A stretch of 42,122 nt of DNA from Hyphomicrobiaceae bacterium (GTDB lineage Bacteria; Pseudomonadota; Alphaproteobacteria; Rhizobiales; Hyphomicrobiaceae): the NCBI GenBank assembly GCA_008933705.1, contig WBUN01000043.1, forward strand, positions 1 to 42,122, read 5' to 3'. The position numbers and the translations under genes are program-made. Numbering within the stretch: the first letter of the stretch is position 1; each line of letters starts with the position of its first letter. This document shows positions 1 to 42,122 of the stretch, one piece after another. The notes beneath the pieces were generated by a model, which was not told the DNA's origin, did no database searches, and saw nothing but the letters and a program-made list of their open reading frames with translations.

Positions 1-1
1 C

Positions 2-1558
2 GGACAGGACGATGAGCTGCTGGCCGCCCGCAACCTCCTGTACGTGAAGGTGTGGGAAGCATTCGCGCGAGACATGTCCTGCTCGCTCGAGGAGCTGGCC
101 GGCACCCGCGGCGAGGTGTTCGCCAACTTCCGCGGGCTCATCATGCCGACGTCTGGGCTCGACGGCACGGCCGGCGGCTCGTCGATCGACAAGGCTCCGT
201 TTCCGAAATTCACGGCCGATGCGCGGTTCGATGCCGACGGTCCGGAAGCCAACGCCGTCGTCAAGGCCTTCTGGCCGTTCGTGCGCAGGATCACGCCGGG
301 CGCGGACTATCGCGAGTTCATCGCCTGCGGCGTGATGAACTGGCGGGCGCTTTATGTAACGGCGCTCGGCGCCAGCAGCCAGTGGGATCCCGAGGAGGAG
401 CGCGCAACGTCGCCGAGCGACAAGACCGAGCGGGACATCGGTGTCCGCGACGACGTGCTGGGCGGAACCAGCCCAGCAACGCCCGAGGACGACGGCAATG
501 TCTGGCGCCGTGCGGGCCGGGAGGGAAACAACCACCCCGTCCGCTATCTGCTGCTCACGAAGGGTGATCCCAACCCCCGCCAGATCGGCCGCATCGTGGA
601 GCGGATCAACTCCATGGGCACGACGCGCCTCTATGCGCTCAAGGATTCCGCGGCCATCAGGGAAGCGGATTGCTACATCCGCATCCTGGGACAGGAGCTC
701 GACAAGATCACCCGCGACTGGAGCGACAAGCGCCAGCTCATCGAAGGGATCAGGAGCCTGCGCCAGTTCAGCCGCGCGCGTAAGGACCCGGAGTTCGCCA
801 GCATCCACAAGTACCTCCGCGAGATCTACGTGCCGGGCAAGATCTCCCGCACCCTGCGGCAGACGTGGTCGTTCCTTCTGGGGCTTTTCACGTTCTGGGA
901 GCTGAAGCAGCTCGTCCACAAGGACCAGCTCAATGCCGTGCTGGATACGAAGTACGCCCTGCTGCACGAGGTGTCGCGCGAGCTGGAAACCGAGCTGATT
1001 GCGCTCAGCGCCGCCCTCGACGAGATCGGCTGGCGCACCGCCGGCGGGCTGCATTTCCGCATCAACCGGTCGGCCTACCACGCGGCCGAATTCCACCGCC
1101 TGCTGAAGACGCTCAACGTCGGCAATATCCAGACGTGGATCTCCTACGAGCAGTTCGTGAGACGCGGCCTGGCGCCGGCTTTCAAATACGTGGCGTCGGT
1201 CGGCGCCAGAATCAGGTCGCTCAGGGACAGGCTGCAGACCGTCACCGACACCATCGAGACGAGCGCGCTCGTCGGCCAGTCGGCCGCCACGCGGTACAAC
1301 ACGGCCGTCCTGCGGCAGGCCACGACGGTGATGTTCGCCGTGCTCGCGGTCTATCTCACCAAGCTCGCCTTCCCTGGTCTCTACAGCGAGCTCTTCGCCT
1401 ACCTGCGCTTATACGGCACGCAGGCTGTGGCCTACCTATGGGGCGTGCTCGCCGCCAGTCCCGCGGCCTCGATCTGGTATGCGGTGCTGGGCGCCCTTGT
1501 CATCGCTGCCCTCGTGCTCGCAGCCCATAGGCGCGTGCGGGCGTGGATCGACGACTGA
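2..1558 (+). CDS. Hypothetical membrane-anchored protein, 5' end outside the window
   Basis: The reading frame is open from the first complete codon, so the N-terminus probably lies upstream; a GTG at 44 is the first in-window start but has no convincing ribosome binding site. About 518 codons are visible. The bulk is hydrophilic and helical with many charged residues, with heptad-like stretches between roughly residues 200 and 420 that may form coiled coil. The last 90 residues hold two hydrophobic segments (near residues 426-445 and 470-497, counted from the GTG) followed by a basic, Arg-rich tail, so the protein is probably anchored to the inner membrane by its C-terminus. I recognise no family. 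The next gene begins 46 bases downstream and is also a membrane protein, so the two may form an operon and act together. Confidence 0.75.
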   Translation, partial: GQDDELLAARNLLYVKVWEAFARDMSCSLEELAGTRGEVFANFRGLIMPTSGLDGTAGGSSIDKAPFPKFTADARFDADGPEANAVVKAFWPFVRRITPGADYREFIACGVMNWRALYVTALGASSQWDPEEERATSPSDKTERDIGVRDDVLGGTSPATPEDDGNVWRRAGREGNNHPVRYLLLTKGDPNPRQIGRIVERINSMGTTRLYALKDSAAIREADCYIRILGQELDKITRDWSDKRQLIEGIRSLRQFSRARKDPEFASIHKYLREIYVPGKISRTLRQTWSFLLGLFTFWELKQLVHKDQLNAVLDTKYALLHEVSRELETELIALSAALDEIGWRTAGGLHFRINRSAYHAAEFHRLLKTLNVGNIQTWISYEQFVRRGLAPAFKYVASVGARIRSLRDRLQTVTDTIETSALVGQSAATRYNTAVLRQATTVMFAVLAVYLTKLAFPGLYSELFAYLRLYGTQAVAYLWGVLAASPAASIWYAVLGALVIAALVLAAHRRVRAWIDD

Positions 1559-1604
1559 TGCGGCAGGCCGGAGCGGCGCTCCCCGCCGATGGAGGAGGAT
1601 GCAC

Positions 1605-2369
1605 ATGACCGATGTCTCGGCGGCTGCCAAGAAAGCGCCGGCACCCGTCGCCGTGCCGCTCAAGGCCGGCCAGGAGGTGCGCATATTCCAGCACTCCAAC
1701 CTGCTCTACTGGTGGATCGTCTGGTTCTACGGCTTCATATGCGCGGGTCTCACCTACATGTACGGCATCGGCATCAAGGAACTGGCCGGCACGGCGGCGC
1801 CCGACAAGACCGTGCTCTACTATCCCTCGCCGTGGCTCGGCACGTCGTTCCTCGCGCTCCTGGTGTTCGTCATCATGTTCACCAACATCAAGGCGCGTGG
1901 CGTCTATTCGTTCGTGGTGCTGATGCTGATCGGATTTGCCGCCGGCATCATCCAGTACACTCTGGGCTGGGAGCGCGTATTCACCTGGATGCCGCTGCTG
2001 CGCATCCATCTCAACCTGGCGTTCTACCTCACCTTCTCCATCACGCTGCTGGCGGTATGGCTGATCGGCATTTTCCTGATCGATCGCTTCACATACTGGC
2101 GGTTCGTGCCGGGCCAGTTCATCGAGGAGCACCGGCTGGGGCAGGGCCTGGGCCAGACCTACAACACCGAAGGCATGGTGATCAGGAGGCTCCCCGATGA
2201 TCTCTTCCGCCACAAGATCCTGGGCCTGCGCTTCCTCGGCCTCGGCACGGGCGACCTGGTGGTCAAGCCCGCGCACGCGGATGCTGTGCAGCTCGACAAC
2301 GTCTGGCACGCCAGCAAGAAGCAGCGCGCCGGCGAGCGCATGATCGCCACGCGTATCATGGGAACCTGA
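1605..2369 (+). CDS. Hypothetical four-TM membrane protein
   Basis: 254 residues. The ATG at 1605 was chosen because a strong purine-rich site (GGAGGAGG, 1591-1598) precedes it by 6 bases; a longer frame reaches back to 1479 but overlaps the previous gene. Four hydrophobic segments are visible, near residues 28-50, 72-92, 100-122 and 135-160, followed by a soluble tail of about 90 residues that should face the cytoplasm. The tail has a pattern of short beta-like strands ending in GLGTGDLVVKP, reminiscent of small bacterial PH-like membrane-associated domains, but this is only a resemblance. No catalytic motif is visible. It probably forms an operon with the preceding membrane-anchored gene, and a perfect GC-rich hairpin lies just after its stop. 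Confidence 0.75.
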   Translation: MTDVSAAAKKAPAPVAVPLKAGQEVRIFQHSNLLYWWIVWFYGFICAGLTYMYGIGIKELAGTAAPDKTVLYYPSPWLGTSFLALLVFVIMFTNIKARGVYSFVVLMLIGFAAGIIQYTLGWERVFTWMPLLRIHLNLAFYLTFSITLLAVWLIGIFLIDRFTYWRFVPGQFIEEHRLGQGLGQTYNTEGMVIRRLPDDLFRHKILGLRFLGLGTGDLVVKPAHADAVQLDNVWHASKKQRAGERMIATRIMGT

Positions 2370-2380
2370 CGAACAAGTAA

Positions 2381-2411
2381 GGCCCCGGCGGCGGGGGCTG
2401 CCGCCGGGGCC
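2381..2411. terminator. Perfect 12-bp hairpin between convergent genes
   Basis: The arm GGCCCCGGCGGC at 2381-2392 pairs perfectly with 2400-2411 across a 7-base loop. It starts 11 bases after the stop of the plus-strand membrane gene and lies downstream of the convergent minus-strand gene. Neither side has a strong T tract; the minus-strand side is followed by TTACTTGTT. It is probably a bidirectional terminator or mRNA 3' end structure. Confidence 0.55.
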
Positions 2412-2465
2412 CTCAGCCGAGATGGTCAGGGTCGCGCACGGGAGGGGCGCGACCGAGCCATCCTC

Positions 2466-2804
2466 TTACTGCTTCTTGGTTTCGGCTGGCTTCTCGGTCG
2501 TCTTGGTGGCGTCGACCTTGGGGGCGTTGGCATTGGGAGCGGCAACAGGCTTGCTGTTGCCGGCCGGCGCAGCCGCCTTGGGGTCGACCTTCTTGCTGGC
2601 GTCCTGCTTCACGGCCGCATTCGTGTCGGTCGGCTTGGCGGCCGGCTGATTGGCCTGGGTGGAAGAGGTCGGCTGGGCCTTCTGCGCATCGACCGGCTTG
2701 GCCGCAGGGGCGACGGGCGGGGTCACTGTGGGCGTGGTGCCCTGGGCGAAGGCGGGAGCGGCAATGGCCATCGAGAGCGCCGCCACAGTGATCATCTTCT
2801 TCAT
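2466..2804 (-). CDS. Small exported Ala/Pro/Lys/Thr-rich protein
   Basis: 112 residues. The N-terminus MKKMITVAALSMAIAAPAFA is a textbook Sec signal peptide with an AFA-Q cleavage site near residue 21. The mature part is low complexity, built of Ala, Pro, Lys, Thr, Gln and Asn with no Cys and almost no hydrophobic residues, so it is probably disordered in the periplasm or on the surface. Such composition gives little family signal and I assign no function. The gene stands alone, with the hairpin at 2381-2411 downstream and a divergent small exported gene about 270 bases upstream. Confidence 0.75.
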   Translation of the reverse strand: MKKMITVAALSMAIAAPAFAQGTTPTVTPPVAPAAKPVDAQKAQPTSSTQANQPAAKPTDTNAAVKQDASKKVDPKAAAPAGNSKPVAAPNANAPKVDATKTTEKPAETKKQ

Positions 2805-3075
2805 TGTCGAATCCTTGGTTTCATGCCGAGCCTCATGTCGAGGCGTGGGAAGCGTTGTGCCCGAGCAATGCGGCGCAGCGTTGCCCCTCCGCTAAAGGCA
2901 GCATGAACTCCGCGTTTAGCGGGCATTCATTTTCGCGCCGGCCGAGCGGCGCCCGGGTTTCTCGGCGCGACGGAAAAATGACTGAGGACTGAGGCATTTC
3001 AGGCCTTTCCGAGGGCGTGCGGGCGCGCCGATAATGCGCGCCGCCGATACGGCCAGATCCAAGGGGAGATCCGAC

Positions 3076-3324
3076 ATGATGCGCATGTTTACTTCGCTCG
3101 CGCTCGCCGCCGCGCTTTGCCTGTCGCCGGCGGCGCTGCAGGCCCAGCAGCCGCCCAAAGCCAAGGCCGCCGCGCCGAAGGTCGCCAAGGACGAGAAGGT
3201 GTGCCGCTACAAGTTCCCGACCGGAGAGAGCCGGGTGTGGGTGTGCAAGAAGGTCGAGCCCTGCTGCGCTTGGGATGCGATCAAGTACGTGAAGTGCGGC
3301 AGCACGATCACGGGGTGCCTGTAG
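3076..3324 (+). CDS. Small exported six-cysteine protein
   Basis: 82 residues. The ATG at 3076 follows AAGGGGAG (3061-3068) at good spacing. Residues 1-23 form a signal peptide (MMRMFTSLALAAALCLSPAA then LQA-QQ). A Lys/Ala/Pro linker leads to a compact C-terminal domain of about 40 residues with six cysteines at 43, 57, 63, 64, 74 and 81, including an adjacent Cys-Cys pair, consistent with three disulfides in the periplasm. The core around VCRYKFPTG, VWVCKK, PCCAWD and KCGSTITGCL looks family-like rather than random; I believe similar short proteins occur in other Hyphomicrobiales but know no function. It is followed by its own hairpin at 3370-3395. Confidence 0.8.
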   Translation: MMRMFTSLALAAALCLSPAALQAQQPPKAKAAAPKVAKDEKVCRYKFPTGESRVWVCKKVEPCCAWDAIKYVKCGSTITGCL

Positions 3325-3369
3325 GCCGTTGTCTGCCCGCCGGTCGGCGCAGGGTCACGGATGGAGCAG

Positions 3370-3398
3370 AAGGGGCGATGATCGCATCGCCCCTTTGT
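3370..3398 (+). terminator. Rho-independent-type terminator after the six-Cys gene
   Basis: An 11-bp arm (AAGGGGCGATG, 3370-3380) pairs with 3385-3395 across the loop ATCG and is followed by a short T run. It lies about 45 bases after the stop of the plus-strand six-Cys gene. Confidence 0.7.
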
Positions 3399-3423
3399 CC
3401 GCAAGCCGATGCGGGCGGCGAGC

Positions 3424-3456
3424 AGAAAAAGGGGACGATGAAATCATCGTCCCCTT
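3424..3456 (-). terminator. Rho-independent terminator of the first beta-barrel gene
   Basis: A perfect stem of 12-13 bp (AAGGGGACGATG at 3429-3440 with 3445-3456) reads on the minus strand into a T-rich run (complement of 3426-3430), 29 bases past the stop of the minus-strand beta-barrel gene. It is a canonical intrinsic terminator. Its arms resemble those of the neighbouring plus-strand terminator at 3370-3398, so the pair probably insulates convergent transcripts. Confidence 0.85.
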
Positions 3457-3484
3457 CGCGTGAGGTTTACTTGTTCCGCCGAGC

Positions 3485-4177
3485 TCAGAACTTGAAGTTC
3501 ACACCAATCTTCACAGTGTGGATCGTCGGATCGAGGGTCGTCGTTGTGATCCCGCTCAAGGTGCCGACCGGGGCGGTCACGTCGTCAAGCACATAGGCCA
3601 GATACTCGAACTTCGCCGACATATTGGCCGCAAACATGTGCTCGATGCCGCCGCCCGCAACCCAACCAGAGTGCGTCTTGGAGTATCCGAAGTTCGGGCC
3701 GCCCGGCGTGGTTGCCGAGTAGTCGATATCGGCCCAGCCCCAACCGGCCGTACCATAGACAAGCGTTTTGCCCCCGAGGACGGCGCCGGCACGACCGCGC
3801 ACAGATGCCATCCAGTTCACCTCGTGGCCGCAAGTGAAGGCGGCGTTGGGGCATGACGTGGACCCGTCGGTATTCGTCCACGCGCCGTCCGCCTCAATGC
3901 CCAGGACTAGGCCACCTGTCTGCCAGTTGTAGCCGACCTGACCGCCGGCCAGGACGCCGGATCCGCTGTGATCCGTGGTGGTGGTGGTGTTGTTATACTG
4001 CCAATCGACGTCGGAGAAGCCCGCGCCAAGGTGCGCACCGATGTAGAAGCCCGTCCATGAGAAGGGCCGGGCGTATGGCGCATCCTTGAGGCTGCCGCCG
4101 GCATTGGCATCAGTGGCGAGAAGCCCGACGCTTGCACCGGCTGCCAGAGCAAGGAGAGCGAAGCGCAATGCTTTCAT
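3485..4177 (-). CDS. Outer-membrane beta-barrel protein, Omp31/Omp25-like
   Basis: 230 residues from the ATG at 4177, which has GTGGGGG 6 bases upstream; an in-frame ATG at 4243 lacks a site. MKALRFALLALAAGASVGLL begins a signal peptide that ends near ANA-GG. The motif LKDAPYARPFSWTGFYIGAHLGAG just after it, repeated Gly-aromatic strands, and the closing strand VKIGVNFKF with terminal Phe are the signature of the eight-stranded porin-like outer-membrane family of Hyphomicrobiales. Internal strands such as VGYNWQTGGLVLGIEADG and GWVAGGGIEHM fit the same family. A paralogue lies upstream on the same strand, but a 428-base gap and a strong terminator suggest separate transcription. Its cargo, if any, cannot be read from sequence. 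Confidence 0.9.
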   Translation of the reverse strand: MKALRFALLALAAGASVGLLATDANAGGSLKDAPYARPFSWTGFYIGAHLGAGFSDVDWQYNNTTTTTDHSGSGVLAGGQVGYNWQTGGLVLGIEADGAWTNTDGSTSCPNAAFTCGHEVNWMASVRGRAGAVLGGKTLVYGTAGWGWADIDYSATTPGGPNFGYSKTHSGWVAGGGIEHMFAANMSAKFEYLAYVLDDVTAPVGTLSGITTTTLDPTIHTVKIGVNFKF

Positions 4178-4605
4178 GTTAACCCCCACGCTGAACTGCA
4201 GAATCCTCATCGGTAGTGAGTGGTTCTGCGGGCGGATATTCACTCGTCCCCGTCGCCTGCCAAGTTAGAGATATTGGCGGGTGGCGCATAGCGGCCATAA
4301 GCGGATGTCCACTCACATGATGTATTCATATCGTCTCGATGCGGAATAAAAATATCCCTTTGGCGTCAACGATCTAAAAGATTAACGTCGTAAACTTGAC
4401 TGTGGCTATTTTGCTACAGAATCACCGCAATCCGATATGCTCAAATGACAAAAAATCGTTCATTTGCAAGGGGCTTGGGCCGAAGGTGCCGTTTTCCACG
4501 GCGTTATGCTCAGATTTGTCAAATTCAATGAAGGGTGCGCGGGCGCGGGCAACACAGTTGTGCGCGCACACGCGATGATGCGGGTGCGGACCTCCCAACG
4601 GCCGC
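4178..4605. other. Intergenic region, AT-richer island between two beta-barrel genes
   Basis: No credible gene. The stretch from about 4300 to 4470 is clearly richer in A and T than its surroundings and should carry the promoter of the beta-barrel gene at 3485-4177. It includes a 7-bp inverted repeat, CAAATGA (4442-4448) and TCATTTG (4460-4466), with an A-rich 11-base spacer; this could be an operator or a small hairpin. A short plus-strand frame at 4396-4578 has no site or family resemblance and was not called. Confidence 0.5.
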
Positions 4606-5256
4606 TCAGAACTTGAAATTGAGGCCGAAGCGGACCGTCTGCACGGACGGATCGACGGTGGTGGCGCCGGCCCCGAGCACGCCGGCGGGCGCCGTGATGC
4701 TGTCGAACCCGTAGTAGAGGTATTCCACCCGCGCGGTCACGTTCGGCGCGAGCATGTGCTCGATGCCGCCGCCGGCCACCCATCCGAAGTGCGTGTCGGA
4801 AAGCGTGCCGAAGCCCGCCGCCGCATAGTCGGCATCCGCCCAGGCGCCGCCGGCGGTGGCGTAGAGCAGCGTGCGGTTGTTGTTGATGGCGGCGCCGAGG
4901 CGGCCGCGTACGGAGGCGAGCCAGTTGATGTCGTGGCCGCCGCCGTCGACCCAGCTGCTCGAAGCATCGGCCTCGACGCCCCACACCAGCGCGCCCGACT
5001 GCCAGAGGTAGCCGATCTGTGCGCCGGCGAGCGCGCCGCTGCCGTCCCGCGCTCCGCCCTGCCAGTCGACGTCCGACCAGCCGTATCCGATGTGCGCGCC
5101 GACATAGAGGCCGGTCCACGAGAAAGTGTAGGGCGGCAGATACGGTGCGTCCTTGAGGCTGCGGGGCGGTGGCCCGCCGAGATCGGCCGCCACGGCGCCA
5201 GTCGCCACCAGCGTGCCTGCTGCCGCTGTCAAAAGCTTCGTCCGCAACGTTCTCAT
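4606..5256 (-). CDS. Outer-membrane beta-barrel protein, paralogue of the neighbouring one
   Basis: 216 residues. The ATG at 5256 is preferred over a GTG two codons upstream because GAGAGG sits 5 bases before the ATG and directly abuts the GTG. The signal peptide runs to about residue 24 (ATGAVAA-DL). LKDAPYLPPYTFSWTGLYVG, WSDVDWQGG, GWVAGGGIEHMLAPNVTARVEYLYYGFDS and the last strand VRFGLNFKF match the other barrel almost position by position, so the two genes arose by tandem duplication and have diverged. The final Phe is the usual Bam-recognition residue of such barrels. Confidence 0.9.
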   Translation of the reverse strand: MRTLRTKLLTAAAGTLVATGAVAADLGGPPPRSLKDAPYLPPYTFSWTGLYVGAHIGYGWSDVDWQGGARDGSGALAGAQIGYLWQSGALVWGVEADASSSWVDGGGHDINWLASVRGRLGAAINNNRTLLYATAGGAWADADYAAAGFGTLSDTHFGWVAGGGIEHMLAPNVTARVEYLYYGFDSITAPAGVLGAGATTVDPSVQTVRFGLNFKF

Positions 5257-5851
5257 GGCCACCTCTCAGTTGCATCCTAACTGCAGCGAGTAAAGAAATT
5301 CGCGCACACGACCATCCGCGACGCTGCGGAGCAGGCAGGGGCGGCAAAGACGCGGGGTATCTCCGCCGCCCCCTTGATCGGGAGGACGCTGGGGACGCCT
5401 CTCCCGGTTCGAAGTATCGCGGACGGCTCGAAGGCGTCGCCAGCACACGGCGTTGAGGTGCCCCGAGCCCGCCAAATCCCACCCTTCCGCTCGCAGCAGC
5501 CTCCGGCTGGAGCAGGTCCACGCGCTTTGCCGGACATCGTTCCGGCGAATGCGCCGCGCGGGGCGAATGAACGGTGGTGATGGTGGCGACAGCGGGGCGA
5601 TTTCGTGTCGAGCTAGAGAATTGATCCGGCTGCAATATTCCGAAAGAAAGTTGAGTCAGCTTCGGGCAGCGGTCTTGGCCGGCATGCGGCGGCGGGCGAC
5701 GGGGCGTGGCGCGGGACCGTCGCGGCTCCCTGGCGCGGGATTGCGCGGCCTTAATGGCGCGCGGCGCGTGATGCGCTTGGAACGGCATCCGGAATCCGGC
5801 ACAGTGCGCGCCCGCAACACGCGTGGCTGCACCAGGGACAGAGCCCGACGC
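5257..5851. other. 595-base intergenic region
   Basis: This lies between the divergent second beta-barrel gene and the PhzF-like gene. Open frames cross it on both strands, but none has a start with a ribosome binding site, a signal peptide or a recognisable family, and the plus-strand one is only the upstream extension of the PhzF-like frame. It should hold two divergent promoters. A locally AT-richer patch around 5600-5660 is the likeliest promoter site for the plus strand; I cannot assign -35/-10 boxes with confidence. Confidence 0.4.
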
Positions 5852-6766
5852 ATGCACCTCGATTACTACGTCCTCGACGTGTTCACCGACAGGCGCTTGA
5901 GCGGCAATCCGCTGGCCGTGGTGCTGGATGCCGACGGTCTGGACGGCGCGCACATGCAGGCCATCGCGCGCGAGTTCAATCTGTCCGAGACGATCTTCGT
6001 GCTGAAGGCGGAGAACCCGGCGCACACCGCGCGCGTGCGCATCTTCACGCCCGCAGCCGAATTGCCGTTCGCCGGCCACCCGACGGTGGGCTGTGCGGCG
6101 TTGCTGGCCGAGCTGAGGTGGCCGGCAGTCGTCAACGGCGGTGATGCGATCGTTGTGCTGGAGGAAGGGATCGGCGCCGTGCGCGTCGGCGTGCGCATGC
6201 GGGCCGGCGCCGCGCCGTTTGCGGAGTTCGATGCGGCGAAGCTGCCCGAGGAGATTGCCGGCGCGCTGCCGCCCGCGGAGCGGATCGGCGTGGCGCTCGG
6301 TCTGCTGCCCGCCGAGATCGGCTTTGAGAACCATCGCCCGACGCGCTTTGCCGCCGGCGTCGGCTTCACGTTCGTTCCGGTCGCCTCGCTCGATGCGATC
6401 GCCAAGGCCCGGGTGGTGGCGCAGCACTGGGATGGCGCGCTGAAAGGGCAGGGCTTGACCGGCGCCTTCCTCTATTGCCGGCGGACCGTGCACACGACGT
6501 CGTCGTTTCATGCGCGCATGTTCGCGCCAGACATGGGGATCATCGAGGATCCGGCGACGGGCTCCGCGGCGGTGGCCTTTGCCGGCGTGGTGCACCGCTT
6601 CGATGCGCTCCCCGACGGCGGGCACAAGCGCATGATCGAGCAGGGCTACGAGATGGGCCGGCCGAGCCATATTGCGCTGTCGCTGGAGGTGGGGGGCGGC
6701 AAGCTGCACGCGGTGCGCATCGGCGGACACGCGGTGCGGGTGGCCGAGGGCCGTATCGAGGTGTGA
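5852..6766 (+). CDS. PhzF family epimerase/isomerase
   Basis: 304 residues, the normal PhzF length. The ATG at 5852 begins MHLDYYVLDVFTDRRLSGNP, the classic family N-terminus; the frame extends upstream but without family sequence. The residues associated with catalysis in PhzF are all recognisable: Glu46 in FNLSETIFV, His76 in LPFAGHPTVG, and the Asp of DPATGSAAVA near residue 233. Family members are cytoplasmic two-domain enzymes with a diaminopimelate-epimerase fold. PhzF itself isomerises trans-2,3-dihydro-3-hydroxyanthranilate in phenazine synthesis, but most homologues are of unknown substrate. No phenazine genes are nearby, so a phenazine role is unlikely here. Confidence 0.9.
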   Translation: MHLDYYVLDVFTDRRLSGNPLAVVLDADGLDGAHMQAIAREFNLSETIFVLKAENPAHTARVRIFTPAAELPFAGHPTVGCAALLAELRWPAVVNGGDAIVVLEEGIGAVRVGVRMRAGAAPFAEFDAAKLPEEIAGALPPAERIGVALGLLPAEIGFENHRPTRFAAGVGFTFVPVASLDAIAKARVVAQHWDGALKGQGLTGAFLYCRRTVHTTSSFHARMFAPDMGIIEDPATGSAAVAFAGVVHRFDALPDGGHKRMIEQGYEMGRPSHIALSLEVGGGKLHAVRIGGHAVRVAEGRIEV

Positions 6767-6908
6767 CCGGTCGGCCGGCCCGATCCGTTGATCACGGAAT
6801 ATTGTAGGCAGAACAGCTCCTTATTCAGCCCCGGTTCAGACGAGCCGGCGCCAAGTTTGCCAGTTGCGCCAATGATCCGTGTTTCCGCAAGACGACTGGA
6901 GGCGTGTC

Positions 6909-7178
6909 ATGGCAGCAAGACGTGCAATGACCGCGACGTGGCGCGGGTGCGCCATAGTTCCGCTGGCGGCGCTGGCACTCGTGTTCGCTGTCGGCACCTG
7001 CGGCGCTGAAACCGGGCAGGTGAAGAAGTCCACACCGCTCACGCAACGCGAGGGCGTGGGTCTCAACCCGCAGCCTGAGCCGCCAAGTGCCACCAGAAAG
7101 CGGAAGAGGCTCAAGCCCGGCGAGATTCGCGGGCTCAACCCGCAGCCCGAGCCGCCGATGCCGCCGCCTGTTCGCTGA
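6909..7178 (+). CDS. Small exported protein with two GLNPQPEPP repeats
   Basis: 89 residues from the ATG at 6909, with GGAGG (6898-6902) at good spacing. A basic N-terminus and hydrophobic stretch (about residues 14-30) form a signal peptide or anchor; Cys31 follows, but VGTC is a poor lipobox. The mature part carries the exact nonapeptide GLNPQPEPP twice, at residues 51-59 and 75-83, separated by a basic linker (TRKRKRLKPGEIR). I have a general memory of NPQPEPP motifs in short uncharacterised proteins of other bacteria, but no function is known to me. It sits alone before the leuA leader. Confidence 0.7.
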   Translation: MAARRAMTATWRGCAIVPLAALALVFAVGTCGAETGQVKKSTPLTQREGVGLNPQPEPPSATRKRKRLKPGEIRGLNPQPEPPMPPPVR

Positions 7179-7454
7179 CGCGCCGCGAAGGGGACCGCCC
7201 TGCGGCACGCAGATCCTGGTTGTGGCATTGCCTCCCCGGGGCAGTGTCGCAGGTGGGGAGCGGTATTGGTTTCACGCATCATGGTCGCACGCCTCATGAG
7301 CAGGTCCGCGCGTGCTCGGCGCCCTGATGAGGCCGCTCGCATTGGAAAGCGGGCGATTTGGCTTGCCAGGGGCGCCTTCTTTTGGCTTAAGTACCGGCGA
7401 CTGTCGGCGGGGTCAGCCCGCCCGGAAGTACCGAGAGAAGCACCGAGAAGAGCT

Positions 7455-7553
7455 GTGAGCGCGCGAAGCTCCATTGCTGCCAGGGATCCGGCCGGGATTT
7501 CTCCCGCCGCGGCAGCGCTCGGCCTGCTTACCCTGCTCCTTATGGGCCCCTGA
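7455..7553 (+). CDS. Putative leuA leader peptide (attenuator)
   Basis: A 32-codon frame starting at GTG 7455 ends AALGLLTLLLMGP followed by TGA at 7551-7553. Six leucine codons fall within a stretch of eight codons (CTC, CTG, CTT, CTG, CTC, CTT, broken by Gly and Thr), about 115 bases upstream of leuA. Clusters of regulatory-amino-acid codons in a short frame ahead of the matching biosynthetic gene are the hallmark of ribosome-mediated attenuation, as in leuL of enterobacteria. GAGAAG (7445-7450) is a modest ribosome site. The frame is part of a longer open one, so the exact start is uncertain. Confidence 0.6.
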   Translation: MSARSSIAARDPAGISPAAAALGLLTLLLMGP

Positions 7554-7594
7554 GCCTCGCGTCCCTGGCTTGCTCCGGGACGGTCGCGCAGGGG
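7547..7594 (+). promoter_or_regulatory. Stem-loop overlapping the leader stop codon, putative attenuator
   Basis: CCCCTG (7547-7552, covering the leader's last codon and stop) pairs with CAGGGG (7589-7594). Inside it CGTCCC (7560-7565) pairs with GGGACG (7577-7582). A ribosome stalled at the leucine codons would leave this stem free to form or rearrange. No T tract follows, so control could act by Rho or on translation rather than by an intrinsic terminator. Confidence 0.4.
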
Positions 7595-7667
7595 ATGCAG
7601 ATTGCAACCAAATCGCAGGATTGATGCCGGCATCATGCGCCCGGCCGCTGACCCAAGGATTACGCCC

Positions 7668-9269
7668 ATGTCGAGCCCCGTAGCCCAAGCCCCCAATGCC
7701 GCCGGGCAGCCTGAGAAGGCTGCCTCCGACGCCGACCGCGTCTACATATTCGATACAACTCTGCGCGACGGCGAGCAGTGCCCCGGCGCCACCATGACCT
7801 TCGAGGAGAAGCTGGAGGTCGCAGACTTCCTCGACGACATGGGCGTCGACATCATCGAGGCCGGCTTCCCGATCGCCTCCGACGGCGATTTCCAGGCCGT
7901 GTCCGAGATCGCCGGGCGGGTGAAGAAGGCGGTGGTGTGCGGGCTGTCACGCGCCGGCGAGAAGGACATCGACCGGGCGGGCGAGGCCGTGAAGGGGGCC
8001 AGGCGCCCGCGCATTCACACGTTCATCTCCACCTCGCCCGTGCACCGCAAGTACAAGCTGCAGAAATCGGCGGACGAGGTGCTGGAGCTGGTGCACTTCC
8101 AGGTCACGCGCGCCCGCAACTGGGTGGCCGATGTCGAATGGTCGGCGGAGGACGCCACCCGCACCGAGATCGACTATCTGTGCCGCTGCGTGGAGACCGC
8201 CATCAGGGCCGGCGCCGGCACCATCAACCTGCCCGACACGGTGGGCTATGCCACGCCCGAGGAGTACTTCGAGATGTTCCGCACCGTGCGCGAGCGCGTG
8301 CCGGGTGCGGACAAGGTGATCTTCTCCGTGCACTGCCACAACGATCTCGGCATGGCGGTGGCGAACTCGCTGGCCGGCGTGCGCGCCGGCGCGCGCCAGG
8401 TGGAGTGCACCATCAACGGCATCGGCGAGCGGGCGGGCAACGCCGCGCTGGAAGAGGTCGTGATGGCCATCAAGACGCGCCACGACGTGCTGCCCTACCA
8501 GGTGGGCGTCGAGGCCAGGATGCTGAACCGCGCTTCCAAGCTGGTGGCCGCGGCGACCTCCTTCCCCGTGCAGTACAACAAGGCCATCGTCGGCCGGAAC
8601 GCGTTCGCGCACGAGAGCGGCATCCACCAGGACGGCATGCTGAAGCACACGCAGACCTACGAGATCATGACGCCAGAGAGCGTCGGCGTATCCAAGACGT
8701 CCCTGGTGATGGGCAAGCACTCGGGCCGCAACGCCTTCCGCACCAAGCTGAAGGAGCTGGGCTATGAGCTCGGCGAGAACGCCTTCGAGGACGCCTTCAA
8801 CCGCTTCAAGGCGCTGGCCGACCGCAAGAAGCACGTCTACGACGAGGACCTGGAGGCGCTGGTGGACGAGGAGATCGCCACACAGCAGGACCGCATGAAG
8901 GTGGTGGCGCTGACCGTGATCGCCGGCACCATGGGTCCGCAGTCGGCCACCCTGACGCTCGACATCGACGGGGCCCACCAGACCGTGCAGTCGACCGGCA
9001 ACGGCCCGGTGGACGCGACCTTCAACGCCATCGTCAAGCTGGTGCCGCACCAGGCCAAGCTCGCGCTCTACCAGGTGCACGCGGTGACGGAGGGCACGGA
9101 CGCGCAGGCGGAGGTGTCGGTGCGGCTCGAGGACGAGGTGGAGGGCAAGAGCGTGACCGCGCGCGCGGCCGACCCCGACACCATGGTCGCCTCCGCCAAG
9201 GCTTACGTCGGCGCGCTCAACAAGCTGTTCGCCAAGCGCGGCCGGCTGCACGCGCAGCAGAGCGCGTGA
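7668..9269 (+). CDS. leuA: 2-isopropylmalate synthase
   Basis: 533 residues. The enzyme condenses acetyl-CoA with 2-oxoisovalerate in the first committed step of leucine synthesis in the cytoplasm. The ATG at 7668 (MSSPVAQ) has AAGGA about 9 bases upstream; earlier in-frame starts are weaker. The catalytic TIM barrel begins with YIFDTTLRDGEQCPGATMT and includes VHCHNDLGMAVANSL and NGIGERAGNAALEEVVMAIK, with metal-binding His and Asn residues in the usual places. GRNAFAHESGIHQDG marks the linker subdomain. The C-terminal 130 residues match the LeuA allosteric dimer domain that senses leucine. The leader peptide upstream suggests a second, transcript-level layer of leucine control. Confidence 0.97.
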   Translation: MSSPVAQAPNAAGQPEKAASDADRVYIFDTTLRDGEQCPGATMTFEEKLEVADFLDDMGVDIIEAGFPIASDGDFQAVSEIAGRVKKAVVCGLSRAGEKDIDRAGEAVKGARRPRIHTFISTSPVHRKYKLQKSADEVLELVHFQVTRARNWVADVEWSAEDATRTEIDYLCRCVETAIRAGAGTINLPDTVGYATPEEYFEMFRTVRERVPGADKVIFSVHCHNDLGMAVANSLAGVRAGARQVECTINGIGERAGNAALEEVVMAIKTRHDVLPYQVGVEARMLNRASKLVAAATSFPVQYNKAIVGRNAFAHESGIHQDGMLKHTQTYEIMTPESVGVSKTSLVMGKHSGRNAFRTKLKELGYELGENAFEDAFNRFKALADRKKHVYDEDLEALVDEEIATQQDRMKVVALTVIAGTMGPQSATLTLDIDGAHQTVQSTGNGPVDATFNAIVKLVPHQAKLALYQVHAVTEGTDAQAEVSVRLEDEVEGKSVTARAADPDTMVASAKAYVGALNKLFAKRGRLHAQQSA

Positions 9270-9315
9270 TCAGGTTTGGAGCGACCCGATCCTCGTCATG
9301 GCCGTCCTTGCCCTG

Positions 9316-9401
9316 CCCTCGGACTTGTTCCGAGGGTCACGGCCGCCGACGTCGAGGCGCGTCGCTCTTGTCGGTGTCATGGTCGGGCTTGTCCCGACCA
9401 T
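9316..9401. repeat. Two REP-like palindromes with a shared CTTGT loop
   Basis: CCCTCGGA (9316-9323) pairs with 9329-9336, and ATGGTCGGG (9379-9387) pairs with 9393-9401. Both perfect stems enclose the same five-base loop CTTGT, and both are flanked by GTCATGG-like sequence. This points to two members of an interspersed extragenic palindrome family in the leuA-methyltransferase gap. They could also act as mRNA 3' ends for leuA. Confidence 0.6.
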
Positions 9402-9556
9402 CCAGCGATCAGCGGGCGCCAGCGCAAGCTGAGGGGTGCCGGCCTTCGCAAGCCATGCCTGCGTACCAGCCCCATCAGGGGCGCCACCCTGTTCGTCACG
9501 TGCTGCACCTTTCCGGGTGAAGGGTGTCGGCACAACACCTCCCGGAGAATGATCCG

Positions 9557-10360
9557 ATGACTGCCAATTCCAGCGGCAGCCGCGCTGCCGACTGCGCTCA
9601 CCAGGCCGCGATCGCCGACCAGTTCAGCCGGCAGGCGGAGCTCTTTGCCGCCGCGCCCGCGCTCCACAACGAAGCCGCGCTCGATCTGCTGGTTGCGGCC
9701 GCCGCCCCGCTGCCGACCGACCTTTCCCTCGACGTCGCCTGCGGTCCGGGCTCCGTGGTGGTTGCCTTCGCGCGGCGCGTGCGCCGTGCCGTCGGGCTCG
9801 ACGCCACCCAGGCCATGCTCGATCAGGCGCGCAAGCGCGCTGCGCGAGCGGCCGCCGGCAATGTCGACTGGCACCTGGGCGACGTTTATGACCTGCCGTT
9901 CGCGCAGGGCGCGTTCGACATCGTCTCCTGCCGGTTCGCCTTCCATCATCTGCGGGAGCCGGCCAAGGCCTTCGCCGAGATGGTGCGCGTGTGCGCCGTG
10001 GGCGGCCGCATCGTCCTGTGCGACGCCGTTGCTTCCGACGACGCCGGCAAGGCCGCCGCGTTCAACCGCATGGAGCGGTATCGCGATCCCTCTACCGTAG
10101 AATTCCGTCCTCTCTCGGCCTTGCGCGCCCTGTTCCGTGAGGCGGGGCTTGGCGAGCCCGCGGCCCGCTTCTACCAGGTGCCGGCAGAGCGCGAGGCCCT
10201 GGTCGCCCTATCGTTTCCGGCCGGCGATGATCGCGCGGGCCTCAGGGCCATGCTCGATGAGGCAGTGGAGGGCGACCGCATGGGCGTCAACGCCCGGCGC
10301 CATGGTGACACGATGCGGTTCGACTATCCGGCGGTGGTCCTGGTGGCGGTGAAGGGGTGA
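9557..10360 (+). CDS. Class I SAM-dependent methyltransferase
   Basis: 267 residues from the ATG at 9557 (MTANSSGSR), with CGGAGAA shortly upstream; a GTG at 9524 would add 11 residues without family sequence. Motif I of the Rossmann-like fold is clear as LSLDVACGPGSVVVAFARR, followed by the acidic residue of strand 2 in VGLDATQAMLDQA and motif IV-like FDIVSCRFAFHHL. The order resembles Methyltransf_11 / UbiE-type enzymes acting on small molecules, but the substrate cannot be read from sequence. It is probably transcribed alone, bounded by REP-like palindromes upstream and a strong hairpin downstream. Confidence 0.88.
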   Translation: MTANSSGSRAADCAHQAAIADQFSRQAELFAAAPALHNEAALDLLVAAAAPLPTDLSLDVACGPGSVVVAFARRVRRAVGLDATQAMLDQARKRAARAAAGNVDWHLGDVYDLPFAQGAFDIVSCRFAFHHLREPAKAFAEMVRVCAVGGRIVLCDAVASDDAGKAAAFNRMERYRDPSTVEFRPLSALRALFREAGLGEPAARFYQVPAEREALVALSFPAGDDRAGLRAMLDEAVEGDRMGVNARRHGDTMRFDYPAVVLVAVKG

Positions 10361-10435
10361 GGCTGCCCTGCGCCGACGCTGCTCCTTACGGGGGAAGGAA
10401 ATCTCGTCGATCTTCGACGCTTGTGCGTAGGAATA

Positions 10436-10466
10436 GACCGCCCCGGCGAGGGCGGCCGGGGCGGTC
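10436..10466. terminator. Perfect 12-bp GC-rich hairpin
   Basis: GACCGCCCCGGC (10436-10447) pairs with 10455-10466 around a 7-base loop, about 75 bases after the methyltransferase stop. There is no T tract. It is probably an mRNA 3' end or terminator. Confidence 0.5.
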
Positions 10467-10647
10467 GAGGGGCGAAGTGCCGCCGACCGAGCCGCTGGAG
10501 GCGCCGCGGGAAGTGCGCATTCAGCTCGGCGACGGCACGCACGTATAGATAACATAAAGAGTACAAACAGAGAACAACAATTGCAGGCGCCTGTGGATAA
10601 CTTCCGTGGAAGGGCGCGGCCACCTGCGCTTTTCGGTTGGACCGGTC

Positions 10648-10739
10648 CTCCGTGGTGAGCCTGTCGAACCACGGCCTGCGTGGCCGCCCTTCGACGGGCT
10701 CAGGGCGGAGTAGGGTGTGCGACGCGGGCATGACGTCAG
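10648..10739. repeat. Interspersed repeat A, copy 1
   Basis: This is a 92-base element starting CTCCGTGGTGAGCC and ending GCATGACGTCAG, about 90% identical to 10986-11077. It contains a 7-bp hairpin (CCGTGGT 10650-10656 with ACCACGG 10668-10674) and the segment CCCTTCGACGGGCTCAGGG, a type of motif that recurs between genes in many alphaproteobacterial chromosomes. Confidence 0.8.
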
Positions 10740-10804
10740 TGTTGGCTGATCGGTTCGCATTTCACTGCGATGGCGAGGCACTCGCGCGTACCCCACGCAC
10801 ACCC

Positions 10805-10956
10805 GTCACCCCCGCGAAGGCGGGGGCCCAGGTCACCGGGCCGCGCGGGCCACGTTCCCCGCAGATCACCCCCGCAGCCGCGCGCGGCATTCCAGCGGCG
10901 CGCACACCTGCGTTGAGACGTGATCTGGGTTCCCGCCTGCGCGGGCATGACGTCAG
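10805..10956. repeat. Interspersed repeat B, copy 1 (BIME-like)
   Basis: This is a 152-base element, over 90% identical to 11109-11260 and of exactly equal length. Each end is itself a palindrome (CCCCCGCGAAGGCGGGGG at the left, a CCCGCCTGCGCGGG core at the right), and the two ends are inverted relative to each other (GTCACCC...CCCAG against CTGGG...ATGACG). It therefore looks like a pair of REP-like units around a spacer. Confidence 0.75.
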
Positions 10957-10985
10957 ATGAGGTTCCCCTTCCTGCTCGAACGCTC

Positions 10986-11077
10986 CTCCGTGGTGAGCCT
11001 GTCGAACCACGGCCGGTGCGGCCGCCCTTCGACAAGCTCAGGGCGGAGCGAGGTGTGCGACGCGGGCATGACGTCAG
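10986..11077. repeat. Interspersed repeat A, copy 2
   Basis: Second 92-base copy of element A, same orientation as copy 1. Differences are confined to about ten positions, mainly in the middle of the element. Confidence 0.8.
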
Positions 11078-11108
11078 ATGGGGCAACCCGGGCGCCCCGC
11101 CCACCAGC

Positions 11109-11260
11109 GTCACCCCCGCGAAGGCGGGGGCCCAGGTCACCGGGCCGCACGGGCAACATTCGCCGCAGATCACCCTCGCCGCCGCGCGCGACATTCCAGC
11201 GGCACGCACACCTGCGTTGAGACGTGATCTGGGTTCCCGCCTGCGCGGGAATGACGTCAG
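11109..11260. repeat. Interspersed repeat B, copy 2 (BIME-like)
   Basis: Second 152-base copy of element B, same orientation as copy 1. Together A2+B2 repeat A1+B1, with the A-B gap 31 bases instead of 65, so the pair arose by duplication of one composite unit or by two insertions at similar sites. Confidence 0.75.
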
Positions 11261-11279
11261 GTAGGATGGGCCGCTCGAA

Positions 11280-11369
11280 GACGCGCCTCCGGCACGTGTC
11301 GGAGACGCGCCTCCGGCACGCGTCGAAGACGCGCCTCCGGCACGCGTCGAAGACGCGCCTCCGGCACGA
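11280..11369. repeat. 24-bp tandem repeat, 3.75 copies
   Basis: The unit GACGCGCCTCCGGCACGCGT plus CGAA starts at 11280, 11304, 11328 and 11352. Copies 2 and 3 are identical, copy 1 differs at two bases, and copy 4 is cut after 18 bases. The period is eight codons, so it stays open in several frames, but no start or family supports translation. It abuts the end of repeat B. Confidence 0.9.
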
Positions 11370-11479
11370 CGGCGGTGGCCCAGGTCACGTCGCAGCGATG
11401 GTGCGCCCGAGGCCGTACCGCCACAGTGGACGCTGACCACGTGGAAAGGCGCCATCCATGGGGCCGACCCCCGCCAGCT

Positions 11480-12730
11480 TCACGACGAGGTCGGAGCGTC
11501 GGCGCGCATGGCCCGCGTGACATGCCAGGCCAGCGCCACAGCGGCGATGAGCATGGCCGAAGCGAGGAAGAACGGCGCACCCGGCATCTGCCAGCCGGGG
11601 CCCGGCGCGATTGAGCGCGCGAAGGCCAGCGTGAAGAGGCCCGGGCCCAGCAGGCCCGCGAATGCCATGATGCTCGAGTTGGCCCCCTGAAGCTGGCCCT
11701 GCTCGGAGTGGCTGACCAGGCGGCTCATCATGCCCTGCACGGCGGCGCCTCCGAGCCCCCACAGCGCCATCACCGGAATGGCGGTGCAGAACCAGAAGCC
11801 CGTGGCGGCGGCACCGTACATGGCAAAGCCGACGGCGCCGCACAGCATGCCGGCCAGCAGTGTGCGCCGCTCGCCCATCCAGTGCATGGCCGGCCGGATG
11901 AGGCCGCCCTGCACCGTGCCGGACGCGAGGCCGACGGCGGCCATCGTCAGGCCCAGGGTCTGCGTGTCCCAGCCGTAGCGGTAGCTGGTGTAGAGCACCG
12001 CCACCGAGGGCAGCACGTTGTGGGCGAGGTGGTAGAGGAAGGCGACGCCGGCGAGACCCAGGAGCTCGGGACGGCGGCCGAGCAGGCGCAGCGAGCCGAC
12101 CGGATTGGCCCGCTTCCAGCTGAAGGCCATGCGCCGGTCGGGGGCAAGCGACTCCGGCACGAAGAAATAGCCGTAGACGGCGTTGGCCAGCGAGAAGCCG
12201 GCGGCGACCCAGAAGGGCAGGCGCGGGTCGTACACGCCGAGGATGCCGCCGAGGGCGGGGCCGACCACGAAGCCGATGCCGAACGCCGCGCCGACGAGAC
12301 CGAAGGCCTGCGCGCGCTTCTCCGCCTCCGTCACGTCGGCGAGATAGGCGAAGGCGGTGGAGAAGCTCGCCGACGTGATGCCGGAGATGACGCGGCCGAT
12401 GAAGAGCCAAAGGAGGTTCGGCGCCAGCGCCATGAGGATGTAGTCGAGCCCATGGCCCGCCATCGAGATCAGCAGCACGGGGCGGCGGCCGTAGCGGTCG
12501 GACAGCGCACCGAGGATCGGCGAGCATCCGAACTGCATCAGCGCCCAGGCCGTGCCGAACAGGCCGTAGATCTCGGCCGCCCGCGGCGTGTCGCCCCCGA
12601 GCATGCTCTCGACCAGCTTGGGCAGCACCGGAATCATGATGCCGAGCGCGATCACGTCGATCAGCACGACGGCGAAGATGAACGGGATGGCCGCTTTGCG
12701 CGCCTCGGTCCTGGGGGCAGCTCTCTGCAT
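11480..12730 (-). CDS. MFS efflux transporter, TCR/Tet-like
   Basis: 416 residues from the ATG at 12730 (MQRAAPRTE). The open frame continues upstream into purQ but only out of phase with it. Twelve hydrophobic segments fit a 12-TM major facilitator. DVIALGIMIPVLPKLVESM in helix 1 and GALSDRYGRRPVLL (motif A, loop 2-3) resemble the tetracycline-type drug:H+ antiporters. Homologues of this kind are common in alphaproteobacterial chromosomes and are usually not proven resistance genes, so the substrate is unknown. It lies 77 bases after purQ on the same strand and may be cotranscribed with the pur genes. Confidence 0.88.
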   Translation of the reverse strand: MQRAAPRTEARKAAIPFIFAVVLIDVIALGIMIPVLPKLVESMLGGDTPRAAEIYGLFGTAWALMQFGCSPILGALSDRYGRRPVLLISMAGHGLDYILMALAPNLLWLFIGRVISGITSASFSTAFAYLADVTEAEKRAQAFGLVGAAFGIGFVVGPALGGILGVYDPRLPFWVAAGFSLANAVYGYFFVPESLAPDRRMAFSWKRANPVGSLRLLGRRPELLGLAGVAFLYHLAHNVLPSVAVLYTSYRYGWDTQTLGLTMAAVGLASGTVQGGLIRPAMHWMGERRTLLAGMLCGAVGFAMYGAAATGFWFCTAIPVMALWGLGGAAVQGMMSRLVSHSEQGQLQGANSSIMAFAGLLGPGLFTLAFARSIAPGPGWQMPGAPFFLASAMLIAAVALAWHVTRAMRADAPTSS

Positions 12731-12807
12731 GGCACCTGAGTTGGGCGGCGACAGCGGCGCCAATAGGGCAGCACGCGATGCGGCACGAGGCGCGCCGCTT
12801 GGGCGGC

Positions 12808-13500
12808 CTAAGCTGCGAGGCGTTCCACCAGGCTCTCGAACAGCCGGCGCCCGTCGACGCCGCCCAGCATGGGCTCGAACAGGCGCTCGGGATGCGGCAT
12901 CATGCCGAGCACGCGGCGGCGCTCGTCGCAGATGCCGGCGATGTTGCGCTGGGCGCCGTTGGGGTTGGCCTCGGGCGTGGCGTTGCCGGCCTCGTCGACG
13001 TAGCGGAACACGACCTGCCCGTTGCCCTCGAGACGATCGAGGGCGGCGGCGTCGGCGAAGTAGTTGCCGTCGCCGTGCGCGACCGGGATGCGCACCACCT
13101 CGCCCTTGGCGTAGCAGTGTGTGAAGGGTGTGTCCGTCTGCTCGACCTTGAGATGCACGTCCTTGCACACGAACTTGAGCGAGGCGTTGCGCATCAGCAC
13201 GCCGGGCAGCAGTCCCGCCTCGGTCAGCACCTGGAAGCCGTTGCAGATGCCGAGCACGGGCGTGCCGGCCTTCGCCTTGGCCACCACGTCGCGCATGATC
13301 GGCGAGTGCGCGGCCATGGCGCCGCAGCGCAGGTAGTCGCCGTAGGCGAAGCCGCCGGGGAGCACGATGAGGTCGCAGGCCGGCACGGTCGCATCGCCAT
13401 GCCAGACCATGCGTACGGGCCGACCGGAGACCGCCTCCAGCGCGACCTTGACGTCGCGGTCGCAGTTGGAGCCGGGAAAGACGATGACGCAGGCGTTCAT
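12808..13500 (-). CDS. purQ: Phosphoribosylformylglycinamidine synthase, glutaminase subunit
   Basis: 230 residues. PurQ supplies ammonia from glutamine to PurL, with PurS as the third subunit, in the fourth step of purine synthesis. [17 protein letters not shown] is the typical N-terminus. The class I amidotransferase nucleophile is Cys86 in [14 protein letters not shown], and the His/Glu pair is in MMPHPERLF near residue 200. The start codon overlaps the stop of the upstream unknown gene by four bases (ATGA, 13497-13500), so translation is coupled to it. purL is not in the window. Confidence 0.97.
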
Positions 13501-14162
13501 TGGCTCTTCCCCTCTGGCGAGGTCACCCGGAAGCTCGAGAAGAAGGCACCGACGACATCGGTGCGCTGCTCGAAATCTTCCTTGGGTGCACGTGCAAATA
13601 GCCGGTAGCGCAGGCCGGGCGCAATCACATAGCGCACGCGGGCGCGCCGCTCGCCCACGCCCAGGAACCTGATTTCCGGACAGGCGACAGTGGCGGTGTA
13701 TACGACTCGCGGCCCCTCGAAAACCTGCTCGAGCCTGTCGATCTTGACGCGGGCCGCATCGGCCACGCCGCAGATGGCCTCCGGCAGCTCGCGGCGGAAA
13801 TCGGCTTCGCCATAGCCTTCAGCCAGGGCGGCGGCGGACTTGCCCTCGTCGGCGGCGACGCGCTCCACTGCCGCCTCGAGGACGAGCGCGGAGGTGGCGC
13901 TCGCCTCCGCGCTGCGCCCGGGATCGAGGTCCGTCGCGCAGACGACGTCGATGGTGCCCGGGCCCTCGTCATGGCGGCAGCCGGCGGGCAGGGTGACCGT
14001 GTAGCCGAACTCGGCGCTGGTGAAGGTCTGCGATGCGCCGGGCGACTGGCCGATGGCGGAGGCAGCCGCTGCCGCGGCCAGGATCGCGACGCCGGCAGCG
14101 GCAGACGACCGGCGCGGGAAGAACGCTTGGCCGTATCCGCTGCGCGCGCCGATCCCCATCAA
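13497..14162 (-). CDS. Unknown exported protein inside the pur operon
   Basis: 221 residues. It overlaps purS by four bases at its start (14159-14162) and purQ by four bases at its end, so it is translationally locked into the operon. A hydrophobic Ala-rich stretch (about residues 19-38, ending SAIGQSPGA) suggests a signal peptide or anchor, which is odd for a partner of cytosolic purine enzymes. The mature part starts [11 protein letters not shown] and ends [11 protein letters not shown], a layout seen in small PsbP/DcrB-like alpha-beta proteins, but that is only a shape resemblance. It has four cysteines, at least two of them near acidic loops. No function is assigned. Confidence 0.8.
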
Positions 14163-14401
14163 CGTACCAGCTCGTAGGCGTAGTTCTCGATGACGGTGTT
14201 GGCGAGCAGATCCTTGCAGATGCGCTCCACCTGCTCGCGGGCCCTGCCTTCGTCGACCTCCGCGAGATCGACCTCGATGTATTTGCCCTGGCGGACGTCG
14301 TCGACGCCGGTGAAGCCGAGGCTCGCCAGGGCGTGCTGGATGGCCTTGCCCTGGGGATCGAGAACGCCGTTCTTGAGCGTGATCTTGATGCGCGCTTTCA
14401 T
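14159..14401 (-). CDS. purS: Phosphoribosylformylglycinamidine synthase, PurS subunit
   Basis: 80 residues, the normal PurS length. PurS dimerises and bridges PurQ and PurL in the multi-subunit FGAM synthase. MKARIKITLKNGVLDPQGKA, then HALASLGFTGVDDVRQGKYIEV, is diagnostic of the family. The ATG at 14401 is chosen because it gives the family N-terminus; the frame runs further upstream without homology. It follows purC by about 100 bases on the same strand. Confidence 0.96.
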   Translation of the reverse strand: MKARIKITLKNGVLDPQGKAIQHALASLGFTGVDDVRQGKYIEVDLAEVDEGRAREQVERICKDLLANTVIENYAYELVR

Positions 14402-14503
14402 GTCCTCAACAGCGGGTGGCGAATGCCAGATGGCCAACGGTTGCGCGTGACATGCGAAACCTCTGCCCCGCAATTCGCCGTTCGCTGCTCCCTGTCCGCT
14501 TCG

Positions 14504-15280
14504 TCAATTCGGCTTGGAGCTGACCAGCACCGGGCCGGAGCCCTTCGGGCGCGGGTTCTCGGTGAGCACGCCGAGGCGGCGGGCGACCTCCTGGTAGGCC
14601 TCGAGCACGCCGCCGAGATCGCGACGGAAGCGATCCTTGTCCAGCTTGTCGGAGGTGGCTACATCCCACAGCCGGCAGCAGTCGGGGCTGATCTCGTCGG
14701 CCAGCACGATCCGCACCTGCTCGTTGTCCCACAGCCGTCCGAACTCGACCTTGAAGTCGATGAGGCGGATGCCGATGCCGAGGAACAGTCCGACGAGGAA
14801 ATCGTTGATGCGCAGCGCCAGCGCCATGACCTCGTCGATCTCCTGCGGCGTGGCCCAGCCGAACGCGGTGATGTGCTCCTCGGTGACCATCGGATCGTTG
14901 AGGGCATCGGCCTTGTAGTAGAACTCGATGATGGAGCGCGGCAGGGGCTTGCCTTCCTCGAGTCCAAGGCGGGTCGCCAGCGAGCCGGCGGCGACATTGC
15001 GCACGACCACCTCGAGCGGGATGATCTCGACCTCGCGGATGAGCTGCTCGCGCATATTGATGCGCTTCACGAAATGGGTCGGCACGCCGATCTCGTTGAG
15101 CTTCTGGAAGATGAACTCCGAGATGCGGTTGTTGAGCACGCCCTTGCCCTCGATGAGCGCGTGCTTCTTGTTGTTGAAGGCCGTCGCATCGTCCTTGAAG
15201 TGCTGAATGAGGGTGCCCGGCTCGGGGCCCTCGTAGAGCACCTTGGCCTTGCCCTCGTAGACGCGCCGCCGCCTGTTCAT
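14504..15280 (-). CDS. purC: Phosphoribosylaminoimidazole-succinocarboxamide synthase
   Basis: 258 residues. PurC joins aspartate to CAIR using ATP, giving [28 protein letters not shown] is the family N-terminus with the ATP-binding Gly-Lys region; [17 protein letters not shown] and [34 protein letters not shown] are the SAICAR synthetase signatures. The ATG at 15280 begins directly at the conserved sequence. It is the first gene of the minus-strand operon purC-purS-unknown-purQ-(MFS). Confidence 0.97.
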
Positions 15281-15617
15281 TCGTCATGTCCTCGCATCGA
15301 GTTTCGTTGGACTGGTTCGATGATCCGGACTCACGGCCGCCCTCGAAAACACAGCGCGTTGTGCACTGCACCTTTGTAGCGGGGTCCGGCCCCCGCTTCA
15401 GGGAACCATCGGCCGGACACTAGCCGAAGGCGGCCGGGATGGAAACAATCTAAAGGCCCAATGGGCAGCTACAACCGATGCATCCGGCGCGTGGCGGCGT
15501 GTTGATTTGTGCATGCCCCTCGGGCTATGGCTCTGGTCGGCTCGCAGGGCCAAGTCCGGCACGCCCCCGGCATGGCGGAACGTCCCACGAACAGGCGATG
15601 CCCAATGGAGACGGTTG
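15281..15617. other. Divergent intergenic region between purC and the zeta-type gene
   Basis: 337 bases with no gene. It should carry the purC promoter on the minus strand and the promoter of the DUF1476 gene on the plus strand. A GC-rich hairpin (GCGGGG 15379-15384 with CCCCGC 15391-15396) lies in the purC leader. I see no purine-riboswitch core. Confidence 0.4.
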
Positions 15618-15947
15618 ATGACCACGTTCGATGACCGCGAGAGGTCTTACGAGAAGAAATTCGCGCTGGATCAAGAGCTTAAGTTCAAGGCCGAGGCGCG
15701 CCGCAACAAGATGGTGGGTGAGTGGGCCGCGGGTAAGCTCGGCCTGACCGGTGCGGCCCAGGAAGACTACGTGAAAGCCGTGCGCAAGGCCGACCTGGCC
15801 GAAAAAGGCGACGAGGACGTCTTCCGCAAGATCCGCAAGGACTTCGATGACAAGGGCATAGCGGTGCCGGATGCGGAGCTGCGCAGGGTTCTGCACGACA
15901 TGCTGGGCAAGGCGGTGGCGCAGATCGAGGGCGAGGCCAAGAAGTAG
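15618..15947 (+). CDS. DUF1476 protein, F1-ATPase inhibitor (zeta subunit) type
   Basis: 109 residues. MTTFDDRERSYEKKFALDQE, then LKFKAEARRNKMVGEWAA, is the DUF1476 signature. In Paracoccus denitrificans the member of this family is the zeta subunit, which binds F1 and blocks ATP hydrolysis through its N-terminal helix. The length, high charge and all-helical pattern agree. The ATG at 15618 has a purine-rich GGAG about 9 bases upstream. To my recollection the position next to purC-purS-purQ is common in alphaproteobacteria, which supports the assignment; I do not know of a link between purine synthesis and this inhibitor. Confidence 0.92.
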   Translation: MTTFDDRERSYEKKFALDQELKFKAEARRNKMVGEWAAGKLGLTGAAQEDYVKAVRKADLAEKGDEDVFRKIRKDFDDKGIAVPDAELRRVLHDMLGKAVAQIEGEAKK

Positions 15948-15999
15948 CCGCCTGTCGGTCCTGGAGCGAAACGACCCGGCGCGGCAGAACCGCGCCGCA

Positions 16000-17205
16000 C
16001 TACCCTTGTCCGGTGATTTTGTACAGGCGCACGCCGTACGCCCCGAAGTCGTCCTCGAAGGTCGGGCCGTCGAGCTTGAGGAAGCGGTCCTCGCCCAGGA
16101 CGACGGCGTGGCTGCCCGTGATGTCGACGAGGGTCAGTCGGGCCTTGGCCGGCTTCTTCTCCATGTTGACGGCAAAGACGTAGGTGGTGTCGCCGTGGCG
16201 CTTCACCATGGTGGCGATGGAGACGGGCGCCGCGACGCGCACGCGATCGGCAAGCGTCGGGCTGTTCAGCACCGGTGCAAGCGACTGGATCTGCGCATTG
16301 ATGCGCGTGATCTCGGCAACCGTGTCCGGATAGCGCAAGACGCCATCCTCGCGAAAGCTCGGCTTCCACTCGTGCACGAAATAGAAGATGCCCGTTGAGC
16401 CGTGGATCAACGACATCCACACCTCGCTGCGGACCTCCGGGGGCAAGGGGCGCCGCGACGGGTTGTTGATGTGCGTCGTCTCGATCGCGTTCCAGACCGG
16501 CTGATCGGGCTTTGCCCAGCGGCGCAGATTGGCGACGCCCTTGCCGACCAGCTCGAGCTTGCCCATCACGTGGCGCTGCCGCTCCTCGGCGGCGGGATAG
16601 ATGTCGAAGGAGACGATGTCGGCGCCGGGACTGCTCGCGGTGTAGTAGGCCTGCGGCGCGATCTGGCTGCACTTCCAGCCGCGGCCGAACCACTCGGGGT
16701 TGGCTACCGCCTGCCCGAAGTTCAGGAACACGGGCCGGGTGGAGTCGGCCGCCTTCAGCTCCTCGTAGCGGCGCACGACTGCCGCCGGCATGATGCAGTC
16801 GCCATAGCCGCCGCGACCGTCCGGCTGCGCGTTGTCGGGCTCGTCCACGTGCAGCCAGCCGCGAATGATGCTGCCGTTGGCCAGCCCGAGCGCCTGCGGC
16901 GACTGCTCGACAATGAGGTGGAGGCCGTGCTCCGCGAGCTGGGCCAGATCCTGGGCTGTCGGCGCCTTCCACAGCCCGATGTAGGTGTTGATGCCCATGG
17001 CACGGTAGGCCGCCGCGTTGCGAGGGCTCTGCAACCACACACCGATGGGGAAGAACTGCGGGTCCTGCGGGAAGCCGTTGGCAAAGGTGCGCGGGCGCGG
17101 CGGCATCGGCTCGCAGTGGAGGAGCGCCGGCCAACTCGTCAGCAGGATGAGGGCGGCGAGCGCGACTTGTCCTGCTCGGCCGATCGATCGCCGCTTGCTG
17201 CGCAT
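16000..17205 (-). CDS. Exported glycosidase-like TIM-barrel protein
   Basis: 401 residues. The N-terminus has an Arg/Lys-rich start and a hydrophobic segment (residues 12-30), a signal peptide or anchor. The following sequence reads like a beta-alpha barrel glycosyl hydrolase: FFPIGVWLQSPRNAAAYRAM, INTYIGLWKAP, IIRGWLHVDEPDNAQPDG with an acidic pair at a strand end, FDIYPAAEE, VWNAIETTH with a second Glu, and GIFYFVHEWKPS. The last 90 residues look like the all-beta domain that often closes such barrels. The Glu residues in DEPD and NAIETTH are candidate catalytic acids. I cannot name the GH family or substrate. It is transcribed divergently from cysE. Confidence 0.75.
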   Translation of the reverse strand: MRSKRRSIGRAGQVALAALILLTSWPALLHCEPMPPRPRTFANGFPQDPQFFPIGVWLQSPRNAAAYRAMGINTYIGLWKAPTAQDLAQLAEHGLHLIVEQSPQALGLANGSIIRGWLHVDEPDNAQPDGRGGYGDCIMPAAVVRRYEELKAADSTRPVFLNFGQAVANPEWFGRGWKCSQIAPQAYYTASSPGADIVSFDIYPAAEERQRHVMGKLELVGKGVANLRRWAKPDQPVWNAIETTHINNPSRRPLPPEVRSEVWMSLIHGSTGIFYFVHEWKPSFREDGVLRYPDTVAEITRINAQIQSLAPVLNSPTLADRVRVAAPVSIATMVKRHGDTTYVFAVNMEKKPAKARLTLVDITGSHAVVLGEDRFLKLDGPTFEDDFGAYGVRLYKITGQG

Positions 17206-17348
17206 CGGTCATGGCCTCCGTTCCAGCAGATCGCACTACGTACCGGTCGCGGAGACGGCCCGCCATCCATGGCCGCGCGCTTTGGTAAACGTCTACCGGG
17301 ATGCTGCCGTCAACGCAGCCGGCATCGTCGGCGCCTCGTGCATTGACT

Positions 17349-17364
17349 TGAGCTGTTCAGCTCA
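17349..17364. promoter_or_regulatory. Perfect 7-2-7 palindrome upstream of cysE
   Basis: TGAGCTG (17349-17355) is followed after TT by CAGCTCA (17358-17364), 54 bases before the cysE start and in the divergent region shared with the glycosidase-like gene. The size and symmetry suit a dimeric repressor site. A TTGAC sequence (17343-17347) lies at its left edge. Confidence 0.4.
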
Positions 17365-17417
17365 TTACCTGCTTGCAGAGGAACCTCGCATGCGGCCGCA
17401 GGCCCGAGGAGAAATTC

Positions 17418-18257
17418 ATGGCTCCGAAATCGCAGTCGGCCCAGCGGGCCAGCATGGCATCGGTCGACCCCATCTGGGCTGCCGTGCGCATGGAAGCGGA
17501 AGAGGTGGCGCGCAGCGAGCCGGCGCTCGGCGGCTTCATCTTCGCCACCATCCTGAGCCAGGACCGGCTCGAGGACGCCGTTTGCCACCGCCTGGCGCAG
17601 CGCCTCAATCATTCCGACGTCGATGCCGGCCTGATCGGGCAGACGTTCCAGCACGTGCTCGCCGACCATCCCGAGCTCGGCGGGATTTTCCGCGCCGACC
17701 TCGCCGCCGTCTACGATCGCGATCCGGCCTGCAGCCGCTACATCGAGCCGCTGCTCTACTTCAAGGGCTTTCACGCCCTCGTCACGCACCGCTTCGCCCA
17801 CGAGCTGCTGAAGAACGGGCGGCGTGACTTTGCGCTCTACCTGCAGAGCCAGAGCTCGCGCATCTTCGCCGTCGACATCAATCCGGCCGCCAGGATCGGC
17901 AAGGGCATCATGCTCGACCACGGCACGGGCATCGTCATCGGCGAGACCGCCACCGTCGGCGACAACTGCTCGCTGCTGCAGGGCGTGACGCTCGGCGGCA
18001 CCGGCAAGGAGACCGGCGATCGCCACCCCAAGATCGGCGCCAACGTGATGATCGGCGCCGGCGCCAAGGTGCTCGGCAACATCCACATCGGCAATTGCTC
18101 GCGCGTGGCATCGGGCAGCGTCGTGCTCAAGGACGTGCCGCCCGAGACGACGGTTGCGGGCGTGCCGGCGAAGGTCGTGGGTCCGGCCGGCTGCCCCGAG
18201 CCTGCGCGCGCCATGGATCAGCGGCTGATGCCGGACGATTGCGGCTGCGGCCAATAG
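17418..18257 (+). CDS. cysE: Serine O-acetyltransferase
   Basis: 279 residues. CysE acetylates serine with acetyl-CoA, the first step of cysteine synthesis. The ATG at 17418 follows GAGGAGAA (17405-17412) closely. Residues 15-120 form the helical SATase N-terminal domain (DPIWAAVRMEAEEVARSEP to YFKGFHALVTHRFAHELL), and residues about 140-260 the left-handed hexapeptide helix, with IMLDHGTGIVIGETATVGDN carrying the active-site Asp-His pair and GDRHPKIG the loop. The C-terminal tail, which in CysE carries the contact to CysK, here ends DDCGCGQ rather than in the usual Ile. It heads a short operon with the DUF3126 and carbonic-anhydrase-like genes. Confidence 0.96.
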   Translation: MAPKSQSAQRASMASVDPIWAAVRMEAEEVARSEPALGGFIFATILSQDRLEDAVCHRLAQRLNHSDVDAGLIGQTFQHVLADHPELGGIFRADLAAVYDRDPACSRYIEPLLYFKGFHALVTHRFAHELLKNGRRDFALYLQSQSSRIFAVDINPAARIGKGIMLDHGTGIVIGETATVGDNCSLLQGVTLGGTGKETGDRHPKIGANVMIGAGAKVLGNIHIGNCSRVASGSVVLKDVPPETTVAGVPAKVVGPAGCPEPARAMDQRLMPDDCGCGQ

Positions 18258-18310
18258 GGCCGGGCTCGCCCTGCCGATTTGAGAAAACACGCTTCGAAAG
18301 GACGGCCGTC

Positions 18311-18526
18311 GTGACCCCGCAAGAGCTCATTCGCGTGCAGAACTACATGCGCAAGGTCTTCGGCACGAAGACGCTGTCGGTGCGTGCGCGGCCGAAGATC
18401 AAGGACTCGGCCGAAGTCTACGTCGGCGAGGAGTTCATCGGCACCCTCACCCGCGAGGAGGACGAGGGCGAGCTGTGCTACCAGTTCCAGATGGCCATCC
18501 TCGAGCTCGATCTCGAAGAGGCGTGA
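18311..18526 (+). CDS. DUF3126 family small protein
   Basis: 71 residues from GTG 18311, with AAGGA (18297-18301) about 9 bases upstream. [18 protein letters not shown], then [20 protein letters not shown] and [15 protein letters not shown], match the alphaproteobacterial DUF3126 family in order and length. The function is unknown; the charged alpha-beta layout suggests a cytosolic protein. It follows cysE by 53 bases and precedes the gamma-carbonic-anhydrase gene by 20, so all three are probably one transcript. Confidence 0.85.
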
Positions 18527-18546
18527 TTCCCGGAGACGATGGCCTC

Positions 18547-19077
18547 ATGGCGCTTTACGAGCTCGACGGCAACCGCGTCGAGGTGCCGGCGAACGGTCGC
18601 TATTGGGTGGCTGAGAATGCCACCGTGCTCGGCAAGGTGGTGCTCGGCGAGGACTCCAGCGTCTGGTTCAACTGCGTGCTGCGCGGCGACAACGAGCCGA
18701 TCGTCATCGGTGCGCGCTCCAACATCCAGGACGGCAGCGTGCTGCATACAGACCCGGGCTTCCCGATGACCATCGGACCCGACTGCACGATCGGCCACAT
18801 GGTGATGCTGCACGGCTGCACCATCGGGGAAGGGTGCCTCATCGGCATCGGCGCCATCGTGCTCAACGGCGCGAGGATCGGCGACGACTGCCTGATCGGC
18901 GCGCACGCGCTGATCCCCGAGGGCAAGGAGATCCCGTCGGGCTCGGTGGTGATGGGCTCGCCCGGCAAGATCGTGCGGCAGGTGAGCGAGCACGATCGCG
19001 CGCGGTTGCGCGCAGGCGCTGTCGCATACGCAAAGCGCTGGCCGCTATACGCGCGCGCGTTCAAGCCGCAAGGATAG
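18547..19077 (+). CDS. Gamma carbonic anhydrase-like hexapeptide protein
   Basis: 176 residues of left-handed beta-helix repeats. The three zinc-binding histidines of the gamma class are in place: one in SVLHTDPG and two in GHMVMLHGC. The YrdA/PaaY/CaiE group shares this fold and these ligands, and many members show little or no carbonic anhydrase activity, so the reaction is uncertain. The ATG at 18547 ([20 protein letters not shown]) begins at the family N-terminus. The C-terminal helix closes the trimer. It is the last gene of the cysE-DUF3126 unit and meets the next gene tail to tail with an 11-base gap. Confidence 0.9.
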
Positions 19078-19087
19078 AAGCCTTCGC

Positions 19088-19741
19088 CTATTGGCGAGGC
19101 CGGCGGACGCCCGCAAGAGGCAGGTTCGAATTGGCCTCTCGGGGGTCGAGCGACATCCAGATGCGCGGGTTGAGGTAGGACTGGCGCATCACGAACTCGT
19201 AGCCCGTGCGGTGCCACACCTTCACCTCGTCGACCTTGTTGTCGAGGATGAAGTCGCCCTGCGCCGTGCGGGCGGTGAGGAGGGCATGCCCTTCGCCCTT
19301 CTCGTCGCGCACGACCGTCATCAGCAGGGAGCTCTCGGGCCAGCCGCGGGCAATGAGGCGCCTGCGCTTGAGCAGCGCGTAGTCCTCGCAGTCTCCGCGC
19401 GTGACGGGGATCGTCCAATACTCGGTCTGGCCGTAGATCTCGAGATCGGTGGCGGGCTCGATCTGGTGATTGACCGCGCGGTTGACGGCATCGAGCTCGG
19501 CCAGCCGCGCAGGGCTCGCCGAGAAGCGCTGCTCCTCCGGCGCGCCCGGCCTGCAGTGCTCCGGCATGCGCTCGCAGAACTGCACGAAGCCGTAGGGCGG
19601 CTGGGTCACGCCGAATACGCGCATGTAGGGCGCACCGCGATCCTGGTCGCGCGGCAGGCTCATCGGATCGGCAGCCGCCTGCATCGGGGCCATCAGCAGC
19701 CCCAATAGTCCGCCCGCAACGATTACGCTTACCGGTTTCAT
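19088..19741 (-). CDS. Transglutaminase-like cysteine peptidase (BTLCP type)
   Basis: 217 residues from the ATG at 19741 (MKPVSVIVAGG), with GAGG upstream; a GTG at 19759 would add six residues. A signal peptide runs to about residue 25 (QAAA-DP). The papain-like triad of this periplasmic family is visible: Cys in RGDCEDYALLKRR, His in GEGHALLTAR, Asp in FILDNKVDEV. PYGFVQFCERMPEHC holds a likely disulfide pair. The best-known member, LapG, cleaves a surface adhesin under c-di-GMP control. No LapD or large adhesin is in the window, but a PilZ protein is next door. Confidence 0.92.
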   Translation of the reverse strand: MKPVSVIVAGGLLGLLMAPMQAAADPMSLPRDQDRGAPYMRVFGVTQPPYGFVQFCERMPEHCRPGAPEEQRFSASPARLAELDAVNRAVNHQIEPATDLEIYGQTEYWTIPVTRGDCEDYALLKRRRLIARGWPESSLLMTVVRDEKGEGHALLTARTAQGDFILDNKVDEVKVWHRTGYEFVMRQSYLNPRIWMSLDPREANSNLPLAGVRRPRQ

Positions 19742-19915
19742 GCTCGCCTCAAACACCAATCACAGTAACGAACATCTGCTGAATTTTGCTGAGCGGACGG
19801 CCCGCATTTCGAAGCAACTTTTGCCAGCGCTTTCCTCGAATTGCAGTCATGGCGCCTACCGCTATTTAACCACCGCATCGGATTGATGTTCCCGCCTCCG
19901 TCGCCGCGCCTCGGG

Positions 19916-20578
19916 TCAGGCCTTCGCGCCAGCGGCCACGGTCTCGCCGCGGTCGAAGTAGCGCCGCAGCGCGGCAGGGTTCTGAATGTCGATGAAGCGT
20001 ACGCCGAAGCCTTCGGCGTGATGACGCACAACCCGGGCGCGAAGCTTGCCGAGAACCACCTCCGAGCCGATGTCGGGTCTGGCCAGCGTGGCAACGGATG
20101 CACCGGAGATGGAGACGTCGATGATGCGGCAACTGAGCACGATGCCCTCTGCAAGCTGCAGGGAGGATAGGCCGTTGGCCGGGGCGATGCGCTCGTGCCG
20201 GCGGCCGTCCGCCTCGTTCATCTCGGCCCGGTTGGCGAGCCAGGTGAGCTGCGCTGCGAGCTTCTCGCGCTTGTGCTGGGTGGCATTGATCCTGAAAGCG
20301 AAGCCGCCGTCGAACAGGCGGACGACGATGCCTTCAATGCCGCCCACGTGGTCGAAATAGGCCACGACCCGTTCGCCGATCTCGGCCGGCGCCGAGGACA
20401 TGATGGCTGCGCCTCCGACCGAGATGTCGACGAGCCTGCAGGGATGCTCCTGCTTGTTCTCACGCATGAAGCGGCCGAACAGGGTGATGGACAAACGTTT
20501 GTGGCGCCGGCGGTCTGGGGCGATGCGCGAAAGCACGCCTTGGGCTCGGCGAGCAAAGGACATCTGGTGAGGAGACAT
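19916..20578 (-). CDS. Protein with two PilZ domains
   Basis: 220 residues from the ATG at 20578 (MSPHQMSF). PilZ domains bind cyclic di-GMP through an RxxxR motif and a D/NxSxxG motif. The first copy shows RRRHKR followed by LVDISVGGAAI, the second RRHERI followed by IIDVSISGASV, so both binding signatures are essentially complete, each followed by a small beta barrel. There is no catalytic domain, so it is probably a c-di-GMP receptor or adaptor in the cytoplasm. Its partner is unknown. An imperfect pair of TTAA half-sites (20698-20701 and 20708-20711, spacer 6) lies about 120 bases upstream. Confidence 0.88.
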   Translation of the reverse strand: MSPHQMSFARRAQGVLSRIAPDRRRHKRLSITLFGRFMRENKQEHPCRLVDISVGGAAIMSSAPAEIGERVVAYFDHVGGIEGIVVRLFDGGFAFRINATQHKREKLAAQLTWLANRAEMNEADGRRHERIAPANGLSSLQLAEGIVLSCRIIDVSISGASVATLARPDIGSEVVLGKLRARVVRHHAEGFGVRFIDIQNPAALRRYFDRGETVAAGAKA

Positions 20579-20814
20579 ATGTTCCTGCAAAAATGATCTT
20601 GAGCGGCATTGCCGCACTAAGGACCCGCGTGAAGATGGGCGATAGTGAGCACGGGTCCGGTTAACGGCCTGTCATGGGCAAGTATGCAAGTCGCGGCTTA
20701 ATGAAGCTTAAATAGGTGGCCTGTTTGGGCGCATCCGCTGCGCCGCACGAAGGAGATGGGCACGTCGAATTGGCGTTCGCGCGGGCCGCATTTACCGCCC
20801 GATGGTCCGTACCA

Positions 20815-21453
20815 TTAAGACTTGGAGTGCTTGGCCTCCGTGCGGCCGCCGTCGAGCACGCGGAACTGGCGTCTGTCGCTCTTGACGATGCGCACGCCGG
20901 AAAGGGCAGGCGCGAACGGCGCCTGGCCGCCTGCACGCTCGATGACGGCGTGCGGCCTGCCGTCGGGCCAGATCAGCTCGTGGGAAATGAGACGGCGATC
21001 GCGCAGGTAATCGCCGGCGAGCCAGGGCGCAGGGGAGCTGGTGCTCATGGCGCCGATGATGCGCTCGACCTTGGTGCCGGCGTGAACGAGCGGCAGAAGG
21101 ATGACCTCGATCTCGATGCGGCTGCGCACGTCCGCGCCGGCCTCGACGGTGAGAGTGGCGACCGCACCCTGCTCGCAGACGGTTGCGAGCTGGCGCTCGA
21201 GAACGGCTCGGTCGGCAGCACTCCATCCGTCGAGAAAATTCGTGCCGCGCAGCTCCAAACCGAACAGCTCGCACAGGCGGCTGCCGGCGAGGCGGAAGTG
21301 GAACTCCGTCGCCGTGACGCGCTCGAGCATGAAGGTCTCGGCCAGGATGCCGGCGATCCTCGCCGGCTCGATCTCGAGCCGCCGCGGGGCGATGCGGCCG
21401 GCCCGCACGCCGTTCCAGTACTTGTAGAGGGTCTGGAGGGATCTGTGCTTCAT
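20815..21453 (-). CDS. PAS_5 domain protein
   Basis: 212 residues from the ATG at 21453 (MKHRSLQTLYKYWNGVRAG). The N-terminal part with LYKYWNGVRAGRIAPRRLEIEP, then FHFRLAGSRLCELFGLELRGTNFLDGW, is the signature of the alphaproteobacterial PAS_5 family (formerly a DUF). These are single-domain cytoplasmic proteins with no attached kinase or transcription domain; a few have been linked to motility and cell-cycle outputs, but most are unstudied. The tail from residue 165 is Arg-rich and probably flexible. No ribosome site stands out. It precedes the PilZ gene by 236 bases on the same strand, so they may or may not share a transcript. Confidence 0.87.
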   Translation of the reverse strand: MKHRSLQTLYKYWNGVRAGRIAPRRLEIEPARIAGILAETFMLERVTATEFHFRLAGSRLCELFGLELRGTNFLDGWSAADRAVLERQLATVCEQGAVATLTVEAGADVRSRIEIEVILLPLVHAGTKVERIIGAMSTSSPAPWLAGDYLRDRRLISHELIWPDGRPHAVIERAGGQAPFAPALSGVRIVKSDRRQFRVLDGGRTEAKHSKS

Positions 21454-21698
21454 GTCGCTGCGAGCTCTGTTGTCTCTCCCGCGCCGGCTTTCCGGGTCAT
21501 ATCGTATCAAAACGGCACATCGTTTCAGGAAACCGGCACGTGCAGCTTGTCGGGAGCACCATTCGTGCCACGCCCGGGTCCCCCCCGGTCTGGATGCGGC
21601 AGACGGCGAGGTTCACCGCGCGTTAGGGTTGTCAGCTCGAAGAGGGGCGTGTAAGCGGGCGCAGTCAGAGCCCTCACGCGCCGGGAACGCCAGCCCCA

Positions 21699-22436
21699 TT
21701 GAGCCATCGCGAACCGATCTTCAATGTCCCGGGCGTGGTCGTCTGGCTGCTGGCGGCGTTCCTTGTCGTGCACGTGCTGCGTGCGGGGCTGCCCGATGAG
21801 CAGAGCACATGGCTGACCGCCGCGCTGGCGTTCATCCCGGCGCGGTTCGGCGGGTCTGCCGCCGAGCTGCCTGGAGGTCAGCTTGCGACCGCCACGTCGC
21901 TCGTGACGCACCTCTTCGTTCACGGGGACCTGACCCACCTCGCCATCAATTCGGCATGGCTGCTCGCCTTCGCCACGCCCGTCGCCCGGCGCACGGATGT
22001 GCCGCGCTTTTTCGCGTTCTTTCTGCTCGCCGGCATCGCCGGGGCGCTCACGTTCCTGGCCTTCAACGGTCCGGTGATGACCTTGGTCGTCGGCGCTTCA
22101 GGTGCGATATCGGGTCTGATGGGTGCCGCATTTCGCTTTCTGTTCGGTCCCGGAGGCGCGAGCAGCCCCCCCGATCTCGGCGGCGGGGCGCAGCCGGCCC
22201 CCTTGATGGGCCTGGCCGCGACGCTGCGCGACCGGCGCGTGCTGCTGGCCGTGCTGGGCTGGACGGTTATCAACAGCCTGCTGGCCTGGGGTGCGGCAGG
22301 CCTTACCGATGCCGGGGGCATCGCCTGGGAGGCGCACCTGGGAGGCTTCTACATGGGGCTGCTGACGTTCGGCCTTTTTGACCGTGCATCATTTGTTCAG
22401 CATGACGTCGGAGATGACATGGCCGGCCCGCGCTAG
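21699..22436 (+). CDS. Rhomboid family intramembrane serine protease
   Basis: 245 residues. Six to seven hydrophobic segments fit a rhomboid. The catalytic serine is in VVGASGAISGLMGAAF and the histidine in WEAHLGGFYMGLL; HLFVHGDLTHLAINSAWLLAF is the conserved second-helix region. These enzymes cut membrane proteins within the bilayer. The start is uncertain: a TTG at 21699 is used because the conserved sequence REPIFNVPGVV begins two codons later, and no better start precedes it. It stands alone; substrates cannot be inferred. Confidence 0.92.
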   Translation: MSHREPIFNVPGVVVWLLAAFLVVHVLRAGLPDEQSTWLTAALAFIPARFGGSAAELPGGQLATATSLVTHLFVHGDLTHLAINSAWLLAFATPVARRTDVPRFFAFFLLAGIAGALTFLAFNGPVMTLVVGASGAISGLMGAAFRFLFGPGGASSPPDLGGGAQPAPLMGLAATLRDRRVLLAVLGWTVINSLLAWGAAGLTDAGGIAWEAHLGGFYMGLLTFGLFDRASFVQHDVGDDMAGPR

Positions 22437-22618
22437 GCCTCTTGCGCCTTCGACTAAAGTCGCACACACTTGGTATCCAGGCGGTACGCCAGACCGCATG
22501 CAAAGACCGCACGAAGACCGCATTGGAATTGCTGGCAGTCGCGGTGCGGGGGGAGAGGGCCTGGTCTCCTCGGATCCCGCGACCTGTCCGTCGTTCGATG
22601 CGGATGGGAGCAGACGTC

Positions 22619-23050
22619 ATGAATGTTGCTGCAATATTGAGACAGAAGGGGAGGGCGGTCACGACTGCCAGCCCGAGCACGACTTTGCTGGACGTGGCCA
22701 GCAAGCTCGCCGCCAAGCGCATCGGCGCAATCGTCGTGGTGGGTACGAGCGGCGGCGTGGATGGCATCATCTCCGAGCGCGACATCATCCGCGCGCTGGC
22801 CGACCACGGCGCGGAGTGCCTGAGCAAGCCCGTGTCCGAGAGCATGACCCGGCAGGTCGTCACCTGCCAGGAGACCGACACGCTGGATGAGCTGATGGCC
22901 ATGATGACGGCGCGGCGCTTCCGTCACCTGCCGGTCGTGACCGATGATGCGCTGGTCGGGATCATTTCGATCGGCGACGTCGTCAAGCACCACGTGGCGG
23001 AGGTGGAGATGGAGGCCACCGCCATGCGCGACTACATCGCGCACAGCTAG
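22619..23050 (+). CDS. Protein with paired CBS domains
   Basis: 143 residues from the ATG at 22619 (MNVAAILRQKG), with GGGAG about 9 bases upstream. Two CBS motifs make up the whole protein: the first ends VDGIISERDIIRALADHG, the second ALVGIISIGDVVKHHV. Stand-alone CBS pairs of this type bind adenine nucleotides and are usually regulators. EVEMEATAMRDYIAHS closes the chain. It faces the patatin gene tail to tail. Confidence 0.93.
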   Translation: MNVAAILRQKGRAVTTASPSTTLLDVASKLAAKRIGAIVVVGTSGGVDGIISERDIIRALADHGAECLSKPVSESMTRQVVTCQETDTLDELMAMMTARRFRHLPVVTDDALVGIISIGDVVKHHVAEVEMEATAMRDYIAHS

Positions 23051-23088
23051 ACAGCAAAGGCGGCTGCGGCCTGCGTCGGGAGCCGGCG

Positions 23089-24033
23089 TCAGGCCGTGTG
23101 CGCGAGTATGGCGCCGGTGTGCTCGCGCGCTGCGATCTCGGCCTTGATGTCGTCGATCTCGCGCCGGGCGGCCGCGACTCCGCACGCGATCATCGCCTCG
23201 GCGCGGTGGAAGTCGAACAGGCCGAAGGCCGGCAGCCGCGGCTGGATCATGGTGTCGGGCGGGTCTCCGGCCAGGCGCGAGCGGGCGATGCGATCCTGCA
23301 CGATGTTGAAGGCTTCCATCATCACCCGGGAGATGCCGGGGCTGTTGTCGGTGCGGCCGAAGACCTGGCGCTGCAGCAGCTTCTTGACGGCGCGGCCGTT
23401 GCGCACCAGCACGCCCGGCTCCGCGGACGGCTCGGGCGGAGGCAGCGTCTCGACGTGGGGCACGACGGTGCCGCGGCCGCATGAATCCGAATTGACGTTG
23501 ACCGCGATCACGTAGCGGGCGCCGAGCGCGCGGCAGACGGAAACCGGCACCGGATTGACGAGCGCGCCGTCGAACAGCCAGCGGCCTTCGATGGGTACGG
23601 GGCGGAAGATGCCCGGGAGCGCATAGGAGGCGCGCATCGCATCGACCATGCGCCCGCGCGTGAGCCAGATCTCGTGGCCGGTGCCGATCTCGGTGGCCAC
23701 GGCGACATACCGCTTGGAGAGACTCTCGATGGTGACGTCGCGCAGACGATTGTCGAGCACGTTGCAGAGGCGTTGCCCGTTGATGAGGCCTGACCCCGTG
23801 AAGTTGAAGTCCAGATAGCCAAGCACCTTGCGGCGCGTCAGATCGAGGGCGAACTCCTCCAGCGCGTCGAGCTCGCCGGCCACGTAGCAGCCGCCGACCA
23901 CGGCGCCGATGGAGGTTCCTGCAATGATGTCGGGGAAGATGCCGGCCTCGTTCAGCGTCTTCAGAACGCCGATGTGCGCCCAGCCCCTGGCCGAACCGCC
24001 TCCCAGCGCCACTCCGATCTTGCAGTCGTTCAT
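23089..24033 (-). CDS. Patatin-like phospholipase, RssA type
   Basis: 314 residues from the ATG at 24033 (MNDCKIGVALGGGSARG). The glycine-rich oxyanion loop GGGSARG, the nucleophile motif GTSIG (Ser near residue 45) and the DGA motif in WLFDGALVNPVPV complete the Ser-Asp dyad of patatin lipases. Length and order match the E. coli RssA/YchK group, a cytoplasmic or membrane-associated lipid acyl hydrolase. The C-terminal 110 residues are less conserved and end in a helical tail. It is 205 bases downstream of hisI on the same strand. Confidence 0.93.
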   Translation of the reverse strand: MNDCKIGVALGGGSARGWAHIGVLKTLNEAGIFPDIIAGTSIGAVVGGCYVAGELDALEEFALDLTRRKVLGYLDFNFTGSGLINGQRLCNVLDNRLRDVTIESLSKRYVAVATEIGTGHEIWLTRGRMVDAMRASYALPGIFRPVPIEGRWLFDGALVNPVPVSVCRALGARYVIAVNVNSDSCGRGTVVPHVETLPPPEPSAEPGVLVRNGRAVKKLLQRQVFGRTDNSPGISRVMMEAFNIVQDRIARSRLAGDPPDTMIQPRLPAFGLFDFHRAEAMIACGVAAARREIDDIKAEIAAREHTGAILAHTA

Positions 24034-24238
24034 TGTTGGACCCCGACCGTGCAGACCCACGTTGTGCCCTGGAGGCCGCAACAAGGTCGCCGCGCATCCT
24101 CCCGCGTTTCGTCAAGGTTAGCGTCGCAGGCATTAAGTGGTTGCTACGGGGAGGTTAACGGCATGCTGAGGCGCGTCCCACTTGCAGCAGCGCCGAGCCT
24201 GCCGGCGGCACCGTCAGCAGGACATGGCTAAAAGGCGA

Positions 24239-24664
24239 TTAAGCGCGCTTCAGGGGCAACTCGGGCGTGGGCGCAGCCCCGAGCGGAACGGAACGATAGA
24301 AGCATGAGCGCGCGCCGGTGTGGCAGGCCACGCCGCGGCCCTCGACGGTCACCTTGAGCCAGACCACGTCCTGGTCGCAATCGACCCTGACCTCGGCAAC
24401 GCGCAGGAGGTTGCCGCTCTCCTCGCCCTTTGTCCACGCCTTGCCGCGCGAGCGGCTCCAGAAATGGCCGATGCCGGTCTCGATGGTGCGGGCGAGAGCA
24501 TCGGCATTCATCCAGGCGAACATGAGCACTTCGCCCGATGCCGCATCGGTGACGATGGCCGGGATGAGCCCGTCGCCATCGAACTTCGGCTGGAAGCGCA
24601 GTCCGCTTTCGATGTCGTCCGCGGTCCCGCGCGGCGCGAACGGTGAAGATGGATCGGCCGCCAT
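24239..24664 (-). CDS. hisI: Phosphoribosyl-AMP cyclohydrolase
   Basis: 141 residues, a stand-alone HisI as in other alphaproteobacteria (no fused HisE). It opens the adenine ring of PR-AMP in histidine synthesis. [19 protein letters not shown] and [20 protein letters not shown] are family signatures. The zinc ligands are the Cys of VDCDQD and the pair in [11 protein letters not shown]. It follows folE by 37 bases on the same strand; the two zinc-dependent cyclohydrolases are probably cotranscribed. Confidence 0.97.
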
Positions 24665-24701
24665 GCCGGGCCCTCCGCAAAGCTATCGGCCGCCCCTACG
24701 G

Positions 24702-25331
24702 TCACCGGGCGCCGTGCACCATCTGCAGGAAACGGTCGCGGTAGCTGGCGTCTCTCTCCAGCGCACCGGTGAACCTGGTCGTGATCGTCTTGACGCCGGG
24801 CTGGTGCACGCCGCGCATGGACATGCACTGGTGCTCGGCCTCGATCAGCACCGCGACGCCGCGCGGCCGCAGCGCACCCTCAATGGCCTCGGCGATCTCC
24901 GCCGTCATCCTCTCCTGGGTCTGCAGCCGCTTGGCGAAGATCTCCACCACGCGCGCGATTTTGGAGATGCCGACGATGCGCCCGTTCGGCAGATAGGCGA
25001 CATGCGCCACCCCCAGGAAGGGAGCCATGTGATGCTCGCAATGGCTCTCGACGCGGATATCGCGCAGCATCACCAGGTCGTCATAGCCGCCCGCTTCCTC
25101 GAACTGACGCATAAGGACGCCGGCCGGATCCTGGCCGTAGCCGGAGAAGTATTCCTGAAACGCATCGGTTACGCGCCGTGGCGTATCCCTCAGGCCTTCG
25201 CGGCCGGGGTTGTCGCCGGCCCACGCGATGAGGGTGCGTACGGCCGCCTCCGCTTCGGCTCGGGATGGCCGTTTCAACGGGGCCGTGCGCTTGACGGGTG
25301 CCGGAGGCTTCCTTGCAACGATGTCGTCCAT
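24702..25331 (-). CDS. folE: GTP cyclohydrolase I
   Basis: 209 residues from the ATG at 25331, with AGGA 5 bases upstream. FolE converts GTP to dihydroneopterin triphosphate, the entry to both folate and 7-deazaguanine (queuosine) pathways. The family signatures are VESHCEHHMAPFLG with the zinc ligands Cys and His, GISKIARVVEIFAKRLQTQERMT, and HQCMSMRGV with the third ligand. The first 35 residues are a basic, variable extension. With queD, queE, queC and queF also in the window it can feed preQ0 synthesis. Confidence 0.97.
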   Translation of the reverse strand: MDDIVARKPPAPVKRTAPLKRPSRAEAEAAVRTLIAWAGDNPGREGLRDTPRRVTDAFQEYFSGYGQDPAGVLMRQFEEAGGYDDLVMLRDIRVESHCEHHMAPFLGVAHVAYLPNGRIVGISKIARVVEIFAKRLQTQERMTAEIAEAIEGALRPRGVAVLIEAEHQCMSMRGVHQPGVKTITTRFTGALERDASYRDRFLQMVHGAR

Positions 25332-25594
25332 GGGTCCTGATCGCGTGATTGATTGTGGCAAGGAGACCGGGCTCCTCCCGGCCATTTCCGCTCCGCGCCG
25401 CCGCGCGGCCCGGCCGCATTGAATTTTCCGGCTGCCGACGCGATATCCCATCGTATCTAACGGTTGGGCTTTCGCCTGCGCCACGCTAGTATGGGCATAT
25501 AGTATGGCCGGCCGGGTGGAGCAAGGCGAGGCGGACCGGCGCCCGGTCCCGCCGGGCCAGGAATGAGGGCCGTGACGAGGGCTTGCCGATCGCT

Positions 25595-26056
25595 ATGACG
25601 CAACTGAGCGAGATCTACAACACTCGTATCCTCGAGCTGTCGGCCAATATCGCCCGTGCCCAGCGGCTGGAGGATGCCGACGGTACGGCAACGGCGCATT
25701 CCAAGCTGTGCGGGTCGACGGTGACGGTGGATCTCAAGCTCGATGGCGATCGGGTGACGGCGTTCGGCCAGACCGTGAAGGCCTGCTTGCTGGGGCAAGC
25801 CGCCGCTTCCGTGATGGGCCGCAATATCGTCGGCAGTTGCGCCCTTGAGCTGCGCGAGATCGGCGGCATCATGCGGCGCATGCTCAAGGAGCATGGGCCC
25901 CCGCCCGCCGGCAGATGGGCGGATCTGGCCGTGCTCGAGCCGGTCAGGGACTACAAGGCGCGGCATGCTTCCACGCTGCTGGTATTCGACGCGGTGGAGG
26001 CGGCGCTCGCCAAGGCCGAAGCCAGGCAGACGGCTTCGCTCGGGGCAGGGGCGTAG
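25595..26056 (+). CDS. NifU/IscU-like Fe-S scaffold homologue
   Basis: 153 residues from the ATG at 25595. MTQLSEIYNTRILELSANI, then HSKLCGSTVTVDLKLDGDRV and KACLLGQAAASVMG, is the IscU/NifU N-terminal fold. Two of the three scaffold cysteines are present, Cys39 and Cys64. At the position of the third the sequence reads KARHASTLLVFDA, Ala/Ser instead of Cys; another Cys sits at 82. The protein may therefore bind metal differently or act as a carrier. It is 11 bases before yidD and probably cotranscribed with it. Confidence 0.85.
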   Translation: MTQLSEIYNTRILELSANIARAQRLEDADGTATAHSKLCGSTVTVDLKLDGDRVTAFGQTVKACLLGQAAASVMGRNIVGSCALELREIGGIMRRMLKEHGPPPAGRWADLAVLEPVRDYKARHASTLLVFDAVEAALAKAEARQTASLGAGA

Positions 26057-26067
26057 CGGGCGCTGCG

Positions 26068-26394
26068 ATGGCGCCTTCGGCCGCCCGCATATTCAAGGAA
26101 ATCGCCAAGGCGCCCGTCCACGCCTATCGCTGGACGCTCAAACCCCTGATCGGCTGGGAATGCCGGCATCTGCCGACCTGCTCGGAATATGCGCTGGAGG
26201 CGATCGAGCGCAACGGGGCGTGGCGCGGGAGCTGGCTGGCGGTGTCGCGCATCAGCCGCTGCCGTCCGTGGGGAACGCACGGGTTCGATCCGGTGCCCGA
26301 CATCAGCCGCGAGCGGCACCCACTGATGCCGTGGCGTTATGGCCGCTGGACAGGGCGCCATCTCGAGGACTGCGCCGGGCCGAAGGGGCGCTGA
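26068..26394 (+). CDS. yidD: Membrane protein insertion efficiency factor YidD
   Basis: 108 residues from the ATG at 26068. The family core is complete: LKPLIGWECRHLPTCSEYAL, then AIERNGAWRGSWLAVSRISR, then CRPWGTHGFDPVP. YidD is a small amphipathic inner-membrane-associated protein that assists YidC in inserting proteins. In many bacteria it sits in the rpmH-rnpA-yidC locus; here it follows the Fe-S scaffold gene, an arrangement I associate with Hyphomicrobiales. It converges on the first Sel1-like gene with a 7-base gap. Confidence 0.95.
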   Translation: MAPSAARIFKEIAKAPVHAYRWTLKPLIGWECRHLPTCSEYALEAIERNGAWRGSWLAVSRISRCRPWGTHGFDPVPDISRERHPLMPWRYGRWTGRHLEDCAGPKGR

Positions 26395-26401
26395 CGGCGG
26401 A

Positions 26402-27289
26402 TCAGCTCCCGCCGAGGCGGGCAAGGCGCTCCTCGGCTTCCGGGGCGCCGAGCTCTCGGGCGCGCTCGTACCATTTGCGGGCCTCGGCGCGGTCAGGCAC
26501 GACGCCCTGCACCTCCAGACGGTCGAGCTCGCCGGGATCGAAGGTCGCGGCCAGCTTGACAGCGCCGGGCGCGTACCCGGCGTCGGCCGCACGCTGGTAG
26601 AATTGACGCGCGATGGCGATGTTGCCCTGGCTCAGGAACCGGTCGCCTTGGCCGACCAGCTTCTCGACCCTGGCCTTCTCGTCGGGCGGCAGCTCTGGGG
26701 CGCGCGGCACCGCGTAGCGCTCCGGTCTTGTTGCGGGCACCGGCTGGGGTGGGGAAGGCACGTTGGCCGACGGCGGCTGCTGCCCCTCTCCCGGCGCCAT
26801 CATCGCGGCCGATCCCACCACCAGCGCCGTCCTCGCCTCGGCCAGGAGCGTGCCGTCGACGGCAACGAGGCTGATGGTCAGCTCGGAGCGTCCCGACACG
26901 CCGGCCGGAATGACGGCTTTCAGGGCCGGCAGGCTGAACAGCGGCACGGCCCAGGAGCCGGGACCGATGGCATAGCCCTCCGTCAGTGACACCGTGCTCG
27001 GCAGGCCGCGCAGGCGCACGAAGCTGTTGTTCGGCAAGGAGCCCGGCGGGCCGATCCGGATCGGCAGGGAGGCTTGTGAGGCGGCATGCGCGAGGATGGT
27101 CGGGGCAACCTCGATGCGCGGCTCGCTGCGCTGGGCGATCCTGATGCCGTTCGCGGATGCATCGCATGCGGCCGCGAGTGTCAGCAGTGCAGCGCCCGCC
27201 GCGGCGGCGATGCCGGACCGGCGCACGACCGCACTTGCGTAGTCGCCCCTGCACCTTCGTAACGTCGGCAGCAACCTCTCGTCCGGCAT
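26402..27289 (-). CDS. Exported protein with conserved N-domain and Sel1-like repeats, copy 1
   Basis: 295 residues from the ATG at 27289 (MPDERLL); the frame continues upstream but would overlap the TAXI gene. A hydrophobic segment (about residues 22-44) exports or anchors it. Residues about 55-145 form a distinctive domain (LPIRIGPPGSLPNNSFVRLR, GYAIGPGSWAVPLFSLPALK, SLVAVDGTLLAEARTALVVG) with no catalytic motif I can see. A Pro-rich linker leads to a C-terminal pair of Sel1-like helical repeats (GNIAIARQFYQRAADAGYAP, then ARKWYERARELGAPEAEERL). It is the second gene of a TAXI cassette, 59 bases behind its partner, and a full-length paralogue lies at 28888-29811. Confidence 0.85.
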   Translation of the reverse strand: MPDERLLPTLRRCRGDYASAVVRRSGIAAAAGAALLTLAAACDASANGIRIAQRSEPRIEVAPTILAHAASQASLPIRIGPPGSLPNNSFVRLRGLPSTVSLTEGYAIGPGSWAVPLFSLPALKAVIPAGVSGRSELTISLVAVDGTLLAEARTALVVGSAAMMAPGEGQQPPSANVPSPPQPVPATRPERYAVPRAPELPPDEKARVEKLVGQGDRFLSQGNIAIARQFYQRAADAGYAPGAVKLAATFDPGELDRLEVQGVVPDRAEARKWYERARELGAPEAEERLARLGGS

Positions 27290-27348
27290 GAATGGCCCCC
27301 ATCGTTCCTTGCCGTCGGCCTCTCCCGCTCGTCCCGCCCGAGCGCCAC

Positions 27349-28527
27349 CTATCGTTTGGATTGCGTCTTGCTCCACTCCAGGAATTTCTGGAACAGGCGT
27401 TCCTGCTCGGCGGTGTCATTGGGAGCCGCACGCGCTGCCTGCTGGCGCGCGAACTGGGGATCGATGCTCGGCGCCGTCGACGGCGCGGTGACCATCTGCT
27501 TCAGCTTCTCCTCCGCGACCCAGTAGCGCGTCCAGCCTGGCACCTTGGCGGCCAGGTTGATGCTCTTCCACTTCGGGTGATACGGCGGCACGTGGAATTT
27601 CTTGAAGCGATCGAAATAGTAATCGATGAAGCGTGATACGCGCCGGAAGCGGTCGCTGTCCTTCGGCCAGTTGTAGACGGCGAGCACGGCCTGGATGCCG
27701 ATCGTCTCCACCTTCTCGCCCGGCTTGACGTAGGCCGGATAGTCCTCGGCCGTGAAGATCGACGGCACGTAGAAGTCCTCGAACTTGTCGTAGGGGATGG
27801 GCAGGAACTTGAAGCCGGTCTCGTTCTTGAATTTCACGAACAGGTCATTGGGCTTGCCGACGGTGTGCACGAGGGCGGCGATCTCGCCTGAGCGCATCTT
27901 CTCGAGTGCAATGGCGTTGTTGACGTAGACCGGCTCCACCTTGATGCCGAGGCGGCCGAACAGGATCGGCGCCGTCACCGAAGGCCCGGCGCCGGGCGTG
28001 TGGAAGCTGACCTTCTTGCCCTCCAGGTCCTTGAAGGAGTTGATCTCCGGCCGCACGAGAACATGCACCTCGGAGATGTACATCTCGGAGATGAAGTTGA
28101 TGCGCCGCTCGATGTTGGGGATCTTCTCGACCGTCCGGAAGTGCTCGAACACGTCGGCGTGGGTGATGCCGATGTCGACGCCCTTGAGATACAGCAGATC
28201 CTTGACGTTCTCGGTGGCGCCAGGGGTCACGATGGCAAGAACGCGCAGATCCTCGCCGTCGTTGAGGTTGCGGGCGATCTCGGCGGCAAAGCGCAGGAAC
28301 GTGCCTTCCGGCAGTCCGCCGGCGAGCCCCACCGTCCAGTTGTTGACCCTGGCGATCGCATTGCCTTCGCCGACAGAGGCGGCCGTCGGAGCGCGCGACT
28401 GGCCTTTGCGCTGCACGTCGGCTTGCGCGATCTGGTCGGGAGGAGAGGCCGTCTGCGCCGCCGCGTGCCCTGCAACGGCAAGCAGCGCCGTTGCCAATGC
28501 CAGTCCCCGTCCGATCCACGCATACAT
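27349..28527 (-). CDS. TAXI family TRAP-type solute-binding protein, copy 1
   Basis: 392 residues. A signal peptide runs to about residue 24 (GHAAA-QT). The body is a two-lobed periplasmic binding protein of the TAXI group (NMT1-like): WTVGLAGGLPEGTFLRFAAE, LLYLKGVDIGITHADVFEHF, DLEGKKVSFHTPGAGPSVTA and VQAVLAVYNWPKDSDRFRR-type segments follow the family order. The last 40 residues are an extra tail (RAAPNDTAEQERLFQKFLEW then SKTQSKR) that recurs in the paralogue. No TRAP permease gene is in the window. The ligand cannot be read from sequence; characterised TAXI proteins bind acidic compounds such as glutamate or alpha-ketoglutarate. Confidence 0.9.
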   Translation of the reverse strand: MYAWIGRGLALATALLAVAGHAAAQTASPPDQIAQADVQRKGQSRAPTAASVGEGNAIARVNNWTVGLAGGLPEGTFLRFAAEIARNLNDGEDLRVLAIVTPGATENVKDLLYLKGVDIGITHADVFEHFRTVEKIPNIERRINFISEMYISEVHVLVRPEINSFKDLEGKKVSFHTPGAGPSVTAPILFGRLGIKVEPVYVNNAIALEKMRSGEIAALVHTVGKPNDLFVKFKNETGFKFLPIPYDKFEDFYVPSIFTAEDYPAYVKPGEKVETIGIQAVLAVYNWPKDSDRFRRVSRFIDYYFDRFKKFHVPPYHPKWKSINLAAKVPGWTRYWVAEEKLKQMVTAPSTAPSIDPQFARQQAARAAPNDTAEQERLFQKFLEWSKTQSKR

Positions 28528-28887
28528 ATGCTCTACCTCCCCTCAACGCAGCAAAACCCATCCCGAGGATGCACGCCTCGAGAATTCAGGGGGAGGCCGC
28601 TCACTCGAGCGGAACATGCAACTCCTCGACCCGGGGCTTGGCTGAATGCTGCCCCGCAAAGCGAAACTCTGCTTCGCCTATGCTTGGTCGACGATCGAGA
28701 TTTGGCCCCCTGGAGAATTCACGCGACGCGCCCGCACACGCCGTTATGTCAGAAGCATCGCGAAATTATGGTGCCTCACTACGCATGCCTTTGGGGCCAC
28801 ATTGAGGAATTTCGCGGGCAAGTTTCAAATTGCGGGCGCGAAACACTGAAGCAGTGTCGTGCCTTCTCTGTCTTTCAGTTGACTTCC
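28528..28887. other. Intergenic gap between the two TAXI/Sel1 cassettes
   Basis: 360 bases with no gene. It should hold the promoter of cassette 1 (minus strand) and the transcript end of cassette 2. A short hairpin ACACTG-AAG-CAGTGT (28843-28857) lies 30 bases past the stop of the second Sel1-like gene and on the minus strand runs into TTTC, a weak terminator candidate. The stretch is less GC-rich than the genes. Confidence 0.45.
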
Positions 28888-29811
28888 TCAATTGGTGCCC
28901 AGGCGCCGCAATCTCTGCTCTGCTTCGCTGGCGCCGAGCTGCCGCGCGCGCTCATACCAGCGTCGCGCCTCCCTCGCGTCGGGCTGAATGCCGCGCACGC
29001 TGGAGCGCGAGATCTCGACTGCATCGAACGTCGCCGCCAGCGCCATGGCCGCCTGCGCAAGACCCGCATCGGCGGCGCGCTCGTAGAACAGGCGGGCAGC
29101 GGCGATGTTGCCGTCGGCGAGCTGATCATCCCCCTTCTTCATGAGCCGCACCGCGCGCTCCCGGTCCTCCGGCGTCATCGGCGACGGTCCCGACGGCGGC
29201 AGCACCCTGGTGCGCTGGGCCTCCTCGGGCGGCGCGGGCAGTGCGGCGCCCGCTCGCAGGATCGAGGCGGTCGCTGGTGGATCGGCGCTGCGCTTGGCCT
29301 GGCCGCTGGCAGGCACCGGTTTCGGGCCCACCACCAGCGTGGACTTGGCCTCGGCCAGCAGGGTGCCGTCGACGCCCACAAGCGTGATCATGATCTCCGT
29401 TCTTCCCGCCACGTCGGGCGGCAGCCTGAGCTTGAGCTTGGGCAGCACCGTGATCGGCACCGCCCACGAGCCTGGCGCGATCGCGTGCCCTTCGGAGAGC
29501 GCTGCCATGGGGGGCAGGCCGCGCACGCGAACGAAACAGTTGGGGGGCACGGCCTCGGGTGGGCCGATGCGAATGGGCAGAAGCGCTTCCGTGGCGGGCT
29601 CGACCGTCAGCGTGGGCGCCACCGTGATGGCAGGGCGCGAGAGCGGCTGGGCGCTAACGGGCGTTGTGGGAGCTGCGATCAGCATCGCGCCGGCAAAGCC
29701 TGCCGCTATCAGCCGCGCGATCGCCGGCGACGGAGAACGCCACCCGATATGCAGGTATGACAACGCTCCCTTCACGGCCCGTCCAACCTCCCCCACCGCT
29801 GCCGCTGTCAC
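28888..29811 (-). CDS. Exported protein with conserved N-domain and Sel1-like repeats, copy 2
   Basis: 307 residues. A long N-terminus leads to a hydrophobic export segment (about residues 30-54, cleavage plausible at SAQ-PL). The conserved domain follows (LPIRIGPPEAVPPNCFVRVR, GHAIAPGSWAVPITVLPKLK, ITLVGVDGTLLAEAKSTLVV), then a Pro-rich linker, then two Sel1-like repeats (NIAAARLFYERAADAGLAQA and ARRWYERARQLGASEAEQRL). It is colinear with copy 1, about 55-60% identical across the N-domain by eye. It begins 45 bases after the second TAXI gene, the same layout as cassette 1. The start could be internal because the first 28 residues are not matched in copy 1. Confidence 0.85.
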   Translation of the reverse strand: MTAAAVGEVGRAVKGALSYLHIGWRSPSPAIARLIAAGFAGAMLIAAPTTPVSAQPLSRPAITVAPTLTVEPATEALLPIRIGPPEAVPPNCFVRVRGLPPMAALSEGHAIAPGSWAVPITVLPKLKLRLPPDVAGRTEIMITLVGVDGTLLAEAKSTLVVGPKPVPASGQAKRSADPPATASILRAGAALPAPPEEAQRTRVLPPSGPSPMTPEDRERAVRLMKKGDDQLADGNIAAARLFYERAADAGLAQAAMALAATFDAVEISRSSVRGIQPDAREARRWYERARQLGASEAEQRLRRLGTN

Positions 29812-29856
29812 GCTGTGGTCTTCTTCTGCGGACCACTCAGTCTAACCGCCCAGTGG

Positions 29857-31035
29857 TTACCGCTTCTGCTGCGACTTGCTCCATTCCATGAATTGCTGGA
29901 ACAACCGTTCCTGTTCGGCCGGATCGTTCGGCGCGGCCTTGGCCGCCTGCGCGCGGACGATGGCGGGGTCGATGGTGAGCGGCGCCGCGGCCTGCCTGTC
30001 GGGATTCTTGGCCAGCCATTCCTCCGCCGCGGGGAAACGCTTCCAGCCACGCAGCGGCGCGGACAGGTTGGCCTCCTTCCACTTGCCGTGCCGGGGCGGC
30101 TTCTGGAACTCCGGGAATTTGGTGAAGAAGGCATCGACGAAGCGCGCGACGCGGCGATAACGATCGGTGTCGCGCGGCCAGTTGTAGACGGCCAGAACCG
30201 AGGGGATCGCGACGGTGTCGATGCTGCTGCCCTTGGGAATGAGGTTCGGGTAGTCCTCGTGCGTCAGCTTGCTCGGCAGGTAGTCCTGCTCCAGCGCTTC
30301 CACATAAGGCACCGGGAGCAGCGTCATGCCGGGCTCGAGCTTGAACTTGCCGAACGAGCCCGTCGGCTTGCCGGCAATCAGCACCGTGGCCGCAATCTGG
30401 CCCGACTTCACCATCTGAAAGCCGTCGGCTTGTCCGACGTTGATCTCCTCCGCCTTGATGCCCAGCAGCTCGAAGATGAGGCGCGTGGAGAACTGCGTGC
30501 CGCTGCCCACGTCGCTGAAGTTGACCTTGCGCCCGCTGAGATCCTTGATGCTCTTGATGCCGGGACCCGCGAGGATATGCATCTCCTCATTGTAGAGCCG
30601 GGTGACGTAGGCCAGGCGGCTGTCGATGTTGGCGCCGAACTCCCCCGTCTTCTTGAGATAGGTCATGATGTTGGCTTGCGTGATGCCGAGGTCGACGCCC
30701 TTCAGGTGCAGCACATCCAGCATGTTCTGGTAGCCGCCCTTGCCGATGACGGGCAGCACGCGCAGGTCGTTGCCGTCATCGAGCACGGCCGACATGTCGT
30801 AAGCCAGATAGAGATAGGTGCCGTTGGGGTTGCCCGACACGACCGTCACCGTGTTCTGGTTGAGAAGCTCGGTCAGCGCGGCATGGCGCGCCGCCGGGTT
30901 GGGCGGCAACGGCGGCAGGGCCTGCTTCTTGGCCTGCGCGATCTGGGGCGCATTCGTCTGCTGCGCAACGCCCGGGAAAGGCAGCAGCAGCATCGCTGCG
31001 ACGGCGGTCGCAGCGAGTCCAGGGGCGAGATTCAC
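29857..31035 (-). CDS. TAXI family TRAP-type solute-binding protein, copy 2
   Basis: 392 residues, the same length as copy 1. A signal peptide ends near residue 24 (PGVA-QQ). TVTVVSGNPNGTYLYLAYDM, VLHLKGVDLGITQANIMTYL, DLSGRKVNFSDVGSGTQFST and IPSVLAVYNWPRDTDRYRRV run colinear with copy 1, as does the unusual tail (KAAPNDPAEQERLFQQFMEW then SKSQQKR). The binding-lobe residues differ in many places, so the two copies may recognise different ligands or partners. It is the first gene of cassette 2 and is transcribed away from thrS. Confidence 0.9.
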   Translation of the reverse strand: MNLAPGLAATAVAAMLLLPFPGVAQQTNAPQIAQAKKQALPPLPPNPAARHAALTELLNQNTVTVVSGNPNGTYLYLAYDMSAVLDDGNDLRVLPVIGKGGYQNMLDVLHLKGVDLGITQANIMTYLKKTGEFGANIDSRLAYVTRLYNEEMHILAGPGIKSIKDLSGRKVNFSDVGSGTQFSTRLIFELLGIKAEEINVGQADGFQMVKSGQIAATVLIAGKPTGSFGKFKLEPGMTLLPVPYVEALEQDYLPSKLTHEDYPNLIPKGSSIDTVAIPSVLAVYNWPRDTDRYRRVARFVDAFFTKFPEFQKPPRHGKWKEANLSAPLRGWKRFPAAEEWLAKNPDRQAAAPLTIDPAIVRAQAAKAAPNDPAEQERLFQQFMEWSKSQQKR

Positions 31036-31350
31036 AATCGTTTCTCCCTCGAAACCGTATTCTGAACTGGTCGGTCATCGCCGGGTGTGCGGCGCCCCCC
31101 CAAGGGCCTCCCCTCTCCTTCCGCACACCAATAAAGCTAGCACAGCGACAGCGCGCTGCAACCTTGGATTTCAGTCGGGGAGGCCGCGGCGGCCCAACCC
31201 CACGGCCCCCGGGGGCCACGGGGGCTTCTTGACACGGCTGTGCCCGAGCGGGCAAAAGCGGGCGCCCTTTGGGGGCTGGAGCCTTAGCCCCCATATCCAC
31301 ATCAAGCCCACCTTACCTGCGTGGTTTGCAGCGAGTGAGAGGAGATGGCC
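31036..31350. other. Divergent region between TAXI copy 2 and thrS
   Basis: 315 bases without a gene. The thrS-proximal part is strongly structured: a 14-base perfect palindrome GGCCCCCGGGGGCC (31204-31217), and a hairpin GGGGGCT (31271-31277) with AGCCCCC (31286-31292) about 60 bases before the thrS start. This could be a 5' leader that controls thrS, or an inserted GC-rich repeat. A TTGACA sequence is present in between (31228-31233) and is a possible -35 element. Confidence 0.45.
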
Positions 31351-33339
31351 ATGAGCGAAATTTCGCTGAGTTTTCCCGACGGCAGCAAGCGATCCTTCAA
31401 GAAGGGCCTGACCGGCCGCGAGCTTGCCGCCAGCATCTCCAAATCGCTCGCAAAGAAGGCCGTGGCGCTGTCGCTCGACGGGCGCCTGGCGGACCTCGCC
31501 GATCCGATCGAGGCCGATGCCAGCGTGAGGATCATCACCCGCACCGACCCCGAGGCGCTCGAGCTCATCCGGCACGACTGCGCCCACGTGATGGCCGAGG
31601 CCGTTCAGGGGTTGTGGCCCGGCACACAGGTGACCATCGGTCCTGTCATCGAGAACGGCTTCTTCTACGACTTCGCCAAGGACGAGCCGTTCCATCCCGA
31701 CGACCTGGCCCGGATCGAGGCCAGGATGCATGAGATCATCAAGCGCGACGCCCCCTTCACCAAGGAGGTGTGGAGCCGCGACGAGGCCAAGTCGTTCTTC
31801 AGGAAGAAGGGGGAGCTGTTCAAGGTCGAGCTGGTGGACGCCATCCCCGAGGGCGAGGACGTCAAGATCTACAAGCAGGGCGAATGGCTCGATCTGTGCC
31901 GTGGCCCGCACATGACCTCGACCGGCCAGATCGGCAGGGCCTTCAAGCTGACCCGCTTCGCCGGCTCCTATTGGCGCGGCGATGCGCAGGGCGCCAGGCT
32001 GCAGCGCATCTACGGCACCGCCTGGGCGAGCGAGGGAGAGCTTGCGACCTACCTCAAGCAGATCGAGGAGGCCGAGAAGCGCGACCACCGCAAGCTCGGG
32101 CGCGAGATGGATCTGTTCCACTTCCAGGAAGAGGGGCCGGGCGTCGTGTTCTGGCACCCCAAGGGATGGGAGCTGTTCCAGAGCCTCATCAACTACATGC
32201 GCAGGCGCCAGAACGCCGTCGGCTATCGCGAGGTGAACGGGCCGCAGATGCTCGACAAGTCGCTGTGGGAGACCTCGGGCCACTGGGAGTGGTTCCGCGA
32301 GAACATGTTCGCGGCGCAGTCGGCCGGCGACGAGGCCGAGGACAAGCGCGTGTTCGCCATCAAGCCGATGAACTGCCCGGGCCACGTGCAGATCTTCAAG
32401 CACGGGCTGCGCTCCTATCGCGAGCTGCCCTACCGCATCGCCGAGTTCGGCGCGGTTCACCGCTACGAGCCCTCCGGCGCTCTGCACGGCCTCATGCGCG
32501 TGCGCGGCTTCACGCAGGACGACGCGCACGTGTTCTGCACCGAGGAGCAGCTCGCGGACGAATGCTTCAAGATGAATGACCTCATCCTGTCGATCTATCA
32601 TGACTTCGGCTTCGACCAGATCGTCGTGAAGCTGTCGACGAGGCCCGACAAGCGCGTCGGCTCGGATGCTGCCTGGGACCGGGCGGAGGAGACCATGTCG
32701 CAGGTGCTGAACCAGATCGCCGAGCGCTCGGGCGGCAAGATCAAGACCGGCATCAATCCGGGCGAAGGCGCCTTCTACGGCCCCAAGTTCGAGTACGTGC
32801 TGCGCGATGCCATCGGCCGCGACTGGCAGTGCGGCACCATCCAGGTCGACTTCAACCTGCCGGAGCGCTTCGGCGCGTTCTACATCGACGCCGACGGCGA
32901 GAAGAAGACGCCGGTGATGATCCACCGTGCCATCTTCGGCTCGATGGAGCGCTTCACCGGCATTCTGCTGGAAAGCACCGCGGGGCATCTGCCGCTGTGG
33001 CTGGCGCCGCAGCAGGTGATGGTGTGCACCATCGTCTCCGACGCCGATGCTTACGCCGACAGCGTGCTGGCGGTCGTGCACAGGGCCGGCCTGCGCGCGA
33101 CGGTCGACCTCCGCAACGAGAAGATCAACTACAAGGTGCGCGAGCACTCGCTCGCCAAGGTGCCGGTGCTGCTCGTGGTCGGCAAGCGCGAGGCCGATGA
33201 GGGAACCGTGTCGGTGCGGCGTCTCGGCAGCCAGCAGCAGCAGGTGATGCCGCTGGCCGAGGCGATTGCCGCGCTCGCACAAGAGGCGGAGCCGCCCGAC
33301 CTCAGGCGCCGGCGCGAGCTTGCCGCCACGGCGGCGTGA
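31351..33339 (+). CDS. thrS: Threonyl-tRNA synthetase
   Basis: 662 residues. The ATG at 31351 is preferred because AGGAG (31340-31344) lies 6 bases upstream; an ATG at 31345 abuts that site. Domains in order: TGS (residues 1-60), the editing/SAD domain ([14 protein letters not shown], then [19 protein letters not shown]), the class II catalytic core with motif 2 ([20 protein letters not shown], then [10 protein letters not shown]) and the zinc-binding Cys in [13 protein letters not shown], motif 3 ([13 protein letters not shown]), and the anticodon-binding domain from about residue 545. All key residues appear intact. The C-terminal 25 residues are a variable basic tail. Confidence 0.98.
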
Positions 33340-33367
33340 GGCTGCAGGGACGAGAAAGGATGGGCCA

Positions 33368-33988
33368 ATGCTGAAGCTGTTCTATGCACCGCACACGTGC
33401 TCCATGGCCTCCCACATCGCGCTGGAGGAGGCGGGTGCGGACTACGAGGCGGTGCGCGTCGATTTCCGCAGCAACGGCCAGCGTGCGCCAGAATATCTTG
33501 CCATCAATCCCAAGGGCCGCGTCCCGGCTCTCGTGACGGAGCGCGGCGTTCTGACCGAGACGCCGGCCATTCTGGCCTATATCGCGCAGAGCATTCCGCG
33601 GGCGCGGCTGGCACCGCTCGATGATCCGTTCGCCTTTGCCCGCGTGCAGGCCTTCAACAGCTACCTGTGCTCGACGGTGCATGTCGCCCACGCCCATCGC
33701 ATGCGCGGCCAGCGCTGGACGGACGATCCGGCGGCAATCGAAGCCTTGAAGCTCAAGGTGCCGCAGAACATGAGCGACTGCATGGATCTGATCGAGCGCG
33801 ATATGCTCGCCGGGCCGTGGGTGATGGGTGAGGCGTACACGATCTGCGATCCTTACCTCTTCACCATCTCGCAGTGGCTCAAGGGCGACGGCGTTGATGC
33901 CGCGCGCTTCCCGAAGGTCAACGACCACATGCACCGCATGGCCGAGCGGCCCGCTGTCAAGAAGGTGCTCGCAGTCGTGAAGAGCTGA
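33368..33988 (+). CDS. Glutathione S-transferase family protein
   Basis: 206 residues from the ATG at 33368, with GAAAGGA 8 bases upstream. The thioredoxin-like N-domain (MLKLFYAPHTCSMASHIALE) has Cys10-like placement as in bacterial beta-class GSTs, with NPKGRVPALVTERGVLTETPAI carrying the cis-Pro and the Glu/Thr glutathione contact. The helical C-domain follows to LDAARFPKVNDH-like sequence and KKVLAVV. It is a cytosolic enzyme of unknown electrophile. It follows thrS by 28 bases and may be read through from it. Confidence 0.93.
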   Translation: MLKLFYAPHTCSMASHIALEEAGADYEAVRVDFRSNGQRAPEYLAINPKGRVPALVTERGVLTETPAILAYIAQSIPRARLAPLDDPFAFARVQAFNSYLCSTVHVAHAHRMRGQRWTDDPAAIEALKLKVPQNMSDCMDLIERDMLAGPWVMGEAYTICDPYLFTISQWLKGDGVDAARFPKVNDHMHRMAERPAVKKVLAVVKS

Positions 33989-33997
33989 GCAGCAGGC

Positions 33998-34459
33998 TCA
34001 GCCGCGCCCGCGATAGGGCGGCACTCCCTGGTCGGGCAGCCACACGCCGTCGGGCAGCGTGCCGGTCTGCCAGAAGACGTCGATCGGCATGCCCCCGCGC
34101 GGATACCAGTAGCCGCCGATGCGCAGATAGTGCGGCGCCAGCAGTTGAACGAGGCGCTTGCCGATGGCGACCGTGCAGTCCTCGTGGAAGGCGCCGTGGT
34201 TGCGGAACGAGGCAAGGTAGAGCTTCAAGGACTTGGATTCGACCAGCCACGCATCGGGGACATAGTCGATGACAAGAAGGGCGAAGTCGGGCTGGCCGGT
34301 GACGGGGCAGAGCGCCGTGAACTCGGGCGCCGTGAAGCGGGCGACGTAATAGGCATCCGGGTGTGGGTTGGCGACCCGCTCGAGCCGCGCCTGGGCGGGG
34401 CTTTCGGGGATGCGCGATGCACCGCCGAGCACCGTGAGTGGTGGTGGCTTGCGGACCAT
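33998..34459 (-). CDS. queF: NADPH-dependent preQ0 reductase QueF
   Basis: 153 residues from the ATG at 34459 ([13 protein letters not shown]). QueF reduces the nitrile of preQ0 to preQ1. The nucleophile is the Cys of [20 protein letters not shown], and the acid is the Asp of [30 protein letters not shown] is the short-form QueF signature. It ends the minus-strand run queE-queD-queF, starting 10 bases after queD, so the three are almost certainly one operon. Confidence 0.97.
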
Positions 34460-34469
34460 GTGCCGAGCC

Positions 34470-34853
34470 CTATTCCGCGGCCTGGCGGGCAACCGTCCCG
34501 GGCCCGCGATAGACGCAACCTTCCTGGCAGCTGTCGCGCGCGATCTCGATCTCGGCGAGGCCGGGCACGCGGTTCTGCAGCCGATTCCAGAGCCAGATGG
34601 AAATATGCTCGAGGGTCGGGGTGGCGAGACCGTCGATCTCGTTCAGCAGGCGGTGGTCGAGGGCATCGCGCGCCTCGGCCATGGCGGCGGTCAACGCGTC
34701 GAAATGCATGACGCACCCGGTCCTCGGATCGATCCGGCCTTCGATGGTGATCCGGGCCCGGAAGGAGTGGCCGTGCAGCCGCCCGTTGACCGAGCGTGTC
34801 TCGCTCGGCAGGAAGTGGGCGGCCTCGAAGCGGAAGTCCTTGTAGATGCGCAT
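34470..34853 (-). CDS. queD: 6-carboxy-tetrahydropterin synthase QueD
   Basis: 127 residues. QueD converts dihydroneopterin triphosphate to 6-carboxytetrahydropterin. The zinc histidines are His13 (RFEAAHFLP) and His27/His29 ([10 protein letters not shown]). The C-terminal [17 protein letters not shown] and the [13 protein letters not shown] region match QueD rather than PTPS of other pathways. The residue aligned with the catalytic Cys27 of the E. coli enzyme (KCGRLHGH) appears to be Asn23 (VNGRLHGH). Context in a que operon strongly supports the name, but the chemistry may rely on another residue. Confidence 0.93.
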
Positions 34854-34900
34854 GGCCGCTGCTTAGGCCATTTCGCGTGCCGAATCCAGAGGTTGGCGCC

Positions 34901-35527
34901 TCAAGGAATGCCGATCAGCTTGTGCGACTGAATGGACAGGCGCCACTGGGGGTGGGCCTTGCAGTAGGCGACCGCCAGCGCCGTGTTGCGGTCGCGGTCC
35001 GGGCCGTCCATGGGCTGCAGGAAATGGTGGCGGAAGTCGAGCCCGGCGACGGCAGCCGGGTCGAGGCCTTCCTGGGGATAGACAAGCTTCAGCTCATGGC
35101 CGCTGCGCTGCTTGATCTCGGTCCCGACCTTGGGGCTCACGCAGATCCAGTCGATGGCCGGGAACACCGGCAGCGTTCCGTTTGTCTCGATGGCGATCTC
35201 GAAGCCGGCGCCGTGCAGGGCCGCGACGAGCGCCTCGTCGACCTGCAGCATGGGCTCGCCGCCGGTCAGCACGACGAGGCTCGGCCCGGCGGAACCGGCG
35301 GCGAGGCGGCAGGCGCGTGCCAGGTCCGCCGCCGTCTCGAAGCGTCCGCCGCTCGGACCACTGGTGCCGATGAAATCCGTATCGCAGAAGCGGCACGTCG
35401 CCGACGCCCGATCATCCTCTCGGCCGGACCAGAGGTTGCACCCGGCAAAGCGGCAGAAGACGGCGGCCCGGCCCGCGTTCGCGCCCTCGCCCTGCAGCGT
35501 GTAGAAGATTTCCTTGACGCTATACAT
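34901..35527 (-). CDS. queE: 7-carboxy-7-deazaguanine synthase QueE
   Basis: 208 residues from the ATG at 35527 (MYSVKEIFYTLQGEGANAGR). QueE is a radical SAM enzyme that contracts carboxytetrahydropterin to CDG. The cluster-binding cysteines lie in FCRFAGCNLWSGREDDR and the following CRFCDTDF, a long first spacing typical of the alphaproteobacterial QueE subtype. LVVLTGGEPMLQ is the GGE motif that contacts SAM, and AIETNGTLPV follows. It is the first gene of queE-queD-queF and is transcribed divergently from the transporter gene, 62 bases away. Confidence 0.96.
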   Translation of the reverse strand: MYSVKEIFYTLQGEGANAGRAAVFCRFAGCNLWSGREDDRASATCRFCDTDFIGTSGPSGGRFETAADLARACRLAAGSAGPSLVVLTGGEPMLQVDEALVAALHGAGFEIAIETNGTLPVFPAIDWICVSPKVGTEIKQRSGHELKLVYPQEGLDPAAVAGLDFRHHFLQPMDGPDRDRNTALAVAYCKAHPQWRLSIQSHKLIGIP

Positions 35528-35589
35528 GGGGGCATGGGGTAGGCTGGCCGGCGCCGTTGTCAAGGCGGGCCGAGCGGTTGGGGACATGC

Positions 35590-36336
35590 ATGCAGACGGG
35601 AATGCAGTCGACAGGGCAGGCGGCCGCGGCCCAGGCGCGGGGCCGGCAGTACCGCTACTTCGACTTCGTCATGGTCGCCTTCGTGGTCGTGCTGGTGTGC
35701 TCCAACCTCATCGGCCCGGCCAAAATCGCCACCGTCGATCTGCCGCTGTGGGGCCCCTACGTATTCGGCGCCGGCGTCATCTTCTTCCCCATCTCCTACA
35801 TCTTCGGCGACATCCTGACCGAGGTGTACGGCTACGCCCGCGCCCGCAAGGTCATCTGGGCCGGGTTCGGCGCGCTCATTTTTGCGTCCGTGATGGCCGC
35901 CGTCGTTGTGGCGCTGCCGCCGGCGCCGTTCTGGAAGCATCAGGCGGCCTACGAGGTGGCTTTCGGCAACGCCTGGCGCATCGTCGCCGCGTCGATGATC
36001 GCCTACTTCTTCGGCGAGTTCGTCAACTCGTTCGTGCTGGCCAAGATGAAGATCTGGACCGCCGGACGGGCGCTGTGGACGCGCACCATCGGCTCGACCA
36101 TCTTCGGGGAGGCGGTCGACAGCGCCATCTTCTACCCGCTCGCCTTCTACAACACGGGCATCATCCCCAACGAAGCCCTGCCGACCGTGATGTTCGCTCA
36201 GTTCATCGCCAAGACGGTGGTGGAGGTCGCCTTCACGCCGGTGACATACGCCATCGTCGGCTTCCTCAAGCGCGCGGAGCACGAGGACTATTATGACCGC
36301 GACACCGACTTCAACCCGTTCAAGATCGAGGCGTAA
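35590..36336 (+). CDS. yhhQ: Queuosine-precursor transporter, YhhQ type
   Basis: 248 residues from the ATG at 35590, with GGGG shortly upstream; in-frame ATG at 35602 is also possible. About six membrane segments. FDFVMVAFVVVLVCSNLIGP, IFFPISYIFGDILTEVYGYA and STIFGEAVDSAIFYPLAFY are the family motifs. YhhQ/QPTR proteins import preQ0, preQ1 or queuine. Its place across from queE is the expected context. Having both de novo genes and an importer is common but suggests salvage as well as synthesis. Confidence 0.93.
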   Translation: MQTGMQSTGQAAAAQARGRQYRYFDFVMVAFVVVLVCSNLIGPAKIATVDLPLWGPYVFGAGVIFFPISYIFGDILTEVYGYARARKVIWAGFGALIFASVMAAVVVALPPAPFWKHQAAYEVAFGNAWRIVAASMIAYFFGEFVNSFVLAKMKIWTAGRALWTRTIGSTIFGEAVDSAIFYPLAFYNTGIIPNEALPTVMFAQFIAKTVVEVAFTPVTYAIVGFLKRAEHEDYYDRDTDFNPFKIEA

Positions 36337-36355
36337 GTAGGACCGGGAAGGCGGG

Positions 36356-36378
36356 CCTCCCCCCAACAGAATGGGGGC
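36356..36378 (+). terminator. Weak hairpin after yhhQ
   Basis: A run of six C (36359-36364) pairs with GGGGG (36373-36377) around a short loop, about 20 bases past the yhhQ stop and followed by CTT. The stem is short, so a terminator is only possible. Confidence 0.35.
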
Positions 36379-36527
36379 TTGCGATCATGCGCGGGCGGAT
36401 CAACCCGCGTTGCAATTCGCCGGCGTTGGGAATACTTTTGCCGTCGGGGGACGCAGGTCACAAAATCTCCTTTGTTCAGACTTTGGGTCTAACTCGTGCG
36501 GGTGTTAGGGCACGCGATCTTTCGGGC

Positions 36528-37433
36528 ATGCGCAACACCATTACTGTGATGAATGCGAAGGGTGGGGTAGGGAAGTCCACCCTCGTTCTGACGCTTGCGG
36601 AAACGCTCTCGGCCGATCACGGCAAGAGGGTGCTCGTCATCGACTCCGATGCGCATGCGAGCGTCAGCAACATGCTGGTCGCACCCGGCTGGGTCGAGGC
36701 CATCCAGGGGCAGGGGCGCACGGTGGTCGACTATCTGATCGCTGTCGTGCTCAAGGCTGCGCCGGCGAGTTGGGGCACGTTCCTCGCCAAGAGCGTCTCC
36801 GATGTCGACGATGCACGCACCATCGATCTCCTGCTGGGCGGCGGGCATTTGACCCTGTTCGAGCGCGAGGTCTCCAGGGGCGGGCACGAAGTCCGCCTGC
36901 GCCACACCATTCGCACCTTCCTCGCCGAGGTACGCAAAGCGTACGATTTCGTCCTGATCGACAGCGCCCCCGGGCTCTCCGTTCTGACCGAGTGCTGGCT
37001 GCGGGAGGCGGATTTCTACATCGCGCCGACCAAACCCGACTACATCTCGACGCACGGCCTGCAATTCCTGCGGCAGTTCCGGCAGCGCGATGCCGACATG
37101 GGCTTCGCCGAGCCCCTGGGCGTCGTCATCAACATGAAGGATCGCGACTCCACCGAGGACGAGCGGTTCGACCGCTGGCTGAGGCTGAGCGCCGGCAACC
37201 GCTGCTTTGGGCAGGCCATTCCGCGCAGCTACGCGCTTCAGACGGCCGCTCACTATTCCCCTAGGGCGCGCTCCTACTGGGCGAAGTATCCCGGCCAGAC
37301 CGGCCAGACGCTCCGTCTCCTGACCGCCGAGGTGATCGAGCGCGTTGCGCGCTCGCAGGCGCCGACGACGTCGGCCGATGTGGAGAAGAAGGGCGTGCAG
37401 GCCTTTGTCCGCATCGACAAGGCAGGCGGGTAG
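36528..37433 (+). CDS. Orphan ParA family ATPase
   Basis: 301 residues from the ATG at 36528 (MRNTITVMNAKGGVGKSTLV); an in-frame ATG at 36387 would add 47 unconserved residues. The deviant Walker A motif NAKGGVGKSTL, the Walker A'-like LVIDSDAHASVSNML and the Walker B region YDFVLIDSAPGLSVLTECWL are all present. DSDAHAS has the shape of the ParA dimer interface. No parB or parS-like gene is beside it, so it is not the chromosomal ParAB pair. Solitary ParA/MipZ-like ATPases position cargo such as chemoreceptors or cell-pole proteins; the cargo here is unknown. The preceding 150 bases are AT-richer and hold the likely promoter. Confidence 0.9.
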   Translation: MRNTITVMNAKGGVGKSTLVLTLAETLSADHGKRVLVIDSDAHASVSNMLVAPGWVEAIQGQGRTVVDYLIAVVLKAAPASWGTFLAKSVSDVDDARTIDLLLGGGHLTLFEREVSRGGHEVRLRHTIRTFLAEVRKAYDFVLIDSAPGLSVLTECWLREADFYIAPTKPDYISTHGLQFLRQFRQRDADMGFAEPLGVVINMKDRDSTEDERFDRWLRLSAGNRCFGQAIPRSYALQTAAHYSPRARSYWAKYPGQTGQTLRLLTAEVIERVARSQAPTTSADVEKKGVQAFVRIDKAGG

Positions 37434-37445
37434 ATTCTCTGCGGC

Positions 37446-37694
37446 TCAGTACGTGAGAGCCGCCTTGATCGCGGCCAGCTCCGACTGCGCGTCCGGGTAG
37501 GCCTCATAGGATTGGCCGCAGCGCCGATACCAGTAGCGGCTGTTGGCCACGTCGCCCTCGATCCTGTGCAGCACCGCGTGGATCCAGCATGCGGTCGGGT
37601 CGGCCTCGGCGCGTTGCACGATGGCATGCGCGCCGTCCCAGTCGCCGGCGATGGCGGCCTCGACGGCCTGGGTCAGCTCTTCTCGGCTTGCCAT
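37446..37694 (-). CDS. Small conserved helical protein next to queC
   Basis: 82 residues. [20 protein letters not shown], then [20 protein letters not shown], then [17 protein letters not shown], reads as two or three TPR/Sel1-like helical pairs. I recall short proteins of this type across many proteobacteria, unnamed. It overlaps the end of queC by 22 bases in another frame, so the two are probably cotranscribed and translationally coupled. Cytosolic; no function assigned. Confidence 0.8.
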
Positions 37695-38377
37695 TTCTCC
37701 CAACCCTTTGCGCGCAGATCGCAGGCCGGGCAGGTGCCGCAGCCATAGCCCCACGGGTGGCGCGTCGTACGATCCGCCAGATAGCAGGTGTGCGAATGCT
37801 CGATGATGAGATCGACGAGAGGGGCACCGCCCAGGCGCTCCGCCATCGCCCACGTGCCCGCCTTGTCGATCCACATCAGCGGCGTCTCGATGGCGTAGGG
37901 TGCGTCCATGCCGAGCGAGATGGCCTCCGCCAGCGTCTGCAGCGTGGCGTTGCGGCAATCGGGGTAGCCCGAGAAATCCGTCTCGCACATGCCGCCGACC
38001 AGCGTGCGTATGCCGCGGCGATAGCCGAGCGCCGCCGCATACGTCAGGAACAGCAGGTTGCGTCCGGGCACGAACGTGTTGGGCAGGCCCGACGCCGACA
38101 TCTGGAACTGCGCCTCGCGCGTGAGCGCCGTCTCGCTGATGGCCCCAAGCGTGGGGAGATCGAGCACGTGATCGACGCCCAGCCCGGCGGCCCAGGCAGG
38201 AGACATGGCCGCCAGAGCGCTGCGGATCACCGGCCGCTGCAGCAGCTCGATTTCGTGGCGCTGCCCGTAGGCGAAGCCGACCGTCTCCACCCGCCGGTAG
38301 CGCTCCAGCGCCCAGGCCAGGCAGACGGTGGAGTCCTGCCCGCCCGAGAAGAGCACCAACGCGGAACCTTCGTTCAT
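37673..38377 (-). CDS. queC: 7-cyano-7-deazaguanine synthase QueC
   Basis: 234 residues. QueC converts CDG to preQ0 using ATP and ammonia. The PP-loop is [20 protein letters not shown] near the N-terminus. The zinc site is formed by Cys residues in [11 protein letters not shown] and [38 protein letters not shown] is the family signature. It is separated from queE-queD-queF by yhhQ and the ParA gene. Confidence 0.97.
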
Positions 38378-38516
38378 GGGTCGTCTTCATCTACAACTTT
38401 CGCCGGGGCGCGATCTGACGCTTTGCCCCCTCGGGGGGCGCGGGCTAGAACCCTGCCGCGAGCGCGCCGCGCCGAGCTTGCCTTGCCATGCACGGGCTGC
38501 CGGCCGCAACGAATAG

Positions 38517-39815
<1,299 letters not shown>

Positions 39816-39843
39816 CGCAGGAAGGGCCTTTTCCGAACAGCGT

Positions 39844-39859
39844 TTAACGCCGCCTTAAC
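39844..39859. promoter_or_regulatory. Full CtrA-type box upstream of ftsB
   Basis: TTAA (39844-39847), a 7-base spacer CGCCGCC, then TTAAC (39855-39859) matches the CtrA consensus TTAA-N7-TTAAC exactly. It lies 67 bases before the ftsB start, in the promoter region, and within an otherwise GC-rich stretch where such AT motifs are unlikely by chance. It suggests cell-cycle control of ftsB. Confidence 0.55.
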
Positions 39860-39925
39860 CGGTTTGGCCCTAGAAATCCCGCGTGTCCAGGTAGGACGCT
39901 CACCCAAGGTTTCGCGTCACACCCC

Positions 39926-40228
39926 ATGTACGAATGGCGCAATGGCCGGTCCCGGCAGATCCTGGTGTCGCTTTTCTGTATTTTCGCGCTGGCCTACTTC
40001 GCCTTTCACGCACTCAATGGTCGTCGCGGCTTCGAGGCGCGCAACAGACTGATCGAACGCTCCCGTTCACTGGAGCCGGAGATCAGGCGCCTTGAGGCCG
40101 CACGTGCCCGCCTGGAGCGGGACGTGCGCCTGCTCAACGCCCGTGATCCCGATATCATCGAGGAGCTGGCCATGGGGCTGCTCGGCTTCGCGCGCCCGGC
40201 CGATCGGGTGCTGGTGCCTTCGCGCTGA
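39926..40228 (+). CDS. ftsB: Septum formation initiator FtsB/DivIC family
   Basis: 100 residues. MYEWRNGRSRQILVSLFCIF leads into one membrane segment (about residues 12-30), then a periplasmic coiled coil (RNRLIERSRSLEPEIRRLEA onward) and the family motif DPDIIEELAMGLLGFARPAD. FtsB forms the FtsQLB complex that couples division to septal wall synthesis. Position between eno and pdhA is the usual alphaproteobacterial locus for this gene. Confidence 0.92.
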   Translation: MYEWRNGRSRQILVSLFCIFALAYFAFHALNGRRGFEARNRLIERSRSLEPEIRRLEAARARLERDVRLLNARDPDIIEELAMGLLGFARPADRVLVPSR

Positions 40229-40270
40229 TGGTGCGCTTTCGCAGGTGCGAGGCCGTTAGCTTTCGCACCA
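40229..40270 (+). promoter_or_regulatory. Inverted repeats between ftsB and pdhA
   Basis: GGTGCGA (40244-40250) pairs with TCGCACC (40263-40269), and TGGTGCG (40229-40235, directly after the ftsB stop) can compete for the same right arm (CGCACCA, 40264-40270). The three related arms could form alternative hairpins, either a terminator for ftsB or a regulatory site ahead of pdhA. No T tract follows closely. Confidence 0.35.
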
Positions 40271-40362
40271 ACTGGCGCCCCGGCTTTGCTGGCCATGCGG
40301 GGTCATTTCTTGTACGCTTTTTCTCCTTCCCGCCCTGCATCACCTGAGGTTCCATTCCCCGC

Positions 40363-41361
40363 ATGTCCTATCCGAACGGCCAGCAGTCTGTTCCGGCATT
40401 CACGCGCGATGAAGAGCTGCACGCCTACCGCGAAATGCTGCTCATCCGCCGCTTCGAGGAGAAGGCGGGCCAGCTCTACGGCATGGGTCTGATCGGCGGC
40501 TTCTGCCACCTCTACATCGGCCAGGAGGCCGTGGTCGTCGGCATGCAGATGGCGATCGAGGAGGGCGATCAGGTCATCACCACCTACCGCGACCACGGCC
40601 ACATGCTGGCGGCCGGCATGGACGCGAAGGGGGTGATGGCCGAGCTTACCGGGCGGCGCGGCGGCTACTCGCGCGGCAAGGGCGGCTCGATGCACATGTT
40701 CTCCAAGGAGAGGAACTTCTACGGCGGCCACGGCATCGTCGGCGCCAACGTGCCGCTCGGCGCCGGCATCGCCTTTGCCAACCGCTATCGCGGCAACGGC
40801 CGCGTATGCCTGACGTACTTCGGCGACGGCGCGGCGAACCAGGGCCAGGTCTATGAGACCTTCAACATGGCCAAGCTGTGGAAGCTGCCCGTCATCTTCA
40901 TCATCGAGAACAACAAGTATGCGATGGGTACCTCCATCGATCGCGCCGCGGCGACGACCGACTTCTCCCACCGCGGTGCGAGCTTCGCCATCCCGGGCGA
41001 GCAGGTCGACGGCATGGATGTGCGCGCCGTGAAGGCGGTCGGCACCCGTGTCGCTGGCTGGGTGCGCGAGGGCAATGGTCCCTACATCCTGGAGATGCTC
41101 ACCTATCGCTATCGCGGGCATTCCATGTCGGACCCGGCCAAGTATCGCACGCGCGAGGAAGTACAGAAGATGCGCGAGGAGCACGATCCCATCGAGCAGG
41201 TGCGCCGCCGGCTGCTCGAGGGCAAGCTCGTCAGCGAAGACGACATGAAGGGCATCGACGCGGAGATCCGCGGCATCGTCAACGGCGCAGCGGAGTTCGC
41301 GCAGGCAGATCCCGAGCCGGAGCCGAGCGAGCTGTGGACCGACGTAATGGTGGAGGCTTAG
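40363..41361 (+). CDS. pdhA: Pyruvate dehydrogenase E1 component, alpha subunit
   Basis: 332 residues. With the beta subunit it decarboxylates pyruvate with thiamine diphosphate and reductively acetylates the lipoyl arm. YREMLLIRRFEEKAGQLYGM and GFCHLYIGQEAVVVGM are the family N-terminal motifs. The ThDP/Mg motif runs from YFGDGAANQGQVYETFNMA to VIFIIENNKYAMGTS (GDG...NN). YRYRGHSMSDPAKYRTREE is the phosphorylation-loop region. The heterotetrameric E1 type with separate alpha and beta chains is normal for alphaproteobacteria. Confidence 0.97.
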   Translation: MSYPNGQQSVPAFTRDEELHAYREMLLIRRFEEKAGQLYGMGLIGGFCHLYIGQEAVVVGMQMAIEEGDQVITTYRDHGHMLAAGMDAKGVMAELTGRRGGYSRGKGGSMHMFSKERNFYGGHGIVGANVPLGAGIAFANRYRGNGRVCLTYFGDGAANQGQVYETFNMAKLWKLPVIFIIENNKYAMGTSIDRAAATTDFSHRGASFAIPGEQVDGMDVRAVKAVGTRVAGWVREGNGPYILEMLTYRYRGHSMSDPAKYRTREEVQKMREEHDPIEQVRRRLLEGKLVSEDDMKGIDAEIRGIVNGAAEFAQADPEPEPSELWTDVMVEA

Positions 41362-41370
41362 GGCAACTGC

Positions 41371-41757
41371 ATGATGCAGGCGGCATTCCACTCCAATCTC
41401 GACAAGGAGTTCGGATTGATCACCGAGTTTTGGTCGCCGCGCGTGGTGGCGGTTGCCAACGGCCAATACGTGAAGGTTGCGAAGGCAAGAGGCGAGTTTG
41501 CCTGGCATTCACACGCCGATGAGGACGAGTTCTTTCTCGTGCGCAAGGGAACCTTCCGCGTCCGCTATCGAGATCGACCCGACGTCGTTTTGCACGAGGG
41601 TGATTTCCATGTTGTCCCCAAGGGTGTCGAACATAGTCCGATAGCGCCCGAGGAAGCCTGGATCGTGCTCGTGGAGCCTGCTGCCACGAAACACACCGGA
41701 GACACGGTCACCGACTTGACCAAATCAATAGAGTCGCAAATTGCGCATCTGCGCTGA
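41371..41757 (+). CDS. Small cupin protein inside the pdh operon
   Basis: 128 residues; ATGs at 41371 and 41374 are both possible and neither has a strong site, as expected for a gene 9 bases behind pdhA. Cupin motif 1 ([16 protein letters not shown]) gives His46, His48 and Glu53, and motif 2 ([15 protein letters not shown]) gives His88, so a metal site is complete. Single-domain cupins of this type bind small molecules or act as isomerases or oxygenases; the substrate is unknown. The gene separates pdhA from pdhB, where most relatives have the two adjacent. Confidence 0.88.
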
Positions 41758-41801
41758 CAGGGCGGCCCACAGGCAGAAACACCAAGGACCAGACCAAAGC
41801 G

Positions 41802-42122
41802 ATGCCGACCGAGATCCTGATGCCAGCGCTCTCCCCGACCATGGAAGAGGGCAAACTTGCCAAGTGGCTGATCAGCGAGGGCCAGGCCATCAAGCCGGGC
41901 GACATCATCGCCGAGATTGAGACCGACAAGGCCACCATGGAGGTGGAAGCGGTCGACGAGGGCAAGGTGTCGAAATTGCTGGTGCCGGCGGGCACCGAAG
42001 GTGTGAAGGTCAACACGCCGATCGCGGTGCTGGATGGCGGCGGGGACATGCCAGCCGCCAAGGGCGCTGCGCATTCCCCTCCCCATCATGCCGAAGGCGT
42101 GTCTTCGACACGACGTGGGGAG
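41802..42122 (+). CDS. pdhB: Pyruvate dehydrogenase E1 beta subunit with N-terminal lipoyl domain, 3' end outside the window
   Basis: 107 codons are visible from the ATG at 41802 to the window edge with no stop. [20 protein letters not shown] starts a biotinyl/lipoyl domain, with the lipoylated Lys in [17 protein letters not shown] and the end at NTPIAVLDG; a Gly/Ala/His-rich linker follows. In alphaproteobacteria both E1-beta and E2 of this complex carry such a domain. The position directly after pdhA favours E1-beta (pdhB), but E2 (pdhC) cannot be excluded from the visible part. Confidence 0.85.

Follow-up and report, generated by a model that had tools for sequence, protein, structure and literature searches.

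In the TPAT system of Treponema pallidum (TatT/TatPT/TatQM), the gene for a TRAP-type binding protein lies beside that for a soluble helical-repeat protein; in this system, the binding protein is of the DctP type, the helical protein is a 13-helix pore protein, and the TatQM permease is encoded in the operon (PMC5812351). TAXI-TRAP systems, such as VcGluP of Vibrio cholerae and TT1099 of Thermus thermophilus, have a fused DctQM permease adjoining the TAXI protein, and one study reports mutation of six VcGluP pocket residues (PMC11574862). In the TAXI-GltS pair of Bordetella pertussis (BP0402/BP0403), a TAXI protein that bears an additional helical element occurs without a TRAP permease; there, the neighbor is the permease GltS, and the TAXI chain itself contains the extra domains (PMC12344293). 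Periplasmic Sel1-like repeat proteins are represented in Hyphomicrobiales by the ExoR-type regulators, and ExoR binds the kinase ExoS (PMC7327166).

The locus studied here pairs a TAXI-fold protein with a Sel1-like partner and has no permease. Such a TAXI-Sel1 pair is not described in the literature titles and abstracts surveyed, a coverage that mostly leaves subscription journals outside.

Results

The window analyzed is the whole contig C94 (42,122 bases). Four minus-strand ORFs at the locus are ordered TAXI-Sel1-TAXI-Sel1, and the features are as follows.

31345..33339, plus strand: thrS (named by eye), the conserved neighbor at one side of the cassette site
31036..31344, no strand: intergenic region from the thrS start (plus) to the first TAXI gene (minus), without an Rfam match (gathering score) or a sigma-70-type promoter match
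29857..31035, minus strand: first copy of the TAXI-fold solute-binding protein, 392 aa, with LFQQFMEW as its C-terminal motif and a signal peptide recognized by eye
28888..29811, minus strand: partner copy 1, 307 aa, with a signal peptide recognized by eye, followed by an Ig-like domain at residues ~58-167, a Pro-rich linker, and a three-hairpin Sel1/TPR domain at residues 214-306
27349..28527, minus strand: second copy of the TAXI-fold solute-binding protein, 392 aa, with LFQKFLEW as its C-terminal motif
26402..27289, minus strand: partner copy 2, with both domains of copy 1 by alignment to copy 1
25915..26394, plus strand: yidD (named by eye, start uncertain), the conserved neighbor at the other side

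The ORF coordinates agree with the order and spacing given in an earlier note on this DNA, namely gaps of 45 and 59 bases within the cassettes and 360 bases between them; the 59 depends on partner copy 2 starting at ATG 27289. The ORF as listed (26402-27376) opens at GTG 27376 and overlaps the TAXI gene, and by eye the ATG is the likelier start. Cassettes lie between yidD and thrS both in the window, as the note had said, and at four other loci (L054, L071, L133, and L140), with yidD 5.6 kb past the cassette in L133. Beyond yidD lie an IscU-like gene, folE, hisI, and a patatin-like gene, all named by eye. Between 26300 and 31500 there is no Rfam match at gathering scores that would indicate a regulatory RNA, the locus has no sigma-70-type promoter match, and terminator-like sites number 3, against 2.9 in shuffles.

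Both window TAXIs belong to the TAXI solute-binding proteins by sequence profile and by two-lobed fold. They score 60.0 (copy 1) and 48.5 bits (copy 2) with NMT1_3 (cut-off 27) and 83.8 and 72.2 bits with TIGR02122, both under the cut-off of 84.35. In a Foldseek search with a model of TAXI and partner fused, the best matches were 8u79, 9ibo, 1us4, and 8s4j (TMt 0.75-0.76); the single chain was predicted with a pTM of 0.56 and a tail helix pLDDT of ~50, values too low to demonstrate an interface between the two proteins. The partner is predicted to consist of an Ig-like and a Sel1 domain, the latter TPR-like with six helices across about 90 residues. Its Sel1/TPR-like helical hairpins place it with the Sel1-repeat proteins, and Sel1 and TPR proteins are among the matches listed in the partner fold search. 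Pfam Sel1 matches each partner once, below its cut-off of 30.7 bits (24.9 for copy 1, 28.8 for copy 2), and the N-domain matches no Pfam or NCBIfam family at E 0.1.

A TPR-like Sel1 domain could suit a relay of the kind proposed for TatT and TatP, with the partner handing over or shielding a ligand at the cleft of the TAXI protein so that it reaches another envelope protein instead of serving a signal; in TPAT, a TRAP binding protein and a TPR protein share one operon and their complex has been crystallized (PMC5812351). We regard such a relay as quite unlikely here, since the six helices of the Sel1 domain contrast with the 13 that surround the pore of TatT (PMC5812351). The partner N-domain is, moreover, Ig-like, and there is no permease gene. 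No TatT family, which Pfam presumably includes, is among the Pfam matches at E 0.1.

Related partners are joined to other modules: N-domain, PBP_like_2, and OmpA in L077, the Sel1 partner and SH3_3 in L137, and in L142 a Sel1 domain that runs into the start of an NMT1-type protein. By eye, the L086 partner has a CxxCH cytochrome-c-like stretch, with no Pfam match. Among the four TAXI paralogs compared, P0004 differs from VcGluP at three of six compared pocket residues, and P0002, P0006, and P0008 depart from it at Y45, Q93, and E125. These altered pockets, the OmpA or SH3_3 domains of relatives, and the stretch in L086 would fit an envelope complex with a structural or redox role that no longer binds ligand or does so only as a secondary function. 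We consider this improbable, as the TAXI fold is predicted to be intact (TMt 0.75 to glutamate-bound 8u79) and P0004 retains Y45, Q93, and E125 as Y74, Q120, and E150.

The pairing is conserved. Of 57 strong cassette-TAXI matches across 60 genomes, 45 have the partner no more than 2.5 kb away, invariably on the same strand, and among 142 genomes of the class both genes occur in four, the window's included, and are adjacent in all four; together these counts rule out chance adjacency. In GTDB genomes, 31 of the 42 loci found by partner pattern contain a cassette-type TAXI. The pair is also present at five Acetobacteraceae loci, two in Azospirillum, and one in Methylobacterium, and the gene immediately upstream of TAXI in Azospirillum ramasamyi, A. 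thermophilum (DEW08_RS22235 and RS22240 for the pair), and Methylobacterium sp. NMS14P encodes a C-domain protein whose annotation is "hypothetical". The arrangement occurs in several groups of alphaproteobacteria. With P0003 (a partner) as single query, the genome contigs yielded no relative, and the search was repeated with alignment A3; against plasmids, single-sequence tblastn with P0003 gave no match at 1e-6, and profiles found the C-domain at three plasmid loci (six of 10 records examined).

The earlier note had called the Sel1 protein an obligate partner. A regular companion it is, but "obligate" is too strong, because 12 of 69 cassette-type TAXIs have no Sel1 gene within 600 bases (4 of these 12 are <1.2 kb from a stretch end) and 11 of 44 N-domain ORFs have no TAXI in the stretches fetched for them. 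The corresponding adjacency of 57/69 is an overestimate, as L054-L093 and L114-L155 were picked by partner match; the counts from the 60 and the 142 genomes are less biased. Forty stretches were chosen by N-domain cover, which excluded C-domain-only matches; G019:C264 and G050:C300, which have N-domain cover, were also excluded. A comparison of neighbors, itself noisy, brought up no conspicuous output gene in its 25 largest clusters. The largest of these look like ORFs read out of frame across the cassettes and carry no weight as evidence.

TAXIs were sorted as cassette-type or canonical according to which of two profiles scored higher, each profile having been made from the sets being sorted, and the two types differ in permease context. 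Within 2.5 kb, 24 of 33 canonical TAXIs have a permease, against 1 of 69 cassette-type TAXIs, the full 2.5 kb on both sides being present at 3/33 canonical and 44/69 cassette-type loci. The sole exception is L141, where a canonical TAXI directly precedes the permease, so that this one candidate for a permease belonging to a relative's cassette was rejected. The absence of a TRAP permease from a locus with TAXI genes, which normally have one, was borne out: no adjacent fused DctQM permease gene is found at the cassettes, and there is no DctM match on C94, on C77 or C58 (which carry two further cassettes of this genome), or in WIN, L015, and L016. All four cassettes have the TAXI gene first.

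Transport would still be served if the permease were encoded elsewhere, in which case the TAXI protein would feed a shared transporter, TRAP or another secondary one, with the Sel1 protein as an accessory. The genome holds 17 DctM matches, and the study of TAXI-GltS both presents a TAXI that serves the non-TRAP permease GltS and mentions orphan TRAP binding proteins (PMC12344293). We nevertheless think this unlikely. Four of the DctM permeases are already taken, because canonical TAXIs adjoin them (C127, C140, C1, and C84), and none lies by the cassettes. Pairing with GltS is ruled out, as the genome (96.4% complete) has no GltS (PF03616) match at E 0.001. The near-end motif of canonical TAXIs, H.GA..[YF][YFL], also occurs in 0 of 69 cassette-type TAXIs, against 26 of 33 canonical ones.

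Other marks distinguish the subfamily. PGW.[RK] is found in 51/69 cassette-type and 0/33 canonical TAXIs. The common C-terminal tail pointed out for the two window TAXIs proves to be a conserved trait of the subfamily, an LF..FLEW-like tail occurring in 48/69 against 0/33 (background ORFs, 45/2378); divergent L091 keeps the motif despite a different preceding linker. Of the 57 TAXIs that adjoin a C-domain gene, 17 lack the tail by strict pattern: 10 among the 14 partner-first and 7 among the 43 TAXI-first cases, or 10 of 12 and 7 of 45 once it is considered that the L032 and L033 TAXIs lost their own downstream partners to the cut (cf. L069 and L071). The tail is carried by 8 of the 12 cassette-type TAXIs that have no Sel1 neighbor.

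The paralogy described for the window holds over the whole length of both genes: the TAXIs, each of 392 aa, are 44% identical over 386 columns, the tail AAPND.AEQERLFQ..EWSK included, and the partners are 49% identical over 279 columns. As a layout, the claimed tandem duplication stands; as a recent event it is rejected, as in the trees the window's TAXIs and partners each group with counterparts from other genomes and not with each other. The duplication is old; the two cassettes belong to different lineages. These trees use 40 of 42 pairs (one with X letters and one short piece were dropped), with branch support not examined. Over the 40 pairs, the TAXI and partner trees correlate at r 0.38, with none of 5000 permutations as high, in favor of co-inheritance. 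Agreement is partial, the two TAXIs of L065 being far apart while its partners are sisters.

Discussion

We argue from these observations: the pairing is conserved, the examined loci lack a permease, these TAXIs form a subfamily of their own and have a tail motif, the domains have the folds predicted above, and the same modules occur fused to other binding-protein or wall-binding domains. From these we infer physical binding, a ligand, docking by the tail, and an output. We give about even chances to a two-part periplasmic complex of TAXI and partner that serves sensing or scaffolding and is not a transporter. In such a complex, the TAXI protein would close around a small molecule, possibly an amino acid or a carboxylate, with glutamate as first candidate for P0004; the four paralogs probably bind different ligands, because their pockets differ. 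Docking would take place on the partner's Sel1 domain and, in this lineage, would probably use the C-terminal LF..FLEW amphipathic helix of the TAXI protein. The partner may keep the receptor within the envelope. It would do so as a secreted Ig-Sel1 protein in the window and through a hydrophobic anchor, coiled-coil stalk, or cell-wall-binding domain in relatives, the partners of L085 and L091 being of the anchored type, and the output would be sensing or scaffolding there.

A wider proposal, which we offer tentatively and with some doubt, is an alphaproteobacterial permease-free receptor system in which secreted, membrane-anchored, or wall-bound Ig-like/Sel1 adaptors capture periplasmic binding proteins of several families and ligand binding becomes an envelope signal. 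Genomes would hold several paralogous cassettes, each with its own ligand, and most of the binding proteins would be TAXIs, joined through fusion by PstS-like and perhaps NMT1-like ones. Annotation treats TAXI genes as components of transporters, which for this subfamily, present in up to several copies per genome, is probably misleading, given that no transporter lies alongside at the examined loci and that a non-membrane or membrane-anchored companion regularly does. If the pair binds, it offers a tractable two-protein system for the role of orphan binding proteins.

The cassette resembles each of the known systems in part. With the ExoR-type regulators it shares a periplasmic Sel1-like repeat protein. 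We know of no pairing of ExoR with a binding protein. Like TAXI-GltS, it has a TAXI protein, no TRAP permease, and an added helical element, but the genome has no GltS and the Sel1 protein is separate. It shares the TAXI fold with VcGluP and TT1099, at the TMt values given above, and differs from TAXI-TRAP in having no adjoining fused DctQM permease, another C-terminal motif, and an extra C-terminal tail. The closest analogue is the TatT/TatP pair of TPAT: a helical-repeat neighbor gene is present in the cassette, whereas the DctP-type binding protein is replaced by a TAXI protein, the partner is Ig-like plus Sel1, and the TatQM permease is absent. Should the two proteins bind, they would join TPAT as the second case in which a helical-repeat protein and a binding protein of the TRAP type work together.

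Cassettes of the window and its genome

The genome to which the window belongs (5.3 Mb, 96.4% complete) encodes four cassettes, each a gene for a TAXI solute-binding protein and one for a partner with an Ig-like N-domain and a Sel1 C-domain. Two lie on the window's own contig, C94 (42122 bases).

C94, 29857-31035, minus strand: TAXI of copy 1 (P0004)
C94, 28888-29811, minus strand: partner of copy 1 (P0003)
C94, 27349-28527, minus strand: TAXI of copy 2 (P0002)
C94, 26402-27376, minus strand: partner of copy 2 (P0001) as an ORF; start probably 27289
C77, L015:9679-11817: third cassette, TAXI first
C58, L016:8007-10347: fourth cassette, TAXI first

The two TAXIs of the window share 44% identity over 386 columns and the two partners 49% over 279. 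All four full-length partners of the genome directly follow a TAXI gene. C32 carries a fifth match, which covers the C-domain alone, and this contig has no NMT1_3 match.

Absence of a neighboring permease

We compared 102 non-redundant full-length TAXIs, 69 cassette-type and 33 canonical. A gene for the TRAP permease DctM lies within 2.5 kb of one of the 69 cassette-type TAXIs (2.5 kb is present on both sides in 44), versus at least 24 of the 33 canonical ones, a lower bound because 2.5 kb is present on both sides in only 3. In the sole cassette-type case, L141, a canonical TAXI (11526-12734) directly precedes the permease (12872-14974). In Paracoccus locus L210, DctM is part of a TRAP operon (as annotated), about 4.5 kb away from a TAXI whose scores on the cassette-type and canonical profiles are almost equal.

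Within the window's genome, the DctM profile has 17 matches, none of them on C94, C77, or C58; the permease adjoins four canonical TAXIs (on C140, C1, C127, and C84) and none of the cassettes. No DctM occurs within the 18-kb stretch around the NMT1_3 match of C86. GltS, the permease of a TAXI without a TRAP permease in a published account (PMC12344293), has no match in this 96.4% complete genome.

Co-occurrence of TAXI and partner

Among 60 genomes (the window's own and relatives), 36 have a match to the partner profile (E 1e-5) and 29 to the cassette-TAXI profile (E 1e-20). A partner lies within 2.5 kb of 32 of the 34 TAXI matches at 1e-120 or better, 45 of the 57 at 1e-60, and 46 of the 65 at 1e-20, and every adjacent partner is on the TAXI's strand. 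In a sample of 142 genomes from the class, which includes that of the window, six have the partner (E 1e-8) and six the TAXI (E 1e-40); the four with both (G000, G125, G129, and G152) all have them adjacent, two have a TAXI without a partner (G190 and G169), and two a weak partner match alone (G123 and G185).

From GTDB genomes, a pattern scan recovered 42 loci, many on the same contigs as in the relatives set, with a cassette-type TAXI inside the stretch in 31 and none in 11. Beyond Hyphomicrobiales, a TAXI lies beside a C-domain protein in five Acetobacteraceae loci (Roseicella, Craurococcus, Belnapia, Paracraurococcus, and Roseomonas); none is found in Rhodopila locus L145, whose stretch holds a C-domain protein and a DctM gene, or in another Acetobacteraceae locus, L154. 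Ten plasmid records match the TAXI. Among the six whose neighborhoods were inspected, a C-domain protein annotated as hypothetical is directly upstream in three (Azospirillum ramasamyi, A. thermophilum, and Methylobacterium sp. NMS14P) and none is directly upstream in Bradyrhizobium barranii, Microvirga ossetica, and Paracoccus seriniphilus.

History and genomic site

Across 40 pairs, TAXI and partner trees correlate (r 0.38, above all of 5000 permutations), with a contribution from shared species history, and the agreement is partial, as some pairs disagree. In groupings taken without branch support values, P0004 and P0003 both fall with L054_6453, L059_6525, and L071_6927, P0002 with L069_1477 and L054_8901, and P0001 with L054_8901. 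Two tandem cassettes also occur in L054 and L071. Those of L065 (5270-9620) have TAXIs far apart in the tree and partners that are sisters, perhaps through gene conversion of the partner.

The cassette site is old: of the stretches that carry a whole or partial cassette, 18 non-redundant ones, counting the window, contain thrS and/or yidD (named by eye). The two genes bracket the cassette in the window, L054, L071, L133, and L140.

A distinctive TAXI subfamily

The C-terminal motif H.GA..[YF][YFL] occurs in 26 of 33 canonical TAXIs versus 0 of 69 cassette-type ones, and PGW.[RK] in 0 versus 51. An LF..FLEW-like motif lies within the last 45 residues of 48 of 69 cassette-type TAXIs, compared with 0 of 33 canonical ones and 45 of 2378 background ORFs. 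The L091 TAXI, 34% identical to P0004, keeps it with a different linker. This tail is what a docking helix would look like. Of the 57 TAXIs next to a C-domain gene, 17 lack it: 10 of the 14 in partner-first pairs and 7 of the 43 in TAXI-first pairs. Two tandem TAXIs (L032 and L033) have their own downstream partner cut off (see L069 and L071); counting them as TAXI-first changes these figures to 10 of 12 and 7 of 45. Because related lineages share gene order and tail state, tail docking would at most apply to the lineage of the window cassettes.

The pocket also varies. Six pocket residues were mutated in VcGluP, the TAXI-TRAP of Vibrio cholerae (PMC11574862). Aligned to it, P0004 keeps Y45, Q93, and E125 (as Y74, Q120, and E150) and has S75, Y200, and M201 changed (to Y102, L219, and I220). 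At Y45/Q93/E125, P0002 has F/P/F, and the further TAXIs compared have H/Y/Y (P0006) and S/S/G (P0008). Given such residue differences, the ligands of the genome's four cassettes probably differ.

Variant architectures

The following proteins and gene arrangements were also observed.

L077:801-2948, plus strand: 716-aa protein joining the partner N-domain, a PstS-like PBP_like_2 domain, and an OmpA C-terminal domain
L142:8383-9666, plus strand: Sel1 partner-type protein that continues into the start of an NMT1-type binding protein, at which point the contig stops; partner and binding protein may be fused here
L086:1228-2670, minus strand: TAXI-adjacent partner whose N-domain and Sel1 domain are separated by a cytochrome-c-like stretch with CxxCH (by eye; no Pfam match)
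L173:1182-3710, plus strand: 843-aa protein with three consecutive N-domain matches, resembling repeats of large surface proteins
L147:7951-10779 and L151:7936-10830 (Craurococcus/Belnapia): TAXI flanked on both sides by Sel1 C-domain proteins, one convergent
L057, L088, L089, and L090: N-domain/Sel1 proteins in which a short IKQLLRKLE-like N-terminal motif (by eye) precedes a hydrophobic segment
L210:4408-6948 (Paracoccus seriniphilus): TAXI preceded by a 490-aa protein that has no Sel1 match and is judged coiled-coil by eye; this protein may be another kind of tether in the role of the Sel1 partner

Proposed role and nearest precedent

We favor a model in which the TAXI would bind ligand while a Sel1 scaffold in the envelope would hold it, the pair serving as a sensor or scaffold. 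Structure prediction of TAXI and partner as a single chain gave a pTM of 0.56 from a 12-row alignment, too low for their relative placement. TPAT, the TatT/TatP system (PMC5812351), in which a TRAP-type binding protein is paired with a helical-repeat protein, is the nearest precedent for such a combination. Two features that define TPAT, a DctP-type binding protein and an operon-encoded permease, are absent from the cassettes.
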